Source: Stachybotrys elegans (Eukaryota; Ascomycota; Sordariomycetes; Hypocreales; Stachybotryaceae). From it: a DNA stretch of 64,000 nt. The notes below the pieces were generated by a model that was not told the DNA's origin, made no database searches, and saw nothing but the letters and a program-made list of their open reading frames with translations. This document shows, piece by piece, positions 1 to 64,000 of the stretch. Where the stretch lies: the NCBI GenBank assembly GCA_020746835.1, contig JAGPNK010000005.1, positions 1,798,001-1,862,000 on the forward strand, in the 5' to 3' direction. Both the position numbers and the translations under genes were made by a program. Position 1 is the stretch's first letter; the number at the start of each line of letters is the position of its first letter.

Positions 1-20
1 GTCATTGATACATCGCCAGG

Positions 21-552
21 ATGGAGCCTCGGGCGCGAGCCGGCAAGCATGTCGGCAAGATGAGCTTTGCTCACAACGAGCGTGCGCTTCCCATTCCCTT
101 TGCAAATTGAGTCTCGAGATGGCTGGTGCTAACCTGATACCCTAGTGGCCCAGCTTCTGTTTGCCCACGGCGACGTGAAGAACCCCCTCCCGGAAACGGT
201 GCGCGTTCTCGATGAGATCCTCACCGACTTCATGCAATCCATCGCCTTCGAAGCTACCCGCGCCGCACACTACTCGGGCCGGCAGAAGATCAAGTACGAA
301 GACTTCGAATTCGCCTTCCGCAAGAACCCCGCCTTCCTCGGCAAGGTACAGGAGGTCTTTGAGAAGCAGAAGGAGATCAAGAAGGCCCGCGAGATCCTCC
401 GCGACGGCGAGGATGAGATTATGCAAGACGCCGCCGAGGAGGAGAAGAAGCGTGAGAAGGGAGAGCCCAGACCTGAGCGCGTCGAGGAGCTTCTCGGCGA
501 GGCTGACGACGACGCCGAGGCCGAGGCAGATGCCATCGGAAAGAAACGATGA
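21..552 (+). CDS. taf13: TFIID subunit 13 (TAF13), histone-fold protein
   Basis: Encodes the small histone-fold subunit TAF13 of the general transcription factor TFIID, which pairs with TAF11 in the nucleus during RNA polymerase II pre-initiation complex assembly. I read two exons, 21-81 and 146-552, giving 155 residues. The 64-nt intron starts GTGCGC, has a GCTAAC branch site and ends CCCTAG. The first exon supplies a short basic N-terminus (MEPRARAGKHVGKMSF) and the splice creates a leucine just before AQLLFAHGD. The histone fold runs over about residues 20-95 (LFAHGDVKNP, VRVLDEILTDF, IKYEDFEFAFRKNP), followed by an acidic and basic tail. Length and motif order match the fungal family. The ATG at 21 is the first in frame visible, but it lies close to the window edge, so a further upstream start cannot be excluded. 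Confidence 0.9.
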
Positions 553-3106
553 AGAGACATCACCAAGCATGAACCATGAGCCATAAGATTGGCTCAGCAT
601 TCTGCGGGGTGATGCTTCGGCTGACCTGCGCCACTGATCCGACGGCCTCGTTATACTTATTCCCGGCTGACCTGCGATGAGGTGACGATGTCGACAAACT
701 TTGGTAAATTCCGAAGCTCCAGAGCTGCGACAATTGCCAAATTCTTTCCGTTTGCGGAAGGAAAGCCCGGGGCCATGGACATTGCCAGCTATTACGTGGT
801 GCAACAACACACGCAGCGATGGGAATCTTCGGCTTCTTCGTTTCTGATGACCAAGCATCGCATGTGACCCGGCCGGTGGCCGCCTCGCGTTATGGCTTGC
901 AAGCCGCAGCAGAAACCCCTTTTCTCTTCTTTTACTTCGGTCTTGGAGTCATCCAGCCCCAGATCTCTCGGCTGCTCCGGCTATTGCTTGATCCGGAGTC
1001 TGCTCAGTATTACCGATCCTGCCCGGTGTCCCGGCGTCCTCGTTCTGGTCAACAGAGCCGCAATCCGTGTTACCTGTACTCTCCACGTGCGCGGGGTACC
1101 GCCTTTCAGGGCAGGATGTGGTTCTTGAGGAGGGACGGCGTTTGCTTATCCGGTGGTGCTCAGCCTTCGGCACCTGCCTAGGCTCGAGACCAATTGTCCG
1201 CTATAGCAAATCTTAAGCTGAGGGGGGTTGATGCTGAGCTTTCACGAGATGCGGAGGTCCTTCGTGCTCTTTTCAAACACCGCACACTCAGCTGTGCATC
1301 CCATTGTTTGTAAACATGATCAGAGTTCCGTCACTCCGACGGTTATCAGTGGATTGGCTACCGAATAGATACAGACAGAAGTTAATCACCGCCACTCTGA
1401 CAGGAGCATAAGCCAAAGAAAAATTTTATGGCCTGCGTTCCGAGCACGAGGCTTGAAAAATATTTGAGTAATGTTTGTCAAAACACGTAGAGCTTCCAGT
1501 CCAGTGTTGTGAGAGCAAAAGCTTGTCCCCCAAGAATTTCTCTTCCCTTCCCAACCTCTCCCAACCTCACGCCGGGCTGGCATTTGATCCCCCAACATGT
1601 ACTACCTCCTCAACCAGACCGCTCCAGTCGCTTGATTGCTGCCGTCGCCTCGCCGCCCGCCTCGATTCTACGAGATGGCAATGATCCTAGCCGCGACGTC
1701 CCAGCCCTTCGGAGCGCTGATGAGCACGGGCGCGCAGCTGCTCAAGCTTGAGGGCACGCCATAGGACCGACCGTCTGCTGTATGCGTGACACTCCAAGAG
1801 TGCCAAGGCAGTGAGCACATCCTCTTCTGAGCATACTGTACTTTGCTATGACGTGTGTCATCGGCTCAATAACTTTCAGGTGCCGGGATCGACATCGGCT
1901 AGCCGTTCCTCGGATGGATCAACGTCACATCGTGGTGGGAGCGATGTCTTCTACTCCCCAGTCTTTGGCACTGTAGTGCAGTACATGCTCTTCGGGGAGT
2001 TCGCAGCCAACAATTCGAACCAAGCAAACTCGATGATATATATACACATGCTGCTCGTCGTGGCGATTAACGATCGGCCTTGGGGGGCATAGCACTACAT
2101 GGACGCACTCAACTCTCGCTAGATATATCTTGATGGCGGATCGTGCCACCGTGACCATGTTTTCGCTGGAGGCTGCTCTCGAGGACAGGGGAGGGAAGCC
2201 CAAGGTGCACCGATCCTATCACATTTTAGAGCTGCACAATAAGATCATTAGCAGGGCTGCCGGCAGAGGCCATCGCCGGGGCTGTGGATGGAGGTCATGA
2301 ATGTTGTTGTTCTTAAAGGCCCTAAAGGCAAGCTGAAAGGATCAAAACTACACCTTGGCGATTATGACCTATATTTACCAACAACCCGAATAGCAATATG
2401 GCCTTTATTGAAGCAGACCTCTGTTTGCGCCGACCGATCGGTACGCTTAGGGTAATCATGTTATTGCCTTGCTATCCTGATCCCGCTTCTTCCATAGGCA
2501 GAACTCGAGGGCTTCGTCGGCGGCAATTTCAAGCTTCGCGTCTCATACATTGATAGGCTCAACACTTGCCTGCTCGTCTTGGTTGCAAGGCAGCCATGTG
2601 AATACGCAACGCCCTTTCAAGCCTGCTCGGTCACTGTCCTTTCGACGAAGGTGCTGAAGCCACGTGTGAAGTCAAGGTAACAGCAGTGACGCAATCGAGG
2701 AGCTGCGTGTAAGTCGGAATAAGAATGGAACCATTCAGGATACTTTCCAGAAGTCATCCGAGGCTTGGTGGTGCAGCGCCTCGGGCCAGCCACGTTGTGT
2801 GAATAGAGTATGGCAACGGCATATACCTTAATATAGAATCCGGCGGTGGCACAAACTACCACGAGGCTCTGCGATTACCTCTAGGCTAGTCCCATCTTCC
2901 CAAGCCTCTCGTAACGTATGTACGCCTCCACCCGCTGGAGCCTTTCAACTACCTACTGACACACTTATCATGACACTTGCCATTATCTCCGTTTCCCAAT
3001 TGACTTTGACTTTTCAATTGCCTTTACCGTCTTTACCGCTCTGTATCCACCGCCATGCACTACCCGTTGACAACATCCGGCTGGGAGACAATGTAAGAGA
3101 AAGGTT
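553..3106. other. Gene-free 2.5 kb between TAF13 and the HMG-box gene
   Basis: I see no intact gene here. Around 1597-2250 there are short coding-looking stretches, for example FYEMAMILAATSQ read from about 1657 and MLFGEFAANNSNQ from about 1985. They fall in different frames, have stops between them, and have no family I can name, so they may be the worn remains of a gene. I found no tRNA, rRNA or long repeat. The left part must hold the TAF13 3' UTR and terminator, and the right part the HMG-box 3' UTR. Confidence 0.4.
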
Positions 3107-5244
3107 TCATTTCTGACGCCAGTGGTGAGGCACCCAATCACGGAAGGATCCTTCCCTTATCCACTCCATGACTTCAAAGCAAACGCGTCTTTCTGTGCCT
3201 TCGTCGATTCGGCGGTGGCGGAGAACTCTGACTGTGATGAGGCCCAGACGTCGTGAAACCTCCACAGCCCCGAACCTCTGGATCTCCTCCTCGCTGCTCG
3301 GCACAACGTAGATTATAAGGTCTGGGCAGGCCGTGCCACGCCAGAGACTGGCTAGCCATTGCCAGTGTTCAGTTGGCGAGTAGTTGTCCTTGAGAGACAT
3401 GTTGCATGCGAACCGATCGGAGAGCGTCCAGCTGAACCCATCCTTGGCCAGAGCAACAGGCGTCTGCGTAGAAGATGTGGCTCGGTCATTGAAAGTGGTC
3501 ACGTCGAAAGTGTGATGTTGCTCACCAGGCACCGTCTGCACTGGCGCGGCGACACGCCCGCTGAATTGCGTGATATAGTCAAGAATCTGCTTCGATCTTT
3601 CCTGCCAAAGCATAACTGTATTCATGTAAGACGTGATGGAGTAGACTTTGGAAACCCCCGCAAGGTCATGCTGTTGGTGTCGAGGTGCGGGAGCTTGCCC
3701 TTCTGCCTGAGAAGATTCCCAAGTACGCAGCGCCACCTCTCCTGTCGCCAATAGACTTCTCTCAACTGAACTGCCGATGTCGGCCAGCACCATCGCGTCG
3801 AAACCCTCGACAGCAATAAAGGCGCCCCGGGGCCGAGCAGTGAGATTGCCTGGGATGGCCGTCGTAATCGGCTGCGAGGCTTTGGTAAGAGCTCGGAGCT
3901 TGAATGTTGACGGCAGCTCCATAATGATGTCTTCCCAGCTTCTAGCTTCACTTTGCTGTGGGCTGATTATGCCTAGCCCCGTCATAGACATGATGGAACG
4001 TGGGGAAGCGTTTTGGTTTCCCATGGCAGCCGGGACTGAGTTTGCTAGGCTGACCTGGAGAGGAGGAAGCCTCAAAGACTTGTCGAAGCCACCTGGAGTG
4101 GTGGCATCACGCTCAGCCCACGGAATGCTCAGATGCGGCCAGGGTAGCGGGCGCATGGGAGAATCTTGTGGACGTGGCAGTGAATTAGGTGTCAGACACT
4201 CTGCCCATGGTCTGATACAGGTTTGGCTGCCATCGGACACAGCGCGGGTCGGCTCGCGGATACCCCCGATTCCATTGTGTGACGCAGGATAGCCGGAAGC
4301 GCGCGGTAGGCAATGATAGGTGTCAGTTCGGCGCCTCTTGGAGTCTAAGTTCAGGGGCTCGGCCGGGTCAGTAGCCCGAACCTTGCGAGGCTGATTGGCA
4401 AACGCTAGAGGTACGTCGACGGAACGCTCATCGCTGGTTCCACGAGGGACTGGTGTACTCATGTTGACGGTTTCGGTAGGGCTCACTTCTCCGGCAGTGC
4501 TATCGATGCCGGAGGTGCCCAAGGGAGTGGCCGGAGTACAGGGAGTGGGCATCATACGCCCTTTGCACTTGGAGCACCTCTCCTGATCATCTGGTGGTGA
4601 GACTCCAGGCTGGCCAGTCTGATTTCGGCTGTTTCGACGAGGTTGATAGCGATATTCGGGGTATTGCAGCTGATGGCGGAGTTTTTCTTCAGCTGCTAGG
4701 GCCTTCCATTTCTCTCTGACCTCCGCATCCTCCTTTCTCCAAGACTGGCCAATGACTTTGGAGATATCTGGGTTGGAGAGATCGGGATACTCCGCAGAGA
4801 CTTGGGCATGATGATGCTGACGATAAAGAATGAAGGCTAGTTTGGCGTTAGTCAACCTCTCATCTCCAGCTGTTTGTGCTCTTCTCACATTCCTGAGGAA
4901 GTGAGATGGATAAAGGACCAAGCACGAAGGGGCTATGATATGCGAGCAGTGTCTTTCAACTTACCATTCCGTGGTCTTGGGATCTTGGGTGCTGGAGTAC
5001 AGAAACATATAAAATCTCGGGGCTCAGCACCGGGGCCATTGATAACATGATGCTCGCCACTCTCACTGTTTGCAGCAAGGGAGTCTTCTTCGCGTGTTCG
5101 AGACGGTAGTGCAAAGTTATTGCCAGGCAGAGTAGCTCGCGGAGCAGTTTCCACACGCTGAGCGTGATGCTCAGAGATATCTTGGGCAGGTGTAGAGATA
5201 GACTTCGCCACGAGTCGAGGCAGTGAGGGAGCAACCTCTGCCAT
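3107..5244 (-). CDS. HMG-box (MATA/Sox-type) transcription factor
   Basis: A 669-residue nuclear DNA-binding protein. Exon 1 is 5244-4965 and exon 2 is 4836-3107. The 128-nt intron (GTAAGT, ACTAACG, ACTAG) sits inside the HMG box, and splicing rebuilds the typical PRPRNAFILYRQ start. The box covers about residues 85-160, with the helix signatures NPDISKVIGQSWR and REKWKALAAEEK. It resembles the MATA_HMG class found in fungal mating-type and sexual-development regulators. A CxxC pair (CSKCKGRMM) follows the box. The C-terminal 90 residues (from WQWLASLWRGT) look folded and conserved, while the middle is Pro/Ser-rich and probably disordered. It is not at a recognisable MAT locus in this window. 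Role in mating or development is inference from the family; the exact paralogue is unknown. Confidence 0.85.
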
Positions 5245-6613
5245 GGCAAGAAGATCGCAGACAAGGAGGGAAGCTTAAGGTAGATTTGACGTGCCGGGTG
5301 CGACGAGACACAGACCTTTGAGATGTTGAAGGAGTGTGAGTGAAGAGAAGAGAGATAAACGACAGTAGGGCCTGTAGCGATGCAATGGTGCAAGAACGAG
5401 AGGGTTGGGAAAACAAAGAAGTCAAGGAAACTGGACTCGTTGATAGAGGCGGGGAAGTGAGTGATGGGAGAGAAGAAAGTGGCGTGTATGATGCAAGTAA
5501 AGTCGAACAAAGTAGTAGGGACCCAGGCTCCAAAATCAATATCAATCGAGCCGTGTGTCTTTATTAGTGTGGGTGCCTATTGATTCGCCCAAATTCATAA
5601 CAAGTTGATTCATGAAGGCTTGTTGTGCATATCAGACGTCAAGATGTGTCCTTTTGTATCAGACTAAGCGAGCACCAGGTGAGCTCGCCGGCTGTAGGCA
5701 GCTGGCAGGGCCGTCGTCTAGGTGAAGGGTTTGTGAGCGAGAGACAGTGAGAGACAGTGAGAGAAGAGAGAGATAGAGCATAGAGAGTGAAAGAGGGCCA
5801 GCTGCTCCTGGTCCTTGTGTGCCTCACATGATACCCTTCATGAGGCCTCGACGAGAAGGAGAGTAATCGATAGAGCCACCATTGGCTGACTGTCGGGATG
5901 AGGCGAGGTCGATGTGATCCCCGGCGACGGGATGACGAGGAAGGCTCCGAAGGAAGTAGTGCGTTGCCGTGACTGTGCGATATATATAAGCACGCACAAG
6001 GTATGCAAAACAAAGGCATGTACAATGAGCACGGCGCATCAATTTGCTCATGACCCCTTTCTCTAGATATTGGGCGATACCCCAACCTCCTCCGTCCCCA
6101 CGGGCAGTACACAATGTCATCGGAATGCAGAGCGTTCGCCAGCTGGAATGACAGGCGATGAGACAAGGCAGAACAATAAAAAAAAGAAGCAGTACATCGG
6201 GCAATAATAGACCATGTGAGCAGAAGGCGTGCGTGATCGTGTCTGATTTAACCCAATCTCCTGTTATCGCACCTGGTGGTTTCAAGATGTTTGTATTCAT
6301 GAGTTTTCTCGCGGATGGTGACGAGGGGAGCAGCGGCCGAGAAGAAAGATTTCACGCCGACTGACAACAAAGATGACTCCTGTTCCGGACCGTCCCCAAA
6401 TATCTGGTCAAGATTTTCCCCTGTTGAGTAAGGTAATACATGGATGGTTGGTTGTGCTGTATGGAAACCCCCCTCGAGCAGCGAAACATGCAAAAACAAG
6501 AGGCAGAAAATAGGAAAGAAAGGAAGAAGAAGAAAAAAACGCGTTACCACTCATCTCCTTGCGCCGCTGGTTTTCCCTCAAATAATTATCGACACATAGC
6601 CTGATACCTGCAA
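5245..6613. promoter_or_regulatory. Upstream region of the HMG-box gene
   Basis: This 1.4 kb lies between the HMG-box start and the 3' end of RVB1. On the HMG-box coding strand it is strongly CT-rich, as in many filamentous-fungal promoters and long 5' UTRs. No intact ORF or RNA gene is visible. The far end also contains the RVB1 3' UTR. Confidence 0.45.
5737..5796. repeat. GA-rich (CT on minus strand) simple repeat
   Basis: Imperfect GAGAGACAGT and GAGA units run through this stretch. It lies about 500 bp upstream of the HMG-box start, where CT tracts on the coding strand are common in fungal promoters. Confidence 0.7.
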
Positions 6614-8928
<2,315 letters not shown>

Positions 8929-11900
8929 ATGCCGGACTTTGAAGTTGGGCAGACAGTCCAGCTCACCGATGGCCGCAAAGGCATCGTGAGGTTCGTCGGC
9001 CAGACGAGCTTCCAAGTTGGAGAATGGATCGGTGTTGAACTCGAGGAGAAGACCGGCAAGAACGATGGCAGCGTCCGTGGCGAGAGATACTTTGACTGCC
9101 CCATGGGCTATGGCATGTTCGTCAAGCCCATGATGGCAGCCATCATCTCGCAGCCTCCTGCTCCCAAGCCTGCTGCGGTTCGCAAGCCTGCCCGGCCCAG
9201 CAGCTTCAATCCCTCCACGGGACGCTCGACTGCCGGTATAGATACGACACTCGCCAAGCGGAAGAGTCTGAATGCACCCAGCCCGAGCCCGGTACCTAAG
9301 ACGACCTCGCGGCCTTCGAGCATTGTCAGAGTGCGTGGTTCATGGACTTGATGTACCCGACAATATACTTACTGACTTCATCTACAGTCTCCAACAAAAT
9401 CCCCTACGAAACAGCTGAGTGCTACGTCAAGCGCAGCAGCATCGCGAACCGGTACCCCGTCCATTGTCCGGGTTCCTTCGGTAACAGCAAAAACTCGCCC
9501 ATCCACAGTCGGCGCGAGAACGTCTATGGGCCCACCTGCAGCACCGGCTTCCCGAAGACAGACATCTACTTCCTCTGTGGCTTCCAAACCCGGGACTGGT
9601 CCGGTTCGAACAGCCAGCGGCCGACTCTCACTGGCTGGACGCCCGATGTCGAGAACGGACCCAACCCGAAGACCTTCGAGTGACTCCCAATCAGGACGCG
9701 AGAGTCATGCTGCAGACGACATCGGGCCTGGCTCGCCGCTCAAGAGTGATGGGGAGATACTGTCACCCCAACCTACGAGCCCTGTGGTCGGCAGGGCCAA
9801 TGCTCTGGAGAAGATCGCAGCGGCAGCTGCGCCCGTAACTTCATCCACGCCGCCAACCAGGAGAACCACGGGGGCAGTGGCCTCGAGGCCCGGCGGTAGC
9901 ACTGCGGCCAGTCGAGAAATTGAGGATCTCAAATCAAAACTGAAGATTCTAGAACGGAAGCGACTCGAGGACCGTGACAAGCTCAAGCAGCTCGAAAGGA
10001 TCCAGGGGGAGAGGGACAAATTCGAGGCCATTATCCAAAAGCTGCAACAGAAATACGCTCCCCAACAAGAAGAGAATGCTGAGCTTAGAAAGATGCTCAA
10101 GGAGGCGGAGTCGAGGTTCGAGGCTGTGGAGGCCATGCAAGCTGAGCACGAAACCGAGCTGGAACTGGCCACATTGGACCGTGAAATGGCCGAAGAAACA
10201 TCTGAATATCTCAAGGTCGAACTCGAGGCTCTGAAGCTCAAGGCCGAAGAATTAGAGCTGGAGGTTGAGGTGCTCCGCGAAGAGAACGAGGAGTTTAGCA
10301 AGGGCATGACCCCCCAGGAACGTGCTAGTGCCGGATGGTTCCAGATGGAGAAGACAAACGAAAGACTCCGGGAAGCCTTGCTGCGGTTGCGTGACTTGAC
10401 ACAAGCACAAGAGGAGGAGCTGAAGGACCAGATTGCTGGGCTGGAAGAAGACTTGAAGGAATACAACGTCGTCAAGGAAGAATATGCGACATCCAAGGAA
10501 AAGCTCGTTCAGGCAGAATCGGCTGTTGAGGATCTTCGACAACGTCTCGACAACGCCATGGAAGCAGAGGACATGATCGAAGATCTGACAGAGCGCAACA
10601 TGAGTATGACGGAGCAGATCAAGGAGCTCAATGCTGTCATTGAGGATTTGGAGAGCTTGAAGGAGATTAACGACGAGCTCGAGATCAACCACGTACAGAA
10701 CGAGAAGGAGATGCAGGAAGAGCTCGACTTCAAAGACAGCATCATCACCGAGGCAGCAAGACGAGCCGGTCAGCAGGATGAGGTCATCGAAGACATGGAG
10801 TACACTCTTTCAAGGTTCCGGGAGCTCGTCACCAACCTACAGAGCGACCTCGAGGATATGCGCGCCTCGCAAGCCGTCACCGAGGGCGAATCAGAGAAGC
10901 TCAACGATCGCTCTCGCGCTATGATGGACCTGAACATGAAGCTTCAGATCTCTGCGGCAAAGGCTCAAGCCAAGACGATTGACTTGGAGCTGCGTCGCCT
11001 CGAAGCTCAGGAAGCAGAGCAGCACCTCAGCATTGTCCAGCTCTTCCTTCCCGACAGCTACCAGGAAGACAAGGACTCGGTTCTTGCTCTTCTTCGTTTC
11101 CGCCGCCTGGCTTTCAAGGCTAATCTTCTCAACGGCTTCATCAAGGAGCGAATCAACGGCCAGCCTCATCCTGGGCATGAAGATGATGTATTCGCTGGCT
11201 GCGATGCCATCGACAAGTTGGTATGGGTCTCAGCTATGTGCGACCGATTTGTCAATGATATCAGTCACTGCACCATGGAACAGTTTACCAAGTACCAGAA
11301 CGCTCTGCACGAGCTGGAGCCTGTGGAGCGTGCATTGAACGGGTGGATAGACGGCCTACGACGAGACGACCTCAAGGAACACAAGTGTGCTGATGAACTT
11401 CAGCGCACCATTGCCCTCATGTCGCATCTTGCTGAGGTCCACATCTCTGAAGGCTTGTCCAACTACGCAGACCATGTACACATGAGGTCACTCGTCATGC
11501 AGAGCCATCTCGACTCGGCCGCGGCTACTTTCAACACTCTCAGAAACATGGTTCAGCGAGTGGTTCCTGCCGATGGCGATAATGAAGAACTCGCGCAGTC
11601 CTTCGCCAAGAAGTCGGATATCGTCATTACCCAGACCAGAAGCACCAAGGTCATCGCTGGCAAGACTGTCCGCGCACTAGAGGAACTCAAGATACGTTCA
11701 TTGTCCCTGCTTCCTGACACAAGGGAAGCATTCGAGGACTGTGAGATCGCATCTCGAGAGCTGGCCAATTTGGCTCGCCAGATTGGTATCAGCGTGCATA
11801 AGATCATGGTGCAGGATGAATCCCGTACCGAGCCCTTCACATACCAGGAGATCCACGATGCCATCCATCAGGCAGTTCTGCAGACGTGCTCCGCCAGCGA

Positions 11901-12969
11901 GTCGGATCTCTTCTCCAACTACCTGGCTAAGCTACGCGTTGTGACTCAGCAAATCGCAGATCTCTCGTCACTTGCCAGCGATTTGGATCAGACACAGGAA
12001 TTTGATGTCAGCGTTGAGCCATGGCGTCTGCGGTCTCAGGAGCTCAGGACGCTCAAGAAGGTTCCTGTCGATGCGGAAGAGGAGCTGCGGCGCATCAAGG
12101 AGGAGCACAACGAAGCCCGCCGTACGATTGCTCAGCGTGACGAGCACCTCAGCACGGCTGTGCTCAAGATTGAGACTCTTGAGTCGAGGATGCGTGATGC
12201 GCAGGCCAACATCGAGCGCATCGCCAGTCTGCAGGCCCAACTGGAAGCAGCCGGCGAGCAAACCGCCAGCCTCAAGGAGGACATTGAGAAGCAAGACAGA
12301 GAACTCAGGAACCTGGAGCTAGAACGCGACAAGTGGAAGAAGCTGGCCAGCGAGACTCAGATCCTCGCAGAGAGCACAGAGGCCAGCGGCGCCAAGGTTG
12401 GTCAAGAGCGCGCAGTTGCCACGGCGCGGGAGATGGATGCCCTCAAGAAGGACATCGAAAGCTTGCAGTCTGCCGTCCGCTATCTACGGGAGGACAACAG
12501 GCGGGCACGCTTGACAGAGCAGCAGAAGTACGACTGGTTGGCCGAGCCGCTGAAGAAGCCAAAGACGGTTCCTGAGCAACGCAAGGCGATGGTGATAGCG
12601 GAAGGCAAAGATGTCCTCAGCGAGCTTGTCAAGATGACGACGTCGGCCACCATATACAGCTTCGATGCCTTGCCCAAAGACAAGCTCAAGTGGAAGCGCG
12701 ACAGGACGACACCGCAGTACCACGCTGCCATGCAGGTAGAGGATTACACTACATGGAAGAGCTGGCAGGCCGCAGTGGTAAAGAAGTCAGGGATGCTTGC
12801 GGATCGTCCCAAGGACGTGAGCAAGACGGCGCATAGGAATGCTGCAGCACGGTTGCAGATTAGACTGCCGGGCTTGGATGGGAAAATGATCCCCGGCTCT
12901 GGTCAGGATGTTGCTATTGTTGGATCACGCGAGTGGGAGGCCTTCCAGGGCCGAATGGCGCCTGTATAA
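8929..12969 (+). CDS. Dynactin large subunit p150-Glued (RO-3/Nip100-like)
   Basis: Largest subunit of dynactin, the dynein activator needed for microtubule-based nuclear migration in hyphae. Exons 8929-9330 and 9388-12969, split by a 57-nt intron, give 1327 residues. That is close to the roughly 1,350 usual for filamentous fungi, where the Neurospora orthologue is RO-3. An N-terminal CAP-Gly domain spans about residues 3-70 and has the microtubule/EB-binding core GKNDG. A Ser/Pro/Thr-rich basic linker runs to about 300. A long coiled coil covers about 310-620 and a second about 1040-1180. Between them lies the conserved dynactin domain (from about QLFLPDSYQEDKDSV). The intron lies at the end of the first basic Ser-rich stretch and keeps frame (phase 0). 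No frame break is seen. Confidence 0.96.
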
Positions 12970-13452
12970 TGAGTATTTGTTGGGGGAGAGACCGAATGAG
13001 TGTGAGAATTATATACCCAAAAGACGAATGCTCGGTATGCCATGGCGTCACAACTAACGGGATGCGTCGCCTTTCTTTTCTTTTTTAAAGCTTTGTTTCA
13101 TTTGGTTTCCATGCCTTTTCTAGTATCTTTTTTGTTTCTTCCTTTATGTCCATAGCCGGGTCCACGATTCACTGTAGATTATAGCGGCCGATATATCAAG
13201 TCTCCCTGCGCGGACAATGCTGCAGTACATCCCTTTGATATCATGATTCCCGCTTTCCCCACCATCGCACCGAGTTGTCTTGCCGGTGCGGCGGTTGGCT
13301 GCCTGACGTCTCCGTAGAGGCTTCGCCTCAAGCCGCCAGAGGGTATTCAACATATACCCTGGGTCAAACAGCAATCTCACGCCACACCTTTCCTTTCCTC
13401 CGTGTCGAAGCATGTCGCTCTCAATGCGCCGTGTCATAACCCTCCCTCCATC
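12970..13452. other. Convergent 3' intergenic region
   Basis: The dynactin and SRP19 genes converge here. There are T-rich runs near 13074-13145 in keeping with 3' UTRs and polyadenylation. No ORF is convincing. Confidence 0.4.
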
Positions 13453-14265
13453 TCAAGCCTTTCCCTTGCCCTTCTTGTCCTTCTTCTTCTTGCCGCCCTC
13501 CTCGGGCGCCATACCGCCCGCCGCTCCGCCCATCAGCGCAGCCATGGGGTCCCCCCCGCCCTGCATCTCCTTCATCATGTCCTTGAAGAGGTTTTCGGAG
13601 ACGCCGCCGCCCGTCATGGCCGGGCTCAGGTAGGGCAGCAGCTCGCCCATCTTCCAGCCGCGGGGCACGGCGGGGCGCGGGTACGGCTTGCCCTCCTCGG
13701 GCTGGAGCTGGCCGCCCATGCGGACGCGCAGGCCCATGCTGTTCTCCGTCGTGGGGTTCTGCTGCAGGTGCTTGGCGACGAGGACGTACAGGTGGTGCTT
13801 GTTGTGGATGGTGACGGCGGGCGTGTTGGTCTTGCGCAGGCCGACCTTGACGCGGCCCGGGTTCGCCCAGTCCTTGGGGTGGTACTTTTCCGGCTCGAAC
13901 AGCGTGGGCAGGCGCAGCCGCGAGCAGGCCGTCGCAATCTCCCGAGCGAGCGGGTTGTGCACGGCGAGCGAGGCGCTCACGCGGCGGCCCTCGGCGCGGG
14001 ACCGCGAGGCGTCGAAGTAGACGGGGTACAGGCACTGGAAGTCTGCGTAGGCGGACTGGTCGGCCGACGCGGGGATGACGTTCGAGGCTGGTATTCCGGG
14101 CATCATGGGCATCGGCTGCTGCTGCGCTGCGGACGGGCGAGGAGCTGCCGTCTGGTCGGGGACTCTGCGGATGATTTCGGTGTCGTCAAAGTCGTCGAGG
14201 TCCACCTCCTCGGGGTCCGAGGCTATGTCGCTGTCCGACACTTCTTCTACTTGGGCGCGAGACAT
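13453..14265 (-). CDS. sec65: Signal recognition particle subunit SRP19 (Sec65)
   Basis: SRP19-family protein that binds SRP RNA so that the SRP54 subunit can join, needed for co-translational targeting to the endoplasmic reticulum. Single exon, 270 residues. An acidic N-terminus (DPEEVDLDDFDD) is followed by a Pro/Met/Gln-rich linker. The SRP19 fold follows at about residues 78-170: FQCLYPVYFDASRS, then NPLAREIATACSRL, then PGRVKVGL. The C-terminus is Gly-rich and ends in a lysine tail (KKKKDKKGKGK), a feature of fungal Sec65 that suits RNA contact. The ATG at 14265 gives the expected acidic start and nothing upstream extends it convincingly. Confidence 0.93.
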   Translation of the reverse strand: MSRAQVEEVSDSDIASDPEEVDLDDFDDTEIIRRVPDQTAAPRPSAAQQQPMPMMPGIPASNVIPASADQSAYADFQCLYPVYFDASRSRAEGRRVSASLAVHNPLAREIATACSRLRLPTLFEPEKYHPKDWANPGRVKVGLRKTNTPAVTIHNKHHLYVLVAKHLQQNPTTENSMGLRVRMGGQLQPEEGKPYPRPAVPRGWKMGELLPYLSPAMTGGGVSENLFKDMMKEMQGGGDPMAALMGGAAGGMAPEEGGKKKKDKKGKGKA

Positions 14266-15001
14266 GTTGCTTGGTTGTGCTGGGCGTGAGTGGTCGAGGG
14301 GGGCGGGGGGAGAGCGCGCTCTGGAGGAAGGGGGTTGAGGATGATGGAATATGTTGAATGTGGTGGGATTTGGTGGTGGGGTAGTTTCCTAAACTTCAAG
14401 GTCCAGATAAAGCCAGGTGGGCCGAAATCGTGGGGTTCCCGTTGTCAGGCTAAGAGGGCTACCCTATACTGCTTCAAGATGTGGAAGGTGAAAATCAAGA
14501 TGCACCAGCATGGCCTGTTGAGCTTAGTTTCCCGGAGATTCAATGAGTGCATGTTGCAGCAATGCGTACTAGTATTTTGAGGGTGTGCTAGATGGATTTC
14601 TGGGCAGCTTCCCCTAGAATATGACTATACTCGTCACTTGTTCGGTTCAATACATAAAAAAGAGGCGATGATATAAATATCCAACAAGCAAGCCATATAA
14701 TATTATTTCGTTTAGTTGACAATCTGATGGCTACATCAACACCCGATTCCCCCATATGCCGCCCATCCTCCTTCACCGAGAAGGGATAAATTGTCAATAG
14801 ATGGAGACAAAAGCAACTACTTCCACCAATGTAACATAGACAAAGAAAACCAGGCGCAGACTGAACAGCCCCCCAAACGTTGTGCACTCCAGGGAACTCG
14901 GCAGCACTCTGGTAGCAAAACTCCAAGCGATAGAGGTGCAACTGGTACCCTGCGACGTACGCAGGGAGAAGCACGCGCACCGTCTTGTAACTCTTTTTGG
15001 T
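14266..15001. other. Intergenic region between SRP19 and the CCCH gene
   Basis: Contains the SRP19 promoter on the left and the 3' UTR of the minus-strand CCCH gene on the right. The ORFs here are short, and I see no RNA gene or repeat. Confidence 0.4.
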
Positions 15002-16773
15002 TTAGTATTTGTTGGCTTTGATGTGCGCGTTCTTGTACCTCGTGCCAGGCGGATGCAGCGATTCCGGAAACTTGCAATATGGATGGCAGCAAACACCATC
15101 CTTGATACTCGGACACTAGACGAGGGAAGCGGTGCCGTTAGCGCACAAGACAGAGGTCGAGAGAAAGGGCTGTATCTTACGTTGTGGCCATAAATGCAGC
15201 TGTCAACAAGACAGTCTTGGCCATTCGTGCATGGGTTCAGACGAGCCAACACAGCAATGGCGTTTATTTCCTCCTTTGAGGGCTGGTAGTTGTGAACAAA
15301 AGCACAGTCCTCCTTGTTGCACGGCCCGCGAAGATAGTGATTATTGCATAGCTTTTTGGTGTCCTTGCGTTTTCTTATTTCCTCCATGGCCTGCGCGTTG
15401 AAGATGATAGGCTCATCCAAACCACGGGGTCCAGGATTCCATGTCTGCTGCAGAGTCTTAGTCTGTGCTGGGGACTGTGTCGCTGGGCGAGTCTTGGCGA
15501 GGGGGGCCTTGGGAGGCAGCGGCATGGTTATCTGCGGCGGCGGGCTGGCGCTAGAAGTGATGGTCGCGTAGGACGTGTTGTTCAACGAGGCCGTAGGGGC
15601 GATCGCCGAGCTTGTGCTGGAGGCTGGGCTCGCGTAAACATTTGCAGCACTAGGAGCAGGCGGAGCAGAGGCTGGGGGGCGAGTAACGATGGTAGTTCGG
15701 TCCTGGAGCTTGTCGTTTCGGAACAGATCACCCGGCAGAGCCAGTGTGTGGGCTTTGGTATCCTCGAGTTCTTTAACGAGTGGGACACCCTCTATAATCG
15801 TGAGGCGAGCTTTGACTTTCTCATCTTGGAACAACTCGTCTAAGAAGGGTGCATAACCAGAGTCGTGGGATATTCCCAGCAAAACTTGCTTGCAGTTGTG
15901 ATTTTGCAGGTGCCACCTGGCTAATTCTAGAGAGCAGAAAAAATGCCGTTTCAGTGTCATGTCTGGTGAGTTGAATGGACGAGGAGAGGTAGGCTCGCAC
16001 CTTTGATCTTGGAATCGGCTCTTTCCTTGCCTTTACCGACGTCGATGAAGTCGAAGCTAGCTTTGGCCTGCGTAAATCCCAATGTAAAATCTTTGAAAAG
16101 GGAAGGATTGTCGATACAACCATCCTTTTGCATGGCTCTGGTGAGACCGCTCAGGTTGGCAATGACTTTGGCTACAATCTCAACGGAGTCGGCTCGATCG
16201 CCGCATTGCTTCGAAATGGCCGAACGCAGGGCGTATGCAGCGTTCTTGCCGCCTTCCACGCCCTGTCGGATCCAATGATCCTTAAACTGAGGCTGGTTAG
16301 GCATGCGTGTGTTGCAGGAGAACAGGAGGCACTCACTATAAGACCGTCGCCATCTATAAGCAACAAGACGTATGGATTGCGATCCTGTCAGGTTTAGCAA
16401 TGTGGGAGTGGAAATGCACCGCCGTATCCGCGTACTCTTAAATCGTTATGCTCCTTGCATAGCCATTGGTAACTCTCTTCGTACTTTTGCAGTCGTTGCT
16501 GATGCTCTCTTCGCGTGTTGACAGCATCTTGAAGATCAAGACGGCAGTCGCGGAGCTCGTTGATAAGAATCTCTTTCTCTTCGCGCAGCTGGCGCTCTGT
16601 GCGTTCACAATATAGAAGCAACTCCTGAGGGATGGTGCACGTGAGCAGCCGCCACGGAGGGAGGGGTAGTTGGCGAGGCTACTGACCTCGATCAATCTAT
16701 CGGTAGTGTCACGCTGCTGGCTTATAGTATGGTATCGTTGGGCGAAGCCCCGAAGCTCATCCACGGCGGCCAT
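15002..16773 (-). CDS. Coiled-coil, NYN-like (DUF7923-type) and CCCH zinc-finger protein
   Basis: Six exons (16773-16687, 16624-16436, 16384-16337, 16286-16001, 15926-15181, 15115-15002) give 489 residues; the five introns are 50-74 nt. Residues 1-92 form a coiled coil (ERQLREEKEILINEL). A central domain starts YVLLLIDGDGLIF at about 96; this acidic strand, with LLGISHDSGYAPFL further on, looks like the PIN/NYN-type fold of fungal DUF7923 proteins. A Pro/Ala/Ser-rich linker follows. Two CCCH fingers lie near the end: C397-x8-C-x4-C-x3-H415 and C436-x5-C-x4-C-x3-H451. A further Cys-rich piece (GVCCHPYCKFPE) is encoded by the last exon. RNA binding is likely from the fingers; nuclease activity of the central domain is only a possibility. 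No biological role is assigned. Confidence 0.82.
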
Positions 16774-17885
16774 GTTGCAGAAGCACCTTCACTGGGCCAA
16801 GATGGAGATGGGGGCCTGGCGGCAAAAGCAGATATGTCTGGCTGAGTGAATCTCGGTCAGGAGAGCGTTCTAGGCCAGCCCCAGGATCGGCGCAGTCGGT
16901 CTGGCCGTGTCGATCGATGGCGAGAGCGTGAGCTGAGGCGTCCAAGATGCTCTTCCTGGCTGACGGGTTGGCAGATTGGCGGTGGTTTAACAAGACGGAA
17001 GTCGCCAGCTTTTGATCCCCTTGAGCATGGAAGATGCTCCAGACTTATGTTTCCCCTTGCCCTTGTAGCTGGCTGCTCAGATGAGTAGGTAGGCCGGCTT
17101 TTGTGAAATTTCTTTCCCAGGTTGTACTGATTAAAAACAGCAACTCGCAGCTGTACGCACCCGAGCTTGTGAGCCTAACGAGGGCGCGTGCCCCACTAAT
17201 ATTTTCATGAACACAACCTGGGAATGGCAGGCGGGAACCATCTACCCCGAGTAGGTTGCACCAATTAAGGTAGCGCAGCTGCCACGGTGGCTGCTCACGG
17301 GGTCCTACCTCTACCAAACTTCCATACGGATATCATGTACCTTATTGCCGCGCGCTCCCAGAGAGACCCCAAGGGACAGGACCCAAAGGGACCCAAAAGG
17401 TGGCCAGTGGAGCAAACGGGCGGCAACATGGACGGCGCTAAAAGAGTGCTGGTTTTAGTACTCTAGTTGGCTGTCATTAAGTACTACTACTATCATAGGT
17501 AATTCTCGGCGAGGTCCTCGAATTACCAGATTCAATAACCGCCCTCATCAGTCAAAAGAGGTCAGATCACTTTCTGGTCACCCATCCCCGCCCATCTGGT
17601 CATCTCCCCTCCCTTTCCCTACCTAGCCCCATGTAACGCAAACTTGTCCTTGTTTGGCTCCCGTAATAGGACCTTACCCGTCTGGTCTGGTCTCTGGCGG
17701 CACGCCGCAGTGGCTGTTTCAGAGATACCGGACATGACGTGAAGTCGCCTTTTATCTGGATCTGCGTCAACCGGCACCAGACAACCTGGGCTATAGCTTG
17801 GGCGTATGTATAGAGGATTAAATGCTCAAAGGCACATCAAAAGAAGAAGAAAAAAAAGAAAAGAAAAAAAAGGGAGGTAAAAAAT
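16774..17885. other. Intergenic region upstream of the CCCH gene
   Basis: About 1.1 kb with no convincing ORF. The right end carries A-rich tracts (17838-17884), which on the minus strand are T runs directly downstream of the first tRNA-Ser gene and should act as the Pol III terminator. Confidence 0.45.
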
Positions 17886-18048
17886 CGACGGAAACGTGAT
17901 TCGAACACGCGCGGGCGAACCCAATGCCTGGCTTGTAAACCAATTACTTGGTTGGTAGCAGGGCATCGCCTTGGACATGTTAGTTCGTGTTTGATAAGAT
18001 CAACTGCGGGCAGATGGAGACTAACCTTAACCACTCGGCCATCCCGTC
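17886..18048 (-). tRNA. tRNA-Ser(GCU) copy 1, with two introns
   Basis: Serine tRNA read on the minus strand. The 7-bp acceptor stem pairs GACGGGA with TTCCGTC (one G-T pair), with discriminator G. The A box TGGCCGAGTGG and B-box core GTTCGAATC are intact, and a class II variable arm is present. The anticodon stem ATGCC/GGCAT holds the loop CTGCTAA with anticodon GCT (17959-17957). Two interruptions are needed to fold it. The first is a 26-nt intron after A37 (17955-17930), the normal eukaryotic tRNA intron position. The second is 56 nt in the D arm (18025-17970), starting GTTAGT, with ACTAAC near the end and AAG as last bases. Removing both leaves 81 nt. The transcript end is followed within 2 nt by six T residues, a Pol III terminator. 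See findings for the D-arm intron. Confidence 0.88.
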
Positions 18049-18984
18049 TGATGAGTTATTTAGGCGAATGCAAATACAATATTAGTATCTCGCAAACATT
18101 TCAGGGAGATCTAACTTTGTAATGATCAACCAGGCAGCATACCAACCAAGTGTGATGATAGGGGGGATAATAGTACAGGCGCTCATTGAGAGACATGGTA
18201 ATCGGCAGGAAGAACGGTCTTGCGTGGGAGGCAAGCCGGGTTCTTATATTATAGGTATGGCGGCCTAAGCTCTCTCCTGACCCCAAGTTCCTGAACGGCG
18301 CCTTTGTTCGACTCCATCTCGCCTGCAGATGAAGGAAGTAAAGGCCGTTCGTGTTACGTACTGGTTGTTCGGCCATCGCAGAGCTTGTTTGTTTCCAAGT
18401 CTGAGGCGCGTGCAGCAGGATGGTCGGGGGCCTGTACCGTAAACGAAGCAAGAGGAAGGAAAACTATTTACACAGTAACACCCATACGTACATCAAGGAC
18501 AGGAAGCGTGGACGGGCGAGAGCAAAGCCGACTGATCCCCTAGCAGCATTTGAAGGCGGAGCACAAATACCTGTACGTCGAGTAGACTGCCTGGCAGCTG
18601 GCGGCCCCGGTTTGTCAATACACACGCAAACATGCATGTTCCGCAGCTGTCATGCATTGACCAAGATTTTGAAAACAGGTATATAACTTTCTCTTCCCTC
18701 CCCAACCACTTCATCCTACCTACACACATGACTATTGCATCGACCATCGTCACGAGATGCCTAGTCTTGAACCCTCGTGCTGCTGGAGACAACTTCAGCC
18801 ATCACCAAACACCAGTTCGAGACTTCAGCATTTCCACCACGCCACCAAAGCATGATGCAGATGAGTAGTTTGCTCTTGGATCTGTCACTAAACAGGTAAG
18901 ACCTCGCGAATTCCCCGACTGGCAACGGAATGCCTTAGCTTACAGTCCTCGGAGGAGAGCGCATCTCATAGACAGCGAGGCCTC
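18049..18984. other. Intergenic region upstream of tRNA-Ser copy 1
   Basis: Only short ORFs in scattered frames. No homology I can recognise, no RNA fold of note and no long repeat. Confidence 0.35.
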
Positions 18985-19735
18985 AGCAGATTGACAGGAA
19001 GCTCGACGACTCTCGAAAGCCCTTCTCGTGCGTTGCGGCAACATTGACCGCGTCGCTCGCCAAAGCCTTCTCCAGCTTAGGCTCCTTCTCAGACGCCCAG
19101 CTCCATGATGCCATCTTCACAAAAGTTTCCGCCCAGTTGCGGTGGCTGGGAAAATTTTAGTTTTCTTGCCAAGTGTCGTATATTGGCTCGATATCGTCTT
19201 TATCGTCAGAGTGAGCCTCCTCGAAGTCGCTGGTCTGCATCCCATGGGGCACGCGGTCGGGCGATATCGAGAAAGATCGCCTTGCAGACCCAAACCGGTC
19301 CGCCTACAGCAGCGTCATCACAACTTTGGGTGGCAAAGAAGGCTGTGCAAACAGACTTATTAGCGACGTTGATGCTATAACCCGTCAAGCTCTTGAGCAA
19401 GTCCAGTGCAGTCAAACGGCACAGTGACTTGGAAGCGTGGGCTATTTGGATTTCGTCACCGATGACCGGTCCCAAGAATACTATCGCACATACGTTGGGC
19501 AGACATCTGATCCCCGCTCCAGAATGATGCGAGGCCACGCTGAATGCATCATTCGAGGAGACACGGTGTCTCTCCATTATTTCATCATTTGGCTCGGCAA
19601 CGGACACAGAACAGCCAATTTCCTGAGGCTTTGGGCGTTCCTCCCGAGGAAATGACGGGTACAGGGATAGACTGCCAACTCATTGCCAGTCTGCTCGAAG
19701 CACTTTTCGTTCGAGTATTTAGATAGGATCATGGT
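18985..19735 (+). pseudogene. Degraded gene with a GIY-YIG-like segment
   Basis: A coding-looking stretch on the plus strand with at least two stops and shifts of frame. From about 19010 the reading VAATLTASLAKAFSSLGSFS is followed by a stop near 19158. From about 19265 the frame reading IEKDRLADPNRSAYSS continues to a TGA near 19422. It then goes on as YRTYVGQTSDPRSRM and LHYFIIWLGNGHRTANFLRL. YVGQT with a downstream Arg resembles the second half of a GIY-YIG nuclease core, as seen in some fungal hypothetical proteins, but the first motif is not clear. I take it as a non-functional remnant; it may be the 5' part of the same relic as the helicase fragments just downstream. Confidence 0.5.
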
Positions 19736-19949
19736 GCTTTGGCGACGTCAGAGGTAACAGCCAGTGGGAATGATCGAGATGGTGGCTACAACCTCAACAT
19801 CGTCCCCCCACTTCTCTAAAGTTCCTATCTCACGCAGCCCAGGCACAAGGGCTCGTTCAGTCAAAGCAGTATTACGCTCGCCTGATCCTCAAATCATGGG
19901 TTGGGAGTAATTTTGGGCCAACTCTCTAGTTCTGACTCTTAGCGATACC

Positions 19950-21300
19950 CGCCCCTTGTGGCCCCTCAGCGTCTTTGACGGACAGGGCGAACATCGAGGA
20001 GGCCAAGATCACCAGCTTGAGGGACTTCGTCGCGCCCAGCGCCACGACAACCACCAGAGAAGAAATCGGCACAGAGAGACAGTTGCCAGGCCCCGATCCC
20101 TTCGACTATATCGCCTGCACTCTCAGCGAAATAGCAGAAAGACTGGCCCGACAACAGACAGGGGGGAGAAAGCCCTGTACAACGCGGCTGAAGACAACAG
20201 TGTCAAGACGAAGACACATGACTGCTTGAGCATGCATCCGGCAATCGACGTAGCTCTACCTACCTCTCTTCGAGTCAAAGGTGTGATATGGGAGATGAGG
20301 GCCTCGAGTCTTGGGACGATGCCAGGACAATGTCGCCAAATGGTTCCACGACACCATGTTCGACCTCAATCAAGATGTCCGGTAGCTGAGTGAGGAAGAG
20401 GCTCGGCGTGTCACACCCGATGGCAACTTCGCAAAGTACTCGATTAGGCATACAATTTGGAGAGATTGTAAATTCCAGCATCTCATTGTTGACGAAGCGC
20501 ATGCAGCTCGACGACCCAACGGCACCTATGCGCACATCTGCTAGCCGGCCGTTGCTGTCCCGCCTCTAGGCAGCCTGTCTGCCTCGGTTGGGTTTGTTCT
20601 AGACTTTGCTACAGCAGCGGAGAGATGTCCCAGAACTGCCCTGGTCGTTGCAAAGATCAGGATTTAACCAGGCAAATTCGCTCGTTTGGACGCACAACTT
20701 CATGGAGTATGCGATTCTCAGCCCTAGCAACATATCCGCATCTACTGGCAACTCCGCTGTACTGGATGTACACCGTTCACTTGTCCGCTCAAGCGCCGCT
20801 TAGGTCATACTGTTGAAATCGAGGGGATAGGCACCAATAGCCTGCACTATCAGTGTTGGCGTACACTTTTGGTGTAGCTGCCAAATTCACTACATACTTC
20901 TCTGCGGAGCTCGGTCTTGGGAGGTCGTGACGGCGCGGGTAACCTAGCATACCGGCCAGGCGAAGAGGACTCTGGAGCTGCGTGCCGGACCCAACTTCAG
21001 ATTTCTGATTTCACAAGACGGCGGAGTCAATCCTCTTTGCTCTCTTGACAATCCTCGGGTGCCACGTTAATACAGTACGAGCATCAGACGAGCCTAGGGA
21101 GAAGCAAAGGGAGATCGACGAGTTTGCAAACCCTGACTCGCCCAATCAAGTATTCATCGGAAACATCAATGTCCTGGCCACAGGTGTTAACTTACACCCC
21201 TGTTGCAGCAAGGGAATTTTGATGAACTTTCATCGCAACACCAAGATTGTTCTCCAGGTTCACTGCAGACGCCATCGCATTGGATAGAAGAAGAGTGTTG
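19950..21300 (+). pseudogene. SNF2-type helicase relic
   Basis: Fragments of an SNF2/RAD54-type ATPase on the plus strand. Near 20160-20350 readable pieces change frame at least twice. From about 20395 a clean stretch gives YSIRHTIWRDCKFQHL and the motif II box VDEAHAARRPNGTY, then a TAG stop. After a gap of broken sequence, about 21045-21287 reads EIDEFANPDSPNQVFIGN, NVLATGVNLHPCCS and QVHCRRHRIG, which correspond to helicase motifs V and VI, with the expected arginine-rich end. Walker A was not found. The pieces are in the right order but cannot be joined into one frame with believable introns, so the gene is dead. Confidence 0.68.
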
Positions 21301-21827
21301 TGCGGCACAATCTCCACGTCCAGAACAGCTTTCACGATTACCAGCACCATGCCGCCCCGGATCTATATACAGTGTCCGGAGCTCCCCTATGACCCATGCT
21401 CAATCAAGCTTCCCCTGCTCCCCCGGCGAAAATCCCCCAAGGAACCCTCGGCTTATATCACAAGTGCATCCGTAGGTGCGCCATCTTCTAAGCCAGCCTG
21501 GCCACCAAGCTCAGCCGATTGGGCCGACATGGAGTCGGAGAAGCAGAAGAAGAGGAGCAACCAGCAGCCCTCAGCTTCCGATCCAGCCTCTTCACAGGTT
21601 GATGACGTTGAAGCAGACGATCAATCTAGAGTGGGCCGCCGGGATCGACTAGCACGGCGTATGGTCTTTCGAATAACGGGTCGGACACACGACGAAAAGC
21701 TTGGTAAAGGCCACCGCCCAAGCTAACACGTTGGCCGATAAGCTGCTGCTTGGAGCAAAAAAAAAAATCCTCTACCAAACACCGGAGCTGGGTAGATCCT
21801 TCTTCGAAGGAAGGAAGCAAAAGAGAA
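21301..21827. other. Region between the helicase relic and tRNA-Ser copy 2
   Basis: An ORF of 125 codons (21352-21726, plus) starts MPPRIYIQCPELPYDP and is rich in Pro, Ser, Lys and Arg, with no recognised domain. It could be the tail of the helicase relic or chance. A run of A bases lies near 21757-21767. Confidence 0.35.
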
Positions 21828-21990
21828 CGACGGAAACGTGATTCGAACACGCGCGGGCGAACCCAATGCCTCGCTTAGCTAGAACCAATTGCTCGGTTGA
21901 TAGCAGGGCATCGCCTTGAGGATATTAGTACAGGAAGTTATGCAACTGTTGACGAATGGTGACTTACCTTAACCACTCGGCCATCCCGCC
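21828..21990 (-). tRNA. tRNA-Ser(GCU) copy 2, with two introns
   Basis: Same tRNA as copy 1. The exons differ at one base only: the second base is G, so the acceptor stem begins GGCGGGA and forms a G-T pair. The D-arm interruption (21967-21915, 53 nt) starts with the consensus splice donor GTAAGT, has TACTAAT before the end, and ends CTCAAG. The anticodon-loop intron (21900-21872) is 29 nt. Removing both leaves 81 nt. A TTTT run about 7 nt beyond the 3' end can end Pol III transcription. Confidence 0.87.
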
Positions 21991-22073
21991 TTGTTGTTCC
22001 GAGAGAAGAGTTGGATTATAGCGGAGAAGCAAATCAGCAAAAGAGAGAAAAAGAGAAGACCAAAAAAAGAGAT

Positions 22074-22228
22074 CGACGGAAACGTGATTCGAACACGCGC
22101 GGGCGAACCCAATGCCTAGCTTGGAGAAGCAAGTTGCTCAGTAGCAGGGCATCGCCTTGTACATGTTAGTATGAAGTTGTTAACTGATGGGAATTGGAGA
22201 CCAACCTTAACCACTCGGCCATCCCGTC
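22074..22228 (-). tRNA. tRNA-Ser(GCU) copy 3, with two introns
   Basis: Exons are identical to copy 1. The D-arm interruption (22205-22156, 50 nt) starts GTTGGT, has TACTAAC near its end, and finishes TACAAG. The anticodon-loop intron (22141-22118) is 24 nt. Removing both leaves 81 nt. A T7 run follows about 8 nt after the discriminator base. Copies 2 and 3 are in the same direction, 83 bp apart. Confidence 0.88.
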
Positions 22229-23047
22229 TTATTGCCAAAAGAGGACTTAGATCATCATAGAGCCAGTGCGTAGAGTGACGAACGAGTGTGGGGAACAATG
22301 ATACTGCCCTTGCCCATAGGACTAAAAACAGTATCAGACAATAAAGGGATTGTCAGAGCCAGAGAATAATAAGATGGCAGCGGCAGCGGCATGCAATAAG
22401 TAGACTGTCCTCTCGGTATGTCCGTGCTGGAAGAGTTGGATTGGGTTGTGACATCAGTTATATCGCAGCTGATTACATGCTCATAACAGTGAGGCATCGT
22501 TACCCTACACTATCCGCCACAGAGGGACCCGAGATACAGCATGTCTCGTGGTGTAATGCATTATCCCACGTGAAAACACGGCCTCAACTTGAATGATAAC
22601 TCTTGGTAGATACTCAACGTTGTTGCGCAACGCTACCCAGTCTCGTCTACCATCAAGAACCCGACACTACGGCAGAATCATCTTTGCGTATAGTCTCGAC
22701 AATGCGAGCATAGCCAATATCCCCTCCGCTGCATCCTCTTCACCTGTGTATATCCTACTTAAGGCTGAGCTGGATCGCTCAACTCTCACCCTTAGCCGAT
22801 TGCACGCAGGCCATCTGATTGTATGCACTTCTGTTTTTATTGGAACCGCGGGGGCACGGCTATTGAGACTACTCTGCCTCGCCCTTCACAGACATTATTC
22901 TCGGTCGCTAGAGTATAGCCACGATTTAATCCATCAAAGTCACTTGGTATCACGCCTTGGGACTTGGCATCATCCCTCAGGTTGGCCCGTCTTTACCGTT
23001 CATCATGGCATGTTGACGATACATAGGCGGAAGTGTACTGCTCTGCT
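22229..23047. other. Intergenic region between tRNA copy 3 and the Zn2Cys6 gene
   Basis: Contains the 3' UTR of the zinc-cluster gene on the right. A 206-codon ORF on the plus strand (22593-23213) overlaps that gene antisense and has no recognisable domain; I do not count it as a gene. Confidence 0.4.
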
Positions 23048-25507
23048 TCACCCAGGCGTACCAGCCTGGTATTGGTTCAGCAGCTGCCACACCGTATCTT
23101 CTCCAAACAGACCACCAAACTGCCAAGACAGGTCCCCCATCTGCGGGCCCGAGTTTGGGTCGTCAACAGACGTCATATATTCATTGCTTTGCAGCGCTGT
23201 AAGATCATTGTAAATGAGGTCGGAGGTAGGGTAAAGTGTTGCTAGTCCCGTCAGATCATCCAAAGCCGGCAGCCACTGGCTTGCTGGTGTCACGGGGGGC
23301 AGCTGGGCCGCGGCATCTGCTGTCGTGCCAGCCCTTGATCCGCTTGCACTCTCGTACCCAGATTCTCGGCTGTCTCGACCCGAGGGTGCTGATGCGGAAT
23401 CTGCTCCCGTATAATCGTCATGCTTGTGCATTTGTGGTGTCGGTGCGCCGCCGACAGCTTTGGTAAATGTGGCGTGGATGGCCTTGATGACACCCTGAGC
23501 AGACCTGGCCAGAGGATTGCGATCTTGCATGACCGAAAAGCGTTGAACGGTGGCATGGAAATTCCGGAGGGCAGAGCTCAAGTATTCTGGATGCTCCCGA
23601 GGATAGACCATGTATATGGCGGTAATGGTGACAATGGCGTCGAAGCTCCCGAAGAATAGCATAAAACTGTGTCGGCACATCAGTACAAATCTCTGGAGCA
23701 ACAACAGGATGATGATGAGCCTTACTCCCTCCATTTATTCGGGCTGAGCCCTTCGAAAGCCTTCCCTTGAAGTTCAAGCATCTCAAGGCTGGCCTTGAGG
23801 GCTTCCGTGCGGCTCTGTTCGCGATGGAACATGTACGGCCGGTGAAGTGCCATGAGACTGAACTGGTGAAGCTGGGTCATATATTTACGAGCCTCTGGAA
23901 GCCACCAAAGCTCTGGAAGGTGGTCCCACCGTGTGTCGGGGTTGACATCTCGTAGACAGCCAGGCCTCTTATCCTCAAGGGCGAGGATCTTGTGGTGAAT
24001 CATGTCTACTCTGCGGAAATCTTTTGGGTATGATCCTTCCTGCTCCAACGCCTGAATATCCCGAAGGGGCTCGGCTAGCTTGGCCCACCAGAGCAACTTT
24101 GTGAGCGGCGTGGGAGGATCTTTGTCCTCGTCTCTTGGGATGACTGGCATGTTGAAAGTGTCGCTAGGGACCACCGTATCTACCGGGAGCGTAGGAAAGC
24201 CATGCCGCTCGTTGATGCAACCTGGACGCCCGAGCACCAGGGACATGTTGATATCCCTGTTTCAGCAATGAGTATGCGTGCTTATGGTGGTTTGCGTGCA
24301 GAGAGGACATACCAGAGAACTAGGATCAGGTACAGCTTTCTGCGCCTCTGAACGACCCACTGGTTTCTAAGGACTTCTTTGATGCTTTGGTTCAGCGGCT
24401 TGGGATCGAGACTATCCCGATGCAAACCCAATTCTTGAGCATCACGAATCGCCGTACCAATGACGTGCCACTGTGCATTGTCAGTCGGAGAATATGGCGG
24501 GGCGACATGATTGTTATCGAGAAGAAGGAAGCATCGACTCACAGACTCCGTAACGTTATTCGTGGATTTAAGGAAGCACGATCTCAAGAATTGAGCCTCA
24601 ACCGTAGTGACCGTGAGGTGCTTCTTTGCAAACAAATTGGCAATGTTGGTGCCAGACTCGCTGTAGTCCTTTGCCAGGTCTTCAAATGTCATGTCGCCGG
24701 CGTATTTGAGGGTATCAAACATGGAGTGAGGGCCCTCTAGTAGCGACAGGAGTGAAATGGCTATGATCTGGAATAAGACGGCCGGGAATGTCCGCAGCTC
24801 TGGCGACAGGCCCTCGGGCCCCTTGGTAGATAAGACGGTAAATGGCGTGTCAAACCACTCACGGTACTGCTTCTTGAAGATCTCTTCGTCGATGCCGGCA
24901 TATTGCCAGTTGTGATCCTTGAAAAAGATGGCAATGAGCTCGTCCAAGTACACCTTGGCTGGTAATTGACGAATAAGACCCTTGTATTTTTCCTTCAAGG
25001 CGAGACTATCCTGCTGGCTGGTGTGAGGTGTGTGGTGCGGCTGGTCATTGGCGCCAGCAGATTCGATTTTCTTCAAGAAGCCCATGGTAGTTGTACCCGT
25101 CTGGGAGTATCCCAATGAAGCTGCCATGGTTGACAGAGGGGCTTCGGTGGACTGGGGAGGCGTATGAGTCTTGGGCTCACTGTACTCATCTCTCTTGACT
25201 TGAGCACGAGCGGCGGTCGGTGCGCCATTCTCGTAGGCACAGGCGAACTCCCTACATCTCGTCTTGCAATTGGCGCAAGGCAGCTCGCGATCACACTGTG
25301 ATATGATCTGTCAGTAAAATTGCGCCGGCAGGGATGCGAGACTGGATTTTTTTTTCAATAAAAAAACCCTTAAAAAAACTCCAACGGCATTCCGACCCAA
25401 CGACAGACCTTTTGCTTCCTACGATGGCACTCGGTGCATGAGACGACGATGCGACGGCGTTTTTTGGGCGGTGGTCTCTCCTTTGGTATCGCGGGATCAA
25501 CTTCCAT
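23048..25507 (-). CDS. Zn(II)2Cys6 transcription factor with fungal-specific domain
   Basis: Fungal zinc-cluster regulator. Five exons (25507-25409, 25295-24543, 24470-24313, 24256-23726, 23666-23048) give 719 residues. The first intron (113 nt) falls inside the zinc cluster; splicing joins CHRRKQK to CDRELPC and completes C24-x2-C-x6-C34-x5-C40-x2-C-x8-C52, with a basic patch (KKRRR) just before it. A middle-homology (Fungal_trans) region runs from about residue 120 (YLDELIAIFFKD) through WHVIGTAIRDAQELGLHRD and LVLGRPGCINERHGFP. The tail is Ser/Ala/Gly-rich. The 72-nt second intron keeps frame and would be missed by reading the ORF alone. An in-frame ATG at 25564 would add 19 residues. No target pathway can be named from sequence. 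Confidence 0.88.
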
Positions 25508-27154
25508 AGTGATGACCTTTGATGCGATCCTGGACACGGGGCTGGCTGGTGAAGGATGACGCAATATTATGGCCCGAGATGGCGCGCTGCAATGGCATCA
25601 CACGCCGTTGGTTGCTCGGTGCCTGTCGTCCACGGCGTCTCTCTCGATTAGCTTTTTGGCGATGAAGAAGGGGGTTTCTGTCGGGGACCAGGAAGCCGCT
25701 GGACGAGGCTGCGCAGGCGGTCCGAGGCGACGGAGGTTCTGATTATAACTCCGTGTGCACCATGCAGGCTGGTGGGGGCTGACCATGCAAGTGAGTTTGC
25801 CGGCGAGAAAACGACACAGGAATAATCTGGGTTGCTCTTTGCCATGGATGATGGATGGATGGCTGGCCCAGTGTCATGGAGACAATTCCGTGGGGATGAC
25901 ACCGGCGCAAACAGACCCCCTGTCCGGCGATTAGCTCCGACCCTGGCCGGGATGAAGGTGATTTATTTAGCAGCATTGTATGTCAAGTACGAAGTAGTGC
26001 AAGCGTGCTAAAGTCCGCTGTTGAGATGCAGATGAGCTGGCGCGCGTGAGTAAGGTATTTCCCCTTACGATGTTAGTGTCGCAAAACCACCTAATCTCCA
26101 GGCTGCAGGTGCCATTGGCAAGCAAGGCAATAACCTGGCAGGAAGGGGTCTGTTTGCCTTGTGCCGGGGTAAATGAGATCAGCATTCTGGTTATCTCCGT
26201 TACTATTTTGTCGCCGTTCTCCGACCTGGTGTAAGACTCATACGAAAAGGTCGAGTCGGGACGAGACCCTGGTACCTGGAATCTGAGTAAAAGCGACTTT
26301 GTCAGCGTGCCATCGTTGGGCGCTCGGCAGGATTTATTACCTTTACGAGATGCCTGAATGCAAACATGACTGGACGCGAAGATTAACAACCCGGCGCGCA
26401 AAATGAACCCGAAGGCAGCTACGACGTGCCAGCCATTCTTTCTGGGAGAAGACAAGTGGAGCAAGTAGCTCAGGCAGTTGCACTGCTACAGTACAGTACA
26501 GTACAGTAGCAGTAGTAGCTACTAGTACAGGTGGGTGCCTAGCTACCATGGTGTCCTGCTATGATAAGCCTATTCTCGCCGCTCTGCATGACCCGATAGC
26601 TTCAAGCTGAGCAGGAACAATATTAATTGATTTGCTTTACTCTTATGTCGCCATGTCCCGTAAGCTTCTCCATCAGGAAGAGCGCAGCGTCGCTCCTCAA
26701 AGACCTAGACCTCCGTGCCATCCTTCCACCCACCCATCCTTCGAGCCCTTGCACCTGTGGAAGAAAAAGAATCCTGTAAAGATCTTGGTCCGGGCAATCT
26801 TGGGCGATATCCACCTCCCTAAGTTGCCACCCGCGCACCCGCTCACCCGCTCACTGGGCTGGTTTGCTGGGACTGCTCCTAGGGAGTAGCTGACGTGTGA
26901 GCTCGTTTCCCTTTTTGCTTGTCGTACCAGAGTTTCGAGGTGGTGCCGTGCGGAACACACGGTACCCAACCAAGCCCAGTTGGCAGGACCCCTCCTACCT
27001 ATCCTTTTCCCCCCTGACCCTGGTTACTGGTTACTTTGCTTAGATTGCTCTCTGCTCACGCCGCAACCTGTCGGCCTCAGATCGCCCTCGAGAACTGCAA
27101 GACACACGCATCACCCTCTCTCCCTTCCGGCACAGCACGTAGCATCCGCCCGCA
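25508..27154. promoter_or_regulatory. Divergent upstream region of the Zn2Cys6 and PIS1 genes
   Basis: The two flanking genes point away from each other, so this 1.6 kb holds both promoters. It has a pentanucleotide repeat near 26487 and no intact ORF. The right end, next to PIS1, is CT-rich. Confidence 0.45.
26487..26530. repeat. ACAGT-type simple repeat
   Basis: About four tandem ACAGT units followed by AGT/AGCT units, in the shared upstream region. Confidence 0.75.
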
Positions 27155-28214
27155 ATGTCCACGAGGCAGACCCGAAGACAGGCCGCCAAGGAGCGCGCCG
27201 AGCAGATCCCCTTGCAGAGCCAGGCTGATGCTGTTGTCAACGAGGAGAACGGTTCGCTCCACGATGCGCCGGAAGATTCGGATGATGCTCCCCCTGAGAA
27301 TATCTTTCTTTTCTGGCCAAACATCATCGGTACGTTGCGAAGCTTCATCCGTCCAGCAGCTGCAAGCCGCGAGCACTGACGCAGACCAGGATACCTCCGC
27401 GTTGTCCTCGCATTTGCTTCCCTCTATTACATGCCCCTTCACCCTCGCACGTGTTCGCTCCTCTACAGCATCTCGTGCCTGCTCGACGCCCTCGATGGAT
27501 ACCTCGCCCGAGCTTTCGAACAGTCCACGCGCTTCGGCGCAGTCCTCGACATGGTCACCGACCGCTGCACCACCTCTTGCCTGCTTGTTTTCCTCTCCTC
27601 GGCCTTTCCTCGCTTCGCCATCGTCTTCCAGGGCCTGATTGCGCTCGACTTCTCCAGCCACTACATGCACATGTACGCGACGCTCGTTGTTGGCGGCGCC
27701 GATTCGAGCCACAAGAATATCGACAAGAGCCAGAACTGGATGCTGAACCTATACTATACGAACAAGGTACGGCTGCTTATTGCTATCGGTGCTTCCCGAT
27801 AAGATATTGATCACCTCACAGGCTGTGCTTTTCGTTTTCTGCTTCCTCAACGAGCTCTTCTTTATCGCCCTCTATCTTCTTTCGTTCTCGTCCCCGCTTC
27901 TTTCCCCCCATCTTATCAAGACTGTCGAGGACACGAGCGGCACCTCCATGCAGCCAGGCGCTCCTGTCAACACGTCGATCCTCCGCCAGATCTTCCCGGA
28001 TCCTTTCAGTGCCGCCGCCCTCGAAGTGGCCCGAGCGAACAAGATGGACTCGTCCCTGCCCTGGGTACTAGCCGGCATCTCCGTGCCAGTCATGGCTGCC
28101 AAGCAGTTCATCAACGTTGTGCAGCTGGTCAACGCAAGCCGTTGGCTCGCAGACGTGGATCGCAAGGCGAGAAAGGCACAAGGTCTGCCACGAAACAAAG
28201 ACAAGCAGACCTGA
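27155..28214 (+). CDS. pis1: Phosphatidylinositol synthase (CDP-DAG-inositol transferase)
   Basis: Joins CDP-diacylglycerol and myo-inositol to make phosphatidylinositol in the endoplasmic reticulum membrane. Exons 27155-27329, 27390-27766 and 27822-28214 (introns 60 and 55 nt) give 314 residues. The CDP-alcohol phosphotransferase signature DG-x2-AR-x8-G-x3-D-x3-D is complete at about residues 94-116 (DGYLARA, FGAVLDMVTD). The protein has a hydrophilic N-terminus (residues 1-50) and several hydrophobic membrane segments, including VLFVFCFLNELFFIALYL. It is longer than yeast Pis1 (220 residues) because of the N-terminal extension and a loop after the third segment, which is common in filamentous fungi. 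Splice phases (1, 0) rebuild NIIGYLR and TNKAVLF. Confidence 0.95.
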
Positions 28215-28711
28215 GCTTGTGTTCTTGATCGGAGAGTCGACTGATAACGGAAGGCGCACTCCTCTGAACAACCGGCGGGAGGATATCCGGGCGGGTTACA
28301 GCAAGGGCGGGGGTCATAGGGGAAATGTTGGTCAAGTAATACACGGATGAGACAGTGTTCTCACAGGATACACATTTCTTGTGACTTCGAGTCCATCTTA
28401 CACGCATCGCGGGGCGTAAAGGTTCATTGCAATTTACCTAGGGGCAGTCAGGGGCCAAGAAGTGTTCAAGTGCCCTTTGACGAAGGAGGGCTGTTTTTAT
28501 CAAAAAAGGAGGAGGATGCTGGCTCTCTGGCTCTCTAAAATCATTCCATCTTTTAAGATCTCATTTGTCAAGTCTTAGATAGCGGACTCGAATCTCGATT
28601 GATCCAACGTACCAATCCAGGCGGGGGTATCAGTGTATCCTTGTATGCAGTGGAAGCATGTGTCTCGTTATCATGAATCGCAAGGGCTGTCCTGCCACGC
28701 TGCGACGTGCT
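28215..28711. other. Convergent 3' intergenic region
   Basis: PIS1 and the next minus-strand gene converge here. No ORF or RNA gene is convincing. Confidence 0.4.
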
Positions 28712-30210
28712 CTACAGCTCCGGGGTCCAGTCCCACGCGCTGGCCGTAAAGAGCTCTCGCGCCATCTTGTTCGCATACATGTGTCCCTCGAAGCGAAGCC
28801 GCTGGTCGTTGGCGAGGGCCCTCGTAAAGAGGAACGTCTTGCCCGCACCGTGCCTCGACTCGTTCTCGGCCTGGGCCCACGAGACGTCGGCGCGGTTCTT
28901 TCTCCACTCGGCGAGGGAGATGGACACGACGCTGGCGGACAGCATGGCGCTGACGTAGTCGAGGATGGGGTCTATGCGGATGCGCAGGCCGCAGTTGGTG
29001 TGGTGCTTGTCGATCTGGTAGTTGGGGGCCTGGCGCAGCGCCTGCAGCAGCTGGTCGATGTCGAGGCGCGACGAGTCGGCCACGTCGTCGTCGAGCGACG
29101 AGGGGCTGAAGTCGACGAGGAAGGCGAGCTTCTTGGACGTCAGGAACTTGATCATCTGGCCGAGCTGGAAGGAGTCGCACGCGCCGCTCGAGTCGTAGCC
29201 CAGCTTGCACTGCCGCTCCTTGGAGAGGTAGAGGTTGAGGAAGTGTTTCTGGATCGAGGCAACGGTGTTGAGCACGCACTCCCGGCGGTATTGAAGCTCC
29301 TCTGCAGAAGGGGGAAGCGGATTAGCCGTTGAACAAACAAGCATAAATGATAAAAGAAAAAGAAAAGAAAATAAATAAATCATGACTACGACTGCAACCT
29401 ACGTTCCAAACCATCTGGCAGAGCCCACCAGTACTGCGTCTTATCGGCCATGTCGACGTCGGCGTACGGGCTCCAGAGGCGGGAGCCCTGCATGATGAGC
29501 TCGCGGCACGCCTGCTGCAGGCGGTTCGGCATGCCGAGCAGCCACGCCACGAGCACCTTTTGCCGCTGGATCTGCTCAACGTCGACCGCCCCGGTGCCCG
29601 GGCTCTTGGCCGGCAGCGGGCGCGCCGCCGGCATGGGCCACTTGTACTTGAACTCGCGGAGCGCGGCGCGGGCCACGGCGCCGAGGCAGTCGAAGCGGTC
29701 CGCCATGATGGCCAGCGTCACCACGTGCGGCATGGCGACCTGCGCGGCGCGCGGGGGCTTGCCGTGCACCAGCCGCAGCATGTCCTCGAAGGCGTGCTCG
29801 CGGCCCGCGCTCTGCGTGGCCTCGTCGTCGTCGGTGATGGCTACCCGCGGCAGCTGCCCGGCGTGTGCGGCGCCGGGGTCGACGCCGCTCTCCGCGAGCT
29901 CCGCGTGCGCCGCGGCGATGCGTCCGGCCTCGGCGAACTGCTCGTTGCCCAGCAGGTTGGCAAAGTACTTGGACTCGCGCTGCAGCGTCGCCAGGCGCAC
30001 GCGAAAGGCTACGGTGAGCGAGGGCCGGAGCGTGGGCGGGGCATTGCTGGGTAGTTGCCTGGCTCCTCCTGGTGCGGCCGTCGTCTTCCTTGTTAGGCGG
30101 AGGGTCTCGCGGGACGTCTGAAAGGTCACGTCCAGCACTACGTCGCCGTCCTTGGCCACGGCAACGATGGCTGCGCTGGAGGAGTCATCGTCGGACGGTG
30201 GCTCTGCCAT
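28712..30210 (-). CDS. Uncharacterised BTB/POZ-like protein
   Basis: Two exons (30210-29403, 29301-28712) give 465 residues; the 101-nt intron starts GTAGGT and ends CTGCAG. I recognise only the general build of fungal BTB-like hypothetical proteins. Residues 20-50 form strands (VVLDVTFQTSRETLRL). Around 70-95 comes LTVAFRVRLATL with YFANLLGNEQFAEA, like a POZ core. Further on, helical repeats include PHVVTLAIMADRFDCLGAV and VLVAWLLGMPNRL. The second exon encodes a mostly helical C-terminal half with a Cys pattern (CKLGY, SSGACDSF). A short acidic start (MAEPPSDDDSSS) supports the ATG at 30210 rather than upstream ones, which lie in a repeat-like basic stretch. Exonic GC is very high, above its neighbours by eye. 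No function is known to me. Confidence 0.8.
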
Positions 30211-30917
30211 GGGGATCGCGGCGGAGGTGTTGTAGTTGACGTGCACATGAAAACGACAGCTGAAGCTGAAGCGGAAGCAGTAGCAGCAACGGAAAGGTCG
30301 ACAGAAGCAAAAGCAGAAGCAGAAGCAGAAGCAAAGGAGGCGTTCTTGCTCGCCGGGTATCTGGAGGGAGGTCAGGCGAAAATGCTCGAGGCCCGCGTGG
30401 TAATGATTGGCTGGCTGGTGGCGCAAACCTGTGTCTCTCATAGCCCGGCATTAAGGCGGGCGGGCATGTGGATACAAGTTTAATAATATCCCGTGGCACG
30501 CATCATGGTGTATTGATCCAAATGACGACATTGCTGGCATGGCATTCTCAAAATGCAGTCCTTTCCTTGACCCAGGTCTTGGTGGAACGTGAGAGGGAGG
30601 CGGCGAAACTACCCCTCAATTTTGGTATAGGCAGTAGAGTACCTTTGATAATGCTCGTGTTTCTAGAATCCATCATGAGAGCAGTAAACCGAGGTATCTA
30701 TAGACAAAAATAAATATGTAAAACCCCCGGCTTTGTCCAATCCTCCATCCAAATGCACCAAAGCACCGCATTCCATGCGACAGAACCTGGAGTCGCGCTC
30801 AAAACCGAGACAACAAGATACAGTGGGCAGGCAGAGATAACAAACGCGGAAAATAAGGGATGATGAACTAACCCCCCCTTCTCAAGCACAGTGTCTGAGA
30901 CTGTGAGCTCATGGTTC
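30211..30917. promoter_or_regulatory. Upstream region of the BTB-like gene and 3' end of pyrG
   Basis: Contains a GAAGCA microsatellite close to the BTB-like start, then a region that must include the pyrG 3' UTR on the right. No gene seen. Confidence 0.4.
30257..30340. repeat. GAAGCA/GAAGCT hexamer microsatellite
   Basis: Imperfect AAGCAG and AAGCTG units, best ordered at about 30303-30335, lying 50-130 bp upstream of the minus-strand start codon at 30210, probably in its 5' UTR. Confidence 0.8.
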
Positions 30918-32024
30918 TCAACGCAGGCGCTCGATATATGCCTTCCAAGCTTCGGACCTGTATCGCTCGGCTTCAGACTCGGGATCACCAGCCTTTATGA
31001 TGCCCCTGCCCACAATGACAATGTCCGAGCCCTTGGCGCCAATAATATTCTGCGGTGTGTTGTACTGCTGACCCTTTCCGTCGCCTTTGAGAACCACCTT
31101 TTCATCCATGTCGTCCATGTCGTCCTCAGGGGGCAGCTGGCAGCCGGGCGTCATGTGGATAAACAAATCGCTGGGATCCGAGTTGAGGGATTCCTGGGAG
31201 ACAAAGCCCATGACGAAGTCCTTGTTCTCGCGTGCCGCCTCGACACAGGCCTGTGTGTACTCCTGGTTCATGAAGTTGCCTTCGCTGGACATCTGTGCAA
31301 GGATAAGAAGGCCTCTGCTCAGTGGTACCTCGTCGATTCCGGGGAACATGTCATCGTCACCCTCGCAGATGGTCTTGTTCAAGCGGGGAGACACGGCAGG
31401 CTCGTACTGCTGCGTAAGAATGGTCGTCGAGACGATACTACCCTTGCGTCCGTCCATTGCTCGAGGAACATACACGGCCTCTGTCGGAGATGTCTCGTCT
31501 CCATCCTCATCATCGAAGCTCTCGGCGGTTGGTGTGCCCACGGAGACAGACGTCTTCACCTCGTAAGGATAGCGTTCGCGCCATCTTGCTGCGGCCTTGG
31601 AGAGACTGGTGACGGATGCCTTGCCGGGCACCATGTTGACGTTGACAATGTGTGCCCAGTCGATAATCCTGGCCGATCCGCTGACATACTGCAGCTCCAC
31701 GGTGTTTCCAATGTCACCGAACTTGCGGTCCTCGAAGATGAGGAAGCCGTGCTTCCGAGCGAGGGCAGCCAACCTGGCACCGGTACCAGTCTGAGGCGTA
31801 AAGTCCCAGCCGGTGACCATGTCATAGTGCGTCTTGAGGACGACAATGTAGGGGCCAACCTTGTCGGCAAAGTACAGGAGCTCTCGAGCGGTCGGGACAT
31901 CGGCACTGAGACACAGGTTGGAGGCCTTGAGGTCCATGAGCTTGAAGAGGTAGGCGGTGAGAGGATGAGAAGCCGTCTCGGCCCTCACTGCGAAGGGCAT
32001 TTTCAAAGTCGGATGCGGCGACAT
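30918..32024 (-). CDS. pyrG: Orotidine-5'-phosphate decarboxylase
   Basis: Last step of de novo UMP synthesis: OMP to UMP and carbon dioxide, in the cytosol. Single exon, 368 residues. The active-site block [12 protein letters not shown] (about residues 97-108, with catalytic Lys101 and Asp104) is intact, as are [12 protein letters not shown] near the N-terminus and [19 protein letters not shown] near the C-terminus. Between residues about 160 and 215 there is an acidic and Ser/Thr-rich insertion ([14 protein letters not shown]). Such an insertion is typical of ura4/pyr4-type enzymes of filamentous ascomycetes and absent from the yeast protein. I chose the ATG at 32024 (MSPHPTLK) because it matches the usual N-terminus; an in-frame ATG at 32072 would add 16 residues. 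Confidence 0.97.
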
Positions 32025-32364
32025 GGTGGCAGGCAGATGTACTGTCGGATCGGGCGAGTGTGTGTACAGCAACGACGGGCGAGGTCGAGAGCAGCAGTAG
32101 TAGGCTGAAGAACAAGAATGTCGACGAGACCTCTCAAGTCTTGGAGAGCTTGCCTGCGGCTAGTAACTAACTGATCAGGCACGCAGAGCTCAAAGCTTGG
32201 TAGGCTTGGTTGCAGGGGATCGCCGCAGTACCACCAGCCCCAGTATGCTGGTCCAAGGCGAGGCGGGGAAAAGACGTATGATGATGACGATGTCCGGCTA
32301 AGCGGGGAAGCGACGAGGCAAGGATGGATCTCACCAAAGACGAAGAGCAGTGCGGGAGGACGGG

Positions 32365-32397
32365 GGCGAAGGCGAAGGCGAAGGCAAAGGCAAAGGC
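32365..32397. repeat. GGCGAA/GGCAAA hexamer repeat
   Basis: Five tandem hexamers with one A/G change, about 340 bp upstream of the pyrG start. Confidence 0.8.
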
Positions 32398-32818
32398 GGC
32401 AGCGAAAGTAGAGACAAAGGTTGGGACAGGAAGGACGCTTTTATGAAAGTTTGGCGGGGAGGACAATTGGACAGGGTTGCAAGAGATCGGCGGAGTGGAA
32501 GGTCGAGTGGGTAGTGGGAAGCAGATGCCCTAGAAGTAGCTAGTCGATGCAGCAAGAGGGAGGGGTTCGGTCGGTCGCGGAAGGCAGTTTAGGTAGGTCT
32601 GGAACCAGGCAAGCTGCCGGGGTGCCCTTGACTGGAGAAGGATGGGAGGCAGGCTGGTTGGTTGACAGCTGTCTGTGCAGCACGGTAGGTCTTCTGGAAG
32701 TCCCCGACTGAAGCGGATAAGGATGCACAGGATTGGGAGCAGGATTGGGATGGAGGGGTGCATGTTGGTGGGAGAGAGGCAGGGGTTGAGGAAGTAAAGC
32801 AAAACAGAACAAAACGAA

Positions 32819-32866
32819 ATAATAGCGATAATAATAGTAATAATAATAACAACAACAACAACAATA
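32819..32866. repeat. AAT then AAC trinucleotide repeat
   Basis: A run of AAT/AGT units passes directly into five AAC units. Confidence 0.8.
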
Positions 32867-33706
32867 TGGATGCAATGGTAGCGGGAGGAAGCTGGCCAGG
32901 GCTGCTGAATAGTGCTGAATGAGGCCAACATGCGGCGGGGCAGCGACCAAGCACGGGCTAACGTGCATCATTTCCCATGGATTATCGCACACTCAGCTGA
33001 GACCCTGCGTGCTGGCCCTAGATTTAGACGATGCGATGGAGACTAATTCCCGGAACCATTGCTGTGTTTCGACTGTACAGGCATGCAGGAGTCGTACGAG
33101 GAAGCAATAGGACCACAGTAGTAAAGCCACGGAGTCCATGTCGCCGTCCCACTAGCCCTACCTACATATGTATGTACATAGGTTTTATATATGTACAACA
33201 AGGTACTTACTTGTTGGATTGGATGGGCATCATTAGCCCCAATAAAATTGCTTCAGATGAGGGGTCCATGGGAGCCTCCCAGCTGAGATTTTGGCTTGCC
33301 TCGCTTGCACGATTGAGTCCAATGTGGCTTGTTCTACATACTTGTATCGGCTAAATTCACCTGCGGTGGCTACTGCTGCCCAGGTAGGGATATTCAACTT
33401 GATGAATGAAATGTCTTCTCTCGCCGACTGGCATTTAGCCCACATGCAACACACCTGCCGGCACGGCACTGCACGAACAACAACGCAGTCCTGCGGCGGT
33501 GGGCGCATGGGAGTGGGAGCGCAAGACGCTATTGGAAGACGAGACGAAACGGGACACGGCAATGCCGAAGTCGACAACGAATCATGACCCAGCAGATGCA
33601 ATGCCGGGCGTCGGCCACACCACGGCCTGAGGGTTGCATGCCGACCCTCCTTGCCTCCCTCTGCATGAAAATGTGTGAGCGCAAAAGGAGACGTGAGTAA
33701 TTGGAT

Positions 33707-33763
33707 GCGTCTGCGTCTGCGCCTGCATCTGCATCTGCATCTGCATCTGCAGCTGCGTCCGCA
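33707..33763. repeat. TCTGCA/TCTGCG hexamer repeat
   Basis: About eight hexamer units, first TCTGCG-like and then TCTGCA, ending in AGCTGCG. Confidence 0.8.
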
Positions 33764-34738
33764 TCCCGCCGCTCACCCCCGTGCTCTGTCGGGCTAACAA
33801 TCAAAGGCCGACAGCAATATCATAAACCTACTTGAGTAATATTCCAACCAACTGCAGCATGCCTCGGCAGCAGGCCTCGGCAGCAGGCTGCGGCGTGGGG
33901 ATCCGGCGTCTGCTGAATACCGAGCAGGACGGAGTATCTGTCCCTCGGATCGGATACCCATTCATTCATTCATTACCTTTCTCTTTCTGGGGTGGTCCGT
34001 TTCATCGGAGAAACGCCCCGCTGTACCGTTGCCTCGTCTCCGTAATTTACTACTAGGTACCTGTAAGTCGTCAGCCCTGTGGTCACACAAGCAGCCTCAA
34101 TGAGTTGTCCATTCCGCAGAATTCTTTGCATGCAGCTCGCATGCAGTGCGACCCAGAGCAGCTGCCGACTCGGACATTATTCAACCATCGTTTCACAACA
34201 CAGCATTACCAATATTTATGTCAAATTCATGCTGCTCTGTACCACCCGACGTGTGTCCAAGGTACCCCGTCTGTCTTGTACTTGGTACCAGTTGTCTCTT
34301 TAGCGCTTCCACTCATGGCCCATCGTATTTCCGTTCTTGGTCCCAACGAAACGGAACACACGTCCCTTATCCCTTTATCGTGCACCACTACCTACCTACC
34401 TATCGTGCAAGTGCCGGCAATTTGTATTCCAAATTGAACGCTGGCTACGGGGGAGGTTCTGGTTTCCAATCTTGCCTCGACGTGCCTGCGACGTCGAATG
34501 GTGTGTTTCGACTGCATCCTGCACCTCTCGGCCCCCAGCAGCTGTCGTCGACGCTTCCGAACAATCCCGATCTTTTCCGACACACTGCCAACAAACTTGA
34601 ATTTCCCAAACCTTTGCAACCTCAACCACGAGCATCCACGCCCCTGGCACATGGCCCGACGCTGCCTCGAGTTCGCAGTACTTCCCCCACGCGGGTGATG
34701 CTGAAAGCCTGGCTCCTACATCAGCTACTTAATATCCA

Positions 34739-36541
34739 ATGGCGTCATTGGCGCATGCGGCCCGGTCCTTGACGCCCAGAGCTGGTCGCTGTCCATCAGC
34801 CGCCTCTTGGCTCCCAACAGTTGCCCCTCGGCGAAATGCAGCCTACGACTCGCCACGAGACATGATCACTCGACGCTTGGCCAGGCCTTGCGCCCGACGC
34901 TGCTTTCACACCTACTTTGTCACTCATCTCCCATCCTCGTCTCTCCACCCCGACTCTGCCGTCTCCATCGGCCCGGGCCATAAGCTTCCACGCGATGCAT
35001 CGACGCCGCATACACAGAGCCCCGGCTCCTCGCCAGCCGTTTCTCTACCCAATATCCCTATGCGAGACCTGACCGTGGTCCGCATTCCTTTACGCCGGGC
35101 CAAGCATCACTTTGGCTCTGCAAGTTCCAGAGGAAGTCGACCGTACAACGAAGATGCCGACCAGGCTGGCATCGTCAACATCCCCGCCTTCGCCAAGCGA
35201 GCGCCGCGAAGCGTACGGCAGAGGCCCGGTGACCCTACCCCTGCGGAAAGCGCCCTGGGAGACCCTCAAATCTTCTACTTTGGCGTATTCGACGGTCATG
35301 GAGGCACGCAATGCTCCGACTTTTTGCGGGATGAGCTCCATGGCTATATAGAGGAAGCCGCCAAACTGCTGGGCCTGCATAGCAGCTTACGCAAGCAAAA
35401 GCCCGGAAGGGAAGACGGGCTCCCTGCAGCTCTCCCATTGAAAGAGGAGAAGCAGCCGAACCCCCAAGCAGACAAGGCGAGCGACGCTGACGTACCAACC
35501 GTCAACGAGAACAGCAGCAGCACCCGTAAGCTTGAGCACGAGAAGCATATGAAGAGCGCCAATGCCGTGCCAGTCGGAGTGCAGGACCTTGATCGGGCAG
35601 TGAAGCTGGAGCGTGATCTGGTCCAGGAATACAGAGATGCCATTGGAGGCTACTTTCGACGCTTCATGCCCGAACACTTTGTTCGCGAGGAGGATACTCA
35701 GAGCGAATCGTCAATTTCTGTGGAATCGGCGCTCACATACGCATTCCTAAGAGCGGACCTGGACTTCGTCACGGCGCAGGCGCGGAAGTCCGACCCTGAC
35801 GATGGCATTATTGGCGACGCTCCCGTCAACGCCGATGAAATCCTAGGCGCACCACACACAACGCCTTCTGGGCACAGGATAGGCGACCACAAGCGATTCA
35901 AAGGCGGATCGACGGCTTCCGTAGCCCTCATCTCAACACCAACACCCGTCCCCTTCTGGCATCCAGCCGCGCACTCGACGCTCATGGTCGCTCACGTCGG
36001 CGACACGCGAGTTCTTCTGTGCGATACACTCACGGGACAAGCCCAACCGCTGACCTCCGACCACCATCCATCCACACCGGCAGAGAGCCGACGCCTCCGC
36101 CGATATGCCCCTGCCGGCTCCATGGTTTCTGGTGATAGCTTCGGCGAGGAGCGTATCCAAGGACTAGCAAACAGCCGCTCGTTTGGAGACATGAAGAGCA
36201 AGCGCATCGGCGTATCAGCAGAACCTGAGATAACGCGCGTCGAGATGGGCCCGGCTCAGTACTCCTTCCTCGTCCTCATGAGCGACGGCGTATCCGGCAC
36301 CCTGGGCGACCAGGAAATCGTCGATATCATCAAGGAAGCCCGCACCCCAGAGCAGGGTGCTCGCAGCGTCATCGAATACGCCACCGAGGTTTCCGTCGAC
36401 GGCGACAACGCAACGTGCCAAGTCGTGCGTCTCGGCGGGTGGGAGCGTCGCTCGGAAGGCGGCCTCGGTAGCCTGGGGACTAAGGAGCTCCGGGATACTC
36501 GCCGCGCTGAGGCTCAGGATCCCAGGAGGGGCAAGCGATAA
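34739..36541 (+). CDS. PP2C-type Ser/Thr phosphatase, probably mitochondrial
   Basis: Metal-dependent (Mg/Mn) protein phosphatase of the PPM family; single exon, 600 residues. The N-terminus is rich in Arg, Ala and Ser and poor in acidic residues, with MITRRLARPCARRCFHTYF at residues 42-60, which suggests mitochondrial import. PP2C motifs appear in order: SRGSRPYNEDADQAG (about 130-144), FGVFDGHGG (181-189) with the metal-binding Asp, a variable insert, MVAHVGDTRVLL, LANSRSFGDMKSK, and LMSDGVSGTLGDQEI. The layout with N-terminal presequence and long insert is like yeast Ptc6, so that is the best guess, but I did not compare all paralogues. Either of two ATGs (34739 or 34862) could start it; the second begins directly at the presequence. 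Confidence 0.88.
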   Translation: MASLAHAARSLTPRAGRCPSAASWLPTVAPRRNAAYDSPRDMITRRLARPCARRCFHTYFVTHLPSSSLHPDSAVSIGPGHKLPRDASTPHTQSPGSSPAVSLPNIPMRDLTVVRIPLRRAKHHFGSASSRGSRPYNEDADQAGIVNIPAFAKRAPRSVRQRPGDPTPAESALGDPQIFYFGVFDGHGGTQCSDFLRDELHGYIEEAAKLLGLHSSLRKQKPGREDGLPAALPLKEEKQPNPQADKASDADVPTVNENSSSTRKLEHEKHMKSANAVPVGVQDLDRAVKLERDLVQEYRDAIGGYFRRFMPEHFVREEDTQSESSISVESALTYAFLRADLDFVTAQARKSDPDDGIIGDAPVNADEILGAPHTTPSGHRIGDHKRFKGGSTASVALISTPTPVPFWHPAAHSTLMVAHVGDTRVLLCDTLTGQAQPLTSDHHPSTPAESRRLRRYAPAGSMVSGDSFGEERIQGLANSRSFGDMKSKRIGVSAEPEITRVEMGPAQYSFLVLMSDGVSGTLGDQEIVDIIKEARTPEQGARSVIEYATEVSVDGDNATCQVVRLGGWERRSEGGLGSLGTKELRDTRRAEAQDPRRGKR

Positions 36542-36971
36542 AAGCCCTACATTTTGTTGGGCGCCTTGCCGCGCACGAAAAGTTTTACTCCCGCATATAT
36601 TTGCAAAAGGGGCCCGCAGGAAGGAAGACATGCCAAGATAAGGATATGACTTGGCCGTCTGCTTTTTGCCATGTCAGGCATTGCATTCAGCGTGGGCTAT
36701 GGAGTTCAGGTAACGGGAAACGGGTACAAAGACATGAGTGAGGGATCGCACAGCGGACACTTGGGGTAGCGGTACATGGAATGCTACGGTATAGATATAC
36801 ACGGGTTAACTTGATCTTTGTATAAGAGAGAGAGATCTTTAGGTTTCTGTCAGCATACAGAAACTTGATGTCATGTAAAAGTGCTATACTAAATCATACT
36901 GGATTATCACACGCAACAGTGCACAGCCGCCTATGTAAGTAACGTCCTATGTTTATCCTCACCCAAGCCCA
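36542..36971. other. Convergent 3' intergenic region
   Basis: The phosphatase and het-c genes converge. No ORF of note and no RNA gene seen. Confidence 0.4.
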
Positions 36972-39454
36972 TTAGTATCCTCCCCCTCCACCCGGGTATT
37001 GGTTCCAGGAAGGTGGCTGGTGCTGCCCAGGATATCCGCCGTACAGAGGCTGCTGAGGTGCACCGTAGCCTTGACCGCCATAGCTCTGAGGAGGAGGACC
37101 GCCCCAGTGCTGTCCAGGAGGCGGAGCTCCGTATCCTTGCGGTGGGTGCTGCGGCTGGTGAGGGTTCTGGGGGTGTCCATGATAATAATCTGCGGCTTGC
37201 GATGCAGGACCGCCGTAGCCACCCGGCATCGGTGGTCCCGACGGATAGGGGGCGTTGCCGTAGCCCTGCCCTGGCGGCCCGGATGAGAAGTTGGGCGGCG
37301 GAGCGGGGGACGTTGACAGGTAGTGGTTCGCGGGATCTCCGTCACCGCCCTGCATCGACTGGGTGTCCCGGGAACGGATCTGAGCCCAGAGAGACCCGGC
37401 TACCTTTCCATGGCCAGCCTCTCCCATCATGTCGTAGGGACTGTGGGAATGACCTCCCGGACCATGGTCAACACTTCTGTTGGTGTTGTTGGATTGCTTC
37501 AAGGAGTGGTTCTTGCCAGCCTTGACGGATTCAGAGGACAGCATTCGGTCAATCTCGTGACGCCGTGGGTGCTCATCTACCCACTTCTTGACAGTGTGGA
37601 ACATGTCTCGCTGAATCTGGATGCTATCGTTGCGCAGGGCCGGGTGGTGAAACGAGCGCAGAATGTCGTTGACTACCTCGTCCACGGGGACGTTTGGGTT
37701 CTCCCAGGCATACAGAATTCGGCTGGAGCATGGGGTGTTAGCCAGGGGAGTAGGAGGGTATAGGCGGCTGCGACTCACGGAACAGCGTACTGGAGCATGG
37801 TGGATGCAACACGGCCAGCACAGGAGTTGAGGATATTGGTGAAGTGGTCCTTGGACAGCATCGAGTGCGTGGGATCCGAGCAACGGGGGTTGTTCCACGG
37901 CTCGAGCTGCGACTTTGCGCTCGAGGCAATGACAGTAGAGGAGCCGTTCTTGAGAGCCTTGGAAACCTGCGTAATGATGGGCCGCACGAACGGTGCCAGA
38001 AGACCAAGAATGAAGGAGGTCAAGGTCTCGCCTATGTGATCAAGAAGCTTCTCCAGCCCTGGAATCTTGGAAATGCCGCGGCTGATGGTACGGACAATAT
38101 TGTCTCGGAACTTGAGGATGGGGTAAATCTGCCCAGCAACCTTGACGGCGTCGATATCGGTGCCGGGGATCGCCGAGGGGTTCGAGCCGTTGTCAGCACG
38201 GGCGCGAATGTTGTTCTGCTGCTCCTGGGCATCCGAGCTGGCCTTGAGACTGCGCGCCTGCGATGCGAGGTCGCCGCCGACGCCAGGGAGCTTGGAGAGC
38301 GTAGAGATGAAGTCGGTAGGCGCGATGAGACCCAAGAGACCGCTGGGCTTCTTGGAGTTTTCGCTCTCTGCAGTTTTGAGGGCAACATCGACCTCGTCGA
38401 CCTCGGACTGGGTGAAATGGTCGGTCGCTTCGCCAATGACGGAGTGCAAGAAGTCGACAGCACCAAAGGTTCCGGTCACGAGGGGGTAGATCCTCTTTCC
38501 TCGAATGGTGATCTCAGTCTGCGAGCCGCAGTGCGGGAAGACGGTGTGGTGCCCAAGCTCTCGGAGGGCCAGCTCGCAGTAGTTGCTGTGCGCAGTAAAA
38601 TCCTCGAGGCAGTGGAGCGCTTGTCCAAGACATCTGAGAGCCTCGCACAGGTCCTCGTCCTTTCCCTTTCGTTGGCTACCGCTGGTGAAGAGTCGACCGA
38701 AGTGGATGCTTCGTGCGAAGCTGTATCTCAAGTAACCCGCACTCGTGGCCCAGCGGCCGCTTTCGTTGGCAATGTAGTTCTTCATGCCGGTACGGGGGTC
38801 GATTTCCGTCTCAATCGGTTCAACGGGTCCTCGGAGGCGAGGGTCAAATGTGCGAGCGTCAAGGCCATCGGCGTAGCCCAATGGGTTATCGATGTGCTCC
38901 TCTGGGCGATACACGCCAAGACGCTCCTCGGTGACCTCGAATTCTTCTGTCGCATAGCCAAAAGCCATGAAGGAAAGGACCCAGACCTGTTGGCTATGTT
39001 AACACACCGCAGACTGTAACTGGCCAACTCTGCTCACAAGAACGCGGATCGTTCCCGCGTTGACTCCCTTGAGACTTCCAACATCAACAGCCTGGGAGTA
39101 ATCGCGGAGCCAATTGCCAAAGTATGTGCGCTTTATGAGCATGGACGTCCATTTCTTGCCGTGAAGGAAGGCGATGGTCTCCAGCATATCCTCGATGTCT
39201 ACCAACTGTCAGATCCCCCGTGCAAGCAAGATTCTCTTGTCGTGACCATACCTCCATGGCGCCAATTGTGCCCCTCAACCTACGACGATGCTGGATCAGC
39301 AGGCGCTCGACCTCGGACCTCTCTGGGCACTCACCTGAGCAATGGAAGGAATGTTTCCAGCTCCGAAAGCCGCCGCCTTGCCGGGGAGGAAGGCCAAGGC
39401 GACAAGGACGCACAACAGCATCCAGCTGCCGCGCGACAAGCCAAATGACGACAT
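36972..39454 (-). CDS. het-c: HET-C heterokaryon incompatibility family protein
   Basis: Homologue of Neurospora HET-C, a secreted or plasma-membrane protein whose allelic differences trigger cell death after hyphal fusion. Five exons (39454-39335, 39279-39252, 39198-39038, 38986-37779, 37722-36972) give 755 residues. Exon 2 is only 28 nt. A signal peptide is clear (MLLCVLVALAFL, ending near AAAFG). The family core follows: HNWRHGDIEDML, YFGNWLRDYSQAVD, LGQALHCLEDFTAHSNYCELAL, and EPWNNPRCSDPTHSMLSKDHF. The C-terminal 120 residues are Gly/Pro/Tyr/Gln-rich (GYGAPQQ, GGYPGQ), matching the glycine-rich tail. The protein is shorter than the roughly 960 residues of the Neurospora form, mainly in this tail. 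Whether this locus acts in incompatibility in this species cannot be told from one allele. Confidence 0.94.
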
Positions 39455-40304
39455 GGTAGCCGAGCGCGCGCGCGATGGTGGGGGAGGGGCAATTCCTTGC
39501 AAATTTCCGTAGGCCAGGAATGAGAATGGTGAGAAGGGCTCTCGGAAGCCGATTCGGAGGCGTACTGGGTAGCGCAATAAGTAGGCGCGCGAGGAGGTAA
39601 GAGCTGCGAAACGACGAAACGGTGACGAAACCACACAAATATAGTCGTCAGCAGGACAGGAAGCAGATGTCGCGAGGTTGATAACAGTCAGACCAAGGCT
39701 GATCGTTGATGGCTGTGGGCGCACTTGTAACCAACCAGTGTGGCTTGGCTGTTTAGTACCTGATTAGTACCTTGGCTGTCAACGCAATCCCATAGCCACC
39801 CTAGCAATCGTGCTTCTGCCATGAATAGAATGAGAAAACGATTATGCGAAGATATTGAAAAGAATACTGTAGACGTACATATTTTTGCGAAGAACAATCA
39901 AGTTGGAAACAATTGTATTGGTGCCATCTGGACTAAGACACGCAGACCTTCCACAGGTACTTGATAGGTACAGCCTACCTCTAGATAAATATGTCCTAAC
40001 TTGGCAGCGTGAGCCCCTTGCATAGTGGGGATTCAGCTGCCAACCATCTGCCAACCAAGGATCTACCAAGAAAATGATGAGGATAAATACCAATAAAATG
40101 CAAGTCACATAAATAAGCGAAGCCCAAATTGGTGGAATCGAATGGCTGCCTCCTGTCAGCCATCGTCTGCGTCACCCAAGATCAAGGCGTCCATTGGGAA
40201 GGGCGAGTTTGAAGAAGCAGACATGTAGTAGGGCAGAGAAATCCAATTAATATCCTCCCGGTATGTACCCCTAAGTCTACACGTTTATTCTAGATTCCCA
40301 CCGT
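39455..40304. promoter_or_regulatory. het-c upstream region
   Basis: Contains the het-c promoter next to 39454, including a short CG run (about 39464-39472), and the glutathione reductase 3' UTR at the right. No gene seen. Confidence 0.4.
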
Positions 40305-43258
<2,954 letters not shown>

Positions 43259-44425
43259 ATGCCCGCCCGAACTTTGCCTACCTTCTCCCGCGCCGAGGTC
43301 GAGTCCCATAAGACGTCGTCCTCGTGCTATGTCACCATCGGATCCAAGGTGTACGACATCACCGAATTTGTCGACGACCACCCCGGCGGCGGCTCCCTGA
43401 TTCTCGACTATGCGGGCAAGGACGTCGAGGAGATCCTCAAGGACGAGGTTTCGCACACCCATACCGAGGCCGCATACGAGATCCTAGACGAGTACCATGT
43501 GGGATTTGTCGTCAAGGACAAGTCTACCACCGCCAACGGGACCGTCGAGTCGATCGATGCCAATGGCAGGCCCGTTCACCCGCGGACGGGCATGTCTTGC
43601 GCCGAGGACATGGAGAAGGAGACGGATTTCGACACAGACTACAAGAGGCACAAGTTCCTCGACTTGAACCGACCGCTGCTGGCTCAGGTCTGGTTTGGTG
43701 GCTTCACCAAGGACTTCTACCTCGACCAGATTCACCGCCCACGACACTACAAGGGCGGTAAATCGGCTCCCATCTTCGGTAACTTCCTCGAGCCACTGAG
43801 CAAGACGCCTTGGTATGTCGTGCCGACCCTGTGGCTCCCTTGTGTGGCGTACGGCACCTATGTCGCATCCACTGGCTTGACCAGCAAGCTGGTTCTCGGT
43901 GCTTATTGGGGTCTGGGTGTCTTCATCTGGACTCTCGTGGAATATTGCCTACATCGTTTCCTCTTCCACCTGGACTAGTAAGTTGTCTCTCGCTCTCTGG
44001 GACCTGGATCGTCTAACGAGAAACACAGCTATTTGCCTGACAACAGGGTTGCCCTGACGCTTCATTTCCTGCTTCACGGTGTCCACCATTATCTGCCCAT
44101 GGATAAATACCGTCTGGTTATGCCTCCTACACTATTCGTAGTCCTCGCGGCTCCCTTCTGGAAGCTTGCACACGCCATCTTCGCCTACAACTGGTATGCT
44201 GCAACTGCAGTGTACTGTGGTGGCATCTTCGGCTATGTCTGCTACGACATGACTCACTATTTCCTCCACCACACCAACCTCCCTCTCTGGTACAAGCAGC
44301 TGAAGAAGTACCACATGGAGCACCACTTCCTCGACTACGAAAACGGCTTCGGCGTTACCTCCAGGTTTTGGGACGATATCTTCGGAACTCCTCTGCAGGG
44401 TGCGGCCGTGATGAAGACGAAGTAA
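43259..44425 (+). CDS. scs7: Sphingolipid fatty-acid 2-hydroxylase (Scs7 type)
   Basis: Hydroxylates the very-long-chain fatty acid of ceramides in the endoplasmic reticulum. Exons 43259-43977 and 44029-44425 (51-nt intron) give 371 residues. An N-terminal cytochrome b5 domain has the haem motif HPGG at residues 41-44 and the partner His near 66-68. The C-terminal fatty-acid hydroxylase domain carries the expected di-iron histidine boxes: EYCLHRFLFH, HGVHHYLPMD, HYFLHH and KKYHMEHHF. Hydrophobic segments flank them (VVPTLWLPCVAYGTYV and LGAYWGLGVFIWTLV). The splice (phase 2) rebuilds HLDYYLPDN, close to the first histidine box. Size and domain order match yeast Scs7 (384 residues). Confidence 0.96.
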
Positions 44426-45104
44426 ACAGAGGAACAACGCGTCGCACGGCCCACCACGAAGATGCGGACGGGGTGTGTCATTTTTACAAGTTTCTATCCA
44501 TTGCACATAACACTGTTGAGTATACCTAATAATTACGACACACGGCTTACGCGGGTTGGGCGAGTACCTTACATACATGCCAGGGAGGAGCTGAGAGGAA
44601 ACACGATCATAATGTAACTACCTAGGATGGTTGACTACTGGAATGGCATGAGGCATGAGCCATGTATAGCTAATTCAAAATTCACAAATGAAACGAATAT
44701 ATCTGGCGTGCTACATGGGTATCTCCCAGGGATGTTTAGAGAGACGATAGGATTCTTAACCTACATACTTGGCAGTACAGCTCACCTCGGCACAGAGCCT
44801 GTCTACCTTACGTATATTGATACTTGTATGGATACGACCGGCTTCTCACTGAGTTAGGTAGGTGCATCAACTCATTGGTGGGGCAAATCTGATCACATGA
44901 CCCCACCAACGCGCCTCCAGTTGATACGCTAATTTTTACCACCAGAAGGCTGAGCAAACGGCCGTTTTCCTCATCACGTCCCGAATTACAACCCACGCAA
45001 TCCAACGTTCCAGGCGGTCTTCATCAACCATAGCCACTGTCTGATCAACCGCCTCGCTCGACTGGTAATAGCAACATAAACTGTTAACCGCATCACAGGG
45101 CATC
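44426..45104. promoter_or_regulatory. Intergenic region upstream of the RBM39-like gene
   Basis: Holds the scs7 3' UTR and the promoter of the next gene. No gene or RNA seen. Confidence 0.4.
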
Positions 45105-46984
45105 ATGTCCAGCCTGGATGTTGAAGCGTTGCTCGACGCCGCTGCAAAGCGGCCCGAAGCTGAGAACCAACATTCCACTCCTGGGGATGATGTAGACCGC
45201 AACGCTTCTAGGGACGAGAAACATGGCCGCCGCGATAGGGAACGCGAAGGTAGTGGGCCTCGTGATCGAGATAGGGACTACGATCGCCGCCGCCGAGACC
45301 GCCGAGATAGCCCTGCACGAAGCCGCCGAGGAACACCGGATGAGGGCACTCCCAGGAGCGACGCTGGAAGCCACAAGAGCAGGCGCAGAAGTAAGAGCCG
45401 CGATGACGAGAGACGCCACTCACGTCGTTCTAGAGACGGCGACTACTATCGCGGTGGCCGAGGCGGGCGTTCTCGCTCTCGCTCTCCCTACCACCGATCG
45501 TATCGTCGTGATGATCACAGAGATCGACGTGATCGCTCTGACCGTTACTCCCAGGACCATGGGCGACACCGAGACGACCGTCGTCACGACTCGAAGCGCG
45601 ACGATGGCCCGCCGCAGCTGACAGAGGACGAGCGAGATCGTCGGACTGTGTTTGTCCAGCAGCTTGCTGCGCGTCTGAGAACCAAGGAGCTCAAGGAGTT
45701 CTTCGAGAAAGTAGGACCTGTCAATGAGGCTCAGATTGTGAAGGACCGTGTCAGCCAGCGATCCAAAGGGTAGGTTTCCAAATAGTTCCCCCGATGCGTA
45801 CAACTCGGATGTTAACCATCATGGCAGCGTTGGTTATGTCGAGTTCAAGGAAGAGGAGTCTGTTGCCAAGGCCCTCGGACTCACCGGACAAAAGCTCCTA
45901 GGTATTCCCGTTATTGTTCAGGTTACCGAAGCTGAGAAGAATCGCCAAGCCCGGAACCCAGAAGCTGCTACGCAATCCAGCTCGATCCCATTCCACCGTC
46001 TTTATGTCGGCAACATTCACTTCAACGTGACCGAGGAGGACTTGCGAGCCGTCTTTGAGCCCTTTGGTGAGCTAGAATTCGTTCAACTCCAGAAAGATGA
46101 GAATAAGCGCAGCCGTGGCTACGGCTTCGTCCAGTAAGTTTTCCCACGAGTTTCCCTGACTGAGAACACAAACACTGACACACTTAACAGATACCGTGAC
46201 GCGGGTCAAGCTAGAGAGGCACTCGAGAAAATGAACGGCTTTGACCTGGCCGGACGCCCCATCCGTGTTGGCCTTGGGAACGATAAGTTTACCCCTGAGA
46301 GCACCGCCAACTTGTTGCAGAGATTTTCGGGCCAGAACCAAAACTTCCAGGGCTCAGCCTTCTCCGGCTCCGGTGGCCGTGGTAATCAGCACTCAACCTT
46401 TGACCGAGCCGGGACTCGGGACAGCGAGAAAACCGGTGGTGCCAGCGCCTTGGATGACACCGACGTCGCCGGTGTGAATTTTAACAACTACAGTCGCGAT
46501 GCGTTGATGAGAAAACTTGCCAGGACTGATGAAAGCTCTACCAACACCCACGACGATCGCCAGGCTCTCAAGCCAAAGACGGAAACCAAACCTCTCCCTG
46601 TAAATGTCAACATGGCTAGCCGGTGCGTAGTGCTCCACAACATGTTCGACCCCGAAGAGTAAGTAGCATCCTCCCCCAACGCCGGGTGGTGTTGACGTTC
46701 CTTGTGCTGACTTTGAACCTTCCAGGGAAGAGGGAGACGACTGGGTCAAGGAGCTTGAAGATGATATTCGACAGGAAGCCGAGAAGAAGTATGGCCACGT
46801 GGTCCATATTTCTGTTGATCCCAACTCAAAGGGCGATGTCTACCTCAAGTTCGACCGAGTCCAAGGAGGAGAGAACGCCATCAAGGGTCTCAACGGCCGC
46901 TACTTTGGCGGGCGCATGATCGACGCCTCCCCTGTTGTAGATGCCGTCTACAGCAGTTTGTTCTCTCGCACCAGGGCAATTTAG
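45105..46984 (+). CDS. rsd1: RBM39/Rsd1-like splicing factor (RS region and three RRMs)
   Basis: Nuclear RNA-binding protein of the RBM39/CAPER family; the fission yeast form is Rsd1. Four exons (45105-45769, 45828-46133, 46191-46658, 46726-46984; introns 58, 57 and 67 nt) give 565 residues. Residues 25-170 are dense in Arg, Ser and Asp ([18 protein letters not shown]). RRM1 starts at [12 protein letters not shown] and spans the first intron. RRM2 starts at [12 protein letters not shown], with RGYGFVQY in its second RNP motif. A linker with Gly/Gln runs and a conserved [10 protein letters not shown] segment follows. The last domain ([12 protein letters not shown] to [11 protein letters not shown]) is a UHM-type RRM, which in relatives contacts U2AF/SF1-type ligands. 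All splice phases are 2. Confidence 0.95.
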
Positions 46985-49077
46985 ACACTAATGTTGGCCT
47001 GCCGGCGCTGCTATCTAGGACCTTTCCAGGTTAGCAGTGTTCCTCCCAGAGCCTTGTGTTGTCTCTTAACTAAGACTCGGATGCTCAGAGGACAGTTGTC
47101 CACATCTATCACTCCGACGGATATCCGCCATGGACTGGCATGACCACTACCTGTTCGCTTATTTCCACCGTCGAGGGTGACTCAGACGAAGACCAATCGC
47201 ATTTCCCACAGCACATCGCTTGCCCCGGCCGGAGCACGGATATCGCCTGTTCGACATAGCGAGTGGTTCAAAGAGGTTCAACCTTTCATCCTGCCCCTCG
47301 CCATTACTGATATACTACTTAGAAAAGGTCCAACACGCGACCCTCGACACAGACAGCTCTTGTTGATAGTTTTTTTTGCTGCCCGACGCATGTTTCTAGT
47401 AACCGAATGAGAAGCACCTGGCGTATTCAATTCACTTCATTTTAACAACCTTCTTCGTGCAAAGTCTGTGACACGTTTTGGGCCTCTGTGACGGACAAGA
47501 TTGTGAAAGGTGCTCGGCTAGCAGAGAGATGGGGGATGGGTCAGTTCTCGCTCGAGCTGTTAATATTGTGCCTTCCAAGACGTGCTCTGCACGTTCACCG
47601 TAATCGCATTCGCAATATGATGCGACGATGTGCAATTAGGGACAGTCGACGCATGTTCAAGAAGCAGTCGGAAAGCCAAGCCTCATGCTGTGCGGTCGGC
47701 CAGCCCATCTGCTGAGCTGTTTCCTCTTGCGACTTGGCCACCGTCTTCGTCAGTTTGGTCTCAACGAGCAGGTTCGAAACAACTTCAGACTGGCCGACAC
47801 AACGGTTTGTGCGTTTGTTTCCAAAAGCCTCATCGCATCATCAAGATACCAAGCAAGCCACCAAGCCCGATTGCGACAGCGCTCTCGTACGTGCCCGAGC
47901 TCCTGGCAAGCTTGGCATCTAGCTGCACAGGACATCTCACGTCTCTGCTTGCTCGCTGTGTGTACAGGAACTCAGGGGGTATATGAGGTCATCAAAACTT
48001 ATCTCGCCACTTCGTCCGATGGTCAGGTCGAGGGACTGAGTGATTACCGGTGCCCTCAAGCGCCTTGTTGATACCCTCGTTTTCATACTTCTCCTGCCCC
48101 AGCATGAATCACTGCGTCCGTTACTGCGTCAACTGGCAAGGCGTCGAGGCTGGCGCGCAGCCAGAGTGCTCTGCCCGCGGTTGGCGCGCCTTGCCAGCTG
48201 CGAGGAGGCCGAGCAGCTGTCAAGTCGCCTCGCCTCAACGCGCATGCGGCTCTGGGCGGTTTATGCCCTCTTGGCCTGCTGTGGTCGCGCTCTCTGCCTT
48301 TCCCCTCTGCTAGCTCTTGTATTTCTTCTCCCCCTCTTCGCATCCTCCTCTCTCCCTCTTCTCCTTCACCTTCTTCTTCCCCCCTCGCACATCTGCACCA
48401 ACCTCACATCTTTGAAGGTTGTCTGCACCAAGCATCGCAAACTGTCTTCCCACACTCGCCACGCCTCTCATATTCGTCTCTGCATTTGTCTCTTTTCTTA
48501 CAGTTTGGTTTGTCAAACCTATCAACACGCGAGCTTCTCGCGAGTTGACGTGGTGCTTCGCACGTAGAACAGCTCGAGCCGAGGTTTCTTCACGAACTCA
48601 GTCAGAAACCGTCTTCTTATCATTTCCTTCTCTCTGCTAATCTACTCTTATCACAAGTTCTTCCTCGGCTTCACGGCGTCATCATTTTCACGGGCTGATC
48701 ATCCCCTTCTACCCGGGGAGCATCGTTGCACCTCTCGACACACATTTCTGCCAAGAGCTTTCTTTGGGAAGCACAACCTACCTACCTTCATCCTTATATC
48801 GGGTTGAGACACCAGGGCGCCTGGATACACTATCCCCTCTGCACGTTCTCTCAGTCTGACTGCAGTGAGAAACTCCCATCACATTCGCGCTTTTCTCTGA
48901 AGACATATCTCTAACACAAATGTCATGGATAGGTCTGTTGTTTTACGTGGTGTCTCCTGACGTATTTCGGACGATACCTCAATACTACTACATGGAAGCA
49001 CGGCTTCGATCGTGGTTCAGCGATTAAACAATATCTCTCTATTCGCATTCTCAGCCCGCTTGGCTTGGCTGCCCATA
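46985..49077. promoter_or_regulatory. Long upstream region of the 785-residue gene
   Basis: 2.1 kb with no convincing gene. Much of 48300-48700 is CT-rich, like a fungal 5' UTR or core promoter. A 175-codon ORF (48040-48567, plus) is Leu/Ser/Arg-rich because of this base bias; I do not count it. Confidence 0.45.
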
Positions 49078-51620
49078 ATGAATAGCAGCACGGGGTCTTC
49101 TAAGGCCTCAACGAGCTCAGATGGCAATAATGTCAACGGGCTGCACCCCAGCTTCGGCACAGTCTTTACCCCTCAGGCCATGTCAGATTCTTCTTCTAGG
49201 CATGCCTCCAACGAGCACGTACGTCTCACGGGTCCCTTTTTGCTAGCAGTTTCTTCAGTGTTCTAACCATGACTTCCATGAAGCCTGCTTTTGAGAAGTC
49301 TCGACTTGTTCAAGAGATTCTCGTCAAGGTACAGACAACCCTGCGGCGCATGCCAGGAGTCTCTGCCGCCGAGTCGAACGAGATCATCCATCAGCTGCAG
49401 GAGGCTGGCCAGATCGTGAACCAGGAGACTAGTCAGCTAGTCGATGCCCTCAACAAGATGCAGTACGACCAGGACCAGGTCAACCGTCGCATCGCCACGT
49501 CGATCCTCGAGCGCCAGATGGCGGAGAGTCGCATCAAGGACATGACGAACCGCATGAACAACCACGATGAGATTGTCAACGACATCCGAAATGAAGCCAT
49601 GCGGGAGCGTGAACAGCGTAAGCACGCTGAAGATCAGCACAAGCAGCTTGTGGAGTACGTCAAAAACATCGGCGTCGAACACAGAGAAGACAGCGGGATG
49701 CATACATACGCGTGCCCTGGTATCATGAAGGTAGCCTCACCCTTGCCTACCCTTCATTCATCGCCGTGACTAACAGAATTCAGTGTATGGAAGCAGTCAT
49801 CGAGCATCAGGAGGAACAGGTGAACAACCGCCGCTCGATCTGGGTCATGAAGCATCCCGATGCCAAATCCCTCGCCCGCGCCATGGAGACGCTCACCAAC
49901 TCGGCTACCAACAGCCAGTCTTACAAGACAAGCCTCGTCGTTCGCAACAACAATAACAACAACACCAAGGCTGTTGAAGCAACTGCTACCTCCTACTATC
50001 AGAATCGTGGTCAGGCCAACAACAACAACAGTACCAACTCCATGTACCACCTGTCGCCCAGCTTCCAGCCACCTCCAAGCCGGGCTTTGCCTCCTCCGCC
50101 TCGTTTCGGTCCTCTGACCGCCGGCCCGCCTCGCGCACCCACCACGGCGCCCATGGATCGCCGACCTGTTCAAGATTGGATCCCGACTTCCGCACTTAGC
50201 CGATCTGTCTCCACGGGGCCTGGCATGTATTCTGGTACCACCCCCGGCCGACCTCCTCTGCAGCATGTAGCACCTCAAGGAGGACGGGGTAACATGCCTG
50301 GTTACCGTCCCATCGCCCCTGACTTCCACCCGAACGGTCAGGGTTGGAATGAGGCCGGGCCGCCTCGCCACGGTCGTGGACAGAGCTTTGGCAATGCACA
50401 GACGAACGGCTACGTTCAGGGTCATGGACGTGGATATAGTGGCAACTTTGCGTACTCTCACGAGCGCGGGTACTCTTCTTCCAATGGTGATCGCAGTGTC
50501 CAGTACACTCCCTCTTCCTCGGGGAGGTCTCGCCAGGGGAGCCGATTCTCCTACTCTCCTCAGTACAATGACTTTGCCGGTCCTCGCCGCAATGGTTCAA
50601 ACGCTCTCGCGACCTCCAGCACCATGAATGGCATGACGAACCCGGGAATTGTCAATAATATCAACTGCAGCACTGCCTTGACTCTCCAGCCCGCGGTTCA
50701 GCAGGAGGTCCCTCTCGAACTGGACACAAAGTGTCTTTCTAGGTGGCACGAGCACATCACCGAGTTCTACCGCGATATGCGCGAGTTCGTCGGGCAGTTC
50801 GCCAACCTCCCCATTAACGGCCAGCTAGACAGCATTGTTCACTCGCCCGTCTGGCAGATCATGCTCAAGCTGTACACGCCCCTCTCAGAGCAGGACGCTA
50901 CTTCGTATCTGTACATCCACATCCGCAAGCTCGAGTCCAAGGCCTGCCTCGTCACGCGCGTCATCATCGACTACGTCGTCAACTGTGTCCTGACTCCCGC
51001 TGCTTGGGTAGGCGCTGCCAATGATACCGACCACGAGCTTATCCGGCTCCAGATGGACTTTGACAGTGCCGTCGGTATGTGTTCCCACAAGTGCATCTGA
51101 ATCGCCTCCTGTCTTCTGGGCTACTGACACCCCGCTTCTAGGTCTGACAGCTGATAACCGACAGCCGCTACTTGATCGCCAGGCCCGAATCATCAACCGA
51201 ATCATGGAGAGCGACTACGGCCCAACCTTCATCCGCGGCAAGATTGACGAGATTGCGACCACTCTTCTCTGCACCCTGAAGCCCCTTCTCAACCCCATCG
51301 TCCAACAAGACAAGGCCTGTGAGAAGAAGGCGTACGAAGAGCTTGAGCTCGTCTCCGAGAACGCGTGGGAGCTGTCCTCCAAGATCCTGACCAGCCGCCT
51401 TACCTTTGACTTCCGCTTTCCAGACATTGGCACGCGCTTCAGCTTCGCATCCATGGTGCCCATCGACGCGGAGCTCAGGGATAACAAGGACGGCAAGGAG
51501 GGCGCCACCTCGCGCCGCGTGGCTCTCGTCGTGACTCCCGTCATCACCTGCCGCAACGACACGGGCGCCAATATCTCGGCCCACTCCATCACGCTCGCGG
51601 ATGTCATCACCATGATGTAA
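49078..51620 (+). CDS. Large low-complexity protein of unknown function
   Basis: Four exons (49078-49218, 49284-49730, 49784-51074, 51142-51620) give 785 residues. I do not recognise the family. Residues 48-190 form a helical coiled-coil region (EIIHQLQEAGQIVNQETSQ, RREREQ-like stretches). Residues about 225-470 are low complexity: an Asn run (NNNNNN), Pro-rich PPPPRFGP, then Gly/Arg/Tyr/Ser stretches (GRGYSGNFAYSHERGYSS) like those of proteins that gather in RNA granules. The C-terminal 290 residues look folded: WHEHITEFYRDMREFVGQF, then a helical domain, and VALVVTPVITCRND at the end. The first intron's acceptor (ATGAAG) is the least certain splice. The start at 49078 follows a CT-rich leader; an in-frame ATG at 49012 also exists. 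Confidence 0.75.
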
Positions 51621-52188
51621 AGCACCAAGCAGACCTATAGCTAGTACCAGCCTTTCTGCCAATGACGGCACCGCCTACCTTTTGGGACAAGAGTTCTTTC
51701 TGGGAACAACTGGAATATGCACTTGGGGGGAGGGGGAGGGAGTACAAGCAACGGGAAACAGTAACGGGTATTTGGCCTTGCACTTTTGCGTGCTACGAAC
51801 AAAGGCGGCAGTGTTTTATGCCTATGGATGGCAATTACAAATCGCAATAGCCGCATTTGCTTGATTCTTCTTCTATGTTCCTTGGCGAACACTGCGGCTA
51901 TGCAAGCATTCAGGGAATTAGGGTTTGACATTTCGTGGATAACATGGGAGTTCGGTACCAGTAAACAAGATTCACTTTACAACTGTGCTCATGCGTGCGT
52001 GATATTGATTTGCATTAAAGATTCTCAATTGTTTTGACCTTGACGCCGTATTGCCCAGTGATATCTAATCGGGTATCTATACCGACAACCGTTCCGGTGC
52101 CACCAAGCCCTATCTAACGCCAATTTTCCAGCTCAATCCGTAAACAGTGGATAAGCAACCCAGGGAAGGAGACAGTAATAGCGCAGGA
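51621..52188. other. Convergent 3' intergenic region
   Basis: Converging 3' ends of the 785-residue gene and the VWA gene. No ORF or RNA gene seen. Confidence 0.4.
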
Positions 52189-53225
52189 TCAAGTCATGCT
52201 GCGGCCAGTGTTGGTGGTTTTCTTGCGGTCCAAGCGGCGGACTACGGCGCCAAGCACGACCTTGAGGATGGCATCAGCGGTGAGAGACTTCTGGCCCACG
52301 AGGCTCTGGCTGTCCCAAGTCACGGTGTCAACCATGTCACGGACGCCCCGCTTGGCCAGGCCGTCGTCCAGATCTGCGAGGTCCTCGGTGGCAGACCTAT
52401 CATGACCGACCTGGAAGAATTGAATGCCGACCTGGTAGGGGAGAGCATCGAGCTTGTCGAGCTTCCCGGCACACCGGACAATGATACTCTCAGGGTCGTC
52501 CGAGGCAGCACCATCGGTGATGACGATGATGTTCACAGGCTTGACAGAGGCCGGGTCATGGGCACGTTCAAGCTTTTCAAGGTAAGGCGTCAGGAGTTCA
52601 TCGAGGCGGTGTCCCGTGGGGGTACCACCTGAAGGACCAAGTTTTTTGAAGAGATCGGTGACGGTTTTGGAAGAAGTGACGCCGTAGTAACCACCCTGGG
52701 CGGTGCCGCTGGGGTTACTGGCGCGAGAGCGGTGGTTGAGAAAGTAGACGTCGATGCCATCGCTGTCATGGTCGGTGCAGATGGGGGTGATGGCCTCAAG
52801 TACGGCGCCGACTTCCTTCCATCGCGAGCCGTACATGGAGCTCGAGTCGTCGATGAGGAAGATGGTGTCAAAGGAGCTTAGAAAAGCATACTTGTCCTCT
52901 GGGGTAGACACGCTGGCCAGGCTAGGAGCCGGAGAGTGGCCGGACCGGACGTTACCGGGCGCGAGGCTGCTGAAGGGATTCGTAGGCTGCGCGGCCGAGT
53001 AAGGAGGAGGCGCGTCAGCAGTGAGGGTATCCGAAGGGGGTGCGCCCTCTGGCATGGTTGTTAGTGAGCGGTCGATTGGATGCAGAAGGGAGGAGAGGAT
53101 GATGTTGATGTTGACGGTGACGGTGACTTACTGGAAGATTCGGCTTCATACATGCTTGCTTTTTTGCTCCCTGAGGAAGTCTTGCGTGAGAGGTTGTTCT
53201 TGATACTGTCCAAGAAGTTGGGCAT
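52189..53225 (-). CDS. von Willebrand factor A-domain protein with PPxY motif
   Basis: Two exons (53225-53132, 53048-52189; 83-nt intron GTAAGT, CACTAAC, GCCAG) give 317 residues. The first exon encodes a basic Ser-rich start (MPNFLDSIKNNLSRKTSS). A Pro-rich stretch holds PPPY near residues 45-48, a standard ligand for WW domains such as those of the Rsp5 ubiquitin ligase. The VWA domain covers about 90-300. Its metal-ion site DxSxS is intact at 98-102 (LIDDSSSMYG), with the later Thr and Asp in GGTPTGHRLD and IVITDGAASDD. The protein has no signal peptide, so it probably acts inside the cell. The ATG at 53048 region (MPEG) lies partly within the intron and would drop the basic start; I prefer the spliced form. 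Partner and role unknown. Confidence 0.88.
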
Positions 53226-55734
53226 GGTGGGCGGTGGGAGCTGGAGGAAGGATTGACGAAGTGACGGGGGTGAGGGTAATTTATATGATTAAGTCTCGGA
53301 ACCAAGGCTTGTGGCAAGGCGATTCAGAGATCAAAGGTGAGGCGAGGATGAAGAGTACTGAGGGAGGTGTGACGTGAACTGGTCTATGTTCTCTTTGTAT
53401 CCCGTTGTTGTCTTTTCTGCCTTTGTACTTATGTAATGTAATGAGGGGAGTACAAGGCAGGAGCCACTGGAGTTTGTGGCGACATTAAATCTTATAGGTG
53501 TATTATGAGGCTTTTAACTCTGAACGCAGTCAACATATCGCGTTGTAGGCTATGCGATTTGCCTTCCCATGGCGATGCAGTCGCAAAGTCTTGGGAGTTT
53601 CCGGATGTGGAGGACATACGGTCACATACCTAGCAAGGTACATAAGTAGGTTGGATACTGGGACGGGAGGTTCACGAGGCCCCAGGGCCTTCGCCAGATC
53701 GGAACTAGCCCCCCACATAGTGTGGCTGGAACAACCCATCGGCGGCGGCTGTGCATGGGGCTGAGCTCTGAGGATGGCAAACGATCACTGTGCGTGATGG
53801 GGGAAATGGAGATTATGAGCAGAAGAAGAGTGGGAATGAATCAATGGTTCCTGCATGAACCATGAACCATTATTCAACCTTGCGGAGCCGCGTCCGGCAA
53901 ATATCATGCAATCGGCTGGTACAGATGAGATGAAGTGCAGCATGGCATTCGTCAGGCGTTCTTCAAGTCGAACACGAGGGCGGAAATGGCCTCAATCTTA
54001 TTACAAATGTTGCGCAAACAGACTCGACTCATGTCACGAGCGTGCGCAGCCACAGACCATTTACATGTCTTTTGTGGTGGCTGTTGATGATGGCAAAGCT
54101 GGTTGTACTTGAGTTAGTATGTGCACCGACGCTACACATGTACCATGCAAGAAATGACGAGGGTAGCATACAGGCATTCTTTTTGAAATTTGAATTTTCC
54201 AATCCCTCGACGCCCCTTTATTCAGGCACAGGTAAAAGGATTCCGCAAACAAAAATATACCCCCAGCCCGGCATTATCAGGCCTTGTCAGGGTCTTTCTC
54301 CCTCTTCAGGAATGATATGCGCCCCGAAACTAAGGCGCAGGAGCCTCACCACCACCCATTCCCCATCCCATGCTGGCATCCATTCATACGGATCCGCGGT
54401 CTAGATGGGCGTTGATTGCCGCAGTGATCCGTCACTTGGGCTGATGTGAGCGCGCCACCAGGGCTTGAGGCCGTTTGTGGACGGACATTCCCCATGCCGT
54501 CTTTCCCGATGCCACCTACGGATTATACTTGCCTCCTTTTACCCAGTGTAATGCGGCACGTTGTTGCGCCCAATCAGCATGGGTGAAACCATCACGACTA
54601 CACTACTACCTATACGGAGCAGCAGCAGCAGCCAAGATAATCAATTCGTCTTCTTTCAGTGTCATTGAGCAAACCTCCCATTACTTCTGCCTCAATCACA
54701 TCGGGAACGAGATCCCCCCCTCCACTGCCAAGGGCTAGGCATCGGGTGCATCCGCAAGCCCATCCATCCCGCTGGCCCTCTGGATGCGACAGGCATGGAC
54801 AAGAAACAAAAGAAGAGGAAAATGCAGGCTGAAACCAGGCCGCCTCCACTGTCACAGATCAAGCCCAGGTCGGGGTCAAGCTTTTGGACCAGGGGCAAGG
54901 GCAAAGGCTTGCGTGAATCATTTGCCGGCGCGTCCCCCCGATGTAACCCTCCCTGATCCAAATATGTCGAGCATCCTGACGGCTCACCTGCGGCCTATCG
55001 TCAGAAACCGAACGGGGGAAAAGTCAAAAAATAAATTAGATTGCACTCTGGTAGGATCGTCAACGCCAGGCTTCTCCCGTCGGCCATTCTGTGCCGTAAA
55101 TTTGTTTGCTTGTTTGCCCGCAGGGTCGCATTGTCTGACCTCCCATCCACCATCCCTCCATCCCTCCATCCATCCATCCATCCATCCATCCAGCTCCATC
55201 ACCGTCGCCTTATAACTCGGCCAATCCCGCTTCACGATACCAGCTCTTGGACCCCATCTTGTTGCAGCCCCCTACCCTCTCCATTGAGCTTCAGCTTCTC
55301 CTTATAAGGTCACCAGCACTCTTGGCTCCAAGTCCCTCTCTCCCTCACTCTCTCCCTGTCCCTGTCCCTATCCCTCTCGTCCTGCCTGTCCAGCTCCTCG
55401 TGTCTGCAAGTCGTCCGCGCTTGCATTGCTGATTACCCACTTTGTCGCTGATCTGCCTGCACTTGGACCCTAAAGCCCAACGTCTCGCTGCCCCTTCCTG
55501 CCCACCCCGCTGGCCATACAGTACTAACAAGTCTTCTTGACCGACTCTGCTTGCTTCTGCTGATTCCGGTACAAAAAAGACAGAGCTCGCCGCCCCGTCT
55601 TGTCCATCTATTTTTTTCTTCTTCTTCTTCTTCTCTTCTTCGCTCGTCCCCTTCAACTATAGTGTATTTCTACACAACCACCTGTACCTTAGCAACTCTA
55701 TACCCCTCCTCGCGCAGCGCGAATCCCCCTCACA
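53226..55734. promoter_or_regulatory. Divergent upstream region of the VWA and aminotransferase genes
   Basis: 2.5 kb without a convincing gene. It has an ATCC repeat (separate entry) and, from about 55290 to 55730, a strongly CT-rich leader ahead of the aminotransferase start. No tRNA signature found. Confidence 0.45.
55150..55192. repeat. ATCC tetranucleotide repeat
   Basis: About nine near-perfect ATCC/CTCC units some 540 bp upstream of the aminotransferase start. Confidence 0.85.
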
Positions 55735-57770
55735 ATGTTCGGCGGACGCAAGTTTTCCATCAACCGCCACACGGGCGTTCCCAAGCCCATGGCTCGCCGC
55801 TTCAGCAATGTCGAGCCTTCCATGAATGGTAAGCGCATTCCTTATTCCCTTGGACAGACCAGAGGAGGCTTGCAGTATTGTCATGTGATCAATCTCCTCC
55901 ATCATTCTACTTGCATCAAATTTGAGACATCTGATCCGTCTTGCCTGACGGGAGCTACCTACCTACTATGGCATGCCCAATACCCCTCCTTGCCTCCTTC
56001 CTGCCTACCTGACCTACCCTCACAACCCCGCCCCCGCAGCAAGACACCCAGCCTTGCCAGCTCCCAATTCTCCAAGTCAATTGACCAAGCATCGCATTGC
56101 TGACCCAAGAAAAACTTTGTTTCTACAGAAATTCAGTCCAAGGTCCACCGCCAGTTCCGCAATGCCCACGAGGGCCACATGCCCCATGCCGGTCTCGACG
56201 CCAGCCGATCCTCCACCGGTGTCGTCTGGTGTACCGAGCGAGCCAACGAGTATGGCTTCATGGACGAGCCCGATGCCTGGGCCAACCTGGGTCAGGGTGC
56301 CCCCGAGGTCGAGGATGAGATTGCCGGCTGCTTCAAGAGACCCGAGACTGTCAACATCTCCGTCTCTGCCCGAGAGTACGGTCCCACCGCCGGTATCAAG
56401 CCCCTCCGCGAGGCTGTCGCCAACCTCTACAACGAGATGCACCGCAAGGGCAAGGACAGTCTCTACACCTGGGAGAACGTCGCCATTGTCCCTGGTGGTC
56501 GCGCCGGTCTCATTCGTATCGCCGCCGTTCTCGGAAGTGCCTATCTGAGTTTCTTCCTTCCCGACTACACTGCCTACAACGAGATGTTGAGTCTGTTCAA
56601 GAACGTACGTCCAGCCATCTTCCTGTCGCATGCAATTGTACACGCACGCAGTCTTGAGCTGTGCTAACTCCTCCCAGTTCGCCGCCATCCCTGTCCCTCT
56701 GTCGGAAGAGGATGGCTACCACATCCACCCCGACAAGATCGCCGAGGAAATCGCCCGTGGTACCTCGGTCATCCTCACCTCCAACCCCCGAAACCCTACC
56801 GGCCGTGTCGTCGCCAACCCCGAGCTGGCTGAGATCCAGGACATGTGCCGTGGCCGCGCCACCTTCATCAGCGACGAGTTCTACTCTGGCTACAACTACA
56901 CCAGCAACTGCGACGGTACCACCATCTCCGCCGCCGAGAACGTCGAGGACGTCGACGAGGACGATGTCCTCATCATTGACGGTCTTACCAAGCGCTTCCG
57001 ACTTCCCGGCTGGCGAATTGCTTGGATTCTGGGCCCCAAGGGTGAGCACCCACTCCTGTCACACAGTATATGTTCATCCCTGCTAACTTTGGCCAGAATA
57101 CATCTCTGCGTGAGTACATGGGCGTACACGAGGCTCAAGTCTCAACTAACCCCTTCTAGTATCGGTTCTTGCGGTAGCTACCTCGATGGTGGTGCAGTCC
57201 ATGCCCTTCAGGAGGCCTCCATCCCCATGCTTGACCCTGAGCTGGTCAAGGTCGAGATGACCCATCTCCAGCGCCACTTCCGCGTAGGTATTCCGAGATG
57301 TGACTATGGATATGTCGACTGAGAAGTTATTAGGACAAGCGAGACTACACCGTCCGCCGCCTGCGCGAGATGGGATTCATCATCAAATATGTCCCCGACT
57401 CCACCTTCTACTTGTAAGTCATTCTTGACACTACTTTACACTGTGACGTTGTACTGATCCGCCCAGGTGGCTGAACCTCGAGGGTCTCCCCGAGGCCATT
57501 GCCGACGGTCTCAACTTCTTCCAGGCCTGCCTGGAGGAGAAGGTCATTGTCGTCCCTGGTATCTTCTTCGACCTGAACCCCTCTCGTCGTCGTGATCTGT
57601 TCGACAGTCCCTGCCACCACTTTGTCCGTCTCTCCTACGGCCCTAGGATGGAGGTGCTGAAGATGGGTCTGGACGGTATCGAGCGCGTTGTTAACAAGTG
57701 AGTATCTACCCATGAAACGCCTCAGAGGTTCGAGACTGACATCGCAATTAGGTTCAAGCGATCTGGTTAA
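55735..57770 (+). CDS. PLP-dependent class I/II aminotransferase
   Basis: Fold-type I pyridoxal-phosphate enzyme, 466 residues from eight exons: 55735-55828, 56129-56604, 56678-57041, 57097-57109, 57160-57283, 57334-57413, 57467-57697 and 57752-57770. Exon 4 is a 13-nt micro-exon; all phases close without a stop. The first intron is 300 nt, the others 50-73 nt. Core motifs are WANLGQGAPEVEDE, YGPTAGIKPLREAV, SNPRNPTGRVV, the strand with the cofactor Asp near FISDEFYSGYNY, and DGLTKRFRLPGWRIAW with the Schiff-base Lys. The C-terminal domain includes HFVRLSYGP, with the substrate carboxylate Arg. The family includes ACC-synthase-like and aspartate/tyrosine-type enzymes; the substrate cannot be told from sequence. 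The short basic N-terminus (FSINRHTGVPKPMARRF) might direct it to an organelle, which is uncertain. Confidence 0.92.
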
Positions 57771-58201
57771 GCACTAGGCTATTTGCTGATTTGACTGGGT
57801 TGAATACAATGAGCACAAGCACGCGTTGCATGGAGAAATTAGATCCATATAGATACCTGACTAAGACACGAAATGAGATCATGCTTCCCGTCCCATTGCA
57901 TTGCCTCTGTCGCATGCCAATCTACCTAATCCATTCTCCATAATGACCAGCACAATCCTTGCAACTCTATGAGCTACCCTTGTATGTAAAGATCATGTTT
58001 CCACAGAGTATGGGTTGGCTGTGGCCGAATCGCCGCTAACCGCAACGGGAACACTGGCAGAATCATCTGGACTTTTCCGCCAAGACTCAAGACTGCTAAA
58101 TCTGTGTTGAACCACCTACACCATCTCATCCTCTATATCATAAGGGCTCACACTCCTTCAACACGCACTTCGTCTCCCACCAAAGGCCCTTTCTACCAGT
58201 C
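57771..58201. other. Intergenic region
   Basis: Aminotransferase 3' UTR and upstream region of the small gene that follows. Nothing else seen. Confidence 0.4.
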
Positions 58202-58651
58202 ATGCTCTCTCGTGTCCGCTACATAATCTCACCAAGAACGTTCTCCCGTCTCTCCACTAGATACACAACCACCACCCCCTACTCAACCATGTCCGACACC
58301 ACCACCACCACTCCTTCTCCAAACAACACCCAGCCCGCGGGAGAGGACAAGTCCTCCCAGCAGCAGGAAGCCAGCCTGCTCAGCCGCGCCCTCCCCGCGC
58401 CAGACGACCCGAGCGTCACGAAGCTCGACGTCAGCGGCGAGGGCACCACCGTCAAGCTCGACCACCTGGGCCCGCTCGTCGTCAACACGGACGGCACATT
58501 GGCCCGCGTCGCAAACTGGGAGCACATGACCGAGTTTGAGCGCCGCAACACGCTGCGCGTCCTCGGCAAGAGGAACCAGGAGCGCCTGGCGGTGCTGCGC
58601 GCCGCGGCAGCGGAAAAGGACCAGCAGCAGGGGCAGGAGGGAAGTCAGTAG
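58202..58651 (+). CDS. Small conserved protein, probably mitochondrial
   Basis: Single exon, 149 residues. The first 30 residues (MLSRVRYIISPRTFSRLSTR) have several Arg and no acidic residue, like a mitochondrial presequence. A Thr/Ser/Gln-rich linker follows. The C-terminal part, from about residue 85 (VVNTDGTLARVANWEHM, then EFERRNTLRVLGKRNQERL), resembles a short conserved module found in many small fungal proteins of unknown role. An in-frame ATG at 58289 would remove the presequence, so two products are possible. No reaction or partner can be named. Confidence 0.78.
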   Translation: MLSRVRYIISPRTFSRLSTRYTTTTPYSTMSDTTTTTPSPNNTQPAGEDKSSQQQEASLLSRALPAPDDPSVTKLDVSGEGTTVKLDHLGPLVVNTDGTLARVANWEHMTEFERRNTLRVLGKRNQERLAVLRAAAAEKDQQQGQEGSQ

Positions 58652-59133
58652 GCGAGAATGCCATGGGAGGGAGGCCTGGTTAGGGATGATGCGATGACAT
58701 GATGAATGGAGGATCTCATCTAGTAAATATTTCTTGTTCACTGTGACATGGCGTTCATACGGCCGTGTAGGGTTAAGTCATAGAGAGAAGGGGCGTTGCC
58801 AGGTATATATAGTTACGCAGTATAATAATAAGACAAAACTTCATATATTCGTATATCGCCTCTGCCCATCAAATATCATCGTCTCGGTCGGGTCGCAGTC
58901 CTGGTATAATAACAACGAGTCCACCGGCCATCCCATGTCCCACCTGTCCAAGAAAATGCCAATGAGAGCACGCGTGCGTGTCAACTCCCCTGGGTGCTAT
59001 TCCAAAATTAAAACACAAAACCCCCGTCGCCTGCCATCACGGTGTCTCTGTGAACGCCATGATCCTGGAACGCCAAAACCTCAAGGTCCTATGCGCCGCA
59101 GTGTTTTTGCGGTCTTGATGCAGTCCTCTTGCG
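58652..59133. other. Convergent 3' intergenic region
   Basis: Converging ends of the small gene and the bZIP gene. No gene or RNA seen. Confidence 0.4.
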
Positions 59134-60632
59134 TTACGGCTCTTCCTCGGCCTTGGCCTGATCTGACTCTGCCGAGGCCGTCGACGTCTTGGTCTTGGTC
59201 TTGACGGCCTGCTTGGCGAACTCCTTCAGCTGAGTGATAATGTCCTTGTTGCCATCATTCTTCTCGACAAGCAGGCTCTTCAGCCACTTGTTCTCCGTCT
59301 CAAGCTGGTTCACCTTATTCTCGAGTGCCGTGACCTTTTCTGTCATCTCCTTGGCCGACTTCTCTAGGGCCTGCTCGCGCTGCTTCTTCTTCACGCGGAA
59401 ACGAGCGCTGGCAGCCGTGTTGCGGCGGCGCTTGTCCTCCTCTGCCGCATTCCTAGAAGCCTCCTCCATGCTCGCGGGCCGCGAGGCCTGCTGAGGTGCG
59501 TCGGCCTTTCTCTTGTCGGCGGGGCGGGAAGCTTCACGAGGGTAGGGCACGTGCTGAGGGGGGATCTGTCCTCCATACACTGGACCATGGCCTGGCTGGA
59601 TTTGCTGGTAGCCTTGGTTGCCATCCACAAAGTTGTTGATGGAGGGTGCCGGGGGGAAAGCATTCATATCATGAAAGTTGAAGTCGCCGCCTGCCATAGT
59701 CACGGCTGTTAGCCACTGATACACAAGACATCAACCTTGTGAGGGCGCATAGTAGAGAAATGAGGGGAGGGTCAGATCAAATGACCCGTGCGGGATCAAC
59801 GAAGATGCAAACGGTGGCCATTGGTGGTTTCAGAGAAACGGCCATCTCGAATAGCAGAAGCGGTGACTAAGGAGACGGTCTGCATGTGCCATCCCAGCCA
59901 TGCTCGCTGAAGATCAAAAGATGCCATAGCCGCATGCGCTTGCGTGATTGACGCTAAGTCACGGGATATTGCGCCATCGGTTCGATTTGTCACCTGCAGG
60001 GCAAGGCTGCACCAAATCGGTCAAGCGGGGAGCAAATCACCCCCACGCTAACGGCGATACTGCAGAACTCGACATGCAGCACGAAGCGAGGTACAACTCT
60101 GTCCTCGGAAACGTAATGATCGGGTTGTATGAGTTTGCGGGTAAGTGCTTCTTTCCGCAAAGGACCCTTTGGGGTTCATGGGATGGGGGTAAATGGTGGG
60201 AATGGCCGGTAAAGAGGGGTACAGCTTTCGCACGTGAATGGGCATGAGAAAGACAGAAGGAAAGTTCCAACACGCCAAAGCCGCGCCCAAGGAAAACATT
60301 TGATTTCTTCCACGACAGACAAAAGGAAATAAAGAAAAAGGAGCTGACTCACCCTGCATGAAGTGGTCCAGGTCGAGTTCGCTGGCCATGACCGAAGGAG
60401 CAGAGACATCGTCCGAGGGCGAAGCATGGTGCGAGGCCTCGACATCTGCCTTGGTAGGCTTGGCTTGGAAGTCGGTGCTGTGCCCAGCGTCGATATCGAA
60501 GAATTCCGTATTGGTGAACAGAGCCAGGTTGTTCTCAATGCTGAACGTGCCGTCGGTATTGGCGTCGTTGTCGACGGTGTTGAGTCCCTGGAGATAGGAC
60601 ATGTTCAACGCTCGCCGGCCGTATTGCGACAT
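59134..60632 (-). CDS. bZIP transcription factor, CYS-3/MetR type
   Basis: Exons 60632-60353 and 59690-59134 give 278 residues. The basic region (RRRNTAASARFRVKKKQREQ, about 181-200) and the leucine zipper after it (KVTALENKVNQLETENKWL) match fungal CYS-3/MetR/Zip1-like bZIP proteins, which control sulphur-acquisition genes. That role is from the family and not tested here. The N-terminal exon holds acidic and aromatic stretches (NLALFTNTEFFDIDAG) like an activation region. The intron is 662 nt, about ten times the local norm. It ends TGGCAG after a GCTAAC branch site. The last bases of the intron contain an in-frame ATG (59697), so an unspliced or alternatively promoted transcript would give a 187-residue protein that keeps the whole bZIP. 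The C-terminus is rich in Lys, Thr, Ser and Glu. Confidence 0.88.
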
Positions 60633-61580
60633 TGGAAAGACAGGCCAAGTAGGCGCAGGTGCTGGATAAAGATATTGTAGAAATAGCGGGCAAAGGTCTT
60701 TCGAAGGGCTCCAGTATCAGATTAAGAAATGATTTCGACTCGGGACGTGTGCGAGTCCAGATGCCCGGAACCGGAGCAAACAGGCAAGATGCGGTAGCGT
60801 GATCGGGAGTGGCGAATTAGGTCGCACAAGATGGTCGATTTCGCAGAAAATCCGGGCGAGGCGTCGCAGGCGGAATATCGTATATTCTCAGCAGGTCCGA
60901 ATGATGTTAAACCCGCGTTTCTGGAGTCGAAAAGAGGTTTGGATGAGGAAGGGGAGAAAGCGGGAGAAATTTGTGTGGAGGTGGGTTGGTGGTTCTTCAA
61001 TGGCGCCTTTCAAGTCAGGTCAGGTCAGGCCAGCCGTGATTTCTCATCAGCACTGGCGCGGAGAGCCCCAGCCTGCCGGCCTAACCTCGCATGCCCCCAC
61101 CCAAATGTAGGTTGCAACCTCCACCGGTGAAAGGGCAGCCAGGCCAGCCAATGGGTCATGACCCTGATTTTGCAGGAGGCGGGGTTCTGGACCACCCGCA
61201 AAGCTTTTGGCCCATGCAGTACATACAAAGGTAGTTCGGGTCTAATCGGTCGTTCGGTCGTATGCACTGTCGTTCTCACTGAGGGTCCAGCATCACGGTA
61301 GAGCCACGCCTGGGGCTCGGAGAAAGCCTCGTCAACACACCCTGCTTCACAGCCGATCTCCGCCCCGATGTATGATTACACTGCAGTGTAATGCCCAAGA
61401 GCGGGATGGCGTCGGAACGAGTCACTTCCTCCTCTTCCAGTGCGCAGGACAGCAGCCAACCGCGCTTGCTTTGCGTCTTTTAAACCATGCGGGTGGCTTT
61501 TGATCGTCTCTATGACGCCTGGGATCTGAGATGATGGGCATCCAGCAGGACGGTGGCGATCAGTGTCGTCAGTAACGGTT

Positions 61581-61627
61581 CGTCACCGTCACCGTACGGT
61601 GAGACTGACACCGACACCGACACCGAA
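61581..61627. repeat. CGTCACC then ACCGAC tandem repeat
   Basis: Two CGTCAC-type units, then about three ACACCG units, with a short spacer that includes CCGTACGG, a small palindrome. Confidence 0.65.
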
Positions 61628-61969
61628 AATCCCTCGTCTCCCTTGTTTTGTATGTATGTATGTCTTCCTCTACCGCATGACAGTCTTCGTGTTGTAACCG
61701 TGCTTCCGTCCTGCTCCGACGACACATATGTACTTGTCACGGATGAAGGAAAATTGCCCTGCATATCTGCGAACTCATGTTCTCAGCCGACTATTGGCTG
61801 GTGGCTGCTTGATTTGTGTGTTGGAAGTGGGGAGGAGGAGACGTTGAGCGCCTGTAGCGCGCTATAGCCCAAGCCAGACCCATGAAGTTTTCGGCCACGA
61901 GCAGGTGGAGGCGAGGCATCTTTTCCACGGGAGCGGGTTACACATGCTGAGGGTATTAATAATTCTACC

Positions 61970-61993
61970 CGTCACCGTCACCGTCACCGTCGC
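61970..61993. repeat. CGTCAC hexamer repeat
   Basis: Four GTCACC/GTCGC units in a row; same core as the repeat at 61581. Confidence 0.65.
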
Positions 61994-62681
61994 TGCCACC
62001 TTGTTCTGCAGCCCCAGAGTTCGTGCAGAGGTAGCCGCCGGCATTTCCGCACATGCAAAGAGGGCCATGAACTGGCTGACCACCCGGTAGATGCACCTAA
62101 GAGATTCGAAACCACCACCGCTCTTGGTGTGAGCATTGGTGCTTGGGATAAATTTACCTCATGTGGAAACAAGAAAAACACAGTGGAGTATGCTTACCAA
62201 TTGGCCAGATCCCCGTCAATATCCTAGTGTCAGTGCATCTGATGCGGGATACGATGAGAGGAATCCATCAACGTGTGTGATTTGAGGTGGTTGTATGCAC
62301 GTCGACCAAGGGCATAGACATGCCATCGAGTCGTGAAATGAAACCTCAATCAAAATCTTGGTTGAAAAGGAAGCTGGCTGATGCGGAGGAGCTTTTCCAA
62401 TCATACTTATTTATTCCTTGATTGTCTGATAGTAGGTAGGCCTTGTGTTCTTTCCCTGACCCCAACAGCCTGCAACGCGGGGTATTTGCTGGACGCGTCC
62501 ACTACGCGTCCTACATCCACAATTGACAAAGTGCCTACCTTGATGCATATGAATAAGGCAATGAACAATTGGTCTGCCTCGCAACCCTGGGGGACGACGA
62601 AACCACTGCATTGAAGCCACTGGCCATCCTTGGCCTTTTCTCCTAGGGGAGGCGTTTGCTCATCGGCTCCCTGCCCTCGTC

Positions 62682-64000
62682 ATGCCCCGTCTATCCGTCC
62701 CCAACGCAGCAAGGCTACCATCCAGCCTGCGTGTCGACTCGTCCAACACCGCTTTAATCAAGGCCCTTGGCCGTCTCTCACGTGAATCCCTCATATCTCT
62801 GGCCTTGGACTGGATCCATGACAGCCCATCCGCTAATACGTTGCCCTACATCACCCGAGGGGCAGAATCTGAAGATGAGGACGATGAGGACCCAGACGAC
62901 CTATATCCGCCATGTCACTCCTTGCAGGAGCTTGAAGATCTATACACCGAGATGCAGAATCAGAAAGGCTCCAAACGAGACGTTGTCAGCCGCATTCTCG
63001 AGGGCGACTGGAGGCATGGGCTGACCATGTACCAATATGCTACGGTCGATTTACGCTATCTGGATGAACACCCAACCTCACAGAAATGGTCTGCATACCA
63101 CATCCTCCCGCTCAAGAAGGGGCAGAATGACGATGACCTCGTCAAGGTGGATGAGGAGAGCCTCGAGGTACCTCAATTCCATCCGGCCACATTTCTCCAA
63201 CGCCTTCAAGGAGAGGTCCTTCCCGATATCAAAGCCCACTACCATTTCTATCGACCCAAAGACTATCCCGTCCTCATACTGCGCATCTTTGTCATCGACT
63301 CTCCTTATTCCAGCTCCTTGGCGTTTTCAAGTCTTGACAGCAACGGCAGTGCATCGTTCGACTCGTCCAGAACCCTCTACATCGCCTTCCCTAACGGTGC
63401 TCCAGCACTGTACATCACAAAGTCACAACGTGTGGGAGCATCCGGTTCGGGTGAATCCAAAAGCCTCCATAGCCTCATAGTCGACGGAGTGCCCAAGGCA
63501 TTGTCGCGGCCACGGCAGCGTTACACCCTCAAGGCATTACAGCTGACCACGAAAAACCTGGATGCTCTATTGGACAAGAAAGGTTCGGGACGAGGCAATG
63601 CAGCCGGCGGAGGATGGAGCATATACGCCGATGAAAAACACAAGGACTCCCCTTTGGACGCAGTTATGCCCAAGGCACCACTCTCTAAAGAGCCATCTGC
63701 TGCAGAGTCCAGCCCCAAACGCCAGCTCGCTCTCCGGCCCAGCGAGCGGGCTGCCAAACGAGCAAAAATGGTGGCTCAAGCCCGTTTTGGCCGATCCGCG
63801 ATGGTATCGGATGGCAAGGGTATGGAGAAGGTCGAGTTCATTATTAAAGATCCATTTCCTTCCACCGAAGGTCTTCCCGAAGACGACACGGAGGAAGCCG
63901 AGCAACCTTCTAGGAACAAGCGTCGGGACAAGCTTGCCGACTTGGAAGAAGAAGCCGAAGCCGGTGGCGACTCTCCTGCTGATGGACAGGAAACATCGGG
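62682..64000 (+). CDS. chl4: Kinetochore protein CHL4/CENP-N (Mis15), 3' end outside window
   Basis: Inner-kinetochore subunit that links centromeric chromatin to the CCAN/Ctf19 complex during chromosome segregation. At least 439 codons are open from ATG 62682 with no intron; the gene runs past the window edge. The start MPRLSVPNAARLPSSLRVDS with ALGRLSRESLISLALDWI fits the fungal CHL4 N-terminus. DVVSRILEGDWRHGLTMYQ and ATVDLRYLDEHPTSQKWSAY continue the helical and central parts. Residues about 170-260 form a beta-rich domain (HYHFYRPKDYPVLILRIFV, TLYIAFPNGAPALYI). An acidic, Lys-rich region near the edge (RRDKLADLEEEAEAG) looks disordered. An acidic insertion (EDEDDEDPDDL) lies near residues 65-75. 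Confidence 0.88.
   Translation, partial: MPRLSVPNAARLPSSLRVDSSNTALIKALGRLSRESLISLALDWIHDSPSANTLPYITRGAESEDEDDEDPDDLYPPCHSLQELEDLYTEMQNQKGSKRDVVSRILEGDWRHGLTMYQYATVDLRYLDEHPTSQKWSAYHILPLKKGQNDDDLVKVDEESLEVPQFHPATFLQRLQGEVLPDIKAHYHFYRPKDYPVLILRIFVIDSPYSSSLAFSSLDSNGSASFDSSRTLYIAFPNGAPALYITKSQRVGASGSGESKSLHSLIVDGVPKALSRPRQRYTLKALQLTTKNLDALLDKKGSGRGNAAGGGWSIYADEKHKDSPLDAVMPKAPLSKEPSAAESSPKRQLALRPSERAAKRAKMVAQARFGRSAMVSDGKGMEKVEFIIKDPFPSTEGLPEDDTEEAEQPSRNKRRDKLADLEEEAEAGGDSPADGQETS

Follow-up and report, generated by a model that had tools for sequence, protein, structure and literature searches.

We analyzed a 64,000-nt window of one genome, that of Stachybotrys elegans; all coordinates given here are positions in this window, the whole stretch of DNA under study. 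Three tRNA-Ser(GCU) genes lie on its minus strand, each interrupted once in the D arm and once in the anticodon loop (Table 1). The coordinates, lengths, and intron boundaries given in a preliminary description were all reproduced, as was the 81-nt product that remains in all three copies once both introns are taken out. The A and B boxes are intact within the exons (by inspection, against the consensus), and T runs follow each gene as had been described, that of copy 2 being weak.

Table 1. Features of the three tRNA-Ser(GCU) genes and a comparator mRNA intron (window positions)
Feature	Position	Strand	Remarks
tRNA-Ser(GCU) copy 1	17886..18048	-	163 nt, two introns
Copy 1 5′ exon	18026..18048	-	A box, D-arm 5′ side
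Copy 1 D-arm intron	17970..18025	-	56 nt, GTTAGT...ACTAAC...CAAG; proposed spliceosomal type; ranks 1st of 21 GT-AG candidates
Copy 1 branch-site candidate	17979..17984	-	ACTAAC; branch A 10 nt from acceptor
Copy 1 middle exon	17956..17969	-	14 nt, anticodon GCT
Copy 1 anticodon-loop intron	17930..17955	-	26 nt, canonical 37/38; AGC complementary to anticodon
Copy 1 3′ exon	17886..17929	-	variable arm, B box, acceptor
Copy 1 T run 3′ of gene	17879..17884	-	T6; Pol III terminator candidate
tRNA-Ser(GCU) copy 2	21828..21990	-	163 nt, two introns
Copy 2 5′ exon	21968..21990	-	G2 replacing A2
Copy 2 D-arm intron	21915..21967	-	53 nt, GTAAGT...ACTAAT...CAAG; ranks 1st of 31 GT-AG candidates
Copy 2 branch-site candidate	21924..21929	-	ACTAAT
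Copy 2 middle exon	21901..21914	-	anticodon GCT
Copy 2 anticodon-loop intron	21872..21900	-	29 nt
Copy 2 3′ exon	21828..21871	-	
Copy 2 T run 3′ of gene	21819..21822	-	T4, weak
tRNA-Ser(GCU) copy 3	22074..22228	-	155 nt, two introns
Copy 3 5′ exon	22206..22228	-	
Copy 3 D-arm intron	22156..22205	-	50 nt, GTTGGT...ACTAAC...CAAG; ranks 1st of 20 GT-AG candidates
Copy 3 branch-site candidate	22165..22170	-	ACTAAC
Copy 3 middle exon	22142..22155	-	anticodon GCT
Copy 3 anticodon-loop intron	22118..22141	-	24 nt
Copy 3 3′ exon	22074..22117	-	
Copy 3 T run 3′ of gene	22062..22068	-	T7
rvb1 last intron (comparator)	6747..6808	-	GTGAGT...ACTAAC...TTCAAG; same AAG acceptor

Read with both introns removed, the predicted mature tRNA joins GCGATGCCC... 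and the 3′ exon, and its anticodon is GCU. This class II product has the long variable arm of serine tRNAs, aligns without gaps with the Ser-AGA, Ser-UGA, and Ser-CGA tRNAs of the same genome, and, by comparison with the genome's other serine tRNAs, keeps 23 of 23 cloverleaf pairs (138 of 138 pair cells across both Ser-GCU variants and four other serine tRNAs). When the bare spliced 81-mer was folded with RNAfold, the minimum-energy structure was a cloverleaf in none of the three copies, and with the anticodon intron retained it was one for copies 1 and 3; the cloverleaf therefore rests on comparison, not on energy. On that comparative footing, the assignment of the predicted two-intron product as a normal 81-nt serine tRNA is supported. 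The anticodon-loop introns lie at position 37/38 and carry AGC, complementary to the anticodon, at −4 of the intron in all three copies, as canonical tRNA introns of the SEN type do.

The D-arm introns, by their sequence, fit the description of U2-type spliceosomal introns in donor, branch distance, acceptor, and length. We scored GT-AG candidates with a profile built from 91 predicted mRNA introns of the same genome, a training set that excludes the three tRNA genes and the U6 intron. The D-arm intron was the top candidate in all three genes under all three versions of the profile, with scores at the 59th, 70th, and 29th percentiles of the 91 mRNA introns (copies 1, 2, and 3, respectively). 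When the letters of each D-arm intron were shuffled with the ends fixed, the real score was reached in 0 of 20,000 shuffles per copy. A looser test, which took the best intron anywhere in 400 gene shuffles, gave 0.0025, 0.005, and 0.055, so that copy 3 alone is not significant by this measure. As a control, the surroundings of 20 ordinary tRNA genes were searched in 39 scans, and the highest-scoring chance intron came to 14.3 (95th percentile, 12.6); because chance introns score this high, the score alone is unremarkable, and it is the exact position of the intron that is special.

The individual signals also recur in the 91 host introns, where the donors GTTAGT, GTAAGT, and GTTGGT occur 3, 10, and 1 times and the branch motifs CTAAC and CTAAT 25 and 6 times. 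The U1 5′ end of this genome (ATACTTACC) fits the donors, with one unpaired position in copies 1 and 3, and its U2 branch-recognition sequence, GTAGTA, fits the branch sites. Branch site and acceptor are 10 nt apart in the D-arm introns, a distance of 10 nt or less being found in 21 of the 91 mRNA introns, and the 48- to 58-nt length class, into which the D-arm introns fall, holds 32. CAAG supplies the first AG 3′ of the branch site in all three copies, which makes the acceptor AAG rather than CAG or TAG. This is a minority acceptor in the genome (11/91, 17/89, or 4/87, varying with the choice of intron set), and some AAG acceptors in these sets are probably miscalled. Protein homology backs it in one case, rvb1, whose spliced peptide aligns to solved RuvB-like 1 without a gap at the last-intron junction. 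A predicted intron at 41566-41626 (minus strand) starts with GTTAGT and adjoins a glutathione reductase-like peptide; we take the gene to be glr1. Both marks of window mRNA introns to which the preliminary description had pointed, the TTCAAG end in rvb1 and this GTTAGT start, were verified.

Among the copies, only 1 of the 81 exon positions varies, with A2 in copies 1 and 3 and G2 in copy 2, both of which pair with U71. Pairwise intron identity is 59 to 76%, and the fraction of invariant columns is 80/81 in exons versus 28/58 in the aligned D-arm introns (p = 3e-13). The earlier statement that exons differ at a single base while introns have diverged thus holds for the exons and needs restricting for the D-arm introns, which have not diverged throughout; their shared columns include the interior blocks CCA and CAGTT. 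Within these introns, the signal columns are invariant in 9 of 9 cases, compared with 19 of 49 for the other columns (Fisher p = 0.0006). The 14-nt middle exon is invariant in all 14 columns (p = 2e-4). As the three copies stem from one ancestral gene, they do not count as three independent events.

An intact Ser-GCU gene elsewhere in the genome, which had been named as evidence that would speak against functional two-intron genes, was sought in the whole 43.4-Mb assembly (61 contigs; possibly incomplete), and no uninterrupted gene was found; the same form of search pattern recovers 7 of the 8 other serine genes read. No further copy of the Ser-GCU 3′ end with up to 3 mismatches was found in the genome. 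Default ARAGORN and Rfam called none of the three genes. Intron-aware ARAGORN reported them as single-intron genes for Ile(AAU), Thr(GGU), and Ala(UGC), with introns of 71, 71, and 65 nt. Once a single long intron is permitted, the genes are thus visible to such a tool, but under other names.

We put at roughly 0.86 the probability that all three loci are working nuclear genes for tRNA-Ser(GCU) with two introns of different kinds, one for the spliceosome and one for the tRNA endonuclease. Pol III would transcribe each gene from its internal A and B boxes and stop at the downstream T run. The spliceosome would remove the D-arm intron by way of the U1-paired GTNRGT donor, the ACTAAY branch site, and the next AG (CAAG), and the anticodon-loop intron would be left to the tRNA splicing endonuclease together with the ligase; we infer that the genes are transcribed, that the spliceosome does act on them, and that the two splicing steps occur in this order. 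The D-arm junction carries a 4-nt direct repeat, AAGG, and the introns may have been gained just once, with AAG|G as the proto-splice site and triplication of the gene coming later. All sequence-level predictions tested agree with the earlier proposal that Pol III transcripts may pass through the spliceosome. With an mRNA-style intron in the only Ser-GCU genes found, this tRNA would need both the mRNA splicing machine and the tRNA-cutting enzyme.

The preliminary description offered an alternative, an ectopic intron in the D arm that the tRNA endonuclease excises. The resemblance to an mRNA intron would then be coincidence; we consider this unlikely. Non-canonical tRNA introns do exist, in Crenarchaeota (the D arm among the positions) and in the disrupted tRNA genes of Cyanidioschyzon merolae (PMC3978253). 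Here, the AAGG repeat allows several equivalent cut registers, the donor and branch site of copy 1 are able to pair, and each copy allows a loose central helix of 3 bp. However, a search for bulge-helix-bulge (BHB) motifs at the D arm (bulges of 2 to 4, full central helix of 4 to 5 bp, 4 or more of the 6 flanking pairs formed) returned none, strict or relaxed, among 540 geometries per copy that covered all equivalent registers. The canonical anticodon introns fail this test too, and the looser hBH, BHh′, and no-H forms are only partly covered, so it excludes archaeal-type cutting and not every endonuclease mode. Coincidence is also at odds with the fixed-position shuffles, none of which matched the splice-signal score, and with the invariant D-arm columns, which coincide with spliceosomal signals; in copy 1, moreover, the D-arm intron is no more stably folded than its shuffled versions (z, −0.64). 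A further candidate, an Ire1-type or otherwise unconventional cut sealed by the tRNA ligase, seems barely credible. In filamentous fungi, hacA mRNA is spliced by Ire1-type cleavage and ligation, but the AAG|G junctions are, by inspection, unlike the loop consensus CNG|CNGN, and the branch site would be left unexplained.

We rate slightly below endonuclease cutting the possibility that all three genes are defunct copies or repeats derived from a tRNA, with the normal Ser-GCU gene absent from the assembly or so divergent that the searches missed it. The silence of the default tools would fit, as would the decayed appearance (by eye) of the region between copies 1 and 2 and an assembly in 61 contigs. 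Against this stand the near-invariant exons beside drifted introns, among them the 14-nt middle exon with a drifting intron on either side, too small a stretch for gene conversion to be an easy explanation; all cloverleaf pairs and the AGC of the anticodon intron are kept, and no additional 3′-end copy turned up. The relaxed constraint on the mature part that marks tRNA pseudogenes is not seen in these exons. Finally, the intron-aware ARAGORN calls could be taken at face value, as single-intron genes of three other tRNAs, a reading to which we give almost no weight: near-identical exons would then encode three different amino acids, whereas the two-intron reading yields one tRNA that fits the genome's serine tRNAs in alignment and variable arm.

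Introns of tRNAs and of mRNAs are taught as separate worlds, served by separate machines. On the sequence evidence, the only decoder found for the serine codons AGC and AGU in this fungus is likely to depend on the spliceosome and then on the tRNA endonuclease, and it would be the first tRNA known to mature through the spliceosome: our literature search turned up no precedent for an mRNA-type intron in a tRNA, just as none was known to the preliminary description. The U6 snRNA gene of this genome (locus L046), its sole U6 match, is interrupted by an mRNA-type intron as well; because U6 is a Pol III gene and no other copy was found, the fungus very likely splices a Pol III transcript already. 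If our reading is true, splicing and serine decoding would both hinge on Pol III transcripts being processed by the spliceosome, the spliceosome could take such a transcript besides U6, and the supply of one tRNA would be tied to splicing capacity. The genes would also be a natural test case for spliceosomal recognition of a short, highly structured substrate. Since default tools miss these genes and intron-aware ARAGORN mislabels them, other genomes may harbor similar genes that are hidden or mislabeled, and the apparent lack of a Ser-GCU gene would point to them.

Several known systems share part of this arrangement. Canonical eukaryotic tRNA introns at 37/38 match the anticodon-loop introns and leave the D-arm intron unexplained. 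The ectopic tRNA introns of archaea and of the red alga C. merolae likewise lie outside the anticodon loop, in some archaeal cases in the D arm, and they are described as combining strict or relaxed BHB motifs with the tRNA endonuclease (PMC3978253); the Ser-GCU D-arm introns, unlike these, have spliceosomal signals and no BHB of the kinds searched. The spliceosomal introns reported from ascomycete nuclear rRNA genes are mRNA-type introns in a non-Pol II gene, as here, but in Pol I rRNA rather than in a tRNA. Closest is U6, in fission yeast and in this genome, likewise a Pol III gene with a GT-AG intron bearing a donor, a CTAAC branch site, and AG. U6, however, is a component of the spliceosome, so reverse splicing into it is easily imagined, whereas the tRNA is not such a component, and Ser-GCU bears a second intron of another kind.

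We re-derived the three tRNA-Ser(GCU) genes from the sequence, and the coordinates, the two introns, and the 81-nt product reported for them in the preliminary description were borne out in all three copies. Each gene is split into exons of 23 nt (5′), 14 nt (middle, with the anticodon), and 44 nt (3′) by a D-arm intron (56, 53, and 50 nt in copies 1, 2, and 3) and an anticodon-loop intron (26, 29, and 24 nt). With both introns out, the copies differ only at base 2, which is A or G and pairs in either case. Runs of 6, 4, and 7 T residues follow copies 1, 2, and 3, respectively.

Positions of the Ser-GCU genes, their D-arm introns, and other features (window coordinates unless a contig of the G000 assembly is named)
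Feature	Position	Strand	Remarks
tRNA-Ser(GCU) copy 1	18048-17886	minus	
tRNA-Ser(GCU) copy 2	21990-21828	minus	
tRNA-Ser(GCU) copy 3	22228-22074	minus	
D-arm intron, copy 1	17970-18025		
D-arm intron, copy 2	21915-21967		
D-arm intron, copy 3	22156-22205		
Last rvb1 intron	6747-6808		GTGAGT...ACTAAC...TTCAAG
HMG-box protein gene	3107-4921	minus	
SRP19 gene	13453-14265	minus	
Stretch between copies 1 and 2	19000-21730		by eye, resembles a decayed helicase-like gene or mobile element
Last ORF of that stretch	21247-21726		no Pfam match
Rfam sR35 (snoRNA family) match	22948-23003	minus	below threshold
U6 snRNA gene (L046)	G000:C1:4175725-4175821 and about 120 nt upstream	minus	mRNA-type intron

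The spliced 81-mers align without gaps to four other Ser tRNAs of this genome, likewise 81 nt long: Ser-AGA, Ser-UGA, and two Ser-CGA. Across six Ser sequences, these four and the two Ser-GCU variants, all 23 cloverleaf pairs are formed (138/138 cells), and 16 of the 23 carry base changes on both sides. RNAfold does not return the cloverleaf as the minimum-energy structure of the bare spliced 81-mer for any copy; retaining the anticodon intron yields it in copies 1 and 3 but not in copy 2.

Standard gene finders did not call these genes: ARAGORN at default settings and Rfam, run over 10 kb, reported none of the three, and an unfiltered Ser covariance model applied to the unspliced region recovered gene halves only. 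Intron-aware ARAGORN placed the ends of all three genes correctly but gave each a single intron of 65 to 71 nt and assigned them to Ile(AAU), Thr(GGU), and Ala(UGC). We dropped these identities as implausible because near-identical exons would have to serve three amino acids. The sole Rfam match nearby, to sR35, scored 25.8 bits against a gathering threshold of 60 and is probably due to chance.

The preliminary description held that intact, single-intron Ser-GCU genes elsewhere in the genome, if these three copies also gave no RNA, would make the copies pseudogenes. We sought an uninterrupted Ser-GCU gene in five ways in an assembly of the same fungus (G000; 43.4 Mb, 61 contigs) and found none. 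Allowing three mismatches at most, a 35-nt 3′ pattern matched exactly the three Ser-GCU loci, and a 24-nt 5′ pattern matched these loci and five Ser-AGA genes. A pattern joining the D arm directly to the anticodon had no matches, and its version with a free anticodon stem had no Ser-GCU matches; the same pattern form written for AGA recovered seven of the eight other Ser genes, missing one Ser-CGA. BLAST with the spliced tRNA returned six matches at three places, all pieces of copies 1 to 3, but this test is weak alone, since it missed the related Ser-AGA genes, and the patterns carry the weight. A 21-nt Ser-type pattern, again with up to three mismatches, likewise matched the three copies only. 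A strongly diverged Ser-GCU gene, or one in an assembly gap, could still exist. The D-arm intron is absent from all eight other Ser genes read (five AGA, two CGA, and one UGA); the genome tRNA inventory scored 63 of 992 candidates. Scans of prokaryotic and viral contig collections with a D-arm intron pattern gave no matches, a result uninformative for fungi.

We compared the D-arm introns with a profile of 91 mRNA introns that were predicted from coding potential across 319 kb of this genome (39 sources) and probably include some false ones; the D-arm introns and the U6 intron lay outside this training set. The profile was built iteratively at a strict threshold (T = 18; 91, 89, and 87 introns in three versions), a looser one (T = 14; 432, 434, and 449 introns) being dropped as too noisy. 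It replaced two earlier intron finders, one yielding 24 raw candidates and the other 76, of which 23 were kept, some with misplaced acceptors. Under all three profile versions, the D-arm segment was the top GT-AG candidate in its gene (first of 21, 31, and 20 in copies 1, 2, and 3), with scores at the 59th, 70th, and 29th percentiles of mRNA introns. Letter shuffles with the intron ends fixed reached the real score in 0 of 20,000 trials for each copy; when the best intron anywhere in a shuffled whole gene was taken (400 shuffles each), the score was reached in 0.25%, 0.5%, and 5.5%. The score alone is not distinctive, because 39 scans in the vicinity of 20 ordinary tRNA genes gave best chance introns scoring as high as 14.3 (95th percentile, 12.6). 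What is distinctive is that the best intron coincides exactly with the piece whose removal makes a tRNA.

The D-arm donors GTTAGT, GTAAGT, and GTTGGT occur in 3, 10, and 1 of the 91 mRNA introns, and the branch sites CTAAC and CTAAT in 25 and 6. The AAG acceptor is the weak point of the fit, as it is a minority form in this host (A precedes the terminal AG in 11 of 91). The last rvb1 intron uses the same acceptor, and the peptide spliced across its junction matches RuvB-like 1; the RVB1 of this genome is close to that of structures 4wvy and 5fm6 (Chaetomium thermophilum), which points to a filamentous ascomycete, probably a sordariomycete. An AAGG direct repeat at the D-arm intron junctions suggests that the target site may have supplied the acceptor AG at the time of intron gain.

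The three copies are invariant at 80 of 81 exon columns versus 28 of 58 D-arm intron columns (p = 3e-13), and the middle exon, lying between two drifting introns, is invariant at 14 of 14 (p = 2e-4). Nine columns of the D-arm intron are splice signals as defined from the mRNA consensus (donor +1, +2, +5, and +6; the C, T, and A of CTNA; and AG); all nine are invariant, versus 19 of 49 others (p = 0.0006). Because the copies are related, these tests speak for constraint and not for independent gains. Interior blocks CCA and CAGTT, which are not splice signals, are also common to the three introns. The donor GTTAGT of copy 1 is exactly complementary to its branch site ACTAAC (the match is partial in copies 2 and 3), which we treat as a by-product of two consensus sequences. 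The D-arm intron of copy 1, the one folded against shuffles, folds no better than they do (45/200 fold as well).

The genome also contains a U6 snRNA gene with an mRNA-type intron, the only U6 match found (47 of 2485 candidates scored). It reads ...ACGATA/GTAAGT...GCTAAC...TACAG/CAGAGAAGATTAGC..., and its 71-nt intron, immediately upstream of the CAGAGA in the ACAGAGA box, ranks by score at the 92nd percentile of mRNA introns and contains a B-box-like GTTCGAAT. Since U6 carries such an intron, Pol III transcripts are very likely spliced in this fungus. Two U1 candidates begin with ATACTTACC, as expected, at scores of 47.7 and 40.3 that fall below the Rfam gathering cutoff of 69.5; the U2 candidate has GTAGTA.

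Could the D-arm intron instead be an ectopic tRNA intron cut by the tRNA endonuclease? The anticodon introns fit that enzyme, as AGC, the complement of anticodon GCT, is kept at −4 in all three copies. For the D-arm introns, a search for strict and relaxed forms of the bulge-helix-bulge found none in any equivalent register of any copy. The anticodon introns fail the same test, so this result speaks against archaeal-type cutting only and not against every endonuclease mode; we nevertheless regard endonuclease removal at the D arm as very unlikely. Removal by the spliceosome, as the preliminary description proposed, is the best-supported reading of these sequences, with a probability of roughly 0.86.

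Pol III would then transcribe the genes from their intact A and B boxes, the spliceosome would take out the D-arm intron, and the endonuclease would take out the anticodon intron. The tRNA endonuclease is reported to touch the D arm via Sen54 (PMC4090602, PMC3978253), which suggests that the D-arm intron may be removed first. The unspliced folds do not force this order, because copies 1 and 3 retain the D stem, with the intron inserted in its loop; copy 2 loses it. Among the titles and abstract openings searched, none described a tRNA gene with a spliceosomal intron, and the available portions of PMC4090602, PMC8450103, PMC3978253, and PMC11782384 do not mention one. An intron of this type in a tRNA is likely to be new.
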